From Candidatus Altimarinota bacterium (GTDB lineage: Bacteria; Patescibacteriota; Gracilibacteria; JANQMV01): 64,000 bases of DNA. The translations under genes were made by a program, and so were the position numbers. This document shows, one piece after another, positions 1-64,000 of the stretch. The notes under the pieces are model-generated. The model had not been told where the DNA came from. It worked only from the letters and a program-made list of their open reading frames with translations, and searched no databases. The stretch spans positions 1-64,000 of the forward strand of contig JANQMV010000050.1 of the NCBI GenBank assembly GCA_028279865.1. Direction: 5' to 3'. How positions within the stretch are numbered: the stretch's first letter is position 1; each line of letters starts with the position of its first letter.

Positions 1-176
1 GAGGTGTAAAATCAGAGAATTCATTGTATAAACTACTGAAAATACTCTTTTATTTTAGAAAATACAAATGACAGACACAGGTTTTTGCAACAGTGCCGAT
101 TTTTTGGGGTTGTCTTTTTTTGGAAATCGAGTAGAATATACTTCATTTTAATTTCATTACTCATTGGCTGGCTAAA

Positions 177-2096
177 ATGAATATAATAAAAAAAATACGG
201 AAGAAGAAAAAACTCTTTTTATTTGTAACAGCTGTCTTGATTACAGGTGCCTATTTTGCTTTTTCCGGTAATGACGCTGAAGTTCTTGATTCTGCGCAAC
301 TGGAGACAAGCTTGGTTGTTCTTGGTGATATTCAGGAAACAGTTAAAGTGCTTGGCAAAAGTAAACTTGTTGATGAACAAAAGCTAAGATTTAATTTGCC
401 GGGTAAAATTATTGCGGTGAATTTTAGTAATGGTGACTCTGTTAAAAAAGGTGATATTATCGCTGAGCTAGATCTTTCTGATATTGAAAACGAAATTCAG
501 CAAGAAGAAATAACTTTAAAAAATGCAGAGAGAGACTTGCAAAATCTGCTTGAAGGTGACTCAGCTTTGACAATCAAAAAAGCGGAAAATGAGCTTCAAA
601 ACAGTGAGACAAGCTTAGAAATGCAAAAAAGAAGTTTGACTTTGGCACAAAGAAAACTGGATGAATCTTTGAAAAATCTTGATTTGGATTTAAGCAGAAT
701 GGAAGAAAGCCTGATTACCAAAGAAATAAATTTGAGTGATGCAAAAACCAAGCTTAATAATTTGGGTATTCATTATCATGATAATAGTGAAACAGGAGAA
801 CCTTATTTTTTAATCAGCGATTCAAACCTAGATATTGATGGGATTATTTTAACGATTAATGATGCAGTAAATAGTCTGGATTATTTGTTTGACGAGGACT
901 TAAATCAAATCTATCGTAATAGTTTGGGAATTTTGGATTCGACAACTTTAAGTATTGCCAAGGTAAGCTATCGTAAATCCGTCATTGAAGAGGAAAAAAT
1001 TAAAACAGAGTTTAAAGAAATTTATAATAAAAAACTCACACGAACTGAATTAAATGCTTTTTTTGACAACTTAAAAATGGTTTTGAAAGTTTTATCCGTT
1101 GCTGCAAACGATTCATACGAATTGCTGGAAAAGACTACGACAAGTGAATCCTTTTCTCAGGCTAGTTTGGACTCTCTCAAATCTTCTTTTTCGAGCTTAA
1201 AATCAACGATTGAGGAAAAAATCAGAACAGTAGAGCAGTTTGGTGATGAAATTTTACAGATTCAAGAAGAATATCGCTTAGCAAAAACTGCCTTTAAATC
1301 AGTCGAAGAGGATTTAGAGAAGCTAAAAATAGCAACACCTCGTTTAAAAGAAGACGAAAAACTTGCTTTTGAAAAAGCAGAAAATGAATATTATGATTCG
1401 CTAAAAGCGCTTCCTCAAGAAGCAGAAAATGTGGAAAATTTAAAGAAAAAGGAATTACAAGCGATTGAACGAGCGAGAAATGCAATTTTTTTACAGAAAT
1501 TAGTCTTGGAAAAGGCAAAGAAAAACATTTCAAAATATAAACTCACAGCTCCATTTGACGGCGTGGTGAGAAAAATTGATTTTAAAGTAGGGGACAACTT
1601 GACTAATGACGAGGAAAAATATGCTTATTTGGAAAATCCTAACATTTTAAAAATCACGATTAGCCTAGATCAAGTTGAAGCAGTAAAAGTTCTGCGAGGG
1701 CAAGAGGCAGAAATTGTTTTTGATGCCTTGCCTAAAAAAGTTTTTGTAGGGAAGATTGATGAAATTAACCAATCTCCTACAAATAAAGAAGGTATTGCTA
1801 CATATGAGGCAAATCTTACCTTAGAGACAAAAGGAGAAAGAATTTTCTCAGGAATGAGTGCGAATGTAACAATTTCCGTTAATGAAAAAAAGGATATTTT
1901 GACTTTGCCGATACTGGCTGTTCAAGATAATTTTGTCAAAAAAATGATTAATGGCGAAGGGGTTGAAACTCCTGTGGAAGTTGGCATTGATAATGGAGTT
2001 GAGATTGAAATTCTTTCCGGACTCGAAGAAGGAGATGAAGTGATTGTGCTTGATTATACAGTTTTAGATAGCTTAATGGAGCCTAACTATTATTAG
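177..2096 (+). CDS. HlyD/MacA-like periplasmic adaptor (efflux/ABC transporter membrane fusion protein)
   Basis: N-terminal TM, split biotinyl-lipoyl motifs (LPGKIIAVNFSNGDSVKKGDIIAELD ... LTAPFDGVVRKIDFKVGD), long coiled coil; followed by MacB-type ATPase and permease; stop TAG. Confidence 0.85.
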   Translation: MNIIKKIRKKKKLFLFVTAVLITGAYFAFSGNDAEVLDSAQLETSLVVLGDIQETVKVLGKSKLVDEQKLRFNLPGKIIAVNFSNGDSVKKGDIIAELDLSDIENEIQQEEITLKNAERDLQNLLEGDSALTIKKAENELQNSETSLEMQKRSLTLAQRKLDESLKNLDLDLSRMEESLITKEINLSDAKTKLNNLGIHYHDNSETGEPYFLISDSNLDIDGIILTINDAVNSLDYLFDEDLNQIYRNSLGILDSTTLSIAKVSYRKSVIEEEKIKTEFKEIYNKKLTRTELNAFFDNLKMVLKVLSVAANDSYELLEKTTTSESFSQASLDSLKSSFSSLKSTIEEKIRTVEQFGDEILQIQEEYRLAKTAFKSVEEDLEKLKIATPRLKEDEKLAFEKAENEYYDSLKALPQEAENVENLKKKELQAIERARNAIFLQKLVLEKAKKNISKYKLTAPFDGVVRKIDFKVGDNLTNDEEKYAYLENPNILKITISLDQVEAVKVLRGQEAEIVFDALPKKVFVGKIDEINQSPTNKEGIATYEANLTLETKGERIFSGMSANVTISVNEKKDILTLPILAVQDNFVKKMINGEGVETPVEVGIDNGVEIEILSGLEEGDEVIVLDYTVLDSLMEPNYY

Positions 2097-2105
2097 TTTT
2101 AAAAA

Positions 2106-2765
2106 ATGATTGAATTAAAAAAAATAAAAAAGAGCTATTCTCTGGGGAAGCAGAATATTCTGGTTTTAAAAGGAATTTCTCTTAAAATTAATAAAGGTGA
2201 GTTTGTTGCGATTATGGGTAAATCCGGTTCGGGTAAGTCAACTTTGATGAATATGATCGGTATGCTGGATACGCCGAATTCGGGTGAATACCTTTTTGAG
2301 CACCAAAGTGTTGAGAATTTAGATGATGACAAGCAGGCCAAAGTGCGCGGAGAAAAAATTGGTTTTGTTTTTCAGTCATACAATCTGCTTTCACGTGTTC
2401 CTGCTTTTAAGCAGGTTGCTTTGCCTTTGATGTATCAGGGAATTGGTCGTGAGAAACAGAAACAAAGAGCGAAAGAGGTTTTAAAAGAGGTGGGCTTGGC
2501 AGACAAAATGTATAATTTACCTAATGAGTTGTCTGGAGGGCAACAGCAGCGCGTAGCAATTGCCAGGGCGATAGCTGCAAAGCCTTCTGTTTTGCTTGCG
2601 GATGAACCGACAGGGGCGCTTGATTCGAAAACAGGTGAGGATGTTATGAATTTTTTTACAAAATTACATCAACAAGGGAAGACAATTATACTTATAACGC
2701 ATGATGAAAAAGTCGCTAATTTTGCTTCCCGTCAAATTTTACTGAAGGACGGTATGATTATTTAA
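2106..2765 (+). CDS. MacB/LolD-type ABC transporter ATP-binding protein
   Basis: Walker [10 protein letters not shown], signature [14 protein letters not shown], Walker [13 protein letters not shown]. Confidence 0.95.
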
Positions 2766-2780
2766 TCATAAATTAAAAAG

Positions 2781-4007
2781 ATGAATTTTTTTGAAAATAT
2801 TTTAAATGCCTTTACAGTAATTAAAACCAATAAAATGAGATCGGTTTTAACGACTCTTGGTATTATTATTGGAGTTATGTCGGTTACTGTTATGGTTTCT
2901 TTGGGCGAGTCCGCACAGAAGGAAATGACTCAAGGTCTAGAGGAAAAAACAAATTTATTGCAAATTCGACAGGGCAATCCTATGAGGTTTTCGATGGATG
3001 CGTTTGAATTTGAAGGAGAAAAACGGCAGCCACAGGATTTAACAAATGCTGATGTTGCGGCAATCCAAGAAAATGACCAGATCTTAAAAATTTCACCGGA
3101 AATAAACAATTATGAAGAAGTGATTACCCCTTCAAAGAAGTTTAATACAAAAGTTGCAGGTGTATTACCTGCTGCTAAAGATGTTGCGAATTTTAGTTTA
3201 AAAGCGGGTTTGTTTATTAGCCAGCAAGATCAGGATGCAGAAGATAAGGTTGCAGTTTTGGGAGCATTTGCTGCACAAAATCTCTTTGGAAAACAAAATC
3301 CGCTTGGAAAAAATGTTATCATTAAGAATAGTGTTTTTAAGGTAATCGGTGTCTTGGAGCAAAAAGAAAATACCGGCTGGGGAAATAATGAGAATGCCGT
3401 TGTTTTAATTCCTTTATCAACAGCTCAAAACAGGCTTTTTGGCAAAAAAAGTTTGTCGCTTATTTCTGTTCTGATCAAAGATGGCGCAAATATTAAGGAA
3501 GCTAAACATAAAATTACTTATGCTTTATTGAGGGAGCATAAAATACCTAACATAAATAAAATGGATTTTAATGTTTATGATAACAGTGAAATGATTAAAA
3601 TGTTTGACAAGATTAACAAGACAATGACATTTTTTTTGACAGCAATTGGTGGAATTTCTTTGCTGGTGGGAGGGATTGGCGTTATGAATATTATGTTGGT
3701 TAGTGTCACAGAAAGAACCAGAGAGATTGGTATTAGAAAAGCAGTCGGTGCACGAAGAAGAAGTATTTTATTACAATTTTTAATAGAGGCTGTCTTTTTA
3801 AGTGTATTGGGTGGCTTAATTGGTATTTTATTAAGTTACGTTGTTATCATTTTGATAAAAACGTTTTCACCGCTCAGTGCTTCTCTTTCGACAAACGCAA
3901 TGATGATTTCTCTCTCTTTTTCTTTTCTTGTGGGAATTTTCTTTGGAATTTATCCTGCGAATAAAGCTTCAAAACTAAAACCAATTGATGCATTGCGTTT
4001 TGAGTAG
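2781..4007 (+). CDS. MacB-type ABC transporter permease (FtsX domain)
   Basis: N-terminal MacB-PCD layout, C-terminal FtsX motif GGIGVMNIMLVSVTERTREIGIRKAVGARRRSILLQFLIEA. Confidence 0.93.
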   Translation: MNFFENILNAFTVIKTNKMRSVLTTLGIIIGVMSVTVMVSLGESAQKEMTQGLEEKTNLLQIRQGNPMRFSMDAFEFEGEKRQPQDLTNADVAAIQENDQILKISPEINNYEEVITPSKKFNTKVAGVLPAAKDVANFSLKAGLFISQQDQDAEDKVAVLGAFAAQNLFGKQNPLGKNVIIKNSVFKVIGVLEQKENTGWGNNENAVVLIPLSTAQNRLFGKKSLSLISVLIKDGANIKEAKHKITYALLREHKIPNINKMDFNVYDNSEMIKMFDKINKTMTFFLTAIGGISLLVGGIGVMNIMLVSVTERTREIGIRKAVGARRRSILLQFLIEAVFLSVLGGLIGILLSYVVIILIKTFSPLSASLSTNAMMISLSFSFLVGIFFGIYPANKASKLKPIDALRFE

Positions 4008-4050
4008 CTAAAGTCTTTTTTGAGGGAGAGCTTTTTTGCTTTTGAATAAT

Positions 4051-6348
4051 CTAGTTGGTATGATCTACTTCGTGTTTACAGACGCTACATTGATTGACTT
4101 TCTTGTTTTTTTCAGTCATCAAGCCTCCACACTCCGGACACTTTTCTTTAATTGGTCTGTTCCAAATTGCGTATTTACAGTCAGGATAGCGCTCACAACT
4201 AAAAAATAATTTTCCTTTTTTAGAGTGTCTCTCGACAATATCTCCCTTTTGACAATCGGGACACTTGACTTTTGTTGAAACGATAATTGGCTTAGAACCT
4301 TTACATTTTGGGTAATTTTCACAGGCTAAAAATTTGCCGAAACGTCCTGAACGTACAACCATTTTTTTGCCACATTTCGGACATTTTTCATTGGCATACT
4401 CTTGGGCAAGCTTTTCTGCCGCCTCAGCATCTTCATTTAAGGGTCTGGCATTTTTACAATTTGGATATCCTGAACAAGACAAGAATTTTCCAAAACGTGA
4501 AAGCTTGATGACCATAGGCTCTCCGCATTTTTCACAAATTTCATCAGTTTCTTCATTGACAATGTCCTGCTTTTGCACTGTTTTTGTTTTTTCAATTACT
4601 AATTTTTCAAAAGGATCGTAAAAGCTGCGCAGCCAAGGTATCCACTTTACTTTTCCTTCGGCAATTTCATCCAGATGGTTTTCCATCTTAGCGGTGAAAT
4701 GTACATCGACAATGTCGTTAAAATGTTTTTCCAAGACATCTGTTACCACAAATGCAGTGTCTGTTGCTTTGAGTTGTTTTTCTATTTTTTCGACATAACC
4801 GCGAGATATAATTGTGGTGATGGTGGGAGCGTATGTTGACGGTCTGCCAACACCTTCTTCTTCCATCTTTTTTACTAAAGAAGCTTCCGTGTAACGAGCA
4901 GGAGGCTTGGTAAAATGTTGTTTTGATTCTAATTTTTCCAATCCGAATTCTTCGCCAATTTTGACGGCAGGTAGAATTTTTTCGGTGTAAGTGTTTTTTT
5001 TGTTATCATGATCAGTACCTTCTAGGTAAACTTTCATAAAACCATCAAAAAGAATTGTTTGACCGTTTGCACGAAAAATATATTCATTTTTTAAGCCTTT
5101 TTTTTCTGCTTTGACGTCAATGGCAACACGTTTAAATTTGGCTTGTGCCATTTGTGTTGCCAGAGTTCTTTTCCAGATTAATTTATAAAGTTTCAATTCA
5201 TCAGTTTCCAAATACTTTGTTACTTGCTCAGGAGAACGAGTAAGGACAGTTGGACGAATCGCTTCATGAGCTTCTTGCGCTCCTTTTGTTTTTGTTTTGT
5301 ATTTTCTTGATTTTGGAAGTGTATATTCCTTACCATATTTTTTTTCGATGACTATTTTCGCTTCCTTGATTGCAGTGTCCGATAAATTGACAGAGTCTGT
5401 ACGCATATAGGTTATTAGACCGGAACTTCCTTCATCTCCCAAATCTTTACCTTCATATAATTTTTGTGCAACCATCATGGTTTTTTTCACAGAAAACCCA
5501 AGTTTACGAGCAGCTTCTTGCTGTAATGTTGAAGTTGTGAAGGGAGGAGCGGGATTTTTTTTAACCTCTTTTTCCGTTGTATTGTTCACAATATACTTGG
5601 CCTGTTCAATCTCTTTAAGGACTTTATTTGTTTCTTTTTTATTCGTTAATTTGGCTTTTTTACCATTAATTTTGTTTAAATCAGATTCAATTAAGAAAGA
5701 AACTTTGTTCTTTTTGAAAAATGCTTTGATATCCCAGTACTCTTCCGGCTTAAAAGCTTTGATTTCCTTTTCCCGATCAACGACAAGCTTAACAGCTGCA
5801 CTTTGTACTCGCCCTGCTGAAAGTCCGAAGCGAATTTTTGACCATAAAAAAGGTGAGAGTTTGTAACCGACCAGCCTGTCTAAAATACGACGTGCTTGCT
5901 GAGCATTGACTAAATCAGTATCTATCTTGCGTGAATTTTTAAGTGAATTTAAAATTGCACTTTTGGTTATTTCATGAAAAACAATTCTTTCTACCTCGTT
6001 TGTTTTTTTAGGTTTTAGAATTTCTAATAAATGCCAGCCGATTGCTTCTCCTTCACGGTCCTCATCCGTTGCGATCCAGATTTTGGTGTTTTGATCCATT
6101 AAGCTTTTTAATTTCATTACTTTTTTCTTTTTCGCAGGTGTAATGACATATAATGGTTCAAAATCTTTTTCAACATTAACCCCTAGTGTAGCGTAACTAA
6201 GTTTTTGTTGTGTTTTTGGAAGGTCAGCTTTTTTGTTAGGTAGATCACGTACATGCCCATTGGAAGATTCAACGGTATAAGCTTTTCCTAAAAATTTTTT
6301 GATAATTTTGGCTTTTGTGGGTGATTCAACAATAACGAGATTTTTCAT
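4051..6348 (-). CDS. topA: DNA topoisomerase I
   Basis: TOPRIM (IVESPTKAKIIKKFLG), active site region GLITYMRTDSVNLS, several C-terminal CxxC zinc ribbons. Confidence 0.97.
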   Translation of the reverse strand: MKNLVIVESPTKAKIIKKFLGKAYTVESSNGHVRDLPNKKADLPKTQQKLSYATLGVNVEKDFEPLYVITPAKKKKVMKLKSLMDQNTKIWIATDEDREGEAIGWHLLEILKPKKTNEVERIVFHEITKSAILNSLKNSRKIDTDLVNAQQARRILDRLVGYKLSPFLWSKIRFGLSAGRVQSAAVKLVVDREKEIKAFKPEEYWDIKAFFKKNKVSFLIESDLNKINGKKAKLTNKKETNKVLKEIEQAKYIVNNTTEKEVKKNPAPPFTTSTLQQEAARKLGFSVKKTMMVAQKLYEGKDLGDEGSSGLITYMRTDSVNLSDTAIKEAKIVIEKKYGKEYTLPKSRKYKTKTKGAQEAHEAIRPTVLTRSPEQVTKYLETDELKLYKLIWKRTLATQMAQAKFKRVAIDVKAEKKGLKNEYIFRANGQTILFDGFMKVYLEGTDHDNKKNTYTEKILPAVKIGEEFGLEKLESKQHFTKPPARYTEASLVKKMEEEGVGRPSTYAPTITTIISRGYVEKIEKQLKATDTAFVVTDVLEKHFNDIVDVHFTAKMENHLDEIAEGKVKWIPWLRSFYDPFEKLVIEKTKTVQKQDIVNEETDEICEKCGEPMVIKLSRFGKFLSCSGYPNCKNARPLNEDAEAAEKLAQEYANEKCPKCGKKMVVRSGRFGKFLACENYPKCKGSKPIIVSTKVKCPDCQKGDIVERHSKKGKLFFSCERYPDCKYAIWNRPIKEKCPECGGLMTEKNKKVNQCSVCKHEVDHTN

Positions 6349-6644
6349 ATAAAGGATTTAGAAGATTAGACTTATTAATTTGAAAAATATTGGCTTTTGA
6401 AACGCTTTTTTTCTAAGTTAAGCAGAGTAATTTTACTTGCTAAGCTTTTCATGTAAACTGACTGAAAGCATAACAAAACGTAATAAAATTTGTCAAAAAG
6501 ATATTTTTCGACACGATCTTTTAGCTTTGGCAAGCGATATTTCCCCTTTTTTCCTGTTTTTTCCGCTAAAATACTTGCTTTTTTCAAAACTAGTACTAGT
6601 ATTATCAGTAGTTAAGCTATTTTATATTTTTAATCTAAATCATT

Positions 6645-6920
6645 ATGACTAAGCAAGATTTAGTGAACGCAATCGCAAGTTCTGCAGGACTTACAAAAAA
6701 AGCTGCTGGAGATGCTCTAGAAGCAGTAATTGGATCAATTACTGGAGAGTTGAAAAAAGGAAACAATGTTACTATTACTGGTTTCGGAACTTTCCGTGTT
6801 TCTGCAAGAGCTGCTAGAACTGGTGTTAACCCAAGAAATCCATCTGAAAAAATTAAAATTCCAGCAATGAAACTTCCTGCATTTAAAGCTGGTAAATCTT
6901 TAAAAGATGCTGTTAGATAG
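6645..6920 (+). CDS. HU family DNA-binding protein
   Basis: MTKQDLVNAIASSAGLTKKAAGDALEAV...GFGTFRVSARAARTGVNPRNPSEKIKIPAMKLPAFKAGKSLKDAV. Confidence 0.96.
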   Translation: MTKQDLVNAIASSAGLTKKAAGDALEAVIGSITGELKKGNNVTITGFGTFRVSARAARTGVNPRNPSEKIKIPAMKLPAFKAGKSLKDAVR

Positions 6921-6950
6921 TCAGTACTTTTTCAAAAAAGCTATGTTAAA

Positions 6951-6981
6951 CTCCCTTCCACTTTAGAGGGGAGTTTTTTTG
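6951..6981 (+). terminator. Rho-independent terminator after HU gene
   Basis: aaactccc-ttccactttaga-ggggagtttttttt hairpin with T tract. Confidence 0.8.
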
Positions 6982-7067
6982 TGACATGATTTTTTAGCTT
7001 AGTCAAGAGGAGTTAAATTGATTTTTAAACTAAAATCTGATATTATGCAGGGAATTTAAAAAAATTA

Positions 7068-9734
7068 ATGATGAATACGAAAAATAAAATTTGTTTGCTA
7101 GTACTTTTTTTGCCCTGTTTTGCATTAATGTTAATTTTTACTCTTAAGGCAGAGATGGTCTTGGCTGATTATCCCACTGTTGTTACGCTTGATTGTAATG
7201 ATACGAGTGTTGCAGCTGGATGGTATAAAAGCTATGGAAACAGGTGTGGCGATATAGGGGGGCTTAATTATTGGAATGCATCGATTCTTAATGACGGAGA
7301 GAGTAATGCATATGGTGCTTTTTTAGATTCTTATAAGAGAGATTGTTGTAATGCTTTAAACCTTGGTACTAGTAGTCAGTGTGGAGACGAGGCATATCGT
7401 AATGCATTGAATATTGATATTGAACAATGTAATGATGTCGCATTGTGTAACCCGGGAGATGATTATATCGCACAAACTACAACGTGTGCTGAGGAAAAAG
7501 AAGACATGCTTCTTGTTTGTGATGATAATTTACAAACAAATCAAAATTTTCGTTGTGGTGTTTTTTGCGGCGGTTTTCAGGAAACAGTTGATTGGAATGC
7601 GTATAATGAAAATGAGTGTGCTCCTGAATCGGCTAACTGAGTCGTATGTAACTTTGCTCAAGCAGGCGATTATCAGTTTACAGCAACTCCACGTAATGTT
7701 TTTTCTGAATGCAGACAGACAACATTTTCCATTTCCGTAGGATCGTGATCGGGAAACGGAGGCAGTAGTTCGTGAGGTAACACTTCTTCTTGTAGTTCGA
7801 GTAATTTATCGTCTTGTAATAGTTCGAATTGTGCAGGTGCATGATGATATTGGTGCACAAGTAGTAGTAGTTGCGTTGCTTCTTCTTCTAATTGTTCAAA
7901 CACTTCTTCTTGTAGTTCGAGCAATTTACCATCTTGTGATAGTTCGAATTGTGCAGGTGCATGATGATATTGGTGTGCAAGCAGCAGTAGCTGCGTTAGC
8001 TCTTCCTCTGATTGTTCAAATGCAAGTTCTTGTGATTCTTCCAATCATTCAGCTTGCGTGAACCAAACAACGTGTGAGAATGCAAATGGTTATTGGTGTA
8101 CAGATTCTGATCCGGACAGCTGTGTTGCAGCTCAGGCAAATTGTACTACCACTGCTTCTACTCAACTTGATATTTCTTGTACTCCAAGCAGCGTTGGTGC
8201 AGGTGATTCTTTTTCCTGTCAAGAAAATAGTGATCCAAAAATTCCCGTAGCGTGGTCATTTAACGGGACAAATGCCGCCAAAGATTGTGCAGATGATTCA
8301 ACGCTTTTGACTCAAAAAACCTGTATAGTTGATGACAATTATGGAGATGGAACAATCACAGTAACTGCTGAGGCAAATTGATATACGGCTGCGAACGCTC
8401 AGGTCGTTGTAACAGAGAGAAGTTTGTCTGATTTTAGTATTACCTGTGATAATGACAAAAAAGAAGGTAAAGCCTTTACATGTTCATCAACATGTTGAGG
8501 CACGGCAGAACCTGTAACTTGGAATACCACAGAGTGTGAAACATGACCTGCGACAACGACTTCATGTACTTTTAACAGTAAAGGAGGAAAAACAATTTCC
8601 GTAACTCCGAGTGATCCAAGCTCAGATTGTCAGGCAACAGATTTGTCGATATCGATTTCTGAAGCAGAGCCTGCAGAAATTACTTGTACGTGACCTTACT
8701 ATATTAACGAACCTTTCTCATGTAGTGTAAAATGTGAAGATCAAGACGTAACAGGAACTTGGTCTATTACATCGGCTGGTACGAGTTCGTGTTCTCCTAC
8801 ATCGGGAACCTCAACACAGTGTGTAACAGATGCTGCAGCAACAGTGAGCGTTTCAGGTGCAGACAGTTGTGCAAGTATTTCAGAGTCTATCTCGTTAAGT
8901 TATCATGATTTAGCTTTGACTTGTAGTCCGACAAAAATTAATGTAGGTGAAAATTTTGCCTGTAATGCTTCAGGTGGAGATCAAAAATATCAGTGGTTTT
9001 TTCCTTCAACTGTTTCAGAGTCTTCAGGATCAACAAATGCTTTAAAAAATCTTAGCGTATCGATTAATTCACCAAATGAATATCCGAATGATGGAAAGAT
9101 TATTGTGAAAGTTCAGGATGGTTTAAATAATATAAAGGAAGTTGAACTGGAGCTTGCGCCTCCTGCAGTAGATATAAATGCTATTTATACGATAGGTAAC
9201 GCAGGTATTACAGTTTGAGCAACAGAGGATGTTTATGTCGAACTAAATGCAATTGGAGGAGTTTGAGATATTAATTCAATTCAAGCAAAATTGATTCAGG
9301 GAAGCTGTTCAAGTGTGGGTACTTGTAATTGAAGGCAGGTTTTTAATTTAGTAAATGAAAAATTAGAATTAGAAAAATCAACAACCAGTTCGTCAGGTAG
9401 TAATATTTTTAATTTGCTTTACAAGCTTTCGGTTTTGACACCGGACTATGAAGAGTTGGTTAATGGTAATTATACTTATGAAGTGACTGTTTATGATATT
9501 TACAATCAACAATCGGTTGCTTATTTGCAAACATACATTGGTATTTTGGTAGATGGTGATATTAATGGAGATCAAAGTGTCGATATCTTGGATATTGTGA
9601 AGACTGTGATGTATTACTTAAACCCAACTGAAAAACCGACTCCACAAGAAATAGCGGCAGTTGATTTTAATAACAATCAACAAATTGATTTGGTTGATGT
9701 GATTAGAGTAATTCAAGAATGAATGAAAAATTAA
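7068..9734 (+). CDS. Secreted Cys/Ser-rich multidomain protein with C-terminal dockerin-like domain (read with UGA=Gly; ~888 aa)
   Basis: ORF pieces 7068-7640, 8058-8381, 8844-9218, 9414-9722 share one frame and are broken only by TGA (about 15), ending at TAA 9732-9734. N-terminal signal/TM. C-terminus DGDINGDQSVDILDIVKTVMYYLNPTEKPTPQEIAAVDFNNNQQIDLVDVIRVIQE matches the duplicated dockerin I Ca-binding pattern. Confidence 0.85.
7779..8138 (+). repeat. Three tandem ~120-bp (40-aa) Ser/Cys-rich repeats within the coding region
   Basis: Units begin at about 7779, 7899 and 8019: NTSSCSSSNLSSCNSSNCAGA[UGA][UGA]YWCTSSSSCVASSSNCS; third unit diverged (…CENANGYWC…). Confidence 0.85.
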
Positions 9735-9753
9735 TAAAAATAAATTCAATAAA

Positions 9754-12700
9754 ATGGAAAATCCAATAAAAACAGGTATAAAAGAGCGCAAAAAATTTTT
9801 TGTAAGGACTTGACTTTGATTAGGAGTTTTAGCAAGTATTTTTTTGCTTTCAATCTTTTCTCTAAATTCAGATCTACTTCAGGGAGATATTTTTCAAGGT
9901 GGTTCTTCCAAAACAGACGCTTTTTATATTCCTGATTATCCGGCAAATGCTGGTGATTGAGGCGATATCCAAGTGGTTTCAACTAATGCGATTAATAATT
10001 TTGCGGGTTTTAGTTTTACACTAGTTTATAATGCAAATAAAATCTCTATTCCTGATAATGCTGTTACTGCTTGAGGGCTTGATTTTGTGAATTCAAAGAA
10101 CATTTCTCCGGGAAGACTTAAAGTTGTGGGTGCAAGCGGAAAAATAAATGGGGTTAGTCTTGCTGCCGGCAGTGATTTAGTTACAATTAATGAATTAGCT
10201 TTAATACCTAGCCTTGCAGATGGTGAAGTTTTAGATTTGAAAATTGAAGATTTTGAGCTTGTCAGATCTGTTTCTGGAACATTAACTTCAGAAAAGAATC
10301 TGCAAATTAATGCCGGTAAAATTACAATTGGTTCAGCTTGAGACTTGCAGCTACTTTCAGCAACACCTGTTGATAATATGACGGTTAAACTCACTTTTTC
10401 TGATTATATTACCAATATAGGTAGTTTTAATTTTGATAACGGATTGCTGCAAAACTCCGCAAGCATTGATAATCAAGATGGAAAATCAATTTTGGTAAAA
10501 ACATCATTGCAAACACAGTGAACTTTGTATGAAGTAGTTGCTTCCGGAAGTATGGGAAATGTAGAAGGTTCACTTTCTACGAATAATAAGGCTTATTTTA
10601 CGGGAATTGGTTCAATTACGCTTGCTTCGGATTTTGACCTTAATTCGGCTGTTGCGAATTCGGGAACAGGCATTTCTTTAAATTTTTCTGACGCTATTTT
10701 AGACGGCTCTGTTTATAAAAATGCTTTTAACCTTAATGAAACAAATACGGCAAACAATTTAGCGATTTATTCTGTAGAGAAATCACCAACGAATAGTAAA
10801 ATTGTTAATCTTTTGCTGACAGGCAGCACGATTTTGGATGGTACAAAGAATTATCAAATTACAGTTTCAAATTCCGGATTGGCAACTGATTTACGTCGCC
10901 AAAAAGATAATGCTTTTTTAGGTAAAAATATTATTACATTCCCGGGTTATGCGACATGATCAACGGCTGATCAATTTAGTGTTGTATCGGCAAAAGCGGT
11001 TTCTATAAACCAAGTTGAAGTTAATTTTTCTGAAAATTTATCTGCCAATACGGTTGATTCGAATGATTTTGAGATTTTAGGTGAAACAATTAACGCTGTT
11101 TGAATTCCGTATAACGGTAGTTATCAAAACGTACTTTTAACCCTTTCGGGAAGCTTAGCCTCCGGTCAATATTATACTGTAGTTGTGAATGATACCCAGA
11201 ACGGAATTTCCGCCTACTCGGGTAACGCTTTAAGCTCAGATAATACTACAACGTTAGTAGGTTATGGTACGCATACAGATACAAGTACTTTGGCACTATT
11301 GAGTGCAGAAGCAGTTTCACCAACTAAAATAAATCTAAATTTTAATCAGGCACCTCTTGCGTCTGATATGATTCCGGTAAATTTTGAGATTCTTCCTACT
11401 TTGACGATTACGGATGTTTCAGTTAACGGAAAGGTAGTTTCTTTGACTACTGCTGTACAAGCGGAAGAAGCTTTATATACCATTGTTGCTCGTTCAGATA
11501 AGATAAAAGATCAAGGTGGACTTCTAATTTCCGCCCAAAATACAACGACAGTAAATGGCTATCTTGCGAAGAATCCGGTCATTGATTCTGTTACACCAAA
11601 TCAAATTGTTAATGATGAGGAACATACAATTTTGATTGCTGGTAGTAATTTTGAAAATGGTACGAAAGCTTACTTAAATACACTAGAATTAGCAACAACG
11701 GTTCAATCCGGTCAAATTAAGGTTGTAGTTCCCGCTGAGACACTGGCTGGTGTTTATAGTCTTATCTTGAAAAGACCAAATGGAGAACAACTGGAGTTTG
11801 CAAATGCTCTTGTGATTGAAGATCCGGAACAAAATATTTTGGTACTTTCGGATGAGTCATATGCAAGCCCAAAGCTTGTACCAAATGATGGAGAAACACC
11901 AACAACTCTTTGGGTAAGAATTTCTGATCCAAAAGGGGTTAGTGATATTGACAAGGTTTTTCTTGATTTGAGACCCTTGGATGGTAATCCAGCAGCTGTC
12001 ATGCAAGCTGGTAGTGTCGTAGATACAAAGCGTTGGTTTAGTTTGGAAGTAAAAGTTCCAAACACTGTAACAACTTCAGCAACACCAATTCCAATTGAGG
12101 TGACAGCGCAAAATAAATCTGGTGATAAGGCTTTTGGTACTGTCAGCCTAATTGTTAATAATGATATTACCACCAGTATTGCTCCTGTGGTTGAGCAAGC
12201 TTATTCAACACCAAGTATTTTACGACCTGGTAATGAAGAAGAGATTTATTTTTACGCTTATGTAACTGATGCAGATTGAGCCAATACAATTAACACAGTT
12301 GTGATTAACCTTGGTCCCATTGGAGGAGCTCCTATGTTAATGGAGCCGGTTACTTGATCAAATAATACAAATTCAAATTTAAATAATCAGGAAGCAGATA
12401 CTTCAACGACGCCTTTTAGTTCATATTTTAGGAAGGATTCTTTAATTAAGCAGATTCTTCCGAAGGCATCTGCATCTTTCTCTGCTCCAACTTCAAATGG
12501 TCAGTGGTATAAGACTACTGAAGCCTTCCAATTACCTAGTAATATGCGAAAATGATCTTATAACCTTGAAGTTACAGCGACAGACAATACAGGGGTAACA
12601 GGAACATTGACTTTCACAGCCAAAACTTCCGTGAGTCAAAATAAACCTTTTATTGATGAAGATAAAGTTTATGTGACGCCAAGAGAATCTATTCCAAATG

Positions 12701-14295
12701 ATGACAAAACAACTTTTGTTATTCATGCTTACGTGGAAGATCCCGATGGTCTTGATGATATCGCTTCTGTGACACTTGATTTAGAGGAGATTAACTTACC
12801 GCCTGCAACAATGACAACAGAAGCAACGAGTGGTTTGTGAGGATGGTATAAAACGGCAGAATTAAAAATACCAGCCGAGGTGATTAGGGGAGTTAAGACT
12901 TTGGATCTTTATGCACGTGATAAAGCCTGAGCGGAAGGAGAAGCAAGTTTAGACATTAGAGTAACCAATTTTGATGAAGTGGGAGATGCTCCTGTCGTAA
13001 ATGTAGGTAGATCCTATACTTCTCCAAACGTAGCAATTAATGACGAAGCAACTAAATTAAGCCTATATGCTTATGTTTCTGATAAAGATGAGGATGTTGA
13101 TTATGTTATGGCAAATTTAACAAATGTTGCCCGTTATACAGGTCCGTCGAGAAATACACGTACCAATAGTGGTAGTAATAATTTGGATTACTATGATTAC
13201 ACAATAAGTAATGAAGATCAAAACCCTTGTGAAACAAATTCTGATACGATTTTATGTATGTTTCCAAGTGTTCAGGAAGGCAATGATGGTCGTTGGTTTG
13301 TTTTGAATGATGTAGTCGTTTTAGAAGAAGCTGCTCCAAGTATCGAACCATATCGTATTTGGATAACTGCTGTTGATAAAACAGGCAAATCAACTAAAGG
13401 ACATATCAATATTAACGTAACTGACGGGAAGACTCCGCTTGAGCAAATTTGAACACCAACATTGCAGCTTGCCTCTTCGACAAGTTTAAATTCCGTAGAA
13501 ATTTTGCTTTCAAATCCAATTGATTGATCAAATTTGAGTAGGACAGGCAAGGAATTTAAAATTACTGAAAAGAGTAATACTTCTGCAGAGCTTAATGTTG
13601 CAAGATCTGTGATTAATACAGAAGGCAATATTATAACCCTGACAACTTCTGATCAAGTTGCGGGTACTAGTTACACGGTTATTGCCGATGCGGAAAAATT
13701 GGGACTTAAAAATAACCAAGCTTCAGATACTTTGGCTGATTTTATCGGTTTTCAGAAAATTTGAGTTGAGCCAAAAGTAGATTTGGTAAGCTCAAATTCT
13801 TCCTATTTGGTTGAGGTAATTTTTAACAAGCCAATCAAACCAACATCAGTTAATCCGGATGGCTCTGATTTTGAGATTTTTACGATTGACGGAGGTGCGG
13901 AAAAATTAAAAACAATTCGCGCAAAAATTATAGATCAGCAGACTGTTTTAGTTACAACAGACGCTCAAATTTCTAATAAAAAGTACAGAATAAATATTAA
14001 AAATATTGAAAGTGCCGCAGGCAAACAAATAAGACAGATAGGGCTAACTTCAATGTTTAAATGATTTCAAAATATAGTGCATGAATCTTCAGAACTTCAA
14101 GTGCAAGCTGATTTTAATGGTGACGGTAAAGTTGATTTTACTGACTTTACGATGTTTTCAGCTGTATACGGATGAATGTGGAGTTCACTTAAGTCAGGAG
14201 ATGTGACTACTTTGGATGAAGTTGTGGAAAATTCAGGTATTCAACCGTCTTATAATCCAACTGAAACAACAACACCAGTACCATTGACAGAATAA
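9754..14295 (+). CDS. Large secreted protein with cohesin-like domain, Ig-like/IPT-TIG repeats and C-terminal dockerin-like motif (UGA=Gly; ~1513 aa)
   Basis: ORF pieces from 10087, 10525, 11185, 12607, 12979, 13534 and 13783 share one frame with only TGA (about 18) between them; terminal TAA 14293-14295. IPT/TIG: NPVIDSVTPNQIVNDEEHTILIAGSNFENGTKAYLNT...; dockerin-like DFNGDGKVDFTDFTMFSAVYG. Confidence 0.85.
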
Positions 14296-14325
14296 AATAC
14301 ATAAAAAATTAATAATTTTAAAAAA

Positions 14326-14490
14326 ATGGAACAGAAAAATTTTTTAACAGATGCCGAGCTGACACTTATGCGTGAATGCGCTCAATTGCCACAAGATAAA
14401 ATTCTTGCTGGTGATATTGGTGCTTTGCGTAGATTGATTGAGACTACTTTGGGTAATAAGGCTCGCTTAATTAATTGTAAATTCAGATAA
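14326..14490 (+). CDS. Small hypothetical protein (54 aa)
   Basis: MEQKNFLTDAELTLMRECAQLPQDKILAGDIGALRRLIETTLGNKARLINCKFR, TAA stop, fits between flanking genes in the same orientation. Confidence 0.5.
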   Translation: MEQKNFLTDAELTLMRECAQLPQDKILAGDIGALRRLIETTLGNKARLINCKFR

Positions 14491-14491
14491 T

Positions 14492-15052
14492 ATGAACAAA
14501 ACCTTTGCCTTCATCATAGGCTTAATCATCTTATCAAGTTGCGCTTTGCAAGAAGCTGAGCAAAGACCTTCGGCAGAAATAGTAGATAAGATTAAATCTG
14601 CGCAGAAAATTGACAAAAGTATTGAGTTTAAATTAACAAAAACAAAAATTACTCCGAAAACTTTTAGAGTTAGTCTTGATTTAAGTAATCCGGAAAAAAG
14701 AGAAATTAATTCTGTTAGGACGTGGCTTTCTTATAATCCGGAAGACTTAAAAATTATCAAAATTGAGACTCAAGACTCGGATTTTAATTTAGCGGCTCCG
14801 GGCGAGAATGAATATGATGCTGAAGCAGGTTTAATCAAAATTGGCAGAAGTCAAACCAATGGAGTTAGACAAAAATCAGAAATGAAAGTAGCTGAAATTA
14901 TGCTTGAAAAAACTCAAACAGGTTCTGTCATTCTTGATTTTTATAATTATCATGAAAATCAAGATGGTCATATCAATGCGAATATTTTATTTGAAGGAAG
15001 AGTTTATAATTTGGCAGCAAAACCAGACTCACCGGGACTCATCATTGAATAA
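14492..15052 (+). CDS. Lipoprotein with cohesin-like domain
   Basis: Lipobox-like IILSSCALQ; cohesin-type pattern TFRVSLDLSNPEKREINSVRTWLSYNPEDLKIIKI...VAEIMLEKTQTGSVILDF. Confidence 0.7.
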   Translation: MNKTFAFIIGLIILSSCALQEAEQRPSAEIVDKIKSAQKIDKSIEFKLTKTKITPKTFRVSLDLSNPEKREINSVRTWLSYNPEDLKIIKIETQDSDFNLAAPGENEYDAEAGLIKIGRSQTNGVRQKSEMKVAEIMLEKTQTGSVILDFYNYHENQDGHINANILFEGRVYNLAAKPDSPGLIIE

Positions 15053-15105
15053 ATTTAATAAATAAAGATTTGCGAATTTCTAAACTAAAAATTAACTTTT
15101 AAAAA

Positions 15106-16224
15106 ATGTTAAAAAACAAAATAAAATTAGGTTTAATTGCAATTGTATTTTGATTTTTTGTAAATTGATTTCAAAATCTAGCTTTGGCTGCAATAGCTGA
15201 TACGACATTGGAAATTAGAGATAGATGTAATGAAGGTATACAGTGCCCTGCTCCTCAAATTACAGGCTCTCAAATTAAGTCAGTCATTGGTCGTAATTTT
15301 GAGACGGAATTCAACCTTGATATTTATATTAAAAACCCTTCAAGGCAGGAGGTTATCTCTGCACAAACTTGGTTGGAGTATGATAAGTCCAAACTACAAG
15401 TTGCAAAAATTGATGTTTCAAATTCAGCTTTTGATTTTGTTGCACCCGGAGAAAACCATTTTGATAATGCGGAGTGATTAATTAAAATCGGTCGTTCTGC
15501 AATTGGTACGAAAGCCAATTCGCAAGAAATTTTTGTGGCGAACATAACCTTTAAAGTTATTACAAAAAATTTAGGAACAGCTTTGCTAAAATTTCATGAT
15601 TATCAAATCGGTGAATCCGGACATACTAGTGTCAGAGTAATGGAAGATAATTTTCCGGTTAATGTTTTGGCCAATGAACCGAAATATTTTGTCGTGCCGG
15701 TGAATCAATCCGGAAATTTTACCGATGAAAATAATACCAATCAATCTGATACTGGTTCCCAAGATCAGCCGAATGTTACCCCTCTTACACTAACTCGTCC
15801 GACAGGTTTTAAAGCAACTACCGGAAATGGATATGTTTTCTTGATTTGGGATAAAAGTGAAGATTCTAGCTTAAAGGGATATAATCTTTACTATTCAACT
15901 ACCAGTGGTCGATATTTACAAAGACGTCCGGTTTGAAATGTCAATCAATACGAAATGAATAATTTGGAAAACGGCAAAACCTACTATTTTGCAATTACCG
16001 CCTATGATCAATTCGACAGAGAAACAGATTACTCCAATGAAGTACGTATTACAGTCGGCGATCCGAATTCCTCTAGTAATCCAATCTTAATTTCGCGTGA
16101 TGATTATTTAACAAAAGTTCCGGAGCAACCTCAAAATGGTCCTGCTGTAATTTTTATAATCACGCTTTTGGCTCTAATCTCCAGTTTCATTTTCTTAAAA
16201 CTCAGGAAAATACACGCTATTTAA
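15106..16224 (+). CDS. Secreted cohesin-like + fibronectin III protein with C-terminal TM anchor (UGA=Gly; ~372 aa)
   Basis: Pieces 15184, 15535 and 15955 in one frame broken only by TGA; FnIII motif PTGFKATTGNGYVFLIWDKSEDSSLKGYNLYYSTTSG...LENGKTYYFAITAYDQFDRETDYSNEV; C-terminal TM + LKLRK. Confidence 0.8.
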
Positions 16225-16249
16225 AAATCTAATAATTAATAAAAATAAC

Positions 16250-17041
16250 ATGTCAAATCCTCTTGATGATCAAAAAAAAGAAAAAAATACCCCTTGGACA
16301 ATGGTCTGAGATGACGGTGGTGAAATAAAAAAATCTGTTGTAAATAATTCAAAAGAAATTAAAACAGCGGAATGAGAATGAAAAAAACTAAAAGTTTTGC
16401 CATACGTTTTCACAGCTTTAACTTTTTTATTAATTTTTTTCTTTAGTAATCAATTTGAAAATTTGGGTGCGGATTTATTTACCAGTGGAGCTTGAAAAGA
16501 CGTACGTTTTGGTATCCCCGTCACGAGTAATCCTTTGCAAGAAGGTCTTTTAGAGAATTGAAAAACTGACGAAGTATCACATACCGGTTCATTGATTCAA
16601 GATCAAGAAAATTCAGATACTGCACATAAACAAGAAAATGTTGAGCAAGAAACTCAATCAATTGAAGTTATTCCACAAGTAGAAGTTCCGCTGGCACAAG
16701 AAGTTTTTGTTGAACCGATTCAAAATAATGCCAATCTTATTCCTGAAAATTTACATACAGCGGCATCGACTGAAAAACAAAATGATGCAAATTCAAATTC
16801 AGCCTTTCGTCCGAATGTTCATACTTATGACAAAGTTCCCCAAGTTCAAGTTTCAGAAAATTTACAAACTTTGCAGCTGGAAAACTTGCATGCTTCTGCT
16901 CCCGTTTCTGTGGATCAGAAACGTGAAATACCTAAGCCACAGCAAAACGTACAATCTGGTCCGGAAGAGAATTTAGTTGTTTTGCTTACTTTGTGTTTCG
17001 CTAGCGTGGCTTGGTTCTTAATGCGTAGAGTACGGGCGTAA
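16250..17041 (+). CDS. Membrane protein with N- and C-terminal TM segments (UGA=Gly; ~263 aa)
   Basis: MSNPLDDQKKEKNTPWTMV[G]DDGGEIKKS..., joins ORF 16592-17041 in frame through TGA only; C-terminal VVLLTLCFASVAWFLMRRVRA. Confidence 0.75.
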
Positions 17042-17055
17042 ATTAAAGGAGCAGT

Positions 17056-17919
17056 TTAATTAAGCAAACAACCTCCTTGGCATTTTTTGATCAATTTGCA
17101 AGTTTGGCAATTTGCAAAGGGTTGATTTGCTTGTACAGATTTTTGTTGATACTGAAGTATTTTTTGACTGAGTTGAAAGAGGGACGAGGATTTTTTAAAG
17201 TCAAAGTTGTGCGTGTGTTTTTCACAAAATGTTAATGTTTGACCATTATGATGAAAGGTTGGCATAAAGACAGGGCAATCAAAGCAAGAATTTATTGTTT
17301 TGTATTCTTTGGGAACATTCAGGCAGAGAGGGGTTGGTATTCTTAAAATTCTGCTTTTATCGCTTATACCAAAAAAGTTTGACTGTTTGATAGTTTGTAA
17401 AATATTTTGTTGAAAATTTTCTAAAGTGCTTTTTGGTAAAATAATCCCTCTTGGCTGAATTTTTAATTCCAAGTTAAGTTTTTGAGCTAATTTTTTGATT
17501 AGATTGACTTCATTTTCAGAGTCTTGAGGATGAAAACTAAAGCGTAGATTTATGTTGATATGACTGATTTTTTGATATTGCCTGATATTGTTTTCAATGT
17601 TTTTTCTATTTTGAGGAGATTCTAGATATTTTCTTAAATTAACTTCTAGATTGGCAGGATAGTAGAAATTCTCTACTAAAGTTTCACCCTCTGTATAAAG
17701 AACCGCTTTAATTTTTTTTTGCTTCAAAAAATTTAAGGCATCTAAAATCCCATACCAACTTAAAGCTTTAGCTGAAAAAAAAATTTTTTTTAATTTGTGT
17801 TCCAAGCTAACCCGATCAACTATATTGAAAAAATTGTGTAAATTAAGTACATCTTTTGTAGATTGTCCTTTTGTTAAAATTGAAATAACTTCAAAAAATT
17901 TATATTTCATTTTTTTCAC
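17056..17919 (-). CDS. SPASM-type Cys-rich protein; radical-SAM-like barrel lacking the N-terminal CxxxCxxC
   Basis: C-terminal CQTCKLIKKCQGGC motif plus CFDC...FCEKH; barrel-like stretch LSWYGILDALNFLKQKKIKAVLYTEGE; no canonical CX3CX2C found. Confidence 0.55.
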   Translation of the reverse strand: MKKMKYKFFEVISILTKGQSTKDVLNLHNFFNIVDRVSLEHKLKKIFFSAKALSWYGILDALNFLKQKKIKAVLYTEGETLVENFYYPANLEVNLRKYLESPQNRKNIENNIRQYQKISHININLRFSFHPQDSENEVNLIKKLAQKLNLELKIQPRGIILPKSTLENFQQNILQTIKQSNFFGISDKSRILRIPTPLCLNVPKEYKTINSCFDCPVFMPTFHHNGQTLTFCEKHTHNFDFKKSSSLFQLSQKILQYQQKSVQANQPFANCQTCKLIKKCQGGCLLN

Positions 17920-17940
17920 ATATTAATTTCTCAGCTTTAA

Positions 17941-17980
17941 GTAAACTAAAAAAATATTGTACAATATTTTTTTAGTTTAC
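17941..17980. promoter_or_regulatory. Perfect 40-bp palindrome (operator or AT-rich terminator)
   Basis: gtaaactaaaaaaatattgtacaatatttttttagtttac equals its own reverse complement. Confidence 0.7.
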
Positions 17981-18011
17981 GTGTTGGAAAACATTAGCCT
18001 TAATGCAAGGT

Positions 18012-19691
18012 TTAACTTTTTAATTTTTTAAGTAGGAGAGAAAAAAGCAAGATTATTAGCCCCACCATTAAGATTAATAAACCTGTTTTTAACAAGTTTT
18101 GTTTTGCTAAATTTTCTATTTTTTCTTCTTTCTCATCACTTGAACTAAGATTGTTAGTTTGTTTTTCCATTAATTCTTGATCTTCGTCTTGTGCGTTAGT
18201 TTCATCTTCTAAGGGCGTGCTTAATTTTTCTACGACTTCAATTTCAAAACTATCTAACAGAAATCTGTCATCTTCGTTTTGTCCCCAAATTTGTAGGCTA
18301 GCCTTTGTTATATTTGTTCCTGTTCCGCTAAGAATGAGGTTGTCAGTATCAACTGAGAGCCATTCCGGCAGTGGTGATCCATCTTCTAAGGTAACTAAAT
18401 ATTTTTGATAACCACCGGGAATTTCGTAGGTAAAGAATTCTGCTTGTTCGATTTTTATTCCTTTTTTAGGCTTTTGTACGATAGGCAAAAACTGTTTAAA
18501 ATCTTGATAACCTCCTTCTGCCTTCGTTTTTAGTTCTTTTTGAAAGGTCTCAGGGCTGTTGGCAAGCTCTGTCTCTAAATAGGTTTGAAATTGCTTGATT
18601 TGTTCCCTGGAATAATCTTTGTCATTTGCTTCTATGAAAAAATATTCGTATCGAGCGATATTACGAGGCTGTTTGAAGTAATTTTTAATCTCCAGTTTGT
18701 CTAAATTAAGTTCGTCCTCATATCTAAAAAATTGAATCCATTCAAGCCAAGTCAGTTCTTCTTCTTCATTGTTGGGGAAAATTTTATTCGCCAGACTGAT
18801 TGTTTTTTCAAGCATTTGCTGCTCTTTGAAAAGCATATCCATAAAAACAGCATGCCTATTCCATGCGAAATAAGTATGCGTAAAAATAGAACCATTTATA
18901 AAAATCGGCTTGATACCTGTTGGTATTTGATTGGATATTTCAATCACGGCATTTTCATCTTCAAAAATTTTTTCAAAACTTTCCTTTGCTTTGCTTTTTG
19001 CGTACAAATTTGCAGCAATTTCTTGGAAGGTAGTCCAAGCTTCCAAGCTTGCTTCAATCAAAGTATGAACATTGTATAATTGTTCTAACTCGGGGTTTTC
19101 CGGAAGAATAAAAAGACTTTTTTTGCTAAACAAATCCAGTGCATTTTTATCTCGAATTGTTTTTTCAATATAAACTTCTTTGTAATTGTTTACTGTTTTA
19201 ATCTCAAAGACATTGGGAGAAGCAACCATGGCAAAATCTCCTTTTTCAAGGTTGTCTAATTTTTTTTCTGTCAACGGTGTATAGGTTGTTGCGTAGCAGT
19301 AGAGAAATGAATTTTTTTGATCCGTTTCCAGGCTTTGGGTGCCAAGCTCAAGACTGTGTATCTTTTGTTCGGTTAAGCCTGAGTCAAACAAGTTATAAAC
19401 ATTAAAGATATCTTTTAAGTTTAAATTACTTTCAGTTCCTTGAGTGATTTTTTTGGTTTTTATATACTTATCATCAAAATATGTCATTAAAAGGGGGTCA
19501 ACACTGGATGAATGTGTTTGTGCTTGTGATGAAAAATCAGAAGAATCAAAATTTTCTGTTTCCAAGGGGTATTGTTGAATTGAGTCTGTTAATTGCTCAA
19601 GACAATTTGCTTCCATAGTTTTTGCTGCATTTGCATAAGGGAAACCGAAGACCAAAAGAGAGATAAAGGTCAGAACAAGTTTTAATTTCAT
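18012..19691 (-). CDS. Secreted/membrane-anchored protein with putative Ig-like domain
   Basis: Signal peptide MKLKLVLTFISLLVFGFPYANAA; He_PIG-like LPEWLSVDTDNLILSGTGT; C-terminal TM LLKTGLLILMVGLIILLFSLLLKKLKS. ORF opens at 19724 but internal Met at about 19691 is the better start. Confidence 0.65.
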   Translation of the reverse strand: MKLKLVLTFISLLVFGFPYANAAKTMEANCLEQLTDSIQQYPLETENFDSSDFSSQAQTHSSSVDPLLMTYFDDKYIKTKKITQGTESNLNLKDIFNVYNLFDSGLTEQKIHSLELGTQSLETDQKNSFLYCYATTYTPLTEKKLDNLEKGDFAMVASPNVFEIKTVNNYKEVYIEKTIRDKNALDLFSKKSLFILPENPELEQLYNVHTLIEASLEAWTTFQEIAANLYAKSKAKESFEKIFEDENAVIEISNQIPTGIKPIFINGSIFTHTYFAWNRHAVFMDMLFKEQQMLEKTISLANKIFPNNEEEELTWLEWIQFFRYEDELNLDKLEIKNYFKQPRNIARYEYFFIEANDKDYSREQIKQFQTYLETELANSPETFQKELKTKAEGGYQDFKQFLPIVQKPKKGIKIEQAEFFTYEIPGGYQKYLVTLEDGSPLPEWLSVDTDNLILSGTGTNITKASLQIWGQNEDDRFLLDSFEIEVVEKLSTPLEDETNAQDEDQELMEKQTNNLSSSDEKEEKIENLAKQNLLKTGLLILMVGLIILLFSLLLKKLKS

Positions 19692-19730
19692 AATTTTTAT
19701 TTTTAAAAATATTTTTAATAACACATTTTT

Positions 19731-20075
19731 CTATGCTCCGTCATCGTCATCACCATCATCATCACCACAATCATCATTAATCCAGCGACAATTACAATCA
19801 CAGTCAGAGACATTAACAGTTCCTGATTTGACCCATCGAGTATTGTTATTCGCGAAAGAAACATTTCCTCTTGGTCCCGGAATACAACTCCATCTCGCAG
19901 AGGCTTCAGGGATTATTTTGCTAATGATAGCTTCGTTCAAGCTCGCAAATTTTTCTAATGTCCCTCCGGCTAAAAATGCTGAAGCGACACCAACGGGAGC
20001 AGTCAGTAAAAAGGAGATTACAGGAATATACTTTGATTTTTGCTCTTTTTTTTCTACTATCTGTGTATTTGTCAT
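19731..20075 (-). CDS. Small peptide with hydrophobic N-terminal part and Cys/Asp-rich C-terminus (candidate modified-peptide precursor)
   Basis: ...SDCDCNCRWINDDCGDDDGDDDDGA C-terminus; located between a secreted protein gene and a HemN-like radical SAM gene. Confidence 0.6.
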   Translation of the reverse strand: MTNTQIVEKKEQKSKYIPVISFLLTAPVGVASAFLAGGTLEKFASLNEAIISKIIPEASARWSCIPGPRGNVSFANNNTRWVKSGTVNVSDCDCNCRWINDDCGDDDGDDDDGA

Positions 20076-20184
20076 GATTAGCTTGGATTATTGAAACAGC
20101 TATTTTTCTAAATCCTAAATTATTGTTTATTAATAAACAAATTTTTTAAATTGATATAATATTAGGATGTGTTCTTGTAAAAAA

Positions 20185-21468
20185 TTATAATCTTAAAAGA
20201 ATCTCATCCTGTGCCTCTTTTGAGTAAAGATAGATAAAAGTTAAAATGAAATAGTTAATTTGCTGATTTTTTGTTTTAAAGGGCAGTATTTCGTTGTATT
20301 CCGGAGAAATTGAAATTAAGTTATTTTCTATGCTGATATATTGACGAATGGGCTTTACAACTTCCCAAAAAAGTTTCTCTCCAAAAGTTTCTTTTATTTT
20401 GGTAAAAGGTATTTTTGGAAAATGTAAATGTCTGATTAAGATTCGTTTTAGGGATTCTTTTTTTGAAAGAGAATAGTGGTTGTATATTTCTTGGTTATTT
20501 GTCTGAACCTTTTGTTTATATTCACTGTGGCTTTTTGGTTGGCTGCGAATTTTGGTATATTGACCATTGTTCCATAAATATGAGGATGCGCGATAACCTA
20601 TTGCCAAAATGTTTTTTAATTCCAGCCATTTATAGCGCCAGTATTCTGAATCTCGTTTTGGTTTCAATTTATTTAATTCGTACGATTGTGCAATTTTTTC
20701 CGGGTATCTGTCATAATGCTGTAGTGGTATAACCGAAACAGTATTGGGTTTGAGTTTTCTTAGATGTACCAGAGTGTCTTTTAGAAAGTCATCTTCAGTT
20801 TCATTAGGCACTAAGTCATACAGCAAATCAAAGCTAATAAATTGAATACCAGCTTGCCTAAGCCATTTTACCGCATTGTAAACATCTTTGATTTTTTGTG
20901 GTCGCCGAACTTGCTTTAATTTTTCTTCATTAAAACTTTGCACTCCTAAATAAATCCTATTAACTCCTGATTCGGATAATGTTTTTGCAATTTTTTTATC
21001 AATACTGTAAGGCGTAGCTTCTAGGGAAAAAGTAGTGTTTTTTTTAATTTTGAAATTTGTAAAAATGTGATTAATTAATCTTTTTAACTCTTTGGCACCT
21101 AGAATTGTCGGAGTTCCGCCTCCCATGTAAACTGAAAGAACTTTATTTTTTTTGGGAAAATCTTTTAGAATCCAGTTTATTTCTTGGATCAGACAATCTA
21201 CATATTCTTTTGCTCCAAAGGTTTGTATGTGTGGTCCATTGTAAGTACAGTAGGCACATTTGCTTATGCAGAAAGGTACGTGTATATAAAGGGAAAAATC
21301 ATGCGCCTGTTTGATGATTTTTTTTCTAACCTGAAAAGAGTTTTCAGATGATTTACTTAAAATAGATTCAACATTTTTGGGAGGATAATTAAGGTGCCAC
21401 TTGGAAGTTTCGCCAAGCATTGGTAGCTTTTGTGCAATGGTGTTAAATTTTTCTGAAAACCACCACAA
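20185..21468 (-). CDS. HemN/HemW-like radical SAM protein
   Basis: YIHVPFCISKCAYCTYNGPH (CX3CX2C), MGGGTPTILG, NRIYLGVQSFNEEKLKQVRRPQ. Confidence 0.85.
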   Translation of the reverse strand: MWWFSEKFNTIAQKLPMLGETSKWHLNYPPKNVESILSKSSENSFQVRKKIIKQAHDFSLYIHVPFCISKCAYCTYNGPHIQTFGAKEYVDCLIQEINWILKDFPKKNKVLSVYMGGGTPTILGAKELKRLINHIFTNFKIKKNTTFSLEATPYSIDKKIAKTLSESGVNRIYLGVQSFNEEKLKQVRRPQKIKDVYNAVKWLRQAGIQFISFDLLYDLVPNETEDDFLKDTLVHLRKLKPNTVSVIPLQHYDRYPEKIAQSYELNKLKPKRDSEYWRYKWLELKNILAIGYRASSYLWNNGQYTKIRSQPKSHSEYKQKVQTNNQEIYNHYSLSKKESLKRILIRHLHFPKIPFTKIKETFGEKLFWEVVKPIRQYISIENNLISISPEYNEILPFKTKNQQINYFILTFIYLYSKEAQDEILLRL

Positions 21469-21666
21469 ACGATCTGGATTGATGTATTGCTCCCAGTGTT
21501 TTTCTGCTAAAGGATTTGGAATATTTTATCTTTAAAGCATAAAAAAGTAAGAACCTTTTGTTTTATTATAAAATCAATTTTTGATTTAATAAACGTAAAA
21601 TGATTTTAAAAAACATCGTTGTCGTTTAAAATAAACAAAAATATACTTAGAATTACTGTATTCAAA

Positions 21667-23865
21667 ATGCTAAAAATTAAGTTTCAACTTCTTACAAGTT
21701 TTGTTTTTGTGTTTTTGTCTGGTGCTTTTTTTGTGCCAAAAACTTTAGCTGCTACCTATAACTATAACCCTTCCGGAGCAGGTAGCTTTAATTTTTCACA
21801 ACCGGGAATTAACACTGTCCGTGCTTGTAATTTAGATGGTATTTGTAATAGTACAACCTTTTATATTGATAATGCTGCACCAAATTGCGGGAGTATAACT
21901 CAGCAAGTTTTGCCCGGAGGTTCTGTTGAGGTGACAGTGCCTTGCTCTGATGCGCACTCCGGTTGTGTGCAGAATGTCTATAAACAGACTTATTCTGCAA
22001 ACGGAAATAAAAGTATTACAATTAGTGACAAAGTCGGTTATACAAGAAATTGTTCTTTTTCCGTTACTGCCGTTGATAAGACACCGCCTAACTGTGGGAC
22101 AATTACGAAAATACCGACAAGCTGGACGAGCGGTTATGTAACCGCAACAGTGCAATGCGTGGGCTCTGATTGCCAAAGACCTAATTATAGTACTACATTT
22201 ACTGCAAATGGTACGAAAAACATAACGATACAAGATCATACCGGCAACTCAAGAAGTTGTGCTATTTCCGTTTCCAATATTGATAGATATGCGCCAAGCT
22301 GTGGTGCGGTGAGTCGTAGTCCCTCCTCATGGACATCTGGCAATGTTTTTGCGGCATTAAGTTGTTATGACACGGGAGGATCGGGTTGCCAACAATCGTC
22401 TTATGGATCAACTTTTTATTCAAATGGTGCGAAGTATGTGACGATTAGGGATTATGCTGGAAACAGTAGAACTTGTGGTATTTCTGTTTCTAACATTGAT
22501 AAAACAATGCCGGTTTGTTCAAGAACACTCATTCCGAGTTTTTGGACTAATACTGATGTGACAGCTGTGGCAAGCTGCAGTGATACACCATCTGGCTGTC
22601 AGCAATCGGTACAAAGTCGTTTGGTTAGTTCAAACCAGACGGTCCCATTTAATATTCGAGATCGTGCAAACAACACGACTTCTTGTAATGTAAATGTTTG
22701 GAATATTGATAAACAGAGACCAACGTGTACAACTTCTTTTTTAACAACAATTAATTCTCTTGGTTGGTCTAAAGAAGCGGTGGTTGCTCAGGCTAAATGC
22801 AGTGATACAGGTAATTCTAATTGTAAAAGCGGTCAGAATTTAACTACAACGATTACAAAGCATAATTCAAACCACACTTTTAGTGTTTCAGATAATGCTA
22901 ACAATACTAATACTTGTACAACAAGTACTGTTAAAATTGATCGAGATTCGCCAAAATGTGATTTTGAGGGGACGGGTTGGGTGACTTTACCTGCCAATGT
23001 TACCCCAAACTGTAACGATACTGTTGTGCAGACTTCAAACAATGGTGTTTCTGGTTGTAAAGCTGTCGAAGATTTTGATATTGAACGAGTCTCGGAAATA
23101 TCAAAGGTTAAAGTAGTCGATAATGCTGATAATGTGTCTTATTGTAAGGAGGAGGATTTAATGGTTCATTATGTCGAAATTAGAGGAACACAAGGAGGTG
23201 AAACCAATTCTGCTTTGAAGCAGACTCTGGCTAATAATATCAAGCAAAATGTGGCTGATTTAACTAGAAACGAATTGCCAAATTCAACTAATACAACTCT
23301 AAATTATAATTTAAATAATGGGACAATTGCCTATTATCAGGGTGATGTCCGTCTGAATGCTTTTGAAGTCAGTGGTAAGAAAACAATTATTGTTGAGAAT
23401 GGAAGTTTGACTTTGAATGGTAATGTCACTTATGACACAAATAGTATTTTGGGCATAATTGTGCTGGGGACTGCTAATAATGGCAATGTTACAATCTCAG
23501 CAAATGTTGACACTGTTCAAGCAATTCTTTTTGCAGAAGGAAAACTGATTAGTGAGGATCAAGATAGTGCGACCCAGCTTTATTGGAAAGGTAGTTTGAT
23601 TACGGATAATACAATTGGAGGGCATACACAAAATCCTCAAAAATGTTCCAACAAAACGACAAACTGTAATTCAAGCCAATCAAGAACCGATGATCTTAAT
23701 TACTTTAGAAGCTATCATCATTCTATTGCAGGTGCTGTTTCTTCAAGTGATCCGCAAAAAAGCAATGCTCCTACTATCATAGAATATGATTCAATGGTTC
23801 AGCAAAATACTCCATATGGGTTTGAAATGTCAGGAGAGTTTTCCCTTCAGGAAATTATTAATTAA
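21667..23865 (+). CDS. Secreted protein with tandem Cys-containing Ig-like repeats
   Basis: Signal peptide; repeated ~70-75 aa units (DKTPPNCGTITKIPTSWTSGYVTATVQC..., DRYAPSCGAVSRSPSSWTSGNVFAALSC..., DKTMPVCSRTLIPSFWTNTDVTAVASC...). Track start at 21619 is TTG; ATG at 21667 precedes the signal peptide. Confidence 0.75.
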   Translation: MLKIKFQLLTSFVFVFLSGAFFVPKTLAATYNYNPSGAGSFNFSQPGINTVRACNLDGICNSTTFYIDNAAPNCGSITQQVLPGGSVEVTVPCSDAHSGCVQNVYKQTYSANGNKSITISDKVGYTRNCSFSVTAVDKTPPNCGTITKIPTSWTSGYVTATVQCVGSDCQRPNYSTTFTANGTKNITIQDHTGNSRSCAISVSNIDRYAPSCGAVSRSPSSWTSGNVFAALSCYDTGGSGCQQSSYGSTFYSNGAKYVTIRDYAGNSRTCGISVSNIDKTMPVCSRTLIPSFWTNTDVTAVASCSDTPSGCQQSVQSRLVSSNQTVPFNIRDRANNTTSCNVNVWNIDKQRPTCTTSFLTTINSLGWSKEAVVAQAKCSDTGNSNCKSGQNLTTTITKHNSNHTFSVSDNANNTNTCTTSTVKIDRDSPKCDFEGTGWVTLPANVTPNCNDTVVQTSNNGVSGCKAVEDFDIERVSEISKVKVVDNADNVSYCKEEDLMVHYVEIRGTQGGETNSALKQTLANNIKQNVADLTRNELPNSTNTTLNYNLNNGTIAYYQGDVRLNAFEVSGKKTIIVENGSLTLNGNVTYDTNSILGIIVLGTANNGNVTISANVDTVQAILFAEGKLISEDQDSATQLYWKGSLITDNTIGGHTQNPQKCSNKTTNCNSSQSRTDDLNYFRSYHHSIAGAVSSSDPQKSNAPTIIEYDSMVQQNTPYGFEMSGEFSLQEIIN

Positions 23866-23888
23866 ATTAGCAAGGTAAGCGCAGTTAT

Positions 23889-23923
23889 AGCGGAAAGCAT
23901 TACGTATGTTTTCCGCTTTTTAT
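23889..23923 (+). terminator. Rho-independent terminator
   Basis: agcggaaagcat-tacgt-atgttttccgcttttta hairpin. Confidence 0.7.
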
Positions 23924-23980
23924 TAGCTTGAATAGTCAGAATTGAAAGGTTATAATTTGGGGTGAATTTAAGCGTAGTGA

Positions 23981-24655
23981 ATGAAAAGTGTTTACATTGT
24001 GATTCCGGCACGTAATGAATCTCGGAAAATTGGTGAGGTTATTACAAAAATTAGAAAAGAGGGATTTCAACATATTTTGGTTGTGGATGATGGCAGTAGC
24101 GATCAGACTTTTCAGATTGCTGAACAAAATGGAGCAAAAGTTGTCAAACATATTGTGAATCGAGGCGCGGGCGCAGCTACATTTACCGGCATACAAACCG
24201 CTTTGGAGCTGGATGCGGAAATAATTGTAACTATGGATGCAGACGGGCAGCACGATTCGAAAGATATTCAAAGTTTAATCCAGCCTATTTTAGATAAAAA
24301 AGTCGATGTTGTTTTGGGAAGTCGTTTGATTTTAAAAAAGGGCATGCCTTTGATACGCCGTTTTTTTAATTATATTGGCAATTTGGTGACGTGGGTTTTA
24401 TTTGGTTTATGGGTTTCTGATAGCCAGTCCGGCTTTAAAGCTTTTAGCAAAAAAGCTGCAGCAGCGATTGAAATAAAAACCAATGGTTATGAGTTCTGCT
24501 CGGAAGTAATCCGTGAGTTAAAGGTAAAAAAAATCAAATACACGGAAATACCGATAAAAACCAAATATACCAAATATTCCATGCAAAAAGGACAGAGTTT
24601 TGCGAATGGGGTCAGTACTTTAGTGAAATTGGTTTTACGCAGTTTTATGAAATAA
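23981..24655 (+). CDS. Glycosyltransferase family 2 (polyprenyl-phosphate mannosyltransferase-like)
   Basis: VIPARNESRKIGEVI...VVDDGSSDQT...TMDADGQHDSKDI...VLGSR...SDSQSGFKAFS. Confidence 0.92.
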   Translation: MKSVYIVIPARNESRKIGEVITKIRKEGFQHILVVDDGSSDQTFQIAEQNGAKVVKHIVNRGAGAATFTGIQTALELDAEIIVTMDADGQHDSKDIQSLIQPILDKKVDVVLGSRLILKKGMPLIRRFFNYIGNLVTWVLFGLWVSDSQSGFKAFSKKAAAAIEIKTNGYEFCSEVIRELKVKKIKYTEIPIKTKYTKYSMQKGQSFANGVSTLVKLVLRSFMK

Positions 24656-24701
24656 AAAGGAGGTATTGTTACATACTTAAGACACTTTAATTCTATAATC
24701 A

Positions 24702-25643
24702 ATGAATTTAATCGTTACCGGATCTTTGGCTTTTGACCATATTATGGTTTTTCCCGATCAGTTTAAAAATCATATTTTACCTGATAAAATACATATTTTA
24801 AATGTTTCATTTAATGTAAATAGCTTGCAAAAAGAATTCGGCGGGACAGCCGGTAATATTGCTTATACGCTTAAACTTCTTGAGCAGAATCCGATTATTG
24901 TAGGAACGGTTGGTAAAGATTTTGTAACCTATCAAAAAAGATTGGAGTCTTTAAACTTAACAACAGAGCATGTTCAAATACTTGAAGATGAATTTACGGC
25001 ACAATGTTTTATTACTACGGATCAAGATGATAATCAAATCACCGTTTTTCATGGAGGTGCGATGTTTCAGGCCCATAAAAAGAAGTTAGAAAGCTTTTAT
25101 GTAGATTCCCGGGATTTGGTAGTTATTTCTCCAAATGGTACGGAGGCAATGGTTGAACATGCAAATTTTTGCAGAGAAAATGAGGTAAAATATATTTTTG
25201 ATCCAAGCCAAAGTGTTTTGGCTCTTACGGGAGAAGATTTGATGCAATGTATTGGTGGTGCGGAATTTTTAATTGTAAATGATTACGAGTGGCAAATTAT
25301 TCAAAATAAAACCGAGCTAAATTTGGAAAATATTTTCCAATATGCGAATAACTTAATTATTACTTTAGGAGCAGAGGGATCTATTATACAAAATAAAAAT
25401 GAAAAAATGCAGATAGGTGTTGCAAATCCGGATCAAATTGTTGATCCTACAGGTTGTGGAGATGCGTATAGGGCAGGTTTTATGTTTGCTTTGAGATTGG
25501 GGCATGATCTTAAAAAATGTGCGCAAATTGCTGCCACAGCTTCTTCTTATGCAATTGAGCAATATGGCACTCAAAATCATAAATTTACGCCGGAAGATTT
25601 TGCGAAAAGGTATGAACTTAACTTTAAAGAGAGCTTAAAATAG
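24702..25643 (+). CDS. PfkB-family carbohydrate/nucleoside kinase
   Basis: EFGGTAGNIAYTLKLL...VDPTGCGDAYRAGFMFAL. Confidence 0.9.
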   Translation: MNLIVTGSLAFDHIMVFPDQFKNHILPDKIHILNVSFNVNSLQKEFGGTAGNIAYTLKLLEQNPIIVGTVGKDFVTYQKRLESLNLTTEHVQILEDEFTAQCFITTDQDDNQITVFHGGAMFQAHKKKLESFYVDSRDLVVISPNGTEAMVEHANFCRENEVKYIFDPSQSVLALTGEDLMQCIGGAEFLIVNDYEWQIIQNKTELNLENIFQYANNLIITLGAEGSIIQNKNEKMQIGVANPDQIVDPTGCGDAYRAGFMFALRLGHDLKKCAQIAATASSYAIEQYGTQNHKFTPEDFAKRYELNFKESLK

Positions 25644-25717
25644 GAGATGAAACAATTTTGTTTGGTTTACCAGTTTTGCTGAAAATTTGAAATTTAAAAC
25701 TTAAAATTGCTGATGTT

Positions 25718-27331
25718 ATGTTGAAAAAAAGTATTTGGAGCTTAGGGATAACCTTGAGTTTGGTTATATTTTCTTGCTTTACAGTTGATCAGGCTTTTGC
25801 AGAAGGTGATGAAAATCTTGCATTAGAAGAAACCGGTACGGGGGAGGTTTTATTGGAGTTTGAACCGGAAGTTGTGCCGGCGCTTATTCCTGTTATCTCG
25901 GGTGATGATTTTATAGAAATAAATAAAAAATCTCTTTTTGATGCGGCTGATTCATCTTTACTTTTAGATGTGGAGGGTACGACTTATATTTGGAATTTTG
26001 GAGACGGTAAACCCGACCAAGTTGGTAAAGAAATTATTTACGATTTCGCAGAAACAGGATCATATACTGTAACTTTAAAAATCAAACAAGGTGATATTGA
26101 AAAGCAAGTTCAAAAAAATGTTTTTGTCTACAATAAAAAAGCGGTTTTGATTACAGACTCTGCGTTTGTTCAAAATGATGTTAGTTCAGAAGAAGGGGCA
26201 AATCCGGAAAATCAGAAGCTTGCTATCGCTGATCAAGCGGCCCGTCAAGGTGTATGGCTTAGTACAATCATTATAGAAGATGAAGAAACAGCTTTTTTAG
26301 CTGAAGAAAAGGTTATTCAACAGCTTACGCAAAAGGCGGATATTGTGAGCGATGCAGACTATCTGATTTTTTATACGAAGACATCTTTAGGCTTGCAAGG
26401 TTTTGCACGTTATTGGCAGAACCTTGAAGAAGAAAATAAATTTGATCTTAATAAAAAGTCTCTAATAAAAATTACAGATGATAGCTTGGAAATTACCTCC
26501 AACCTTACTCAACAATCTTTTAATGTCATTAAACCAAATTTTATTTTAGTAACACGCAAAGAAGCAATTAATCCTATTTTTGAATTACAAGATAATAGTA
26601 AAATTTTGCAGGTGCTTGATAGTCGAGCTGTTGGCTATAAGGTTGTTGATGAAAGAAGCGAACGATCCAAATTATTTGTTTTATCTACAATTATTACAGG
26701 TTTTATCGCTCAGGGAATTCCACCTAATACAATTTATTTGATTTTGGCATTTCCTTTTGCAGCCTTTTTTGTTGCTTTTGCTCGGCAGTTTGTAGGTTTA
26801 TCAACTTTTGGGGTTTATACTCCCTTGATGTTGGTAATTTCATTTTTGATTTTGGGAGTAAATCTTGGTTTGAGTATTTTATTTGTCGTGATTTTGATTA
26901 GTTATACTTTACGGAAAATTTTTAATAAAGTTGATTTGCTTTATATCCCTCGAGTTAGCTTGATGTTTTCATTTATTAGTTTGTCTTTTTTAATTACAAT
27001 CTGGTTTATTTTGAAGTTCAGTACGCCGGTTTCGATTACTTTGGCAATTTTTCCAATGCTGGTGATGTCAACAATGTCGGAAAAATTTGTTTCTGTGCAG
27101 TCTGAAGAAGGTATGGGTACTGCTATGTTTAGTGCATTTGAAACGATTATTATTGCTGTTTTCTCTTATTATTTTTTGATTTGGTCTTCATTTGCAGATT
27201 TGCTGATGTCTATGCCCGAACTAATTTTATTGCCTTTAATTGGAAATTTTATTTTGGGTAAATTTTCAGGATTGCGTCTGACAGAATATTTTAGGTTTCG
27301 TATGTTGTTTAAGGAAAATATTGAAGAATAA
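25718..27331 (+). CDS. PKD-domain + 7TM (7TM-transglutaminase-like) membrane protein
   Basis: PKD motif YIWNFGDGKPDQVGKEIIYDFAETGSYTVTLKI; C-terminal ~7 hydrophobic helices with FVGLSTFGVYTPLMLVISFL...LLYIPRVSLMFSF typical of the 7TM module usually fused to inactive transglutaminase. Confidence 0.75.
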   Translation: MLKKSIWSLGITLSLVIFSCFTVDQAFAEGDENLALEETGTGEVLLEFEPEVVPALIPVISGDDFIEINKKSLFDAADSSLLLDVEGTTYIWNFGDGKPDQVGKEIIYDFAETGSYTVTLKIKQGDIEKQVQKNVFVYNKKAVLITDSAFVQNDVSSEEGANPENQKLAIADQAARQGVWLSTIIIEDEETAFLAEEKVIQQLTQKADIVSDADYLIFYTKTSLGLQGFARYWQNLEEENKFDLNKKSLIKITDDSLEITSNLTQQSFNVIKPNFILVTRKEAINPIFELQDNSKILQVLDSRAVGYKVVDERSERSKLFVLSTIITGFIAQGIPPNTIYLILAFPFAAFFVAFARQFVGLSTFGVYTPLMLVISFLILGVNLGLSILFVVILISYTLRKIFNKVDLLYIPRVSLMFSFISLSFLITIWFILKFSTPVSITLAIFPMLVMSTMSEKFVSVQSEEGMGTAMFSAFETIIIAVFSYYFLIWSSFADLLMSMPELILLPLIGNFILGKFSGLRLTEYFRFRMLFKENIEE

Positions 27332-27392
27332 ATTTAAAAGAGACTTAAGTCTAGCATTGACTTGCTAAATTATAAATTAAAACCATTAACAG

Positions 27393-27743
27393 ATGGAAAT
27401 TACAATTTATCAGTTGCTGACACCATTATTTGCAATTTTGATGATACTCAAAGGTATTTCACGCTTTAAGCGTGGAGAAATGAGTATACGAAAGTTTATT
27501 CTTTGGGTTTTAGTCTGGGGAGGCATTTCAACCTTAGCTCTTTTTCCGCAATTTGTTAAGATCGCAGCAGATTTGACAGGTCTTGAAAGCGGAATTAATG
27601 CTTTAATTTTTTTTGGTTTTATTTTTTTGTTCTACATTGTTTTTCGTTTGTTTATCATTGTCGAACATTTGGAGAGGGAAATCACAGAAATAGTGCGGAA
27701 AAAAGCGATTGAGGACTTTAAGCAACAAGAAGGGTTAAAATAA
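27393..27743 (+). CDS. DUF2304 family membrane protein
   Basis: YQLLTPLFAILMILKGISRFKRGEMSIRKFILWVLVWGGISTLALFP. Confidence 0.75.
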   Translation: MEITIYQLLTPLFAILMILKGISRFKRGEMSIRKFILWVLVWGGISTLALFPQFVKIAADLTGLESGINALIFFGFIFLFYIVFRLFIIVEHLEREITEIVRKKAIEDFKQQEGLK

Positions 27744-27764
27744 ATTTTTTAAAAACAGGTAAGT

Positions 27765-30083
27765 TTGTTTGATTTTTTAAAAACAGCAAAGGGAATCTTA
27801 GGAATTAATGCAAGAAATCATTTGTATGTTTCGCGTTATAACTCCAGAGAAGCCAAAAAATTTGCAGATAATAAGTTGTATACGAAAAGGTTTTTGCAAT
27901 CTCGTCATATTGGAGTTGCAAAACTTTATCATGTAATTAAACAGCACAAAGAACTACAAAATATTGATTTAAAAACACTGCCTAAAAGCTTTGTAATTAA
28001 ACCCAACAGAGGCTATGGAGGTGAGGGAATTCTGGTGATTAATAAGAAAAAGGGAAGCAAGTTTGTTTCTGTAAGCGGTGAAAAGTATACGCATGAAGAA
28101 ATTTTTTATCACTGTATTGATATTTTGGATGGTAAATATGCGATCTCAGGTACGCATGATCAGGTAATTATCGAAGAGTTTTTGGAGCCTCATGTTGATT
28201 TTAACAATATTATTCCAGAAGGTTTGCCCGATCTACGTATTTTAGTTTTTAACTATGTTCCGATTATCGGAATGTTGCGTGTGCCTACGAAAGAATCACA
28301 TGGAAAAGCAAATTTACACTTAGGGGCAATTGGTATTGGGATTGATATGGGAACGGGTAAAACGACTTATGGCATAAAACACAATCGCTATATACGTAAA
28401 TTCGCAAATGGTGAACCTATCGCAAATTTTTTGATTCCACATTGGAATGAAATTTTGGAAATGTCGAGTCGCATTCAGCAAATATCTAAGATTGGTTACT
28501 TAGCGGTAGATTTAGCGATTACGAAGACGGGCGTCAAAGTTTTGGAGGTAAATGCAAGAGCAGGTCTTTCTGTTCAGGTTTGTAATCGCGCTTTTTTGAA
28601 GGCTCGCCTTGAAAAGGTTGCAGATCTAAAGGTAGTCAATCCCGCTCAAGGAGTCGAGGTCGCAAAAACACTGTTTTCGAATAAGGTACCTGTTAGAGAA
28701 GAAATTGAACTTAAACCTGTGATTGGGCTTTATGAACCTGTGCTACCTCTTGGAAAGCAAAATCAAGAAGTAATTGCAAAAATTAATCCGCATGGGACTC
28801 ATAATTTAATTGATAAAAACCTAGCGGAAGGAGAGAAAAAGATTTTAGAAATTATGTTGAAAAAGAAAAGAATCAAGCTCACTTTTAAAAAAGTTGATCT
28901 GAGCCAACAAGATTACAAAATTGTTTTGGCAGGTAAATATTTAGGAGATTATTTGCTTGATTTTAGAAAACCTTTTCCTCTTATTGGTAAAAAAATCTCC
29001 AAACAGGAAATAAAAATGCTGGAAAATTTTGACGAAAAGATTACGGAAATAGATAGTAAAATTCATATTTTATCTGCTCTTAAACCGCTTAACTTACAAG
29101 AAGAAAAAACAGCTTTTTTAAATAATCCGAATTTTTCACCACAGTTTATTTATAAATCGCCAAAAACGGATTTTACTACTTTAATGCGGGAACTGGATAA
29201 GTTGCCTAATGAAATCAATCATCCGCTTTTTCCTTTGTATAAGAAAAAGGTTAGAGAAATTAAAAATAAAATAGGTTTGGTTGGCAGTTTGAACAAACCA
29301 ATTTTTACTGATTATTCCAGTCGCTTGTATGGGAATGCTGATCAGGCACTTTATCATCAAGCTTTAGCTGTAATTAAAAAGACTAAATTGCAAGAGGATG
29401 AAAGCGTACTTTTAAAATTTAATGAGAGTGTTGCACAGCTAGAGAGTTTCTTGAAAAAAAATAATTTATCTCATTGGAAGATTAAAATTTTGGAAGATGC
29501 TCCCACAGACATGCAAGTTAACAAAAACAATACAATTTTTATACGCAAAAACAGTGAATTTACAGCAAATAGACTGGCTGCTTTAATTACGCATGAAATT
29601 GAGACACATATTTACAGATTTGAAAATGGTAAAGCACATCCTTTTGGTCTGCTTAAGAGAGGTACTGCCGGTTATTTGACAACAGAGGAAGGATTGGCTG
29701 TGTATAATCAAAACAAACTTGATTTGCCTTTCGGACAAAAAGTTATTTGGCCGGCACTAAATGTAGTGGCTTGCTATCATGGCATGCGTAATTCATTTTT
29801 GGATTTGTTTCATTTACTTAAAAGAGATTTTAAGTTGAGTGATCAAATTGCTTGGAAACTTTGCTTGAAAATCAAGCGTGGTCTTTATGACACGAGCAAA
29901 AAATTGGCTTTTACAAAAGATATTGTTTATTTCAAAGGGGAGAAATTGGTTGAAAAATATTTAAGCAATTCAGCAAACAAATTGGAAGATTTGTATATTG
30001 GAAAAATTGGCATTGATGATTTAAAGATTTTAAAGGATTTTCAAGATTTTAAGGTAAAATATTTGCCAGAGCGAAAGGGGTAA
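27765..30083 (+). CDS. Fusion of RimK-like ATP-grasp (alpha-L-glutamate ligase-like) and DUF1704/MATCAP-like metallopeptidase
   Basis: ATP-grasp: FVIKPNRGYGGEGILVI...VIIEEFLEPH...VLEVNARAGLSVQVCNRA; DUF1704: ITHEIETHIYRFENG (HExxxH) and TTEEGLAVYNQ. Confidence 0.85.
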   Translation: MFDFLKTAKGILGINARNHLYVSRYNSREAKKFADNKLYTKRFLQSRHIGVAKLYHVIKQHKELQNIDLKTLPKSFVIKPNRGYGGEGILVINKKKGSKFVSVSGEKYTHEEIFYHCIDILDGKYAISGTHDQVIIEEFLEPHVDFNNIIPEGLPDLRILVFNYVPIIGMLRVPTKESHGKANLHLGAIGIGIDMGTGKTTYGIKHNRYIRKFANGEPIANFLIPHWNEILEMSSRIQQISKIGYLAVDLAITKTGVKVLEVNARAGLSVQVCNRAFLKARLEKVADLKVVNPAQGVEVAKTLFSNKVPVREEIELKPVIGLYEPVLPLGKQNQEVIAKINPHGTHNLIDKNLAEGEKKILEIMLKKKRIKLTFKKVDLSQQDYKIVLAGKYLGDYLLDFRKPFPLIGKKISKQEIKMLENFDEKITEIDSKIHILSALKPLNLQEEKTAFLNNPNFSPQFIYKSPKTDFTTLMRELDKLPNEINHPLFPLYKKKVREIKNKIGLVGSLNKPIFTDYSSRLYGNADQALYHQALAVIKKTKLQEDESVLLKFNESVAQLESFLKKNNLSHWKIKILEDAPTDMQVNKNNTIFIRKNSEFTANRLAALITHEIETHIYRFENGKAHPFGLLKRGTAGYLTTEEGLAVYNQNKLDLPFGQKVIWPALNVVACYHGMRNSFLDLFHLLKRDFKLSDQIAWKLCLKIKRGLYDTSKKLAFTKDIVYFKGEKLVEKYLSNSANKLEDLYIGKIGIDDLKILKDFQDFKVKYLPERKG

Positions 30084-30152
30084 TTTTTTGTAAGTAATTA
30101 ATTTATTAAAAAGACTGTGTTACAATTTTGTTACTTCTTAATCTTGTAAACA

Positions 30153-30602
30153 TTGCTTTGTCCAAAATGTAAGTCAGGTGAGACCAAGGTCATTGATTCG
30201 CGTATGACTGATGAAGGTCGCACGATTAGGCGTAGACGTGAATGTGAAAAATGTGAATTTAGATTTACGACTTTTGAGAGAATGGAAATGGGTAATTTTG
30301 TGGTGATTAAGAAAGATGCAACCAGAGAAACTTACAATCGAGAAAAGCTGGAGCGTGGGATTTGGATTGCTTGCGGAAAAAGACCTGTAACTCAGGCGCA
30401 AATTAATGCGCTTCTTTCTGACCTTGAAAAAAAATGGATGAGTAGTAAAAATAAGGAAATCGAAAGCCAACAAATGGGAAAAGATCTTATGATTGCATTG
30501 AAAGAACTTGATGAAATTGCTTATATTCGTTTTGCGAGTGTTTATCGAAACTTTAAGGATGTTGAGGCGATGAAAGCGGAAATTGGCAAACTTTTGACCT
30601 AA
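30153..30602 (+). CDS. nrdR: NrdR transcriptional repressor
   Basis: LCPKCKSGETKVIDSRMTDEGRTIRRRRECEKCEFRFTTFER and ATP-cone. Confidence 0.96.
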   Translation: MLCPKCKSGETKVIDSRMTDEGRTIRRRRECEKCEFRFTTFERMEMGNFVVIKKDATRETYNREKLERGIWIACGKRPVTQAQINALLSDLEKKWMSSKNKEIESQQMGKDLMIALKELDEIAYIRFASVYRNFKDVEAMKAEIGKLLT

Positions 30603-30693
30603 AGGACAAATTTTGACAGCCTTCTAATTGCTAAATGAAGCATTGGAAAGCAAGGGTTATTAAAAGTATTTTCACTTAAACGAATAATCTAGA

Positions 30694-31281
30694 TTAGTTG
30701 TTGTCTAATTTTCTAAATCTCTCCAAATATTTTCCTAAAATATCTCCTTCTAAATTAATCTTATCCCCAACCTTGGCTTGGTTCAGATTTGTAACTTCCC
30801 ATGTGTGTGGAATTACTCCGATGCTGAAAGAGTCTTTTTCCAGGCGTGCAATTGTAAAGCTAATACCATTAATTGTAATGGATCCTTGAGGAATGCAATA
30901 AGGTTGGATTTGATGGGGTAAAGAAATTTTAATTAAGTGTGCATTAGAATCTTGTTGTATTGCTAAGACTTCTCCTACAGCATCAACATGTCCTTGTACA
31001 ATATGTCCATCGAAACGTCCATTTGCGAGCATGGCTAATTCTAAGTTGACCAAGTTTCCTTCTTTTTTTTGGCTAAAATTAGATTTCCTTTTGGTCTCAG
31101 GCATTACTTGGACTTGAAAACTTTCTTGATCAAAGTGAACAACTGTTAAACAAACGCCGTCTACAGCGATACTTTGTCCTATCTTAACTTCGTTAAGTAT
31201 TTTTTTGGATGCTTGAATTGAATAGAGAGAATCCTGAATATTTGTGATTTTACCTGTATCCAAAACGATTCCTGTAAACAT
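30694..31281 (-). CDS. ribE: Riboflavin synthase alpha chain
   Basis: MFTGIVLDTGKI...IAVDGVCLTVV...GHIVQGHVDAVGEV...SITINGISFTIA. Confidence 0.95.
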   Translation of the reverse strand: MFTGIVLDTGKITNIQDSLYSIQASKKILNEVKIGQSIAVDGVCLTVVHFDQESFQVQVMPETKRKSNFSQKKEGNLVNLELAMLANGRFDGHIVQGHVDAVGEVLAIQQDSNAHLIKISLPHQIQPYCIPQGSITINGISFTIARLEKDSFSIGVIPHTWEVTNLNQAKVGDKINLEGDILGKYLERFRKLDNN

Positions 31282-31386
31282 AAAAATGCAAAATTAAAGT
31301 AAAATATTTTTTATACTAGGACTTAATTAGTTTTTAATACTTGATTGTTATTCTGATTCTGTAGAGTTTATTTTAACCTTTTTTTT

Positions 31387-31593
31387 ATGTTAGACAAGGT
31401 CGATCATATGATAGAATTTCCGGAGCAATACTCTTTTTCCCAAATAAAAAAAATGAGAGGTGAGCTGGAGTATTTTGTTGCAGGGATGGCAGGTAATTTA
31501 AGTAAATTAAAAGAAAATTCAGGTATGGTTAACAATTTAATCAATCAGTGTATGGTCAAAATAATGATTTTAAGCACTTTTTGCGAAGAGTAA
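31387..31593 (+). CDS. Hypothetical protein (68 aa)
   Basis: ORF with ATG and TAA between ribE and lepA; no recognised motif. Confidence 0.45.
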   Translation: MLDKVDHMIEFPEQYSFSQIKKMRGELEYFVAGMAGNLSKLKENSGMVNNLINQCMVKIMILSTFCEE

Positions 31594-31597
31594 ATTA

Positions 31598-33427
31598 TCA
31601 ATCTTTTTTCAAAACAGCCAAAAATGCTTCTTGTGGCAAGTTAACTTTTCCGAATTGTTTCATACGTTTTTTACCCGCTTTTTGTTTTTTTAAGAGCTTG
31701 TTTTTGCGACTGACGTCTCCTCCGTAAAGTCCCGCTGTTACATCCTTACGAAAGGCAGAGATTGTTTGCCTGGCAACAACCTTTCCTCCAATTGCAGCTT
31801 GTAAAGCTATGGGAAAATTTGCCCGAGGGATGACTTCTTTGAGTTTTTTGGTGATAGCATTACCGTTACTATGCGCTTCGCTCCGATGTACAATTAGGCT
31901 GAGTGCTTCAACCGGGTCTCCTGCAATTAAAAAATCGAGCTTAACTAAGTCTTCCGTGCGGAATTCTTTGAATTCATAGTTCATTGAAGCATATCCGCTT
32001 GAGATGCTTTTTAACTTATCATAAAAATCAAGGACAATAGAGGCTAAAGGGATGTCGTATTTTAGCAAAACTCTAGTTTCGTCAAGGTATTCCATGGATT
32101 TATAAACGCCTCTTTTCTTTTGTACTAAGTCCATAATGCCTCCGACAAACTCCTTGGGAGTAATTATTTCCGTATCGACAAAAGGTTCTTTGATTTCTTC
32201 GATTAATTCCCGTGCCGGCAGCTCTGAGGGGTTAGAAATTTTTAGTACTTCTGCTGTTTTATTTTTTTGCAAAACTTGGTAAGAAACACTCGGAGCAGTG
32301 ATAATTAAGTCCAAATTGTATTCTCTTTCCAATCTTTCCTGAATAATTTCCATGTGTAACAAACCTAAAAAACCACAACGAAAACCAAAACCAAGAGCAG
32401 AAGACTGTTCGGGTTCATAACTTAAGGATGCATCGTTTAACTGAAGTTTCTCAAGAGCATCGCGTAATAAGGGGTATTCATCTGTGTTGACACTAAAAAC
32501 TCCTGCAAAAACCATGGGCATGACTTTTTTGTAACCGGGTAGTGGTGTTACTGTTTCCAAGTTTTTACCAGCGTAAAGGGTGTCTCCGACTTTGGCGTCT
32601 CTCACTGATTTTAAGCCTGTAACGATATAGCCGACTTCGCCTGCTTTTAAGTTGTCACAAGGGTGGTATTTTGGTTTAAAATAACCTACTTCTAAGACTT
32701 CAAATTTTTCTTTTGTATTCATTGAAAATAGAATGTCTCCTTTTTTGACTTGTCCTGAGACAATTCTGACAAAAGCCAGTACGCCTTTGTATAGGTCGTA
32801 AACAGAATCGAAAATTAGCATTTTAGATTCATCTTCGTTGAGTTGGTTTTGCTCTTCCAAGATTTTGCGTAATCCCTGTTTTGTGGGATTAGGAATTTGT
32901 TTGATAATTTGATCTAAGACTTTTTCTACGTTTGTTCCTTCTTTTGCTGAAACTGCAATGATTTCTTCTTTGGGAATGCCGAGCATGTTTTCGAGTTCTT
33001 GTGAGTGTTTTTCTACATCTGCGGAGGGTAGATCTATTTTGTTCAGGACAGGAATTATTTCTAAATTATGCTCAAGTGCGAGGTAAGTGTTAGCAAGTGT
33101 TTGTGCTTCAATTCCTTGTGTTGCGTCTACGACTAAAATTGCTCCTTCACAGGCGACGATTGAACGTGAGACTTCATAGGAAAAATCGACATGTCCCGGA
33201 GTGTCGATTAAATTTAGGGTATAACCTTTATAGTCCATGCGGACGGGCTGGAGTTTGATTGTAATTCCTCTTTCTTGCTCAATATCCATTGTGTCTAACA
33301 TTTGCCCATGTGCCATTTCTCGTTTGGTTAGAGTTTTAGTTATCTCTAAAAAACGATCTGCTAAAGTTGATTTTCCATGATCAATGTGTGCGATGATGCA
33401 AAAATTTCTAATTTTCTCTTGAGCCAC
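31598..33427 (-). CDS. lepA: Elongation factor 4 (LepA)
   Basis: [23 protein letters not shown]...[15 protein letters not shown]; ends GAT-TGA-TAA. Confidence 0.97.
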
Positions 33428-33660
33428 GTTTTGTCTAAGTTACGAATGCTAATTTGAGCTACAGTATCTTAAATAATATTGTCTATTTAGACAATAGCAA
33501 ACGATGCTTTGTTTGTTATTCCATTTAATGCAAGAGTGTGAACCCGTATTGCGGGAAACGAAAGATTTCTAAACCCCAGTTAGAATTAGAGAATTTTATT
33601 AGTCAAACATTTGGAGAGATTCTTCTTTCGCCATGTTGGGATTAGAGTGACACATAGGTT

Positions 33661-34146
33661 TTAATTTCTGATTTCGTCAATCACATCCAGCAAGTTAACC
33701 ATTTCGATTGCCGCAATGGCACATTGGTGTCCTTTGTTTTGGTCATTTTTAGCAGAGCGCTCAAGGGCTTGTTCGGGGGTATTACAAGTGAGGATGCCAA
33801 AGATGACGGGTAAACCGGTCTTCATTTGTACGTCTAAAATTCCACGTGCAGATTCTTGACAAACGTAATCAAAATGAGGAGTACCTCCTCTGATTACGGC
33901 TCCGAGAGTGATAATTGCGTCCATATTGTGGCTGATGGCGATTTTTTGTGCGACTAAGGGGATTTCAAATGCTCCAGGTACCCAGATAACTTCAATGTTT
34001 TCGAGTAAAATTCCACATTTTTTCAGCGTTTTAACACAGCTATCTAGCAGGCGATTACCAATTTCTTCATTGTATTGTGAAATAACAATGGCAATTTTTG
34101 TTTCTGTTGCTGCTTCGGGGAGCTTATTGCTACTAAAAAGACTCAT
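33661..34146 (-). CDS. ribH: 6,7-dimethyl-8-ribityllumazine synthase
   Basis: VWVPGAFEIPLVAQK...LGAVIRGGTPHFDYVC...PVIFGILTCNTPEQALERS. Confidence 0.96.
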   Translation of the reverse strand: MSLFSSNKLPEAATETKIAIVISQYNEEIGNRLLDSCVKTLKKCGILLENIEVIWVPGAFEIPLVAQKIAISHNMDAIITLGAVIRGGTPHFDYVCQESARGILDVQMKTGLPVIFGILTCNTPEQALERSAKNDQNKGHQCAIAAIEMVNLLDVIDEIRN

Positions 34147-34217
34147 GGGATTCTATATTATTTTACAATCTAAAATATAGCATTAAAGTAAAAAAAATAA
34201 CATAAAGGTTGTTCATG

Positions 34218-34568
34218 TTATTTTGATTGGCTATTTATTAATCCAAGTAACATTTTGGAAATTTCTTCTAATTTCAAATAAAAATTTTGAAAAAGCTCTT
34301 TGGTAATTTGATTTTCATCTTTAATTATATCAAATAAAGAAACGCATTCGTAAACAGATCCACGGGAAATAATATAAAAATTTCTTTTATCTGCTTTTGT
34401 ATATCTTCCACTACCTTCGGCAATATTTATAACTATGCTTATTGAAGCACGTTTAAGCTGATCTCTTAGGTAAGAATCTATTTTAGAATTCTGCTTTAAA
34501 AATGACTGAATTGCTTTGTTTGTCAATTTAGATTTTGTGTAGACGGATAGCTTTTCGAAATCAAACAT
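34218..34568 (-). CDS. Four-helix bundle protein (S23/IVP family)
   Basis: FDFEKLSVYTKSKL...DQLKRASISIVINIAEGSGRYTKADKRNFYIISRGSVYECVSLFDI. Confidence 0.9.
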   Translation of the reverse strand: MFDFEKLSVYTKSKLTNKAIQSFLKQNSKIDSYLRDQLKRASISIVINIAEGSGRYTKADKRNFYIISRGSVYECVSLFDIIKDENQITKELFQNFYLKLEEISKMLLGLINSQSK

Positions 34569-34719
34569 GGGTTGATGAGATTAGAGGAATTGGATAATGG
34601 ATATTGGAGGAAGAATGTGTGAGTGTGTGTATTTAGTCTTTAGGGAAAATTTGTTAAAAATCATTGAGCTAACTACTCACTCTAACTACTAAATACTTAA
34701 AATTTGTGATAACAAATTT

Positions 34720-34808
34720 TGGTGCCGAGGGCCGGACTCGAACCGGCACGAGGGTTAAATCTCAAAGGATTTTAAGTCCTTCGCGTCTACCAGTTCCGCC
34801 ACCCCGGC
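34720..34808 (-). tRNA. tRNA-Leu (UAA)
   Basis: Reverse complement gccggggtggcggaactggtagacgcgaaggacttaaaatcct...ggttcgagtccggccctcggcacca; long variable arm, anticodon TAA, encoded CCA. Confidence 0.93.
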
Positions 34809-34858
34809 GTGCTTTTATTAAGTACGTTGATTTTTAGATTGTTTCCATTATTTAAAAA

Positions 34859-34934
34859 TGGAGGCGACGAGCGGATTCGAACCGCTGAATAGTGGTTTTG
34901 CAAACCATTCCCTTAACCACTTGGGCACGTCGCC
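34859..34934 (-). tRNA. tRNA-Cys (GCA)
   Basis: Reverse complement ggcgacgtgcccaagtggttaagggaatggtttgcaaaaccactattcagcggttcgaatccgctcgtcgcctcca; anticodon GCA. Confidence 0.93.
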
Positions 34935-34965
34935 ATATTAACAAAAAAGTCTCTTGGATGAAAAT

Positions 34966-35586
34966 CTATTTTTCATTTTTCAAGGTAAAACTTTTTACCA
35001 AATCCTGAAGGATTGTAAAGTCATTTTCTTCAATGTCAAGTAAATCAGAAGCTGTAATGGTATAACCAAGTTCACCTTTGACTAAATATGTCTGGACATA
35101 CTGCAAGGTCTTTGCATTTAATTCACTTTTACCTTTAAAAACCATTAATTTAGTTTCTTCTCCGCTGATTTCCAAGTTTCTCTCTTCTATTTTTTCAAAC
35201 TCAAGAATCCCTTGAACTGCATTATTGATATTGGCTTTAGCATAGTCCAGCGAACTTGTTTGAGGGGGGACAATGTCGTTTATAATACTAATTGTTGTAC
35301 GGTATCCCTCTCTGGGTTCTGGTCTGCTAAATGTGGCGACAGTTTCCTTGGGAATTTCTTCTCCAAAATTTTGACGAGTTTTTACAATCCAGTTTTCGGG
35401 ATAGTTGATTGTAAAATGAGGGTCGTTGAAAGTTAAATTTTTCTCAGAGTTGCTATTATCGCTATTTCCAAAACATCCGGAAAGGCTAAATATAATTGCG
35501 AAGGAGAAGAAAAGTTTCAGTATTTTAGGCATATTGTTTATATAAAAAGCATAGTGAATAGTAACAAAGAAAGATTTTGTAAGCAA
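34966..35586 (-). CDS. Putative lipoprotein (PsbP/DUF1795-like)
   Basis: Lipobox SLSGCFG; FTINYPENWIVKTRQNFGEEIPKETVATFSRPE. Confidence 0.6.
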   Translation of the reverse strand: MLTKSFFVTIHYAFYINNMPKILKLFFSFAIIFSLSGCFGNSDNSNSEKNLTFNDPHFTINYPENWIVKTRQNFGEEIPKETVATFSRPEPREGYRTTISIINDIVPPQTSSLDYAKANINNAVQGILEFEKIEERNLEISGEETKLMVFKGKSELNAKTLQYVQTYLVKGELGYTITASDLLDIEENDFTILQDLVKSFTLKNEK

Positions 35587-35587
35587 A

Positions 35588-36850
35588 TTACTTTGTGTTT
35601 GTTTTGACTAATTTTATTCCCTTATAGCCTGCTAAAAACTTAAGTCCTACCGGCATAAGTATGGTCGTACAAAAAACAGTTAAAATCAAAGAAGAGAATA
35701 AGGTTTCATTAAGCACTGTGTCGGTTGTGCCAGGTATATCGAGTGTCTGTCCAAAGCCGATTTTAGCTAAAATGAGTACCATTTCTCCTCTGGCGATTAA
35801 TCCCAGACCAATAGCAGTTGCATCTCGGATCGTTAATTTGTTATTGAACCTACTGACAATAAAACCAACGAAGAATTTACTTAAAACAGAAACAGCTAAA
35901 ATAGAGAGAAAGATATAAATGTCTTTAGAAAACAAGACATCAAAAGAGATGTGCATGCCGATTGAGGCAAAGAAAATGGGACCTAAAAAAGAGTAACTCA
36001 AACCAAAAACACGGTCTTCAATTTTGTTGTAAAGCTTTTCTTCCCTGACATTTTGCCTGATAAAAATACCTGCCAAATAAGCTCCCAGAATTACATGCAG
36101 ACCGATTTTTTGTGCAATTAAGCCAAAAAACAGAGCAACAACAAGTGTAAAGGTAAAGCCTTTTTTCCCTTCAGTGTTAAAAATTTTACTAAATTTAGGC
36201 AAAATTTTATAACCAAGGCTAAGTGAAAAAATAAAGAAAAGAACAACTTTTAGAATTACCCACAAAAGTACAATCAAATTGAATTCACCCTGCTTTAAAA
36301 GACTGGCAACGACACTGAAAAGCAAGAAAGAAAGTAATTCATTGATCAGTGTTGTACTTTGTAAAATCCGACCTACTTTTTTTGTGTGTATTTTGAGACT
36401 TTTGATAGTGCTATAGACGATAGCAATAGAAGTGAAAGAAATCGTCATTCCGACAAAAATAGAGGTTTCTGTTGAAAATCCCAAAAATTTACTAACACCA
36501 TAACCTAAAGCAAGAGTTACAAAAACATTGATAAAGGCAAGAAAAAATGAAAAACGAGAGTTTTTAACAAGTTTTAACGGATCTGACTCTAAGCCGGAAT
36601 GTAGCAGGATAAAAAAGACTCCGAGTTCTGCTAAAACTCTAATAATTTCAGTATCATCAATTAATCCCAAAACAGCTGGTCCGATTAGAATACCGGCGAT
36701 TAATTCTCCAAGCATTAAGGGCATTTTAAAGCGACGAAAGATGTTTCCGGAAGCCCAAATAATTGCCATCAAAAACAGTAAAACTTCAAAGACGTTAGCT
36801 TGGTTTGGGTTAAAGAAAGTCGAAAATTGTTGAACGATAGCATCGAGCAT
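35588..36850 (-). CDS. CPA2-family Na+/H+ (cation:proton) antiporter
   Basis: MLGELIAGILIGPAVLG...LGVFFILLHSGLE...GLIARGEMVLILA, multiple TMs. Confidence 0.9.
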   Translation of the reverse strand: MLDAIVQQFSTFFNPNQANVFEVLLFLMAIIWASGNIFRRFKMPLMLGELIAGILIGPAVLGLIDDTEIIRVLAELGVFFILLHSGLESDPLKLVKNSRFSFFLAFINVFVTLALGYGVSKFLGFSTETSIFVGMTISFTSIAIVYSTIKSLKIHTKKVGRILQSTTLINELLSFLLFSVVASLLKQGEFNLIVLLWVILKVVLFFIFSLSLGYKILPKFSKIFNTEGKKGFTFTLVVALFFGLIAQKIGLHVILGAYLAGIFIRQNVREEKLYNKIEDRVFGLSYSFLGPIFFASIGMHISFDVLFSKDIYIFLSILAVSVLSKFFVGFIVSRFNNKLTIRDATAIGLGLIARGEMVLILAKIGFGQTLDIPGTTDTVLNETLFSSLILTVFCTTILMPVGLKFLAGYKGIKLVKTNTK

Positions 36851-36973
36851 ATTTGGGTTTGTTTAACTTTTGGTCATGCAAAATTTTGCTATAAGTTTTT
36901 TTTGCTTAAGCAGGTTAAAAATATTCTAGTTAAATATTTCTTTTGAAAATCAAACTATACTGAATTAATTTTT

Positions 36974-37906
36974 TTATTTTTTCAGTATTTTCTTAAATCT
37001 ATTATAGAGATTTTCTGTATTGAATCCGTATTTTGCATACAAGTCTTCCGGTGTACCACTTTCTCCGAATTGATCTTGCATTCCAATTCTATACATTTTT
37101 GTTGGTTGTTTTTCTGATAAGACTTCTGCGACAGCACCAGCTAACCCTCCGGTGATTTGATGATCTTCGGCTGTGATTACAAGTCCGGTTTTTTTGGCGC
37201 TATTGATAATTAAATTGTCATCAATTGGTTTAATTGAAGCCATGTTGATTAATTCAACGTTTAAATTATCTTCTTCTTTTAACTTCCTCACAGCCTGTAA
37301 AGCATAGCCGACCAGAGAACCTGTTGCGATGACGGTGGCATCATTACCTTGCTGTAGTATGTCACCTTTTCCGACTTCGAATTTGTAATTTTCAGGATAA
37401 ATTACCGGAACTCCGTCTCGACCCAAACGTAAGTAGCAAGGACCTTTTATTTTAACGATTTCATGCATAACCGCTTTAGTTTCATTGGCATCCGCAGGGC
37501 AAAAAACCTGCATGTTTGGTAAAACGCGCATCAGTGCCAAATCTTCCAGAGCCTGATGAGTTGCTCCATCTTCACCGGTAAGAATTCCCGCATGCGAACC
37601 AACAATTTTAACATTAATTTTTGGGTAGGCTACTGAGTTGCGAATTTGTTCCCAAGGCCTGCCTGATGAAAAGACAGCAAAACTGCAGGCAAAGGGAATT
37701 TTGCCTGCAATTGCCATTCCTGCAGCTGTACCAATTAAGTTTTGTTCGGCAATACCAACATTAAATGCTCTTTCCGGATGTTTTTTCTTAAAAGCTCCTG
37801 TTTTGAGACTGCCTGCCAAATCAGCATCAATAGTGACAATTTCAGGATATTGATCTGATAATTCGACAAGAGCTTCTCCAAAAGCTGCACGTGTTGCAAT
37901 ATTCAT
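36974..37906 (-). CDS. Transketolase C-terminal half
   Basis: VTIDADLAGSLKTG...RAFNVGIAEQNLIGTAAGMAIAGKIPFACSF...DGATHQALEDLALMRVLPNM. Confidence 0.93.
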   Translation of the reverse strand: MNIATRAAFGEALVELSDQYPEIVTIDADLAGSLKTGAFKKKHPERAFNVGIAEQNLIGTAAGMAIAGKIPFACSFAVFSSGRPWEQIRNSVAYPKINVKIVGSHAGILTGEDGATHQALEDLALMRVLPNMQVFCPADANETKAVMHEIVKIKGPCYLRLGRDGVPVIYPENYKFEVGKGDILQQGNDATVIATGSLVGYALQAVRKLKEEDNLNVELINMASIKPIDDNLIINSAKKTGLVITAEDHQITGGLAGAVAEVLSEKQPTKMYRIGMQDQFGESGTPEDLYAKYGFNTENLYNRFKKILKK

Positions 37907-37972
37907 TTTTTTGGGAATTTAAGTTATGACGTTTAAATTAGTAAATTGTACAGTTGGTTTGTTAGCAAATTT

Positions 37973-39100
37973 TTAGTTTCCTTGTAGTCCTTTTAAGTCA
38001 ATTAAGGGGACAATATTATCCGGCATAATTCCCCAGTCAATATTTGGTGACATTTTTTGTACGAATTCAAATTGAATAACTTGAGGATTTTGCCTGAGAG
38101 TTTCCCCTTTGAGGCGAATTGATTCAGCTTCGGCCTGAGCTTCGATAATCTTCTTTTCTTTTAATTTTTCAGCTTCTTGTTTTTGGTATTCAGCTTTTTG
38201 AATGCGTTGCTCGGCAATCTGTTTTTCTTCGATTGCATTAATATAAGATGCTGAAAATTGGATATTTCTAAGTAATAAACTTTCCAGTAAAAGTTTTTTA
38301 GCTGCGTATTTTTCTTTGAGCGCATTTTCCATTTGTTGAGCTGCTTTTTGTCTTGGCTCTATGTCAAATAAGCTTTTTGATTCATACCCAGTAACAACTT
38401 CACGAATAACACTGCGTACTTCCGGGCGAATGATTTTATCTTTGTAATCCAGCCCGATTTTTTGATAAATGTAAGAAGCGTCTTCTTGTGAAATCCTATA
38501 CTGTACAGTGACGTCAACATTGACTTTTTGTCCATCACTTGTCAGTGCTTCTATGGCATCGTCTCCATAAATTTCTCCTTCACTTGTTGCGATACTCATT
38601 GTGTAGGTTTGCAAGCGCGTATCCATAATAGTGGCTGTTTGCCAGAATGGAATTTTGAGATGTAGCCCTTCTGGTAATTCTTTCTCTAACACTCCTCTGC
38701 CACGATCATAGATGACCGCAACATGACCTGCGGGGGCGCTAACAAGTCCGTCAATAATAATCACAACTACACAAAGAACTAAAATTGCTCCAATAATTGA
38801 GCCTGCCTTGATTTTGGGCATAATGTTAAAATTAGAAAGTAAATTATTTTTAAAAAGTTTGTCGTAATCAATCGCTTTTGCCTTTGTTTTAGATTTTGTT
38901 TTAGCTTTAACGCTAGTTTGTGATGGATCATTTTTAAATTTATCAAGAGTTTTCTTGATAAAACCTTCTGTTTCGCTCGCAAAATAGATAGCAGCGAAAA
39001 TAATAATAGGTAAAAAAATGGAAATTAAAGTAATAAAAAAATTCGGAAAGAGAATGATTAAAATTACAGCTGCCAGTAGAATTTTTTGATTTCTGGTCAT
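37973..39100 (-). CDS. SPFH/prohibitin-like membrane protein
   Basis: SAPAGHVAVIYDRGRGVLEKELPEGLHLKIPFWQ...YRISQEDASYIYQKIG...QAEAESIRLKGE. Confidence 0.9.
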   Translation of the reverse strand: MTRNQKILLAAVILIILFPNFFITLISIFLPIIIFAAIYFASETEGFIKKTLDKFKNDPSQTSVKAKTKSKTKAKAIDYDKLFKNNLLSNFNIMPKIKAGSIIGAILVLCVVVIIIDGLVSAPAGHVAVIYDRGRGVLEKELPEGLHLKIPFWQTATIMDTRLQTYTMSIATSEGEIYGDDAIEALTSDGQKVNVDVTVQYRISQEDASYIYQKIGLDYKDKIIRPEVRSVIREVVTGYESKSLFDIEPRQKAAQQMENALKEKYAAKKLLLESLLLRNIQFSASYINAIEEKQIAEQRIQKAEYQKQEAEKLKEKKIIEAQAEAESIRLKGETLRQNPQVIQFEFVQKMSPNIDWGIMPDNIVPLIDLKGLQGN

Positions 39101-39131
39101 TAATTAGAATTTTTTATTTAAAATAACAAAT

Positions 39132-39947
39132 TTATATTTGCATCTCAAGTTCTGCCATGGCTTGTTCGAATTCAGATTCGTTTGGAGCTTTGCCGTGCCA
39201 ACCTGCATTGTTTTCCATAAAGCTGATGCCTTTCCCTTTTACAGTATGTGCGATAATAGCAACAGGTTTATTTTTGACTTCAAGAGCCTTTTTTAGTGTT
39301 TGACTAATTTCGGAATGATTGTGTCCATCGCATTCTAAAACTTCCCAGCCGAATGCTTTAAATTTTTGATTAACAGGATTTGTTTGCATTACATCGCAAG
39401 TTTTGCCGTCAATTTGTAATCCATTAATATCAATGATAGCAACCAAGTTTCCCAGCTTATGATGAGCCGCTGACATGGCTGCTTCCCAAACTTGACCTTC
39501 TTGTGTTTCTCCATCGCCGAGCAAGGTGAAGACTTTGTTAGCTTTGTTGTCAATTTTTAAACCCATTGCAATGCCGGTTGCAACGGAGATGCCTTGTCCT
39601 AGCGAGCCTGTTGTTGCTTCAATGCCGGGAATTTTAATAACGGGATGTCCTTGTAAAAGTGCATCTGTTTGTCTTATATTGAAAAAATTGTCTTTTTCAA
39701 AAAAACCTTGTTCTCCCAAGACTGCATATAAAGCTGGGGCAGCGTGTCCTTTTGATAAAACGAAATAGTCTCGATCTTCCCAATCCGGATTTTGAGGATC
39801 ATTTTTGATAAATCCATCAAAGAACAATATAGTCAAAACATCAATTGCGGAAAGGGATCCTCCGGGGTGTCCGCTTTGAGCGGCGTAAATCATTTTGAGA
39901 ATATCTTTTCTAAGGCGTATGGCAATGTTTTTGAAATGTGCAGACAT
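39132..39947 (-). CDS. Transketolase N-terminal half
   Basis: SGHPGGSLSAIDVLTILFF...LSKGHAAPALYAVLGE...LGDGETQEGQVWEAAMSAAHHKLGNLVAIID. Confidence 0.94.
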   Translation of the reverse strand: MSAHFKNIAIRLRKDILKMIYAAQSGHPGGSLSAIDVLTILFFDGFIKNDPQNPDWEDRDYFVLSKGHAAPALYAVLGEQGFFEKDNFFNIRQTDALLQGHPVIKIPGIEATTGSLGQGISVATGIAMGLKIDNKANKVFTLLGDGETQEGQVWEAAMSAAHHKLGNLVAIIDINGLQIDGKTCDVMQTNPVNQKFKAFGWEVLECDGHNHSEISQTLKKALEVKNKPVAIIAHTVKGKGISFMENNAGWHGKAPNESEFEQAMAELEMQI

Positions 39948-40158
39948 AAATAAGAATGATGATAAAAAATGCTACACTATCTTAGAAGAAAGCAAATCAA
40001 AAAGCAAAGGCTTCTGATGTATATTTAGCTAGAATTTTTTAGCTTCAGATTTTACTGAGTAAATAAAATTTAAATTTTGCAAAAAGATAAGCTAAAGCTA
40101 TAATCAGTAAGGTTGTAAGCACAATTTATAGTGATTATTAAAATATGTAAATTCTGTC

Positions 40159-42363
40159 ATGATTAAAAGACGTAAAACAACAAAAAAGCGTAAAAAAGTT
40201 GTGAGAAGAAAAAGAAAAACAACACATATAGAGCTTGATGCTGCCGTAATTCGTGAAATTAGTGCGATTTTTTGGGGGCTAATCGGTATTTTGTTTGCTT
40301 TGTCCGCTTTTGGATTAGCCGGACCGATTGGTGTCTCTATTAATGGTTTTTTAAAGCAAATTTTTGGTATTGGTACTTATATAGTTCCTTTTGCTTTTTT
40401 TCTAATTGCGCTTACACTCTTTTTTTCAAAAAAAGTTCATTTTAACTTTTTTAAAAATTTAGGAATTATTCTTTTAGTTTCTGCTTTTTTGGGTCTTGTA
40501 CATATGAGATTACCAATGGATTTGCCTTTTGAAGAGCTTAAAAATCAAGTTGTTTCAGTAGGAGGTTGGGTTGGTTTTACTGCAAGCTTTATTCGTCTTT
40601 TTGTTGGAGATACAGCTAGTACTGTAATTTTAGTCGCTTTGCTTTTAATTGGTTTTTTGATCAGCTTTGAGTTCTCGCTTAAAGATCTTTTTTCACTCTT
40701 TGTACCGAAAGTAAAGTTTACTGTTCACAATGGAAAAACGGTTTCGAAAAAAGAAAAAAATGCTGTTAAAATTATTAAACCGGATTTTTCTAAAAAAGAA
40801 ATAGAGGCGGCAGAAGCAGAAATCAAACAAGCTGCAAAAGAAATTAGAGCTCCAAAAGAAGAGAAAAAGCTAAATATCGTTAAACCGGAAATTATTCCTA
40901 AAAAGAAAAAAGACGCAATTGAAATAAAAGAAACCCAATATACCGATTGGGAATTTCCACCTCTGGATTTATTAAAAGAATCAAATGCGGAAGAATTTAC
41001 GGATGATAAATTTTTGATGAAAAATGCGGAAAAAATTCGACAAAAACTAATGCAATTTGGAATTGATGTCACAATGAAAGATGTACATGTGGGACCTACG
41101 GTAACTCAGTATTCTCTTTTGCCAAATGATGGAGTCAAGCTAACGAAAATTACTGCCTTAAAAGATGACTTGGCATTAGCTCTGGCGGCAAAATCACTGC
41201 GAATTGAAGCTCCGATACCGGGTAAGTCAGTTGTGGGAATTGAGTTGCCGAATGAAAAAAGAACGATTGTGCATATGCGTGAGATTCTTGAGAGCGCGGA
41301 ATTTGCCAAAATTAAATCTTCTTTGCGCTTGACTTTGGGAAGAGATGTTTCCGGGAAACCCGTAGTGGTTGATTTGGATAAAATGCCTCATTTGTTAATT
41401 GCTGGTGCGACTGGTGCGGGTAAATCTGTAGGAATGAATTCTTTTCTAATTTCTTTGCTTTATCAAAATTCTCCACAAGATCTGAAATTTATCATGATTG
41501 ATCCGAAAAGAGTAGAGCTTAGTATTTATAACAGCATTCCACACTTACTTACACCTGTGATTACTGATGCGGAAAAGGCGCTTTCTGCTTTAAAGTGGGC
41601 TGTGGCAGAGATGATGAGACGTTACACTTTGTGTAGTGATCATAAATGTCGCAACATCAGCGAATATAATAAAATCGCAGAGAAGAAAATGCCAAAAATT
41701 GTGATTGTAATTGATGAGCTGGCAGACTTGATGATGCGACAGTTTAAGAAAGACACCGAGGCTGCAATTTGTCGTTTGGCACAAATGGCGAGAGCTGTAG
41801 GCATGCACTTGATTGTGGCAACACAAAGACCGTCTGTTGATGTTATTACTGGTTTGATTAAGGCAAATATTCCGACTCGTATTTCTTTTGCCGTTACTTC
41901 CTCAGTGGATTCACGTACGGTGATTGATTCTGTTGGTGCGGAGGATTTACTTGGTATGGGAGATATGCTTTTTTTAAATTCCAGTTTGGGTAAACCGGTG
42001 AGAATTCAAGGTATTTATGTTTCAACCGAAGAAGTGCAAAAAGTGACCAATAGGATTAAAGTTTCAGAAACAGATCCAGAATATACCGATATTACGCGCG
42101 AAGAGGAGGAAAACACTCAAAAGATAACCAGCTTCAGTTTAAATGATGATGAAGAGCAAGATGATTTGGTTGGTGATGCGGTTGAATTGATTAAGCAAAC
42201 AGGTAAGGCTTCTGCTTCACTTTTCCAAAGACATCTTAAGGTAGGGTATGCGAGAGCGGCTAGATTACTTGATATCTTAGAGGAAAAGGGAGTGGTTGGC
42301 CCTGCCAAAGGGGCTAAGCCGAGAGAGATTTTTATTGAATTAGGAGAAGATGAAGCTGAGTAA
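40159..42363 (+). CDS. ftsK: DNA translocase FtsK/SpoIIIE
   Basis: 4 TM N-terminus, PHLLIAGATGAGKSVGMNSFL, IVIDELADLMM, C-terminal winged helix. Confidence 0.96.
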   Translation: MIKRRKTTKKRKKVVRRKRKTTHIELDAAVIREISAIFWGLIGILFALSAFGLAGPIGVSINGFLKQIFGIGTYIVPFAFFLIALTLFFSKKVHFNFFKNLGIILLVSAFLGLVHMRLPMDLPFEELKNQVVSVGGWVGFTASFIRLFVGDTASTVILVALLLIGFLISFEFSLKDLFSLFVPKVKFTVHNGKTVSKKEKNAVKIIKPDFSKKEIEAAEAEIKQAAKEIRAPKEEKKLNIVKPEIIPKKKKDAIEIKETQYTDWEFPPLDLLKESNAEEFTDDKFLMKNAEKIRQKLMQFGIDVTMKDVHVGPTVTQYSLLPNDGVKLTKITALKDDLALALAAKSLRIEAPIPGKSVVGIELPNEKRTIVHMREILESAEFAKIKSSLRLTLGRDVSGKPVVVDLDKMPHLLIAGATGAGKSVGMNSFLISLLYQNSPQDLKFIMIDPKRVELSIYNSIPHLLTPVITDAEKALSALKWAVAEMMRRYTLCSDHKCRNISEYNKIAEKKMPKIVIVIDELADLMMRQFKKDTEAAICRLAQMARAVGMHLIVATQRPSVDVITGLIKANIPTRISFAVTSSVDSRTVIDSVGAEDLLGMGDMLFLNSSLGKPVRIQGIYVSTEEVQKVTNRIKVSETDPEYTDITREEEENTQKITSFSLNDDEEQDDLVGDAVELIKQTGKASASLFQRHLKVGYARAARLLDILEEKGVVGPAKGAKPREIFIELGEDEAE

Positions 42364-42392
42364 ATTCTAAATTTTAAATTAGAAATTCTTTT

Positions 42393-42510
42393 TGTCATTC
42401 TGAGGAATTCTCAATTAAAAATATAGTAAGTGAATGACGAAGAATCTCTTGTGGTCGATGAGAGAGATCCTTCACTGCTCCCGCAAACGGGATTCGTTCA
42501 GGATGACAGA
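42393..42510. repeat. Dispersed intergenic repeat with terminal inverted gtcattctgagga / tcaggatgac
   Basis: gtcattctgagga...gaatgacgaagaatctcttgtgg...gagagatccttcactgctcccgcaaacgggattcgttcaggatgacag; near copy at 51172-51287. Confidence 0.8.
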
Positions 42511-42546
42511 ATTCTCCCTAAAATCTAATTTTCTAAAGTCTATGTT

Positions 42547-43182
42547 ATGGTAAACAATAAGCAAAAAATCATCGTTTTTGTGACAAGTTTAATTGTAGGA
42601 ATTATGATTTTTTCACAATATCGTACTTATCAAAAAATAAGTACAAATGAAATCCGGGAACCGGAGTCAAATTTATTTCGCGTGATTAATGTTTACTTAA
42701 AAACAAATGAAGAGTTACAAAATGAAGCGGAAAAATTGGAAAATGAGATTAAAGATTATGAAAATGAATATAGTCGTTTGCAGTCTTTTGAAAAGGCATT
42801 GGAGCAAAATGAGCTTTTAGCAGGTGAAACTAAAGCGCAAGGTCCGGGAATTAAATTAACTTTAACTCGTACGGTGAATACTTTGGGCTTAGTTGATTTG
42901 GTAAATGAGTTGTGGAATGTTGGTGCGGAAGTTGTGGCGGTAAATGGCTTAAGGATTACAGAGACTCAATCCGGTTTTGCGGATATTGGTGAAATGGTGA
43001 CTTTGAACGGTGTACCTCTAAATGCTCCGTTGGTAATTGAGGCAATTGGAGAGAGTACTGCAATTGTAAAAGCCTTGGAACAGTCCGGCGGAATTATTTC
43101 CCGTTTACAGAAGAAAGATTCTCAGTTGAGAGTGAATTTGGAAGAGATGGAGAATATTACGATTGAGAAGGTGGAGAATTAG
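42547..43182 (+). CDS. DUF881 family protein
   Basis: LVDLVNELWNVGAEVVAVNGLRITETQSGFADIG...PLVIEAIGESTAIVKAL. Confidence 0.8.
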   Translation: MVNNKQKIIVFVTSLIVGIMIFSQYRTYQKISTNEIREPESNLFRVINVYLKTNEELQNEAEKLENEIKDYENEYSRLQSFEKALEQNELLAGETKAQGPGIKLTLTRTVNTLGLVDLVNELWNVGAEVVAVNGLRITETQSGFADIGEMVTLNGVPLNAPLVIEAIGESTAIVKALEQSGGIISRLQKKDSQLRVNLEEMENITIEKVEN

Positions 43183-43207
43183 GGATCAAATTATAATTTT
43201 TGTATTT

Positions 43208-43336
43208 TTTCTCTCCAGAAAGGGGAGACTAAGAGGGGTGTATAAAAAGTTTTCATCAACTTGGAAAAAAAGAACAACCATAAGGAATTAAGCTATTGAA
43301 AAACCCCACCTAACCTCCCCCTCAGGGGAGGAATTA
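43208..43336. repeat. Imperfect inverted repeat (intergenic dispersed-type element)
   Basis: ctctccagaaaggggagactaagaggggtg ... accccacctaacctccccctcaggggagg. Confidence 0.55.
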
Positions 43337-43357
43337 AAAGTCTAAACTCTAAATTCT

Positions 43358-44512
43358 ATGTCCAATTATTATCAAGGCTCACTTGATTTACATGAAAAAT
43401 ATAAAGGAAAAATTGAGGTCAATTCAAAAGTTTCTTTGAATAATAAAAATGATTTATCTTTAGCTTATACTCCGGGAGTAGCAGAACCCTGTCGTAAAAT
43501 TGCGGAAAATAAAACAGATGCCTATAAATACACAGCCAAAGGAAACTTGGTAGCGGTTGTTTCGGATGGTTCGGCAGTTTTAGGGCTTGGAAATATTGGA
43601 CCTGAGGCGGCGATGCCGGTGATGGAAGGTAAGTCGATTTTGTTTAAAGAATTTGGAAACGTGGATGCTTTTCCGCTTTGTGTAGACACACAAGATACGG
43701 AAGAAATTATTGATTTTGTGAAAAAAATCGCACCAACTTTTGGTGGTATTAATTTGGAAGATATTTCCGCTCCACGTTGTTTTGAAATTGAAAAAAGATT
43801 AAAAGAAGAACTGGATATTCCTGTTTTTCACGATGATCAGCATGGCACAGCAATTGTGGTTTTAGCCGGACTAATCAATGCTCTAAAATTAGTCAACAAA
43901 AAAATTGAAGATTTGAAAATTGTGATGAGTGGTGTGGGGGCGGCTGGCGTGGCAATTACAAAATTACTTATTCATTATGGCGCGCATCATTTTTATTTGT
44001 GTGATTCACGCGGTGTGATTTTTGAAGGACGCGTAGAAGGTATGAATCCGGTGAAAGAAGAACTTGCGAAAATTACAAATCCGGAAAAGATTGCAGGAAA
44101 ATTGGAGGATGTGATGCAAGGTGCGGATGTTTTTATCGGGGTAAGTCAGGCAAAACTTGTGACTCAGGAGATGATTGCAAATATGAATGATGATGCGATT
44201 GTGTTTGCCATGGCAAATCCCGAGCCGGAAATTATGCCGGAGTTAGCTAAGGCCGGTGGTGCTAGGATTGTGGCAACGGGGAGAAGTGATTTTCCAAATC
44301 AAGTAAATAATGTTTTAGCCTTTCCGGGACTTTTCCGTGGAGTTCTAGATTCTCGGGCAACACAAATTACTACGGAAATAAATGTAGCGGCAGCCGAGGC
44401 TTTAGCTGATTATGTAACGGATTTAAGTGAAGATAAAATTATTCCGGATCCTCTGGATAAAAAGGTTGCTTACAAAGTTGCAGAGGCAGTGAAAAAAGTT
44501 GCTAGTCGGTAG
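43358..44512 (+). CDS. NAD(P)-dependent malic enzyme
   Basis: LAYTPGVAEPCRKIAE...AVVSDGSAVLGLGNIGPEAAMPVMEGKSILFKEF...PVFHDDQHGTAIV. Confidence 0.96.
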   Translation: MSNYYQGSLDLHEKYKGKIEVNSKVSLNNKNDLSLAYTPGVAEPCRKIAENKTDAYKYTAKGNLVAVVSDGSAVLGLGNIGPEAAMPVMEGKSILFKEFGNVDAFPLCVDTQDTEEIIDFVKKIAPTFGGINLEDISAPRCFEIEKRLKEELDIPVFHDDQHGTAIVVLAGLINALKLVNKKIEDLKIVMSGVGAAGVAITKLLIHYGAHHFYLCDSRGVIFEGRVEGMNPVKEELAKITNPEKIAGKLEDVMQGADVFIGVSQAKLVTQEMIANMNDDAIVFAMANPEPEIMPELAKAGGARIVATGRSDFPNQVNNVLAFPGLFRGVLDSRATQITTEINVAAAEALADYVTDLSEDKIIPDPLDKKVAYKVAEAVKKVASR

Positions 44513-44911
44513 CAAGTAGTTGGTTGTTTTTATCCAAATGTAAAATATCCAACAAGTTGTTTCAATAGTCCTGTTAAGGCCATTGAAACTTGATTACACA
44601 CTTAGATTGGGAAAAGATGTAGACTAGGTTAAACAGCTCCGGCTAGACTATTGAACCTAGTCGAGTACTCAATAAAATTTAAAAAGCTTAGAGGAGGGTA
44701 ATCTACAGAGCGCTTTCAAAGGAATTAATTTTGAGAAACCAAAAAGAAGGAATTTTGCAAGATGCGATTTAAGAAAAAAAGAGATTCCTGGATATTTTAA
44801 CTTTTATATTTTTAACACTCAGGATAAAATTCTGAAGATGACAAAGGGGACATCACTTCATTAGTTAATTTTTAGGAATAATAATTAAATTTTAAATTTT
44901 TTTACTACAAA

Positions 44912-45862
44912 ATGGATATTGTATTATGGGTTGGAGCATTGGTTATTAGTTTGGGGATACTAGCGAAATCTTCGGATTATTTTGTGTTATATAGTGAAAA
45001 GATAGGTTTGGCTCTCGGGATTAGTAGTTATATAATCGGAGCTACAATTGTGGCATTGGGTACTTCTATGCCCGAGTTAATTACTGCAATTCTGGGGCAA
45101 AAAGAAGTTGGTGCTACTTTTGCAATTGATAATGTGTTGGGTTCCAATATTGCCAATACTGCTCTTGTGATTGGTATAGCTGCGATTGCGGCTAAAAAAC
45201 TACAAATTAAAAACAATGTTATTGATGTTGATATTCCTTTTTTACTAGCGGCTAGCGGGCTTTTTTATTTGTTTGTTGTGGATGGAGCGCTGGTTCTCCA
45301 AGAAGCAATTATGCTTTTTGTTTTCTTTGGAATTTACATTGCATATACGTTGAGTAAAGAAGGTCGGGCTGAGGTGAAAGAAATCGTTGCTTCTGAAATG
45401 GTGAAAAAATCAAAATTACAATGGTATTTTTTTGCAGCCCTAGTGGTGAGTGCGTTGGGGCTTTATCTTGGTGGACGCTTTACGGTTGCCTCGGTGTTGA
45501 AAATTTCAGAATTGCTTAATATTCAATCTTCGATTTTAACTATGATTGTCGTGGCGCTGGGAACAAGTCTGCCGGAAGTATTTGTTTCGGTGGGGGCGGC
45601 TTTTAAAGGCAAGGCAGGTTTAGCTGTGGGAAATGCTTTTGGTTCGAATATTTTTAACATTGCCTTGGTGGCGGGCATCCCTGCTCTTTATACTGATGTA
45701 AGATTATCAACATCTGCTGCTGAAGTTGGTATTCCATTTTTTTTAGTGGCAACTTTAGTGGCTTTATTTGCCACAACTGATGATCTTGTTTCCAGATGGG
45801 AGGGCTGGGCTTTGCTTGTAATTTACGGAGCTTTTGTGGGAAAATTGACAGGGCTGATTTAA
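44912..45862 (+). CDS. Calcium/sodium antiporter (CaCA family)
   Basis: IIGATIVALGTSMPELITAI...VLGSNIANTALVIG...VVALGTSLPEVFVSV...GNAFGSNIFNIALV. Confidence 0.95.
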   Translation: MDIVLWVGALVISLGILAKSSDYFVLYSEKIGLALGISSYIIGATIVALGTSMPELITAILGQKEVGATFAIDNVLGSNIANTALVIGIAAIAAKKLQIKNNVIDVDIPFLLAASGLFYLFVVDGALVLQEAIMLFVFFGIYIAYTLSKEGRAEVKEIVASEMVKKSKLQWYFFAALVVSALGLYLGGRFTVASVLKISELLNIQSSILTMIVVALGTSLPEVFVSVGAAFKGKAGLAVGNAFGSNIFNIALVAGIPALYTDVRLSTSAAEVGIPFFLVATLVALFATTDDLVSRWEGWALLVIYGAFVGKLTGLI

Positions 45863-45872
45863 ATTAAAATAC

Positions 45873-46790
45873 ATGAATCTTTCAACAACATTTCTTGGTC
45901 AAAAATTTCCAAATCCTATCGTGCTTGCTTCGGGGATTCTTGGCGTTACTGCTGCCGGAATGACAAATGTAATTAAAAACGGATGCGGAGCAGTCACGGC
46001 AAAATCTCTTGCGGTAAAGCCGCGTCCTGGGCATCCTAACCCAACAGTCATTTCCAACGAACATTACATGATTAACGCAGTTGGCTTGTCAGGGGAAGGT
46101 CTTGAAAATGCTGAGGCGGAGTTTGCAAAATACAAAAAAAATTGTCCGAAAAATCCATTAATTGCAAGCGTGATAAGCATGAAAATGGAAGGATTTGAAG
46201 CTGTGACGAAGAGGGTGAATCAAACAAAAGCAGATTTGATTGAAGTCAATATTTCTTGTCCGAATGTGGAAGATGAGTTTGGGCGCTCTTTTGCTGCTCT
46301 TCCGGAGACTGCCTACGAAGCAACAAAAATTGTAAAGGCAAACTCGGAACTCCCTGTTATTATAAAGATTTCACCGAATGTCACCTCAATTGTGGAAATC
46401 GCAAAAGCTGTAGAGGAAGGCGGTGCAGATGCTGTGAATATGGGAAATACTCTAGGTCCGGGAATGGTGATTGATACGCATTTCAAAAAACCGGTTTTAG
46501 CTAACAAAATGGGAGGGGTTTCAGGTCCGGCGATTAAGCCAATTACAGTCAAAAATGTTTGGCAAATTTCTCAATCTACAAACTTACCAATTATTGCTAC
46601 AGGAGGTATTTTAACCGGAAATGATGCAGTTGAAATGTTTTTGGCGGGGGCAAGCTTGGTTGGGATTGGATCAGGGGTTTATTATAGAGGAATTGAAATT
46701 TTCCAAAAAGTGAATGATGAAATTCAGGAGTATATGGAGAAAGAAAATGTTGGAGAAATTAAAGATTTGATTGGGTTTGCTCACCAATAA
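45873..46790 (+). CDS. pyrD: Dihydroorotate dehydrogenase (class 1B catalytic subunit)
   Basis: NPIVLASGILG...NAVGLSGEGLENA...VNISCPNVEDEFG...MGGVSGPAIKPITVKNVW...IIATGGILTGNDAVEM. Confidence 0.95.
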   Translation: MNLSTTFLGQKFPNPIVLASGILGVTAAGMTNVIKNGCGAVTAKSLAVKPRPGHPNPTVISNEHYMINAVGLSGEGLENAEAEFAKYKKNCPKNPLIASVISMKMEGFEAVTKRVNQTKADLIEVNISCPNVEDEFGRSFAALPETAYEATKIVKANSELPVIIKISPNVTSIVEIAKAVEEGGADAVNMGNTLGPGMVIDTHFKKPVLANKMGGVSGPAIKPITVKNVWQISQSTNLPIIATGGILTGNDAVEMFLAGASLVGIGSGVYYRGIEIFQKVNDEIQEYMEKENVGEIKDLIGFAHQ

Positions 46791-46810
46791 TAGTTTTATT
46801 TAATTCAAAA

Positions 46811-47713
46811 ATGAAAGTATACGATATTCCAAAAGACTTTAAGATCAAAGAAATTGTGCGAAATTCTTCGCAAGTGGTTACGCTTATTTTTGAAGGAACA
46901 CTTAACTCAATTCCCGGACAATTTGTCATGCTCTGGCTTCCGGAAGTTGATGAAAAACCCATTTCAATTTCTTTGGATGATCCTGAAAAAAATGAAATCC
47001 ATTTAAGTATTGCCGATATCGGTCCAGTGACACATAAGTTTTGTGAAGAAATGAAAGTTGGTGATTCTCTGGGAATGAGAGGTCCTTATGGTACTTCCTT
47101 CAGTCTTTCTGGCGAAGCAGCGCGAAGTTCAGAATCTGTAACCACAAGTTCTGATCCGGTACAACAAAGTCATGCGGTACAAGATTCCGAACAAGCCGGA
47201 ATGACGCTTCAACATGTCGCAATGATTGGAGGAGGTTGTGGTTGTGCGCCGATGCGCTACCTTGCTTATGAAGCGAGGAAAAAAGGAGTTGAAGTAGATT
47301 ATTATATTGGTGTAAGGACAAAAGATTTGGTTATGTTTGAGGAGGAAATGACGTCGATTGGTTGTAATGTTTTTGTCTCTACAGATGATGGAACGCATGG
47401 GGAAAAAGGTTTCATTACTCAACAGCTGGAGAAAAATTTAGCAGCAAAAAAAGTAGATAAAATTTATACTTGTGGTCCTGAGATGATGATGAAAGTTGTG
47501 GCGGATATTGCGCAAAAAAATGAAATTCCTGCAGAGATTTCCATGGAAAGATATATGAAGTGTGGTTTTGGTATTTGTGGGCAGTGTTGTTTGGATGACA
47601 GTGGTTTACGTCTGTGTAAAGAAGGTCCTGTTATTACGGGAGAAAGAGCACTGCAGTCAAAAGAGTTTGGAAACTATCATCGTGACAAAATGGGAATTAA
47701 GCACAGTTTTTAG
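46811..47713 (+). CDS. pyrK: Dihydroorotate dehydrogenase electron transfer subunit, with an unusual internal insertion
   Basis: FAD/NAD domains (MRGPYGTSFSL, MIGGGCGCAPMRYLA) and C-terminal 2Fe-2S MKCGFGICGQCCLDDSGLRLCKEGP. Confidence 0.92.
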   Translation: MKVYDIPKDFKIKEIVRNSSQVVTLIFEGTLNSIPGQFVMLWLPEVDEKPISISLDDPEKNEIHLSIADIGPVTHKFCEEMKVGDSLGMRGPYGTSFSLSGEAARSSESVTTSSDPVQQSHAVQDSEQAGMTLQHVAMIGGGCGCAPMRYLAYEARKKGVEVDYYIGVRTKDLVMFEEEMTSIGCNVFVSTDDGTHGEKGFITQQLEKNLAAKKVDKIYTCGPEMMMKVVADIAQKNEIPAEISMERYMKCGFGICGQCCLDDSGLRLCKEGPVITGERALQSKEFGNYHRDKMGIKHSF

Positions 47714-47723
47714 TTTAATTGCA

Positions 47724-48176
47724 ATGGATGAGAAAGTTGATAAAATCTACAACTACTGCTTTAAGATATTAAGTTTTAAACCATATTCGGAATTTGAAAT
47801 ACGTAAAAAAATAAGAGGGCGTTTTAAGAATTTAAGAGAAAAAATCTTAAATGAGGTTTTAGAAAAATTAAAAGAATTGAAATATGTAAATGATGAAGAG
47901 TTCGCAGAAAATTATATAAATTATCGCACAAAGATTTCTCCGCGTGGTAAATTTTTGCTTAAACAGGAACTCCTGAAAAAAGGCATTGAAGGGAGTTTAA
48001 TCGAGCAAACTTTGGATAAAATTAATTTAGACGAACTTGATTTAGCAAAACAACTTGTAGAGCATAAAACAAAATCTCTCAAATCGTTTGAGCCGCAAAA
48101 GCAGAAGGAGAAACTAATGCGTTTTTTGCAAAGTCGGGGGTTTGGTTATGATGTGATTAAGGAGGTTGATTTTTAG
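47724..48176 (+). CDS. recX: Regulatory protein RecX
   Basis: CFKILSFKPYSEFEIRKKIRGR...LKELKYVNDEEFAENYINYR...GKFLLKQELLKKGI. Track start 47562 overlaps pyrK; ATG at 47724 preferred. Confidence 0.85.
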   Translation: MDEKVDKIYNYCFKILSFKPYSEFEIRKKIRGRFKNLREKILNEVLEKLKELKYVNDEEFAENYINYRTKISPRGKFLLKQELLKKGIEGSLIEQTLDKINLDELDLAKQLVEHKTKSLKSFEPQKQKEKLMRFLQSRGFGYDVIKEVDF

Positions 48177-48228
48177 GGCTTAAAAAAACTTATTGATAAT
48201 TACATTAATTTTGCTAGAATCTCTTCGC

Positions 48229-48252
48229 ACAAAAAAGCCAGCGGCTTTTTTT
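48229..48252 (+). terminator. Rho-independent terminator after recX
   Basis: aaaaaagcc-agc-ggctttttttt. Confidence 0.75.
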
Positions 48253-48296
48253 TCCTGCAAATTTAAACTTAAAATTTACAAGCTAAAAACCTGATT

Positions 48297-49646
48297 GTGT
48301 ATTACTTCCTCCAAACCCTCGGATGCCAAATGAATTACTCTGATTCAGAAAGAATCGTGACAGTGCTTTCAAAACTTGGTTATCAACCTACTTATGTTTT
48401 AAGTGAAGCTGATTTAATTATTTTTAATACCTGCTCTGTGCGCCAGAAAGCGGAAGATCGTATTTTTGGACATATTAAAACAATTGAAAAACTAAAGAAA
48501 CAGAACAAAAGTGTTAAAGTAGGCTTAACCGGCTGTATGGTTAGGGAAAGTGGATTGTGTGAAGCTTTGCCAAAAAATGAGCTTTGCAGAAAAATGAAAA
48601 TTTTGGATTTTCAGTTTAAAATTGAAGAACTGGAAAAACTACCAGATATTTTACGTAAAATTGAACACGAACGTAAAAATATTAATGTGCTTTACGATAA
48701 CAAAGATCCTGCCGATTCTTACTTTCGTATTGAGCCAAAGTATGAAAATCAGGCGCAGGGATTTATTCCCATTATGACGGGATGTGACAATTTTTGCTCA
48801 TATTGTATTGTGCCTTATGCACGCGGACGTGAAAAAAGCAGAGAAATTAAAAATGTAGTTGCAGAAGCACAAAATTTTGCCAAACAAGGAGGGCTGGAAA
48901 TTACTCTTCTAGGGCAAAATGTAAATTCATATGCTCCCCAAAATTACGATTACGAAAATGAATCCAAACCACCTTTTGTAAAATTACTGGAAGAAATTAA
49001 TAATATTAAAGGGATAGAACGAATTCGTTTCACTTCTTCTCATCCCAAGGACATGAGTGATGAACTGATTAACGCTTTAGGTAAGCTCGATAAGATCTGT
49101 AATCATATTCATTTACCGGTACAAGCCGGAGACGATCAAGTCCTTAAGTCAATGAATCGTCATTATACCGTGGATGACTATAGACTTTTAATCAAAAAAA
49201 TTCGTAGAACTGTGCCGAATATTGCAATTTCCACAGATATTATTGTCGGGTTCCCGGGAGAAACAGAAAAGCAATTTATGAATACGGTAAAATTGTTTGA
49301 AGAAGAACAATTTGATATGGCCTATATTGCTCAATTTTCACCGCGAAAAGGTACGGCGGCGGGCGATCATCTCGAAGATAATATTCCGCAGAATGAAAAA
49401 TCACGCAGATTTCATTTTTTAAATGAAGTGCTTAAGGAATCTTCTTTGGAAAAAAATAGGGCTTACTTTGGACAGACAGTGGATGTTCTGGTCGAAAAAC
49501 AGGCTAAAGGTTATGCGGAAGGTAAAACGACTTCTTTTAAAGTCGCTCAATTTAAAGCGGAACCGAGTGAGCAATTAGTAGGAAAAATTGTCCCTATGAA
49601 GGTCACAGAGACGAATGTTTGGTCTTTGCGAGGGGAAAGATTCTAA
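48297..49646 (+). CDS. miaB: tRNA-2-methylthio-N6-dimethylallyladenosine synthase
   Basis: LQTLGCQMNYSDSERI...NTCSVRQKAEDRIFG...GCDNFCSYCIVPYARGREKSR; C-terminal TRAM. Confidence 0.96.
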   Translation: MYYFLQTLGCQMNYSDSERIVTVLSKLGYQPTYVLSEADLIIFNTCSVRQKAEDRIFGHIKTIEKLKKQNKSVKVGLTGCMVRESGLCEALPKNELCRKMKILDFQFKIEELEKLPDILRKIEHERKNINVLYDNKDPADSYFRIEPKYENQAQGFIPIMTGCDNFCSYCIVPYARGREKSREIKNVVAEAQNFAKQGGLEITLLGQNVNSYAPQNYDYENESKPPFVKLLEEINNIKGIERIRFTSSHPKDMSDELINALGKLDKICNHIHLPVQAGDDQVLKSMNRHYTVDDYRLLIKKIRRTVPNIAISTDIIVGFPGETEKQFMNTVKLFEEEQFDMAYIAQFSPRKGTAAGDHLEDNIPQNEKSRRFHFLNEVLKESSLEKNRAYFGQTVDVLVEKQAKGYAEGKTTSFKVAQFKAEPSEQLVGKIVPMKVTETNVWSLRGERF

Positions 49647-49820
49647 GAAAGCGGGCTTTTTCTACACTCAGGATAAGTATATTTTTATTAAAATAGACGA
49701 AATCTCAAGGATAACATTTTTGTTATTTTCCTTTGTTTTTGTGTATAAAGTTTTGTATTTTGTATTTGCTTTAAATCTGCAGTTGTTTATTTTTAATTTA
49801 TAATTCGTCATCAAAAAATC

Positions 49821-51143
49821 ATGCCTATCAAAATTGGAATTATCGGATTTGGTTGTGTCGGAACAGGCGTTGTAAAAACACTCCTTGAAAACGAAGAGCT
49901 GATTAGCAGCCGTCTGGGCAATACCATTAAAATTGTAAAAATTTGTGATTTAGATACATCTAGTGATCGAGGGACGGGGATTGATACAAGTATTTTGACT
50001 TCTGATGTGGAAGAAGTCATCAGTAATCCTGAAATTCAGATTGTGGTTGAAATGGTCGGAGGCATTAACCCTGCCAAGGAATTTTTAATCAAAGCGCTCG
50101 AAAATGGTAAACACGTTGTGACGGCGAATAAAAAACTCTTGGCGGAAAAGGAGGGTAGTGAGCTTTTTAAACTGGCTCAAGAAAAACATTTAACTTTAAA
50201 CTTTGAGGCTGCTGTGGGGGGCGCAATTCCAATTATCCGTACAATTAAAGAAAGTTTTGCTTCAGAAAAAATTGAAGAGGTCTATGGAATTTTAAACGGA
50301 ACAACCAACTACATTGTGAGCAAATTGGAAAAAGGAGGAGCTTCTTTTCAAGAGGTTTTGAAAGAGGCGCAAGCGGCCGGTTTTGCAGAGGCGGATCCGA
50401 CTGCGGATGTGGAAGGTTTTGATGCAGCACACAAGATTAAATTGATTGCCCAGCTTGCTTTTGGGATTGATTTTGATTTTGAAGAAATTTATATCAAGGG
50501 AATTTCTCAATTAACCGAATCTGATTTTGCTTTTGCTAAAATGATGGATTACAAGGTCAAACTCCTTGCTTTTGCTGTTAATCACAATGGTGAGTTTGAT
50601 ATCCGTGTCGAGCCGGTTTTACTAAAAAAGAAAACAGAACTTGCTAATATTCGAGGAGTGACAAATGCTGTCTTAATTCGTGGAACCGGGATGAAAGAGA
50701 TTTTATTAACAGGTCCAGGAGCAGGTGAAATGCCGACGGCTTCTGCTGTGGTAGGAGATATCATTGAAATTGCGCGGAACTTAATTATTGAAAAAAAGGC
50801 GAATGTTCCCGCACTTGGTTATCAAAATGAAAAAATTAGAAAAGTTGATTTAACAAAATTAAAAACATTAAAAAGCAAATATTATGTGCGTACGGAGGTT
50901 GCTGATCAGCCGGGAGTTTTGGCAAAAATGAGTCAAATTTTAGCAGACTTGGATATTAGTATTAATGCAGTAGTGCAAAATCCGACAACGGAAAAAGTGA
51001 TTCCGGTAATGCTCACAATCCATCCGACCAGTCGAGAAAATATTAGCAAAGCGGCGGCAAAGATTAGTGAACTTGATTTTGTAAAAAGCAAAACATTTGT
51101 AATGCCGATTGAGGATGAAATTGAAACTGATCCTTCGGAATGA
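49821..51143 (+). CDS. hom: Homoserine dehydrogenase
   Basis: KIGIIGFGCVGTGVVKTL...VTANKKLLAE...GILNGTTNYIVSKLE...C-terminal ACT domain; ends GAA-TGA-TAA. Confidence 0.95.
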   Translation: MPIKIGIIGFGCVGTGVVKTLLENEELISSRLGNTIKIVKICDLDTSSDRGTGIDTSILTSDVEEVISNPEIQIVVEMVGGINPAKEFLIKALENGKHVVTANKKLLAEKEGSELFKLAQEKHLTLNFEAAVGGAIPIIRTIKESFASEKIEEVYGILNGTTNYIVSKLEKGGASFQEVLKEAQAAGFAEADPTADVEGFDAAHKIKLIAQLAFGIDFDFEEIYIKGISQLTESDFAFAKMMDYKVKLLAFAVNHNGEFDIRVEPVLLKKKTELANIRGVTNAVLIRGTGMKEILLTGPGAGEMPTASAVVGDIIEIARNLIIEKKANVPALGYQNEKIRKVDLTKLKTLKSKYYVRTEVADQPGVLAKMSQILADLDISINAVVQNPTTEKVIPVMLTIHPTSRENISKAAAKISELDFVKSKTFVMPIEDEIETDPSE

Positions 51144-51171
51144 TAAATTATAGATTATACCAAAAGAAATT

Positions 51172-51287
51172 GTCATTCTGAGGAGGAAGTATGACGACGA
51201 AGAATCTCTTGTTAATTGTAGAAGAAGGTGAGGTTTGTAGTGAGAGATCCTTCACTGCTCCCGCAAACGGGATTCGTTCAGGATGAA
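51172..51287. repeat. Dispersed intergenic repeat (second copy)
   Basis: gtcattctgaggagg...acgacgaagaatctctt...gagagatccttcactgctcccgcaaacgggattcgttcaggatga, shares a long identical 3' part with 42393-42510. Confidence 0.8.
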
Positions 51288-51321
51288 AAACATCTCTAAA
51301 ATCTAAGAACTAAACTCTAAT

Positions 51322-52419
51322 TTGAAGACCGCAATTATTGCAGATTGGCTGACGAATTATGCAGGAGCTGAAAATGTGATTTCGGCTTTTTATCGTCTGT
51401 ATCCGGAGAGTAAAATTTTTACTACTCTTTTTAATGCGGAGAAAATGAAGGATTTGGCGGGGGCTGACGTGGAGACTTCTTATATTCAGAAAATTCCGGG
51501 TGCCAAAAATCATCATCCCTGGTTTTTGTCTTTGATGCCACTTGCGGTTGAGTCTTTTGACCTGTCGAAATATAACGTGGTTTTATCCAGTTCTCATTCG
51601 ATTGCGAAGGGCGTGATTACCAAACCCGAGACAATGCATGTGTGTTACTGCCATACGCCGATGCGTTATGCGTGGGATGATTTTCATAAATACATTCGTG
51701 AATCAAATTTTCCGTGGTTGATTAAGAAAATGATTCCCAAGCAAATCTCAAAAATTCGTCTTTGGGATAGGTTGAGCGCTGATCGTGTGGATTATTTTAT
51801 TGCAAATTCAAGTTATGTTGCTCAGAGAATCAAGAAGTATTATCAACGAAATGCTGAGGTGATTTATCCTCCGGTTGATACGGAGAGGTTTCATGCCGTT
51901 GAAAATCCGGCTGAAGATTATTATTTGGCAGTCGGGCGTTTGATTCCTTACAAAAAATTCGACTTGCTTGTGGAAACTTTTAACCAAAATGGTAAAAAAT
52001 TAAAAATTGCGGGAACTGGTTCTGAGATGAAAAAACTTAAGGCGATAGCGAAGGATAATGTTGAATTTTTAGGATTTGTTCCGGATGAAGAGTTGAAAAA
52101 ATTATATGCGAATTGTAAGGCATTTTTATTTCCGCAAATTGAAGATGCGGGGATTGCTCCTCTTGAAGCAATGGCGTCGGGGCGTCCGGTGATTGCTTTG
52201 AAAGCTGGAGGTGTGGTGGATGTTTTGCGAGAAGGAAAGACGGGCGTGTTTTTTAAGGAGCAAAGTGTTGAATCTCTAGATGAGGCTGTTTCAAAATTTG
52301 AAAAGCAGAAATTTGATTCTGCACAAATTCGAAAACATGCGCTTAAGTTTAGTACGCAAGAATTTCAGAAGAAGATTGATCGATTTGTGAAACAGAAGTA
52401 TGAAGCTTGGAACAAGTAG
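51322..52419 (+). CDS. Glycosyltransferase family 4 (GT-B)
   Basis: YAGAENVISAFYRLYPESKIFTTLF...CYCHTPMRYAWD...PQIEDAGIAPLEAMASGRPVIALKAGGV; TTG start. Confidence 0.92.
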   Translation: MKTAIIADWLTNYAGAENVISAFYRLYPESKIFTTLFNAEKMKDLAGADVETSYIQKIPGAKNHHPWFLSLMPLAVESFDLSKYNVVLSSSHSIAKGVITKPETMHVCYCHTPMRYAWDDFHKYIRESNFPWLIKKMIPKQISKIRLWDRLSADRVDYFIANSSYVAQRIKKYYQRNAEVIYPPVDTERFHAVENPAEDYYLAVGRLIPYKKFDLLVETFNQNGKKLKIAGTGSEMKKLKAIAKDNVEFLGFVPDEELKKLYANCKAFLFPQIEDAGIAPLEAMASGRPVIALKAGGVVDVLREGKTGVFFKEQSVESLDEAVSKFEKQKFDSAQIRKHALKFSTQEFQKKIDRFVKQKYEAWNK

Positions 52420-52429
52420 GCTTTTGCTA

Positions 52430-52594
52430 ACCGTCATCCTAAGCGAAATTTGCGTAGTCGAAGGATCTTTCGAAGGGATTAATTTTCATAAAACCGAATT
52501 TAAAAACTGAGATTGTTTTTTGATTTAGGTAAAGCTATATCCTTCGACTAAACAATTTGGATTAAATCAAAATTAGTTCCGCTCAGGATGACGG
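52430..52594. repeat. Dispersed inverted-type repeat between glycosyltransferase and thiL
   Basis: ccgtcatcctaagcg...gtcgaaggatcttt ... tatccttcgacta...gctcaggatgacgg. Confidence 0.65.
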
Positions 52595-52640
52595 TAGGTG
52601 GTTTTTAATGTAGGATGTAAGCGAAAAATATCTATTTACT

Positions 52641-53627
52641 ATGAATATAAAGGATCTTGGCGGCGAGTTTGGATTAATTGAGAATTTGACTCAAGATTTT
52701 TCACAGTTTGACCAAAAAATCAAAAAAGGAATTGGTGACGACTGTGCGGTGATTGACCTAGGGGAACGGTATCAGCTTATTTCCAGTGACACCTTGGTGT
52801 CGAATGATCATTTTAACTTAAATTGGTCTACACCGGAACAAGTTGGCATGAAGGCTGTGGAGGTGAATGTGAGTGATATCATTGCCTGTGGAGGAACGCC
52901 AAAAAGTATTTTGGTCTCCTTGGTTTTAACCAGGGATTTGGATGCAGAAATTATCCAAGGAATTTATCGAGGAATTAAAAAAAAGTGTGATAAATATGAA
53001 ATTGATTTGATTGGCGGGGATACGACGCATGGGAAGGAGTTGGTGATTAATGTGACAATTTTAGGGGTAGGGGCGTATGGCAATACGTCCCTACGTTCGG
53101 ATGCAAAAGTGGGAGATTTAATTTGTGTGACTGGTGATTTGGGGGGATCGACAGCAGGGCTTGAATATTTGCGTAAGTTTAAAGATGTAGAAAAATTGAA
53201 AGTGAAATTTCCGTATTTATACAAACGTCATTTAGAACCAGTTGCCCGTAGGGGCGTATTGCAATGCGTCTCTACGGCGGCAAATGCGATGATTGATGTA
53301 TCAGACGGACTTGCTTCGGAGGTGCGGCATATTTGTAAAGAGAGCGAATGCGGAGCAGAGGTAGATTTCTCCAAAATTCCTTTGCATATGGAGACAAAAC
53401 TTTGTGCTCAAAAATTGGGACAAAGTGCGGAAGATTGGGCGCTATCTGGAGGAGAAGATTTTGAACTGGTTTTTACTGTTTCATTGGAAAATTACGAAAA
53501 ATTTGATACAGGATTCAAAGAAAAAATAACTGTTGTTGGAAAGATTTTGGGAGGAAATGGAGGTGTTTGGCTTTTGAAGAATGGGATGAGGGAAGAGTTA
53601 AAAGGTGGTTATGATCATTTTAGTTAG
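52641..53627 (+). CDS. thiL: Thiamine-monophosphate kinase
   Basis: IGDDCAVID...SDTLVSNDHFNLNW...VNVSDIIACGGTPK...AMIDVSDGLASEVRHI...SGGEDFELVFT. Confidence 0.95.
   Translation: MNIKDLGGEFGLIENLTQDFSQFDQKIKKGIGDDCAVIDLGERYQLISSDTLVSNDHFNLNWSTPEQVGMKAVEVNVSDIIACGGTPKSILVSLVLTRDLDAEIIQGIYRGIKKKCDKYEIDLIGGDTTHGKELVINVTILGVGAYGNTSLRSDAKVGDLICVTGDLGGSTAGLEYLRKFKDVEKLKVKFPYLYKRHLEPVARRGVLQCVSTAANAMIDVSDGLASEVRHICKESECGAEVDFSKIPLHMETKLCAQKLGQSAEDWALSGGEDFELVFTVSLENYEKFDTGFKEKITVVGKILGGNGGVWLLKNGMREELKGGYDHFS
53067..53094. repeat. Palindromic repeat inside thiL CDS
   Basis: gtaggggcgtatggcaatacgtccctac, near-perfect inverted repeat. Confidence 0.8.
53247..53276. repeat. Second palindromic repeat inside thiL CDS
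   Basis: cgtaggggcgtattgcaatgcgtctctacg, same family as 53067-53094. Confidence 0.8.
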
Positions 53628-53729
53628 GAAATGAGCAGATATGTCATTTCGACTGAAGCACCGCTCAAATTAATTTTAAAAAGCGCGGTGCGAAATGGAG
53701 AAATCTCTTAATTTAAAGTTATGCAAAAA

Positions 53730-53998
53730 AAATCATATCTACCACGTTTATATAATGGCAAGTACGACAGGGACCTTATAGATTGGTGTTACCAGTAATT
53801 TAATTGATAGAGTTCAAAAGCATAAAACAGGTTATTTTGAAGGGTTCTCAATTTAGCTTATTATGAAGAGACTAATGATGTTAAGGTTGCAATTGCAAGG
53901 GAAAAACAGTTAAAAAAATGGAATAGGAAAAAGAAAGAAGCTTTAATAAAAACCATGAATTCTCATTGGAGGGATTTATCAGATGATATCTTGAATTA
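53730..53998 (+). pseudogene. Degraded GIY-YIG endonuclease gene
   Basis: Across frames: MASTTGTL[stop]IGVTSNLIDRVQKHKTGYFEGF ... LAYYEETNDVKVAIAREKQLKKWNRKKKEALIKTMNSHWRDLSDDILN; in-frame TAG and frame disruption. Confidence 0.8.
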
Positions 53999-54114
53999 AA
54001 GGGATCTCTCCGCTGCGTTTAGGTTAAAGTTCAAGGAAAACACTAATTTGTTTTTTCTGCTAAAAAGAGGATAAAATCACTTCGGTCGAAATGACATTTT
54101 TCGTTACTTTGCAG

Positions 54115-54459
54115 CTACACAAACTCTCCATAAATATTGATATCCAAATCCTCAACCTTGAAGTCTCTTGGAATTTGATTGAGGACGTTTTCGGAAAAAG
54201 GAATATCTGTGATTGTGTTGGATTTACGGCAGATTAAGTGTGCATGAGGCTTTACCTTGCCTTCATAAACAAATTTATTACCCGCTCCGGCAATTTTTTT
54301 TAATCTTCTCTCTTTGACAAGTTCTTCCACATTTCGATAAACCGTCGAACGTCCGGCTTGCGGGTATTTTTGATGAATGTATTCGAAAATATCATCAACG
54401 GTAAAATGCTGATTAAGACAGTATTTAGCGATTTCATCTTTGTAAAAATGCTTTTTCAT
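54115..54459 (-). CDS. fur: Fur family transcriptional regulator
   Basis: FTVDDIFEYIHQKYPQAGRSTVYRNVEELVKERRLKKIAGAGNKFVYEG...HAHLICRK. Confidence 0.92.
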   Translation of the reverse strand: MKKHFYKDEIAKYCLNQHFTVDDIFEYIHQKYPQAGRSTVYRNVEELVKERRLKKIAGAGNKFVYEGKVKPHAHLICRKSNTITDIPFSENVLNQIPRDFKVEDLDINIYGEFV

Positions 54460-54563
54460 GGCTCTAGGGGGACTTGCAAAATGATTTTAAACATATTTAA
54501 ATTTTTTTAGCAAGCTAAAACAAGAATTATTCTCATTTCGTCTTGACCTAGTTATTTTTGTAT

Positions 54564-54590
54564 TTATAATGAGAATGATTCTTATTATAA
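54564..54590. promoter_or_regulatory. Fur/PerR-box-like operator upstream of peroxiredoxin
   Basis: ttataatgagaatgattcttattataa, near-perfect 27-bp palindrome between divergent fur and peroxiredoxin genes. Confidence 0.8.
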
Positions 54591-54606
54591 TTTAATTTAA
54601 AAAACT

Positions 54607-55266
54607 ATGAACGACTGTGAAACAAAAGTGTCAATTCCTTTGATCGGGCAAGATGCACCGTCTTTTACGGCTGCATCAACACAAGGGGAAGTAAGTTTTC
54701 CTGAAAATTACCAAGGAAAGTGGGTAGTTCTCTTCTCTCATCCGGCAGATTTTACTCCGGTTTGTACTACTGAATTTATGGGGTTTCAAGATAAATATGC
54801 TGAATTTCAAGCAATTAACACTGAATTGGTTGGCTATTCGGTGGACGGAGTACATTCTCATATTGAATGGGTGCGTAATATTAAAAAGAACTTTGATGTT
54901 GATATTGAATTTCCGATTGTCGCCGGTCAAGAAATTGCACATAAATATGGAATGCTACATGACGTAGATTCTACACATACGGTACGCGCTGTGTTTGTGA
55001 TTAATCCGGAAGGAAAAATTGCGGCTTTGATGTATTATCCACTTTCAAATGGTCGTAGTATTGAGGAAATTCTACGCTTAGTAAAAGGTTTACAAAAGAC
55101 GATGAATGATGGAGTTGCTACTCCGGAAAATTGGCCAAATAATAAACGTCTGGCTTCAGATGTAATTATTCCGCCGGCTGAGTCTATGGAAAATGCTGCT
55201 GCGAATGAAGCAAATGCTGATTACAATTGTTATGACTGGTATCTTTGTACGAAAAAAGATGCTTAG
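54607..55266 (+). CDS. Peroxiredoxin (AhpC/TSA, 1-Cys Prx6-like)
   Basis: GKWVVLFSHPADFTPVCTTEFMGFQ...NGRSIEEILRLVKGLQ. Confidence 0.95.
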   Translation: MNDCETKVSIPLIGQDAPSFTAASTQGEVSFPENYQGKWVVLFSHPADFTPVCTTEFMGFQDKYAEFQAINTELVGYSVDGVHSHIEWVRNIKKNFDVDIEFPIVAGQEIAHKYGMLHDVDSTHTVRAVFVINPEGKIAALMYYPLSNGRSIEEILRLVKGLQKTMNDGVATPENWPNNKRLASDVIIPPAESMENAAANEANADYNCYDWYLCTKKDA

Positions 55267-55297
55267 TTTTTGTAAGTCCGTTTGAGTAAAGTACTTA

Positions 55298-55328
55298 ATA
55301 AAAACACCTCTTGATTGAGGTGTTTTTA
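55298..55328 (+). terminator. Rho-independent terminator
   Basis: aaaaacacctc-ttgatt-gaggtgttttt. Confidence 0.8.
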
Positions 55329-55354
55329 TTATCAAGCGATATTTTTATCAAGAT

Positions 55355-56155
55355 TTACCTTGCGACGCAACTTTCCTTAACTAAAATATTTTGGTCAAAA
55401 TAGTAGCTGTATTCGCATTCTTGTTCTCTGCTTATTCCCGACATTGGTATCACCGAGCCTTCTCTGGAGTGAAAAATTGCCGGACAGATGTCGTCTGTAC
55501 ACAGACCGTCGGCTCTTAAGGCTTCTTGAATTTTTTTGCTTTCAATGTCGTATTTTAATAAATGGAATTCAAAGATATCTTCTGGTTCAAACAGGTCTGA
55601 TCCGGTGTTGGTTGAATTGTTGATGCCGTCTGTTTCTGCTCCCATGAAGAAGGCGATATTGCCTTCAGAAGAGGCGCATCCTCCGGTGAAGTCATCTATA
55701 GCTAGGCTGCGTCCGGCTTTGGCAAAAGGAATGGGTGCTGCTTCCAAAGCTGTTTCAAATTCTGTAAACCAAGGCCTGCCTTCAAAGCTGCTGATTTTTC
55801 CACAAAGATCAAATTTAAATTCTTGTTGTTCGGTTGTTTCGGTGTAGTTTTTGAAGATGTTATTTAGTCTTTCTGTTTTAGCTTGGTCTTTGCTTGCTCT
55901 GTCTTTGTAGGCGATGAGGTTTTTTTCGCATTTTTGTGTTGCTGCCATACAGTTTTTTAGATCACTACTTGCCATTTGAAACTGTGTGACGCAGCGGTCA
56001 AATTCATTGACACTACAGGTTCTTTCTGTGACTACATCTGCTCCGGTGTTTGTTTCTTCGTTGGTTTTATCTTCGGGGGTTACGACTTCCATTCCACAGC
56101 CTGTAAGTAAAAGTGTGAGAAGAGATGCCAGTAAAATTGTTTTTGTTTTTTGCAT
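55355..56155 (-). CDS. Putative lipoprotein
   Basis: MQKTKTILLASLLTLLLTGCGMEVV lipobox; internal Met preferred over track start at 56242. Confidence 0.65.
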   Translation of the reverse strand: MQKTKTILLASLLTLLLTGCGMEVVTPEDKTNEETNTGADVVTERTCSVNEFDRCVTQFQMASSDLKNCMAATQKCEKNLIAYKDRASKDQAKTERLNNIFKNYTETTEQQEFKFDLCGKISSFEGRPWFTEFETALEAAPIPFAKAGRSLAIDDFTGGCASSEGNIAFFMGAETDGINNSTNTGSDLFEPEDIFEFHLLKYDIESKKIQEALRADGLCTDDICPAIFHSREGSVIPMSGISREQECEYSYYFDQNILVKESCVAR

Positions 56156-56314
56156 ATTTTTTAAATTAAGGAGTATGTTCGGGGAGTAGTATAGCATAAG
56201 TTTTTTTAGATTTACTTGCATTAGATAGTGTGTGTATGGCAAAATAGACTTGACAAAGTGTTAAAAAATTGACAAAATCGAAAACTCCATTTGTTATGTT
56301 TAACTTAAATTTTT

Positions 56315-57151
56315 ATGGAAGTAGGACGACAAAATTCAAGAACTGAAGATAATGGTTGTTTGATCAATGTTGATTTTGTCTCAGGCAAAGTTATGAAGGC
56401 TAACAGACCTCAGAGATCAATGACAGAAGACCAAACAGACTATACTCAAAGCATTGATGAATACATCCAAAAATTGTCAGAAAGAAAAACGGATTCTTTA
56501 GAGGAGGGGGAAAATTTAGATTATGCAGACAGGCTGTTTGATCTTATGGATGAATTCCGCTTTGATGGTAAGCTTGCTGATTTTTTCCCAAAAGACTTGT
56601 TTAAAAAAATACTTTATCCTGCTATTACAGAAATGGGATTAATCCTTTTGGAAAAGAATGCCTCTGCGAAAAAAGTAGAAAAATATCCTATAGAGAATGG
56701 TCATTACCTTAAAAAGGTAGAAAAATATATCAAAAGCTTCTTGGGCTATTTAGAAGATCATCAACTAACTGAGGTTCAAAATCCTGGCGTCATTTTGGCT
56801 CAAATTTTAGAAGAAATTATTGCCTTTTCAATAAGTTTTAAAGAAGGTGATGCTGAAAGTTTTTTTCAAAAAATAGCTGATTTATCAAAAAAGGATAGTA
56901 AGTCTTTGCCTAAATTTTTAGGTCAATATCAACCTTATTTTTATTTAATTTTAAAAGAATTTGCTGAATTCAATTCATCGGTTGAAAACAGTAGTAAGCA
57001 AACTAAAAAGAAACTTTTTTCTATGTTAAAACCCAGTCAAGTAAATCTCGAAAATCCTTCCAAACTTGATACAAAAAGCTTAATATCTTTTATAAGAGCA
57101 ATTGAGGCAGAATTTAGTAAGTACAGCTTGTCGATGAATATTTTGCGTTAA
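56315..57151 (+). CDS. Hypothetical protein (278 aa)
   Basis: Complete ORF, TAA stop, no recognised motif. Confidence 0.6.
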   Translation: MEVGRQNSRTEDNGCLINVDFVSGKVMKANRPQRSMTEDQTDYTQSIDEYIQKLSERKTDSLEEGENLDYADRLFDLMDEFRFDGKLADFFPKDLFKKILYPAITEMGLILLEKNASAKKVEKYPIENGHYLKKVEKYIKSFLGYLEDHQLTEVQNPGVILAQILEEIIAFSISFKEGDAESFFQKIADLSKKDSKSLPKFLGQYQPYFYLILKEFAEFNSSVENSSKQTKKKLFSMLKPSQVNLENPSKLDTKSLISFIRAIEAEFSKYSLSMNILR

Positions 57152-57227
57152 TTTTGTTAAATGTATTTGAAAAAATGTTTGTTGTTCTGATTCTTAATTA
57201 TGAAAAAATCAAACATAAAAAAATAAT

Positions 57228-58190
57228 ATGGCAGAATCAGGTATGCAGAAAAATGTATCATCCTTTTTAGAAGAGATGGCTTTCATTCAAGACGATGTGC
57301 GACTTGTATCATCCACTTTTGGCGTAACACTCTATACGGATCAAGTGTTCACAAAAATTCCTGATGTGCTTTTATTCTGCTATGAAAAGTTTCTGGAACT
57401 ATGCCCCAAGGAAAATCTCAAATTCTACGCTACTGAAAACATGAAAAGGCATAAGCCGGTAACTCAAAAGACATTTACCCTCCTGGAAACTTGGATGGAA
57501 CCGGATGCACCGGCTCGTGAGTATATTAGCCTGGAATTGAAAGACGGGAATTTTTATCAGGATGCGCCCAAGTATAAATTTAAAATAACGGGTAATGAAA
57601 AAGGCTCCATAGGCTATACCGGTAAAAATGCAAACTTGATATCATTTAGTTTCCCACCCTCTTTTGGTGACGAAGATCCGGAGAAAATGCTCCATTTTAT
57701 CAAAGAGTTATGTGAACATTTTCCTTTTCAGTCCGGGCATGCCGGTTTTTCATTTGAATGTAGTAAATATGAAGAAGAAGCCAGTCAAACCTATGCCTGG
57801 AAAAAATCGATGGATTATCTGGGTATCGATATCTCAAGGATACCTGAAGATAATAAATCGGTGGGACAAAATGCACTTAAAACCGTCAGCTGGTTAACGA
57901 TTTTAAACAAAGATTTGATTGATCAATTAGGCGGGCTAAAAACACTCAAAAGCAAAATATCAAAAGATGTTGATTTAATTAAAGTTCCCAATGGCTATAT
58001 TCTGAAATGTGGTAAGTCCCCTGAAATAGGAGATCGCAATAGGGGCAACTTATTGCCGGCTTACCAAAGTGTCTATAAGGCTGTTGAACCATTGATCGAA
58101 ATAGCGTGCCAGCGTTCTTTGGCTTTTGATCTTGCTGATGAATTCATCGAGAAAACGGAGAGGTGGTACAAAAGGTTTGAAAGTGGGTGA
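57228..58190 (+). CDS. DUF3396-like (type VI immunity family) protein; ends at TGA (58217 if UGA is read through)
   Basis: VRLVSSTFGVTLYTDQVF...LLPAYQSVYKAVEPLIEIACQRSLAFDLADEFIEKTERWYKRFESG-TGA. Confidence 0.7.
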   Translation: MAESGMQKNVSSFLEEMAFIQDDVRLVSSTFGVTLYTDQVFTKIPDVLLFCYEKFLELCPKENLKFYATENMKRHKPVTQKTFTLLETWMEPDAPAREYISLELKDGNFYQDAPKYKFKITGNEKGSIGYTGKNANLISFSFPPSFGDEDPEKMLHFIKELCEHFPFQSGHAGFSFECSKYEEEASQTYAWKKSMDYLGIDISRIPEDNKSVGQNALKTVSWLTILNKDLIDQLGGLKTLKSKISKDVDLIKVPNGYILKCGKSPEIGDRNRGNLLPAYQSVYKAVEPLIEIACQRSLAFDLADEFIEKTERWYKRFESG

Positions 58191-58335
58191 AAACGAAGCC
58201 GATGATCGGTTGATTAACGATGAATTCGCATGGATTCAAGGTTATGCGGAAATGCCTATCAGTAAGTCTGACATCAATTGTCTAAAGAGAAAGAGATCGT
58301 GCTTAAAAAACTTGAGACAGACCTTTTAAAAGAAA
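58183..58335 (+). pseudogene. Short overlapping ORF / probable frameshifted remnant after DUF3396
   Basis: GTG-start frame gives ENEADDRLINDEFAWIQGYAEMPISKSDIN, then a charged tail KEKEIVLKKLETDLLKEN continues in a different frame. Confidence 0.35.
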
Positions 58336-58386
58336 ATTAGTCCATGGATATAATGGCTTCTATCATAATAACCATACAGAACCTCT

Positions 58387-59253
58387 ATGAATCCAAAGTA
58401 CATTGAACGACCAGATTATTTGATGGGTACTTTCGACTGGAGAGGGTTGGGCTACAGCTTCGGCAGTGAGCCTCCGCGAGATTTGCTCAGTCAGTCAGCA
58501 AAATCTGATGAGCCGTGGAATTGTATTGGTCAGTTTATAGCGCGTTGTAGGAGCGGAGAAGTACCCAATACCGGAATTCTGCAAGATATAGTTAAAAAAG
58601 ACAATATTAACGAACCACTCCTTCTCCAAGCTTGTTACGATTTGTTGGGAGACGTTGCCGGCAAAAACGAAATAGACTTCTTTGATCATTTAATTAGAAA
58701 TGGTTCGAAAAATCAAAAAATGTCAGCATCTTGGGCCGGACAATGGACAGCAAGCATCGAGTTGTTACCGGCAATGCTATGTGCTTTTAAGTCAATAAAG
58801 CGAACAGAGGACAAGCAGGCAATCACTGCAATTATATCTAACATACTTGAAGGCGAAAGCGGTGATGATGATTTAGAGTTGTATGATTATGAAGGCAATG
58901 ATGAAAGTTATGCTGAATTAGTGATGCAGCGTGCTGATGATTTAGCAAGACAATGGCCTGGTTGTGAAAGGTTCTACGCTGGTATGCCACTGGATACCTA
59001 TGCTTTAATCACCAGATTTAGAGAAGTCGTTTCTGATATGGTAGACAGGGATAAAGTTCCTCAAGAGAGTTTAATTCTTTTGCGTCGTTGGTTTGAATCT
59101 TCAACCGGAACTGACTGCAGTTCGATGTTCCTGAATCAAAGATTTAATCCACAAGCGAGTGTAGACCTTTTGGATGATTGGTTTGATTCAAATACAATAG
59201 AATATATTAAAGGAGGTAAGTATTTTTTTAACTTTCAATGTAGTAACGTATGA
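58387..59253 (+). CDS. Putative immunity-type protein; ends at TGA (59265 if UGA is read through)
   Basis: 288-aa ORF with higher apparent GC than its flanks, between DUF3396 and SUKH genes; family assignment tentative. Confidence 0.55.
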   Translation: MNPKYIERPDYLMGTFDWRGLGYSFGSEPPRDLLSQSAKSDEPWNCIGQFIARCRSGEVPNTGILQDIVKKDNINEPLLLQACYDLLGDVAGKNEIDFFDHLIRNGSKNQKMSASWAGQWTASIELLPAMLCAFKSIKRTEDKQAITAIISNILEGESGDDDLELYDYEGNDESYAELVMQRADDLARQWPGCERFYAGMPLDTYALITRFREVVSDMVDRDKVPQESLILLRRWFESSTGTDCSSMFLNQRFNPQASVDLLDDWFDSNTIEYIKGGKYFFNFQCSNV

Positions 59254-59328
59254 ACTCGTAGTTAATTTTTACCCATGAAAGACAAGAGAACGCTTTTTAT
59301 TTTTAAAAACTAACAAGAGAAAAAAGCT

Positions 59329-59772
59329 ATGTCAAAAACAGAAGAAGCAACCATTGAAGAGCAAAAAGAGATCGCGGATAAAGTAGAATCTTTGTTAGCT
59401 GAAATAGAAAACTTAAAAGCTGAGCTTGAAAGTTGGGAGGCTATTTTTGTGGTGATTGCTGAGAAGAAGGTTTTATTTGAGGAATTTTCTAAAGAAATTA
59501 TAAATGATGTTCCCAGCAGGGCATTCTTTCAAAAAAAAGTTTTACAGGAAGTTCGGGGTTTTAAGCAATGTGAAGAAGCTCTTCAATGTAAATTAAAACT
59601 CTTAAAAGAGAGGAGGAGAATGCTAGCTCTGAAAATATCAGAACTCGACAAAACGGCTAGAATACCTATGAGCTTAATTGAAGATAAGTTTGCTGGTCCA
59701 ATGGCAGATTTGCTGAAAAAGTTGTCAGAAGCAGAACCAGAGGAAGTCTCTTTACAGGAGACGGGAACTTAA
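59329..59772 (+). CDS. Hypothetical coiled-coil protein
   Basis: Heptad-rich KVESLLAEIENLKAELESWEAIF; TAA stop. Confidence 0.55.
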   Translation: MSKTEEATIEEQKEIADKVESLLAEIENLKAELESWEAIFVVIAEKKVLFEEFSKEIINDVPSRAFFQKKVLQEVRGFKQCEEALQCKLKLLKERRRMLALKISELDKTARIPMSLIEDKFAGPMADLLKKLSEAEPEEVSLQETGT

Positions 59773-59845
59773 AAAAATAAAAACCACCTTTGAAGTGATT
59801 TTAAAAGAGAAAATAAGGCTTATTTGATGCTGGAAAAACAATTGA

Positions 59846-60403
59846 TCAGTTATTTGCCTTCATCTTTTTTTCTTGCCTTATCAACGAGCTAAACTCGTCG
59901 ACTGATTTCTCTAGCCATGCAAGAAAACTCGGATATGTACACTCTTCAGCGTTATGGTGCTGAACGACAATCCACTCACCTTGACTATTCGTTCTTTCAG
60001 AGTTTAGCAATAATTTTGTCGATGTCACTTTTGCCAAACCAATCACAAGATCTTTGTTAGTCACAAGGTCATCTTCAGTCAGAGCGTTTGTTTGCGATTT
60101 GCGGATTTCTTTTCCTTGAGCTTCTTTGAGCATTTCCTCGACAGAAAGCAGATCCATTGCTCCATCAACCATTAGCCAGCCGTCATATAAGCTCAAAAAG
60201 ACCCGATATGACGCAGGGAGCTTTTTCCCCAATCTGGTTTCTAATTTAACAATCATTTCATGAGATGCAGGCGTTCCCAGTTGTTGTTTGTCCGGAAGAT
60301 CTATTGCATTATAATATTGAGATCGGACTTTACGTCCCTCCTCTACCGCATGTCGAATCCGTTCTTCTAATGACTTCTCCATATAATTGTCCAAACTTGG
60401 CAA
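59846..60403 (-). CDS. SMI1/KNR4 (SUKH) family immunity-type protein; ends at TGA (59801 if UGA is read through)
   Basis: SHEMIVKLETRLGKKLPASYRVFLSLYDGWLMVDGAMDLLSVEEML. Confidence 0.8.
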   Translation of the reverse strand: MPSLDNYMEKSLEERIRHAVEEGRKVRSQYYNAIDLPDKQQLGTPASHEMIVKLETRLGKKLPASYRVFLSLYDGWLMVDGAMDLLSVEEMLKEAQGKEIRKSQTNALTEDDLVTNKDLVIGLAKVTSTKLLLNSERTNSQGEWIVVQHHNAEECTYPSFLAWLEKSVDEFSSLIRQEKKMKANN

Positions 60404-60476
60404 TTTTTTTGTAAAACCAGTCGGTGTGCTTTCCTTTTGATCGAGCCGATTTTCGTTGTTTTTTTATTGATAAATG

Positions 60477-60553
60477 GCGGAATGGACGGGACTCGAACCC
60501 GCGACCTCCTGCGTGACAGGCAGGCGTTCTAACCAACTGAACTACCACTCCGC
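60477..60553 (-). tRNA. tRNA-Asp (GUC)
   Basis: Reverse complement gcggagtggtagttcagttggttagaacgcctgcctgtcacgcaggaggtcgcgggttcgagtcccgtccattccgc; anticodon GTC. Confidence 0.95.
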
Positions 60554-60899
60554 ACCAATTTTGCTACGGCAGTTTACTAAAAAAGCTTGAAGCTGTAAAG
60601 CTTTATTTTTTACCGGATGTTCTTTCTAAAATTTAAGAAAAGAAGAGAGGGTAATTTTTAAAAATGGTTTTTCTTTTGAAAAATCAAAGTCTTATTAACT
60701 TAAATTTAATTAAATATATTTAAACTAATTAATTATTAATTAAATATAAAAAAATATCTAAAATATTTGACAAATATTTTTAAATCAAATAAAATAGATA
60801 CAAATAAAATTTAATTATTAAAAATATAATAAAATAAAATAAAGTATTGTAAAGTTTAGCTAGATATATTAAAATAAAAACAAACACACAAAATCAAAC

Positions 60900-61073
60900 A
60901 TGTCTGAAAAAGTTCTTACTCCAGAGCAGGTAGGAAAAGTACTTCAAATTCACCCGTTGACGGTGCTTAAGTACATTAAATCCAAAAAAATTAAAGCGAG
61001 TCGCTTAGGGCGAGTGTATCGTATTAAGGAAAAATCCATAGATGATTTTTTGGATCAACAAGCTAAGTTTTAA
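60900..61073 (+). CDS. Excisionase/MerR-type helix-turn-helix protein (57 aa)
   Basis: MSEKVLTPEQVGKVLQIHPLTVLKYIKSKKIKASRLGRVYRIKEKSIDDFLDQQAKF; below ORF-track cutoff. Confidence 0.8.
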   Translation: MSEKVLTPEQVGKVLQIHPLTVLKYIKSKKIKASRLGRVYRIKEKSIDDFLDQQAKF

Positions 61074-61126
61074 TACTTACAGAGAATTAAAGAAATCAGT
61101 TAATTAGATTTTAAAACGTAATTTAA

Positions 61127-61285
61127 ATGGTTGTTCATTGTTGTGAATGTGGCAAGGCTGTTTCGAATAAATTGGATCATTGTCCGTACTGTAATGTTGG
61201 TTTTTTGAGCAATGTGCCAAAACAAACTGTAAAATCTCAGTTTTTTCAGAAAATAATGCTTTCTTTGCGTAGCTTATTCTTTTAG
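61127..61285 (+). CDS. Small zinc-ribbon protein (52 aa)
   Basis: MVVHCCECGKAVSNKLDHCPYCNVGFLSN...; two CxxC motifs; below ORF-track cutoff. Confidence 0.65.
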   Translation: MVVHCCECGKAVSNKLDHCPYCNVGFLSNVPKQTVKSQFFQKIMLSLRSLFF

Positions 61286-61339
61286 AGAAAGTTTTGGAGA
61301 GGTTTTTCTATTGCTAAACAAACACAAAACAAAAAACAT

Positions 61340-61375
61340 AAAAAAACCTTTTCAAAATCGGAAAGGTTTTTTTAT
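61340..61375. terminator. Bidirectional terminator between convergent genes
   Basis: taaaaaaacctttt-caaaatcgg-aaaggttttttta. Confidence 0.75.
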
Positions 61376-61401
61376 TTGGTTCTCAATTTTTTTTATTTAA
61401 T

Positions 61402-62013
61402 TTAAAAATCCAGATCAGCACCATCCAAATCATCTTTAGCTTCTTTTTTTGCTGCGGCTGCTTTTGCTTCACTTTCAAATTTCGGTAAAATAGCTTCAAC
61501 AGCACCCCATTCAGCATCTTCTTTTTGCGGTACGATCAGTGTAATTTCATCACCAATTTCTCCTTTGAAATAAGTGACCGAAGCTGTAAGTACTTTGTAA
61601 GTTTTTTCTTGGGTAATGACTTTATATTGACCTTCGTCATAAGTCAGAGGACCGACGACATACTTACGATCAATAGGACCAATTTGTTTGTACAAAAAGC
61701 GTCCTTCGTCTGTGATCGTTAGTTTTAGGATGTCTCCTGTGACTAATTTTGACTTACTCGCATAATTAGCAGGTACAGGATAGTTGCGTCCGTCTTTGTC
61801 GACCATCCCCTGACCGTCAAAGACACCTTCTACAATTTTAGAACCTTCGCTTTCTGAAGATCCCGACAGGGCATCGGTCATTGATTTTAAATTTGCTTTT
61901 GGCAAATCAGTCTCACCCAAGGCGTCAGCCAAAAGTTGCTTAGCAGTTTGTAAGTTTGTTTCAGCACTATTGAGGGATTCTTTGAGTAGTGCCAATTTTT
62001 TTAGGTCAATCAT
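61402..62013 (-). CDS. Hypothetical protein (203 aa)
   Basis: MIDLKKLALLKESLNSAETNLQTAKQLLADALG...VEGVFDGQGMVDKDGRNYPVPANYASKSKLVTGDILKLTI; TAA stop. Confidence 0.75.
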   Translation of the reverse strand: MIDLKKLALLKESLNSAETNLQTAKQLLADALGETDLPKANLKSMTDALSGSSESEGSKIVEGVFDGQGMVDKDGRNYPVPANYASKSKLVTGDILKLTITDEGRFLYKQIGPIDRKYVVGPLTYDEGQYKVITQEKTYKVLTASVTYFKGEIGDEITLIVPQKEDAEWGAVEAILPKFESEAKAAAAKKEAKDDLDGADLDF

Positions 62014-62027
62014 TTTTGTTTTTATTA

Positions 62028-63062
62028 TTAGGTTATTTTGATGGCTTTTATTTTTTGCTTTTTTAATTCTTCAGTAATTTCTTTGATTTTGAGTAAACCT
62101 TTCTGTGCTCCATATTTATTGACGACAGAGGTTGCGTTTATTGTACCAAAGCTTAGCGCTGTTTGCAAATCTTTATTCAAAATTAAAGCCCCTGTAAAAC
62201 CGGAGGCAAACGAGTCTCCAGCACCTAGAGTATCGACTCTGCCTTGCTTAGGGACAGGGCAATAAAAAGCTTCATTTTGTGTTGAAACTTGCGCTCCATT
62301 GCGTCCATCGGTAATTACGACAATTTTGACACCCAATTCGTGAAAGTATTGAAAAATTTTAGTCATGTCGTGAGCGTGCTTTAATTCTGTTGATTTGTAG
62401 TGATTGTGACATTCCAACCTCGAGAATTTTTCTGCTTCTTCTTTGTTTAAGAATAAAATTTCTGTTCTGTTCAGAATATTTTTAAATTTTTCCGCTCCTT
62501 CTCTGAGTTGAATCCCTCCCGGATTCCAAGCTAGTTTGATTTGTGGTTTTTTCTTGAGAATTATTTCAATTTTTTTAACCAAGCGGTTTGCTTCTCCGGA
62601 AAGATGATTGAGAAAAATCCATTTGCTTTGCATGATTTTTGCCAAAGGAAAGTATTCTTCAGTAAAAAGGTGATTTGCTCCGACATAATTAAGCACAGTT
62701 CTTTCCCCTTCGTATGAATTTAAAATTACAGAAAAACTGGTTTTTTCATCTTCCGTAATAGAAAGAAGCTCCGCAGAAACATTTTCGGCATCTAAATTTG
62801 CTAGGATTTTTTTACCCCACAGATCATCTCCGATTAAGCCGCAATATGCTGCTTTTAATCCCATACGTGCGAAGGCAACGCTTGTATTATGTGCACCGCC
62901 TCCAAGTGTCTCATGGACTTCATCAATTCTTTGTTTTCCGCCATATGGCAGCAGGAGTGATTCTGTCGAGCCGGTTTGGTTTTTGATTTTCATGATTTGA
63001 GAATCATGAGCTTTGACAAAAAGATCAAAAGTACCGCCTCCGATCGAGATAATATCGTACAT
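62028..63062 (-). CDS. PfkB/ribokinase-family carbohydrate kinase
   Basis: ISIGGGTFDLFVKA...LGGGAHNTSVAFARMGLKAAYCGLIGDDLWG...VDTLGAGDSFASGFTGALI. Confidence 0.94.
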   Translation of the reverse strand: MYDIISIGGGTFDLFVKAHDSQIMKIKNQTGSTESLLLPYGGKQRIDEVHETLGGGAHNTSVAFARMGLKAAYCGLIGDDLWGKKILANLDAENVSAELLSITEDEKTSFSVILNSYEGERTVLNYVGANHLFTEEYFPLAKIMQSKWIFLNHLSGEANRLVKKIEIILKKKPQIKLAWNPGGIQLREGAEKFKNILNRTEILFLNKEEAEKFSRLECHNHYKSTELKHAHDMTKIFQYFHELGVKIVVITDGRNGAQVSTQNEAFYCPVPKQGRVDTLGAGDSFASGFTGALILNKDLQTALSFGTINATSVVNKYGAQKGLLKIKEITEELKKQKIKAIKIT

Positions 63063-63063
63063 A

Positions 63064-64000
63064 TTAATGTTTTAGATTGTGATGTAGTAATTCATAAATT
63101 TTATGATGTTGTTTCTTTTTTTCTACTTTATTAAGAGTGTGTACTGATCATTCTATATGTGCGCGAAATTTTAGTAAAATAGAAAGAATTGCCAAAAGTA
63201 TGGAAATACATGCGACTATCAAAAAGGCAAAATTAATTCCTTTTGCATCAGCAACAAAACCAAGAACCAGAGGTCATAAAAATCTACCGAATCTACTGAA
63301 AAACGATAATACTCATGTAATTTCGCCACGTTTGTCATGCGGTACGATTGCGGTTGCAATACCTTCGACAGCAGGATTGATAAGTGCTAATGACAGGGAA
63401 ATAAACATGCTCAGGATTGCGATGAGGTAGTCTTGAGTGGTGTAATACATGATGAACATGGGGATTGCTGAAAATAAAAGTCCGATTCCTGCAATTGTAA
63501 TCCTTTCAAAACGATCAGCAATTTCTGCAAAAAGAAAGCTAAGCATGTAGGGTAAATACATCACTCCCATTATGAAGAAAATTTGACTTAGGCTTAGGTT
63601 TAAATTTACAGCAAAAAGAGGAATAAAAATCATCACGAGCATTTCGGCTATTCATAGGAAAAAAAACATTAAGCAGACATAATAAAAATTAATGCCGAAC
63701 TGACGAATGTCTTTAAGTAATTTTTTAAAAACCTTATTTCTTCTTTGAAATCTAAAGAAATCTAGAAAATTACCTTGAGACTCTTTTCCTTCTGCTTGAT
63801 TCTGACAAATTTTTCTCATACCAAACCAAGCTAAAAGAGCGGAAACTATGGGGAAAATAAACATTAAATTCAGTCCGTAGAACGGCTTAAAAAAACTTGC
63901 AACCAACATTGCAACTGCATAAATTCCAAAGTTAACCATACTATACATGCCCATAAACCGTGAGGCATTTTCAATTGAGGCTTTTTTTCGAATGTATGCT
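63064..64000 (-). CDS. MFS transporter, 5' end outside the window; contains four in-frame UGA (Gly) codons
   Basis: ORFs 63652-63954 and 63313-63642 share one frame separated by TGA; continues RGEIT[UGA]VLSFFSRFGRFL[UGA]PLVLGFVADAKGINFAF...HIE[UGA]SVHTLNK... to TAA at 63064-63066. Confidence 0.85.

Follow-up and report, generated by a model that had tools for sequence, protein, structure and literature searches.

A candidate RiPP-like surface-peptide locus with radical SAM-family genes in a genome related to Candidatus Gracilibacteria

The locus described here is probably a reduced, lineage-specific member of a group of dispersed multi-radical-SAM, RiPP-like surface-peptide systems in Gracilibacteria. 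The general RiPP feature is present, namely a short precursor gene located beside genes for modifying enzymes, and this linkage is kept in other lineages. A RiPP-like cluster of unrecognised class had been proposed in a first-pass annotation of the same DNA; the peptide was indeed found with radical SAM (rSAM)-family genes in two genomes (G000 and G019), whereas the split SAM/SPASM layout and the four-gene unit included in that proposal were not upheld. The proposal is thus supported in part: what stands is a RiPP-like peptide-modification cassette for which the searched papers and family libraries give no description.

Gene organization of the locus

The window, which is the whole stretch of 64,000 nucleotides analysed, is contig C38 of a genome (G000) of 1.48 Mb, with a completeness of 95.8% and a contamination of 0.16%. 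The named relative in its class is Candidatus Gracilibacteria. Gracilibacteria have reduced genomes and tiny cells and are probably host-dependent, and the organism of G000 is probably tiny and episymbiotic. The four consecutive minus-strand genes that had been annotated were all recovered in place as ORFs; in the order of transcription, they encode a HemN-like rSAM protein, a 114-aa peptide, a secreted TM-anchored protein and a SPASM-type protein. The features are as follows.

20185..21468, minus strand: HemN-like radical SAM protein, 427 aa from TTG, start unsure, CX3CX2C intact (ORF, Pfam, trees)
19731..20075, minus strand: candidate precursor peptide P0001, 114 aa, ATG start (ORF and homologues)
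19896..20075, minus strand: leader/export part of the precursor, residues 1-60, with predicted cleavage (sequence)
19734..19895, minus strand: putative core and tail of the precursor, residues 61-114 (sequence)
19788..19805, minus strand: D-C-D-C-N-C motif of the precursor, residues 91-96 (alignment of four homologues)
18012..19724, minus strand: secreted, C-terminally TM-anchored partner, 570 aa from GTG (ORF and family profile)
17941..17980, no strand assigned: perfect 40-bp palindrome between the partner and pseudo-SPASM genes, candidate terminator or binding site (sequence)
17056..17919, minus strand: degenerate rSAM (pseudo-rSAM) P0003, 287 aa, SPASM CX2CX5CX3C intact (ORF, homology, motifs)

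The partner gene begins 6 bp past the stop codon of the peptide gene. Given the palindrome, the 92-bp gap that contains it between the partner and SPASM genes, and the 109-bp gap between the HemN-like and peptide genes, one single operon is not certain. In a scan for promoters and terminators, matches were no more frequent than in shuffled sequences. No match above noise was obtained with a defence-system library, and the proteins of the loci that were scanned gave no Pfam match to PqqD/RRE, to a peptidase or to an ABC transporter. Divergently from the HemN-like gene, a 748-aa secreted protein is encoded at window 21619-23865 (plus strand); by eye, the C-terminal portion of this protein is similar to that of an 852-aa protein encoded close to the precursor in G007 (L069:4528-7086).

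The HemN-like radical SAM protein

The protein annotated as a HemN-like rSAM enzyme was confirmed to carry the CX3CX2C motif, in the form HVPFCISKCAYC, and matched Pfam Radical_SAM with E=6e-22. No Shine-Dalgarno-like sequence was seen at its TTG start (21468); the open frame extends upstream to 446 aa without an ATG, and an internal ATG is located at 21420. Only two PDB sequence matches were found, one of them NocN (PDB 9P2U, E=2e-14).

Conservation within the cluster is lowest for the HemN-like gene, which adjoins the precursor in one genome only. Of the predicted co-occurrence in related genomes, the part concerning the peptide, the partner and the pseudo-SPASM gene (three of the four genes) stood, and the part concerning the HemN-like gene fell; all four genes as a unit had to be given up, as gene order is kept only for those three and no HemN gene lies by the precursor in the paralogous locus (contig C41 of the same genome) or in G019. 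It is a serious possibility that this gene belongs to HemW/HemN-type housekeeping or metabolism, independent of the cassette that it adjoins. Besides its absence from the other two loci, it is the sole HemN/HemW-family gene found in G000, and in AU tests none of three alternative placements was rejected, with p=0.43 for kinship with HemW. On the other hand, the match to HemW (TIGR00539) reached 161.6 bits against a cut-off of 205.4 and covered residues 59-249 only, and in the free tree the protein was placed outside the HemW clade (support 99/98), on a long branch; the HN..YW segment conserved in HemW is missing, and a HemN-type N-terminal extension with an NYPP motif is present. Moreover, HemN-like rSAMs with the same YPP motif are found in tandem beside HxsA/HxsB in two genomes (G042 and G178). 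The grouping with housekeeping HemW that had been named as the critical point therefore received a divided answer, with the free tree, the bit score and the missing HN..YW segment on one side and the AU test on the other.

Giant clusters with at least 10 radical SAM genes, several of them HemN-like, were observed in TGA=Gly Gracilibacteria (L061, L062 and L063, in G125, G042 and G178, respectively), and those of G042 and G178 adjoin HxsA-like GSH-repeat precursors and HxsB. The tandem HemN-like rSAMs of all three share the N-terminal YPP motif with the window protein.

The precursor peptide family

The 114-aa peptide was found exactly as it had been annotated, with an ATG start. A diverged paralogue is encoded on contig C41 (42-48% identity; E=1e-14 by protein search and 6e-18 in a BLAST matrix run with SEG masking). 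Precursor similarity is otherwise inflated by the low-complexity tails. Homologues were found in two other genera, one (G019) by search and the other (G007) added by a three-sequence profile. With a paralogue in its own genome and homologues in two further genera, the peptide is more than a chance ORF.

Residues 1-60 of P0001 comprise a Lys-rich start, a hydrophobic segment (17-35), an amphipathic stretch and the AxA-like site PEASA, and a C-G-D/G-rich tail follows the DCDC region. The same plan is seen in the four DCDC precursors: the start is rich in Lys, a hydrophobic segment and a site of the A-x-A type follow (PEASA, PEVSA, PGAKA and PEAQA), and V-x-D-C-D-C leads into a low-complexity tail composed of Asp/Gly, poly-Pro or Gly. 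The V-x-D-C-D-C motif is invariant in these few sequences (4/4) and reads V-S-D-C-D-C-N-C in P0001. The family is rare, with convincing scores in 3 of the 242 genomes of the class. A profile search over 381 genomes of the phylum gave precursor matches in G000 and G007 and in no other lineage, P0001 found no relatives when it was searched directly against GTDB genome contigs, a phage search gave none, and no match was obtained in an NCBIfam scan.

In G019, the precursor is split by a mini-intein/Hint domain (CFVAGTKV...VVHN) at L059:9020-9790 (the same in L093:15996-16766). This domain stands exactly before CGDDDDDSDDDG, and the tail resembles CGDDDGDDDDGA of the window peptide.

The anchored partner protein

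The annotation of a secreted, TM-anchored protein agrees with the N-terminal hydrophobic segment and the C-terminal TM helix seen in the product of 18012-19724, which starts with GTG (an alternative ATG lies 11 codons in, at 19691). The partner family is present in five genomes (G000, G007, G019, G153 and G272), and in 5/5 loci a precursor-like gene immediately precedes it. The partner profile picked up a further copy in G272; a precursor-like gene was predicted directly before it and was confirmed afterwards. The homology between the window partner and that of G153 is clear (E=3e-17), and that with G019 is weak alone (E=0.003) and clear by the family profile, which includes these sequences. 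SLH domains are found on the partner in G019 and G007. The AlphaFold prediction for the partner had a pLDDT of 37 and was not usable.

Related loci and gene order

G019 (JAIPGZ010000003.1, Candidatus Gracilibacteria bacterium Tobar13.5m-G62) belongs to a different family of the class; there, genes for a secreted SLH-domain protein and then a pseudo-rSAM come next after the precursor, in the order of the window. Because the order of peptide, partner and SPASM protein recurs in this second family of Gracilibacteria, the cluster is no chance assembly. Upstream of the G019 precursor are genes for an rSAM/SPASM protein (343 aa), an HxsC-like rSAM (HxsC is its best family, with 58 bits against the 268 needed), a second rSAM/SPASM protein (286 aa) and a B12-binding-type rSAM, together with a phosphoribosyltransferase (PRTase)-beta-propeller protein, a TAT-type hydrolase and a YbaB-like protein. 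On contig C41, which ends in a poly-Pro tract at the paralogous precursor, this precursor is preceded by PRTase-propeller, rSAM/SPASM, HxsC-like rSAM, B12-like rSAM and YbaB-like genes. The YbaB-like small protein thus precedes the precursor in both loci. The three C41 rSAM enzymes carry CX3CX2C, and the cobalamin-binding DXHXXG motif was not found by eye in the C41 B12-like protein.

A wider set of relatives was found in G153 (TGA=Gly code), which encodes HxsB (489 bits, cut-off 370), HxsD (57 bits, cut-off 50), an HxsD-related protein and a precursor that matches HxsA3 weakly and has the tail ...GDGDGGDSCG, as well as a TM-anchored partner, an ACGX-like rSAM/SPASM, a PRTase-propeller protein and two B12-like rSAMs. 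Parts of this set are present again in the G261 and G272 loci. In an unclassified bacterium (L094:5125-16487, JAKQLJ010000028.1), a SagD-type YcaO (129 bits, cut-off 25.7) and a nitroreductase were observed with homologues of the cassette enzymes, namely a B12-like rSAM (47% to C41), an rSAM/SPASM protein and a PRTase-propeller protein (44% to G019), and a 97-aa Cys-rich small protein ends in GCDFVPCENLCEVTGVCDTCDGHEGSSSTSDSDY; this is apparently an undescribed hybrid TOMM/rSAM cluster. YcaO together with nitroreductase is a RiPP hallmark, so the presence of the enzyme homologues in such a cluster gives independent support for peptide modification.

The PRTase profile also matched three f7 genomes (G088, G094 and G110), which were set aside since the gene there lies outside any rSAM cluster; PRTase is therefore accessory and not specific to this system. 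In these genomes (L087, L086 and L085, respectively) the PRTase-beta-propeller gene adjoins a conserved multi-TM protein gene, not rSAM genes, and the PRTase-propeller family may serve several systems. Near a PRTase-propeller gene and rhodanese-like and multi-TM proteins, G097 encodes two small secreted proteins (L090:3009-3341 and 4451-4804) that have Gly/Asp/Cys tails. The Desulfovibrio-type rSAM matches L095 and L096 were rejected, with neither precursor nor PRTase nearby.

It is unlikely that the peptide and its partner stay unmodified and make up a two-component structure of the surface (a small adhesin, or an accessory of the S-layer, whose Cys/Asp tail binds metal) and that the rSAM genes are unrelated neighbours or act on another substrate. 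Such a structure would fit the SLH domains of the G019 and G007 partners, a precursor leader that is like a Sec signal and unlike a classical RiPP leader, and the G007 locus, in which a precursor and an SLH partner were found with no rSAM. However, precursor homologues adjoin rSAM-family genes in 3/4 loci (two in G000 and one in G019), and the fourth, that of G007, is cut by the contig end 111 bp before the precursor (no B12-like rSAM or PRTase was detected in this genome, which is 98% complete). Furthermore, related enzyme sets adjoin Hxs genes or YcaO/nitroreductase, which supports the RiPP-like reading.

The SPASM-type protein

The assignment of P0003 as a SPASM-type protein stood in part. 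The SPASM motif CX2CX5CX3C is present (C271, C274, C280 and C284), and P0003 is homologous to the rSAM/SPASM enzyme of the cassette (E=8e-10) and, via a profile of four sequences, to rSAM/SPASM peptide maturases of solved structure; its score against TIGR04085, in contrast, was 14.7 bits (cut-off 27), and it lacks CX3CX2C, the motif loop being deleted. Without CX3CX2C, the radical-generating cluster could not be bound in the usual way. The pseudo-rSAM at the same position in G019 (E=5e-12) likewise lacks the motif. The structure predicted for P0003 was confident only at residues about 25-160, an rSAM-type half barrel, and the best PDB fold match of the model was EpeE (E=3.7e-4, TM 0.44). Because of the homology to full rSAM/SPASM proteins, the missing loop and the same loss in the G019 counterpart, P0003 is, judged by its sequence, a degenerate pseudo-rSAM rather than part of an enzyme split in two; the split SAM/SPASM layout that had been proposed is thereby replaced by a degenerate rSAM closest to the cassette rSAM/SPASM and the G019 pseudo-rSAM. 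One further match to P0003 (G023, E=9e-4) was set aside, as its gene context gave nothing convincing.

It is quite improbable that the window locus is a decaying remnant with the functional copy on contig C41, as the missing CX3CX2C of P0003, the TTG or internal ATG start of the HemN-like gene and the palindrome inside the locus might indicate, given that all four frames are intact (287-570 aa, and 114 aa for the peptide) with no in-frame stop, and that the shared Cys loss in the G019 protein at the same position, together with the SPASM CX2CX5CX3C kept here, suggests a kept pseudoenzyme.

TGA codons in the adjacent surface-protein locus

Next to the cassette, the following ORFs are open only with TGA as a sense codon.

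7068-9734, 9754-14295, 15106-16224 and 16250-17041, plus strand: four surface/secreted protein ORFs under code 25

A total of 42 in-frame TGA codons was counted in these four genes (window 7068-17041), and the repeat context points to glycine (CAGAXXYWC vs NANGYWC). In other parts of the window, TGA is a rare terminal stop (lepA, homoserine dehydrogenase and others). G000 encodes RF2 (464 bits, cut-off 370; G000:C59:6984-8006), which is missing from three TGA=Gly relatives (G153, G042 and G079), and a 77-nt tRNA with the anticodon UCA (G000:C1:4485-4561, L233), which was called SeC by ARAGORN but is too short for SeC and has an acceptor that is Gly-like by eye. Either the 7068-17041 locus was acquired, perhaps recently, from a relative with TGA=Gly or G000 decodes TGA in two ways, and G000 is possibly an ambiguous intermediate of codon reassignment.

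Proposed maturation and significance

In the RiPP-like reading of the locus, the precursor would be bound in the cytoplasm through its N-terminal part, and P0003 may serve as a non-catalytic partner or scaffold. Radical chemistry would then take place on the C-terminal core around V-x-D-C-D-C, carried out by the HemN-like protein of this locus, by the C41 enzymes acting in trans, or by both. Sec would then export the peptide, cleavage would follow the AxA site (PEASA), and the product would be displayed on the surface with the TM- or SLH-anchored partner, with the acidic Asp/Gly tail as a putative flexible or metal-binding extension.

More tentatively, these loci might represent a new Gracilibacteria cell-surface RiPP class, defined by a Sec-type leader, a V-x-D-C-D-C core, several rSAMs plus a pseudo-rSAM/SPASM, and display by a co-encoded TM- or S-layer-anchored partner; if so, the G019 mini-intein before the Cys-Gly-Asp tail would add protein splicing to the maturation. 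Since these genomes are reduced and the cells probably host-dependent, the use of several rSAM enzymes for a single small peptide of the surface suggests an important process there, e.g. host contact. The C41 and G019 loci provide a named, testable enzyme set, and the conserved pseudo-rSAM by a RiPP-like precursor offers a test of degenerate rSAM/SPASM proteins as substrate chaperones.

Comparison with known systems

NocN, a RiPP rSAM of the HemN family (class C-like), is likewise a HemN-type rSAM beside a peptide gene; the match to it is distant and confined to the rSAM core (residues 54-229), and the window holds no thiopeptide-type precursor or genes. P0003 shares the rSAM-type half barrel and the CX2CX5CX3C SPASM motif with EpeE/YydG, SkfB and SuiB-type maturases, but unlike them it has no CX3CX2C. 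With the haloarchaeal pseudo-SAM/SPASM family TIGR04347, it has in common a pseudo-rSAM with SPASM features, which is a functional analogy only, as no match was obtained at E<=1. TOMM clusters combine a YcaO cyclodehydratase with a dehydrogenase; L094, with its homologues of the cassette rSAM and PRTase, has YcaO and nitroreductase, whereas no YcaO was seen in the window, C41 or G019 loci.

The closest comparison is with the His-Xaa-Ser (Hxs) system, for which the models comprise the HxsA precursor, the rSAM maturases HxsB and HxsC, and HxsD (TIGR03976-TIGR03978, NF038309). The likeness consists in a small precursor with a hydrophobic N part and a repetitive or low-complexity C-terminal tail, and in several adjoining rSAM genes. 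The DCDC loci and the HxsB-bearing G153 and G272 have in common the partner family, the PRTase-propeller, the B12-like rSAM and the ACGX-like rSAM/SPASM. P0001 differs from HxsA in having no His-Xaa-Ser repeat, and the precursor profile aligned to Gracilibacteria HxsA with an hhalign probability of 0.4%. HxsC (TIGR03977) was the best match of the 335-aa C41 rSAM, yet with 42.6 bits against a cut-off of 267.9, and no HxsD was recognised among the ORFs of the window and C41 loci. HxsB (TIGR03978) was above the cut-off in six TGA=Gly relatives and had no match in G000, G019 or G007. The literature search found no description of the present system and mentions of Hxs in passing only, and in the papers searched there was no experimental product of Hxs-type cassettes. 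Because G000 is without HxsB and the precursor is not detectably HxsA, the window locus looks like a relative of Hxs-type cassettes and not a member, apparently an undescribed offshoot, by which the undescribed DCDC precursor family is now linked to cassettes of the Hxs type.

Follow-up and report, generated by a model that had tools for sequence, protein, structure and literature searches.

The window, by which we mean the whole stretch of DNA analysed (64,000 nucleotides), belongs to a source genome of 1.48 Mb in 59 contigs. On its forward strand, a gene for an RloB-like membrane protein is followed by a small gene and then by one long reading frame in which a ligase and a peptidase are joined. 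The features are:

25718–27331, forward strand: RloB-like membrane protein of 537 aa with a signal peptide, a PKD/Ig-like domain, an alpha/beta domain and TM helices (PF14402, by Pfam)
27323–27328, forward strand: codons GAA GAA for the C-terminal Glu-Glu of the RloB-like protein, the proposed acceptor and substrate of the fusion enzyme
27393–27743, forward strand: DUF2304 small membrane protein, between the RloB-like and fusion genes (PF10066, E 3e-22)
27765–30083, forward strand: fusion gene of 772 aa (ATP-grasp ligase, degenerate retropepsin and MATCAP metallopeptidase), a single ORF kept across the class
27789–28664, forward strand: ATP-grasp ligase domain of RloC/RimK/LysX-ArgX type, residues ~9–300 (PF14397, TIGR02291, VIA)
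27999–28001, forward strand: ligase K79
28509–28553, forward strand: ligase metal/ATP residues D249, E261 and N263
28710–29000, forward strand: degenerate retropepsin-like domain (RloA/RimB, PF05618-type), residues ~316–412 (hhalign)
29031–30047, forward strand: predicted MATCAP/DUF1704 metallocarboxypeptidase domain, residues ~423–761 (PF08014; 7z5g)
29592–29609, forward strand: HEIETH metal-binding motif, residues 610–615, with H610, E611 and H615
29685–29693, forward strand: EEG motif with the third metal ligand, E642

The fusion frame starts at a TTG codon, preceded at 5 nt by a Shine-Dalgarno-like ACAGG, and stays open for 772 codons; a promoter scan gave no excess over chance. The enzyme identities of both halves are well supported. 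Residues 17–285 match PF14397 (ATPgrasp_ST) in Pfam with an E value of 1.7e-61 and 208.3 bits against a cut-off of 31.4, and residues 456–761 match PF08014 (MATCAP) with 5.6e-40 and 137.9 bits against a cut-off of 27. The nearest NCBIfam family for the ligase half is TIGR02291 (rimK_rel_E_lig, RloC-type, alpha-L-glutamate ligase-like), though its 255.6 bits lie under the cut-off of 314.2; TIGR02421 (QEGLA, flavohemoglobin expression-modulating) is matched at 158.1 bits, below its cut-off of 338.65. The AlphaFold model of the fusion protein has a mean pLDDT of 89.4 and a pTM of 0.53, with the relative placement of the domains uncertain. When this model was compared by Foldseek and VIA, residues 436–772 aligned with human MATCAP (7z5g) over 280 positions at Z 25.3 and an rmsd of 2.7, and residues 11–291 matched ArgX:LysW (Z 18.0), RimK (Z 17.6) and RimK:RpsF (16.4). 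The Pfam matches, the motifs and these folds bear out the preliminary description, which had read from the letters an ATP-grasp amidoligase fused to a DUF1704 domain with HEIETH. The ligase half probably adds amino acids and the MATCAP half probably removes them.

The fusion is a family trait, widespread in tiny, mostly uncultured bacteria. The search covered 60 genomes of the class. A match was obtained in 49, and both halves are encoded in 47, in most of these by a single ORF of 770–840 aa and in a few by split or frameshifted genes. The genomes compared are mostly metagenome-assembled, and in some relatives TGA is read as an amino acid. Named relatives belong to Gracilibacteria, Peregrinibacteria and Peribacteria; close copies also occur in Magasanikbacteria and Uhrbacteria, and the fusion is present in many more public assemblies. 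Neither chance nor an assembly artefact thus accounts for it, and restriction to a single assembly, which had been named as grounds for doubt, gives way to a spread over the whole class and beyond. No relatives were found in viral contigs. Four fusions (L073, L080, L082 and L083) from Magasanikbacteria, Uhrbacteria and a Parcubacteria-labelled bin are 44–49 % identical to that of the window, which suggests horizontal transfer between patescibacterial classes. In three loci from two families (L036, L050 and L069; cluster 33), the gene immediately 3′ of the fusion is a second one of ATP-grasp-like type, which by eye resembles RimK.

The catalytic residues, the loss of which had been given as the other reason for doubt, are kept in both halves. 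Among 77 distinct fused proteins the HExxxH motif, the third-ligand Glu (E642) and G643 are invariant, and K79, D249, E261, N263 and R265 of the ligase are kept in 76. In the one remaining protein (L047, genome G008) the ligase is missing its lysine, its metal ligands and its glycine loop, and the peptidase is intact. That protein lends something to the idea that only one half acts and the other serves as a regulatory pseudo-enzyme, an idea which the conservation of both active sites in practically every other member makes very improbable.

About 100 residues between the two halves, on which the preliminary description was silent, gave no direct Pfam match in the window protein, and the relic there was found only through profile comparison. 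In hhalign, the middle region of the fused proteins matches the intact retropepsin domains of other Patescibacteria with a probability of 99.5 % (P 2e-22), against 0.1–0.2 % for control regions. These intact domains in turn reach 96.5 % against RloA and 45.8 bits against PF05618, where some of them exceed the cut-off. The fused middle domain reaches only 15 % against RloA directly, and its homology to PF05618 is therefore established by transitivity. Some of the intact domains match the structure 2pma at E 2e-4; for Legionella RloA, too, 2pma is the top hit in the PDB. The structure search with the full-length model has no retropepsin among the matches listed, the list being filled by the other two domains. 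At the position of the catalytic DTGA, the window protein reads INPHG, and the motif is lost in most fused proteins.

Elsewhere in Patescibacteria the same ligase occurs in proteins of ~425–525 aa, with KIDTGA and (V/I)IGR(K/R)(D/N)L..FLVD in the C-terminal domain. Across the wider phylum, most ligase loci lack MATCAP; in other cases it is encoded elsewhere in the genome, or by a gene of its own that lies beside that of the ligase or overlaps it (L153, L154, L157, L158 and L160). The coexistence of separate, adjacent and fused forms supports a functional linkage of the two activities. Since the same ligase elsewhere bears an intact aspartic protease and no fused MATCAP, the eraser seems to have changed in the fusion system: the retropepsin would have decayed here, with a fused MATCAP taking its place. 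A stand-alone RloA-type protease is missing from the 60 class genomes, none of which gave a PF05618 match. Two further proteins adjoining RloB, of 921 aa (L167:4408–7173) and 854 aa (L168:3218–5782), combine ATP-grasp, an intact retropepsin and an additional C-terminal region, which in the former is a second ATP-grasp domain.

The constant companion of the fusion is the RloB-like protein. That of the window matches PF14402 (7TM_transglut) at E 1.2e-25 and PKD_4 at E 3.5e-9 in Pfam; its structure model has a pLDDT of 81, and PKD domains were the clear matches in its structure search. Transglut_i_TM has no match in this protein, and the PKD domain stands there instead. Among the 60 class genomes searched, PF14402 occurs in 45 of the 47 that have both halves and in none that lacks them. 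In 22 of 41 loci RloB is the gene immediately 5′ of the fusion, and the partnership persists where the two genes are far apart in the genome. The intervening DUF2304 gene of the window did not turn up at this position in the other loci. Further upstream, at 21619–23865 on the forward strand, the window encodes an apparently secreted protein of 748 aa in which SNIDKTxPxC segments recur and which has no match in Pfam; no tandem repeats were found at 21.5–24 kb.

The window's RloB ends in FKENIEE, and in such tails the last two residues are nearly constant and the others variable. RloB termini were compared across 173 lineages sorted by MATCAP linkage and the state of the DTG motif. Where MATCAP is linked and the DTG motif is lost, 81 of 85 lineages end in -EE, the remainder in QE, QE, NE and EEV, such that Glu stands at −1 in 84 and at −2 in 82. 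None of the 80 lineages with an intact DTG and no linked MATCAP ends in this way, nor does any of the five with a separate adjacent MATCAP and an intact DTG(A). Two fused proteins with DTGI are accompanied by an RloB ending in -EE, as is L162, in which DTG is lost and MATCAP lies nearby on the other strand. The background of -EE is 7 in 416 other ORFs. On the ligase tree, a minimum of one change is required at −1 and three at −2, compared with 32–46 at each position from −3 to −12. The association of -EE with MATCAP goes back to few independent origins (7–9 changes), and phylogenetic matched-pair tests, underpowered with so few events, were all concordant in direction and non-significant.

The codons of the tail could alternatively serve as the Shine-Dalgarno sequence of the downstream fusion gene, or reflect shared ancestry without selection. 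The frequent position of RloB directly upstream would fit, GAGGAG is Shine-Dalgarno-like, and the core of that sequence occurs in 40 of 96 -EE ends. Nevertheless, the commonest form is GAAGAA (59 of the 96), followed by GAGGAA (16), GAAGAG (11) and GAGGAG (10), and all three stops are used; this use of every synonymous pair and stop argues that selection acts on the amino acids, not on a ribosome-binding site. The fusion genomes also have 19 RloB genes that are unlinked and complete at the C-terminus: 18 end in -EE and the other, in G008, in -EEV. Adjoining tail positions moreover turn over 10–40 times more often than the last two. A Shine-Dalgarno origin was rejected, and we find this whole explanation hardly credible.

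The lineage ending in -EEV (L047 and L174, both of genome G008) is the only one of the 85 that does not end in Glu, and it is also the only one with a dead ligase. A tail of this kind beside an intact peptidase is reminiscent of the encoded Tyr of alpha-tubulin. The distribution of charges in the loops and tail suggests that the RloB terminus is cytosolic, where the enzyme itself has to be.

Taken together, we lean slightly towards a bifunctional writer and eraser acting on the conserved C-terminal Glu-Glu of RloB, with both the substrate and the activities predicted. The ATP-grasp half would use ATP to activate a C-terminal carboxylate and add one or more amino acids to it, L-glutamate being the likeliest; the MATCAP half would be a metal-dependent carboxypeptidase that cuts the added residues back. 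Their shared substrate would most likely be the -Glu-Glu end, predicted to be cytosolic, of the co-encoded RloB-like protein. An encoded Glu-Glu primer may be needed, since trimming can reach the encoded end. A signal from the envelope, sensed by the external PKD domain of RloB, could be coupled to the modification state of the tail, and the physiological role is perhaps, by analogy, envelope or osmotic homeostasis. In Pseudomonas, systems of the RloB/RloC type are linked with osmotic stress, biofilm and tolerance of antibiotics.

There are precedents for such chemistry. RimK extends the C-terminus of RpsF with Glu, and RimB removes glutamates (PMC12239564). Loss of rloB or rloC in Pseudomonas rescues the loss of the proteases (PMC12239564), which is consistent with a ligase product that needs to be restrained. 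MATCAP enzymes are carboxypeptidases and deglutamylases by experiment: the human TMCPs shorten glutamate chains and also take off the final residue, for which a penultimate Glu is required, and the EEG motif has been described for KIAA0895L (PMC10499314).

Alternatively, the two halves may make and trim poly-alpha-glutamate or a different acidic peptide, free or bound to a carrier, with RloB sensing or exporting it and -EE acting only as a docking signal for MATCAP or for the relic. RimK also makes free poly-glutamate, RloA cuts chains of at least 8 Glu, and Pseudomonas secretes RloA but keeps RloC in the cytosol (PMC12239564). This last point suggests that the Pseudomonas system handles a polymer across the membrane instead of a cytosolic tail. 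It counts against our proposal, as do the few independent origins of the -EE/MATCAP association and the five lineages that lack -EE beside an adjacent MATCAP. RloB, as a multi-TM protein with an external domain, would suit the role of sensor or exporter of a polymer. A mere docking signal accords poorly with two conserved terminal residues behind a spacer of free length (8–26 residues from membrane to end), as expected of an enzyme that acts on a terminus, nor does it lead one to expect that the ligase-dead lineage is altered exactly at that terminus. We regard the polymer as rather unlikely, while giving it some weight.

Other substrates, such as ribosomal protein S6, which RimK modifies, or a cell-wall peptide, would leave the -EE tail unrelated to the enzyme. 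In their favour, the ligase is RimK-like, and PF14397 bears the name "sugar-transfer associated". The S6 of this genome ends in AEDIDL and was set aside as an obvious -EE substrate. The strict co-occurrence with RloB also speaks against substrates of this kind, no recurrent cell-wall gene was recognised near the fusion, and we hold them improbable. The preliminary description had envisaged that a terminal amino acid is reversibly added to and removed from a peptide or cell-wall substrate. The chemistry is plausible and still the best reading; the substrate named with it is unsupported, and the evidence favours instead the C-terminal Glu-Glu of the RloB-like protein, whose gene is the second one upstream.

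The wider form of our proposal is a bacterial counterpart of the tubulin-tail cycle in one polypeptide, with reversible editing of -EE on an RloB-like sensor, an aspartic endoprotease exchanged for a metallo-exopeptidase as eraser, and the tail fixed as Glu-Glu; we judge it evenly balanced between right and wrong. The literature search returned no account of DUF1704 with ATP-grasp or of an RloB tail, no named substrate for systems of the RloB/RloC type and no role for bacterial MATCAP proteins. The conserved Glu-Glu terminus that accompanies the ligase-peptidase is a concrete substrate candidate which can be tested by mass spectrometry. If the proposal is true, the ligase/carboxypeptidase logic of tubulin tails is present in bacteria, and a natural swap of eraser enzymes has taken place inside one system.

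A pairing of DUF1704 with ligases seems to be more general. Elsewhere in the same genome (G000, contig C27; L197:5211–8560), a stand-alone DUF1704 gene is flanked by an ATP-grasp ligase on one side and an N-formylglutamate amidohydrolase on the other, and on a Photobacterium megaplasmid (L195) GshB adjoins an FGase-DUF1704 fusion. These stand-alone DUF1704/QEGLA loci share the pairing with ATP-grasp, but involve different ligase families, have an added N-formylglutamate amidohydrolase domain or gene, and contain no recognised RloB. With MATCAP/TMCP and TTL/TTLL of eukaryotes, the fusion has in common the peptidase family and its metal site, an opposing ligase and an acidic tail as the likely substrate. 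It differs in that both predicted activities reside in one bacterial polypeptide, no tubulin is involved, and the ligase is of RloC/RimK type and not TTL proper.

The preliminary description did not draw the link to the known polyglutamate systems. The RimK-RimB pair for RpsF polyglutamylation resembles the fusion in its ATP-grasp fold (VIA Z 16–18 to RimK) and in a peptidase opposing a ligase that acts on C-termini, but has separate genes, RpsF as its substrate and an aspartic protease as its eraser. The Rlo system of Pseudomonas and Legionella (RloA retropepsin, RloB 7TM, RloC ATP-grasp) shares with it a homologous ligase (PF14397/TIGR02291-like) and a PF14402 7TM partner; the RloA-type peptidase, here a relic, and the logic of ligase versus peptidase are common to both. 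In contrast to Rlo, the retropepsin is fused to the ligase and has decayed, an active RloA-type aspartic protease (PF05618, DTG) is lacking, MATCAP is fused as the apparent eraser, and RloB ends in a conserved -EE and bears a PKD domain in place of the inactive transglutaminase (PF14400 in Legionella RloB). The fusion would descend from a system of the Rlo/RimK-RimB kind in which the aspartic polyglutamate protease decayed and the fused exopeptidase took over, and we class it as a variant of that kind with a changed eraser.
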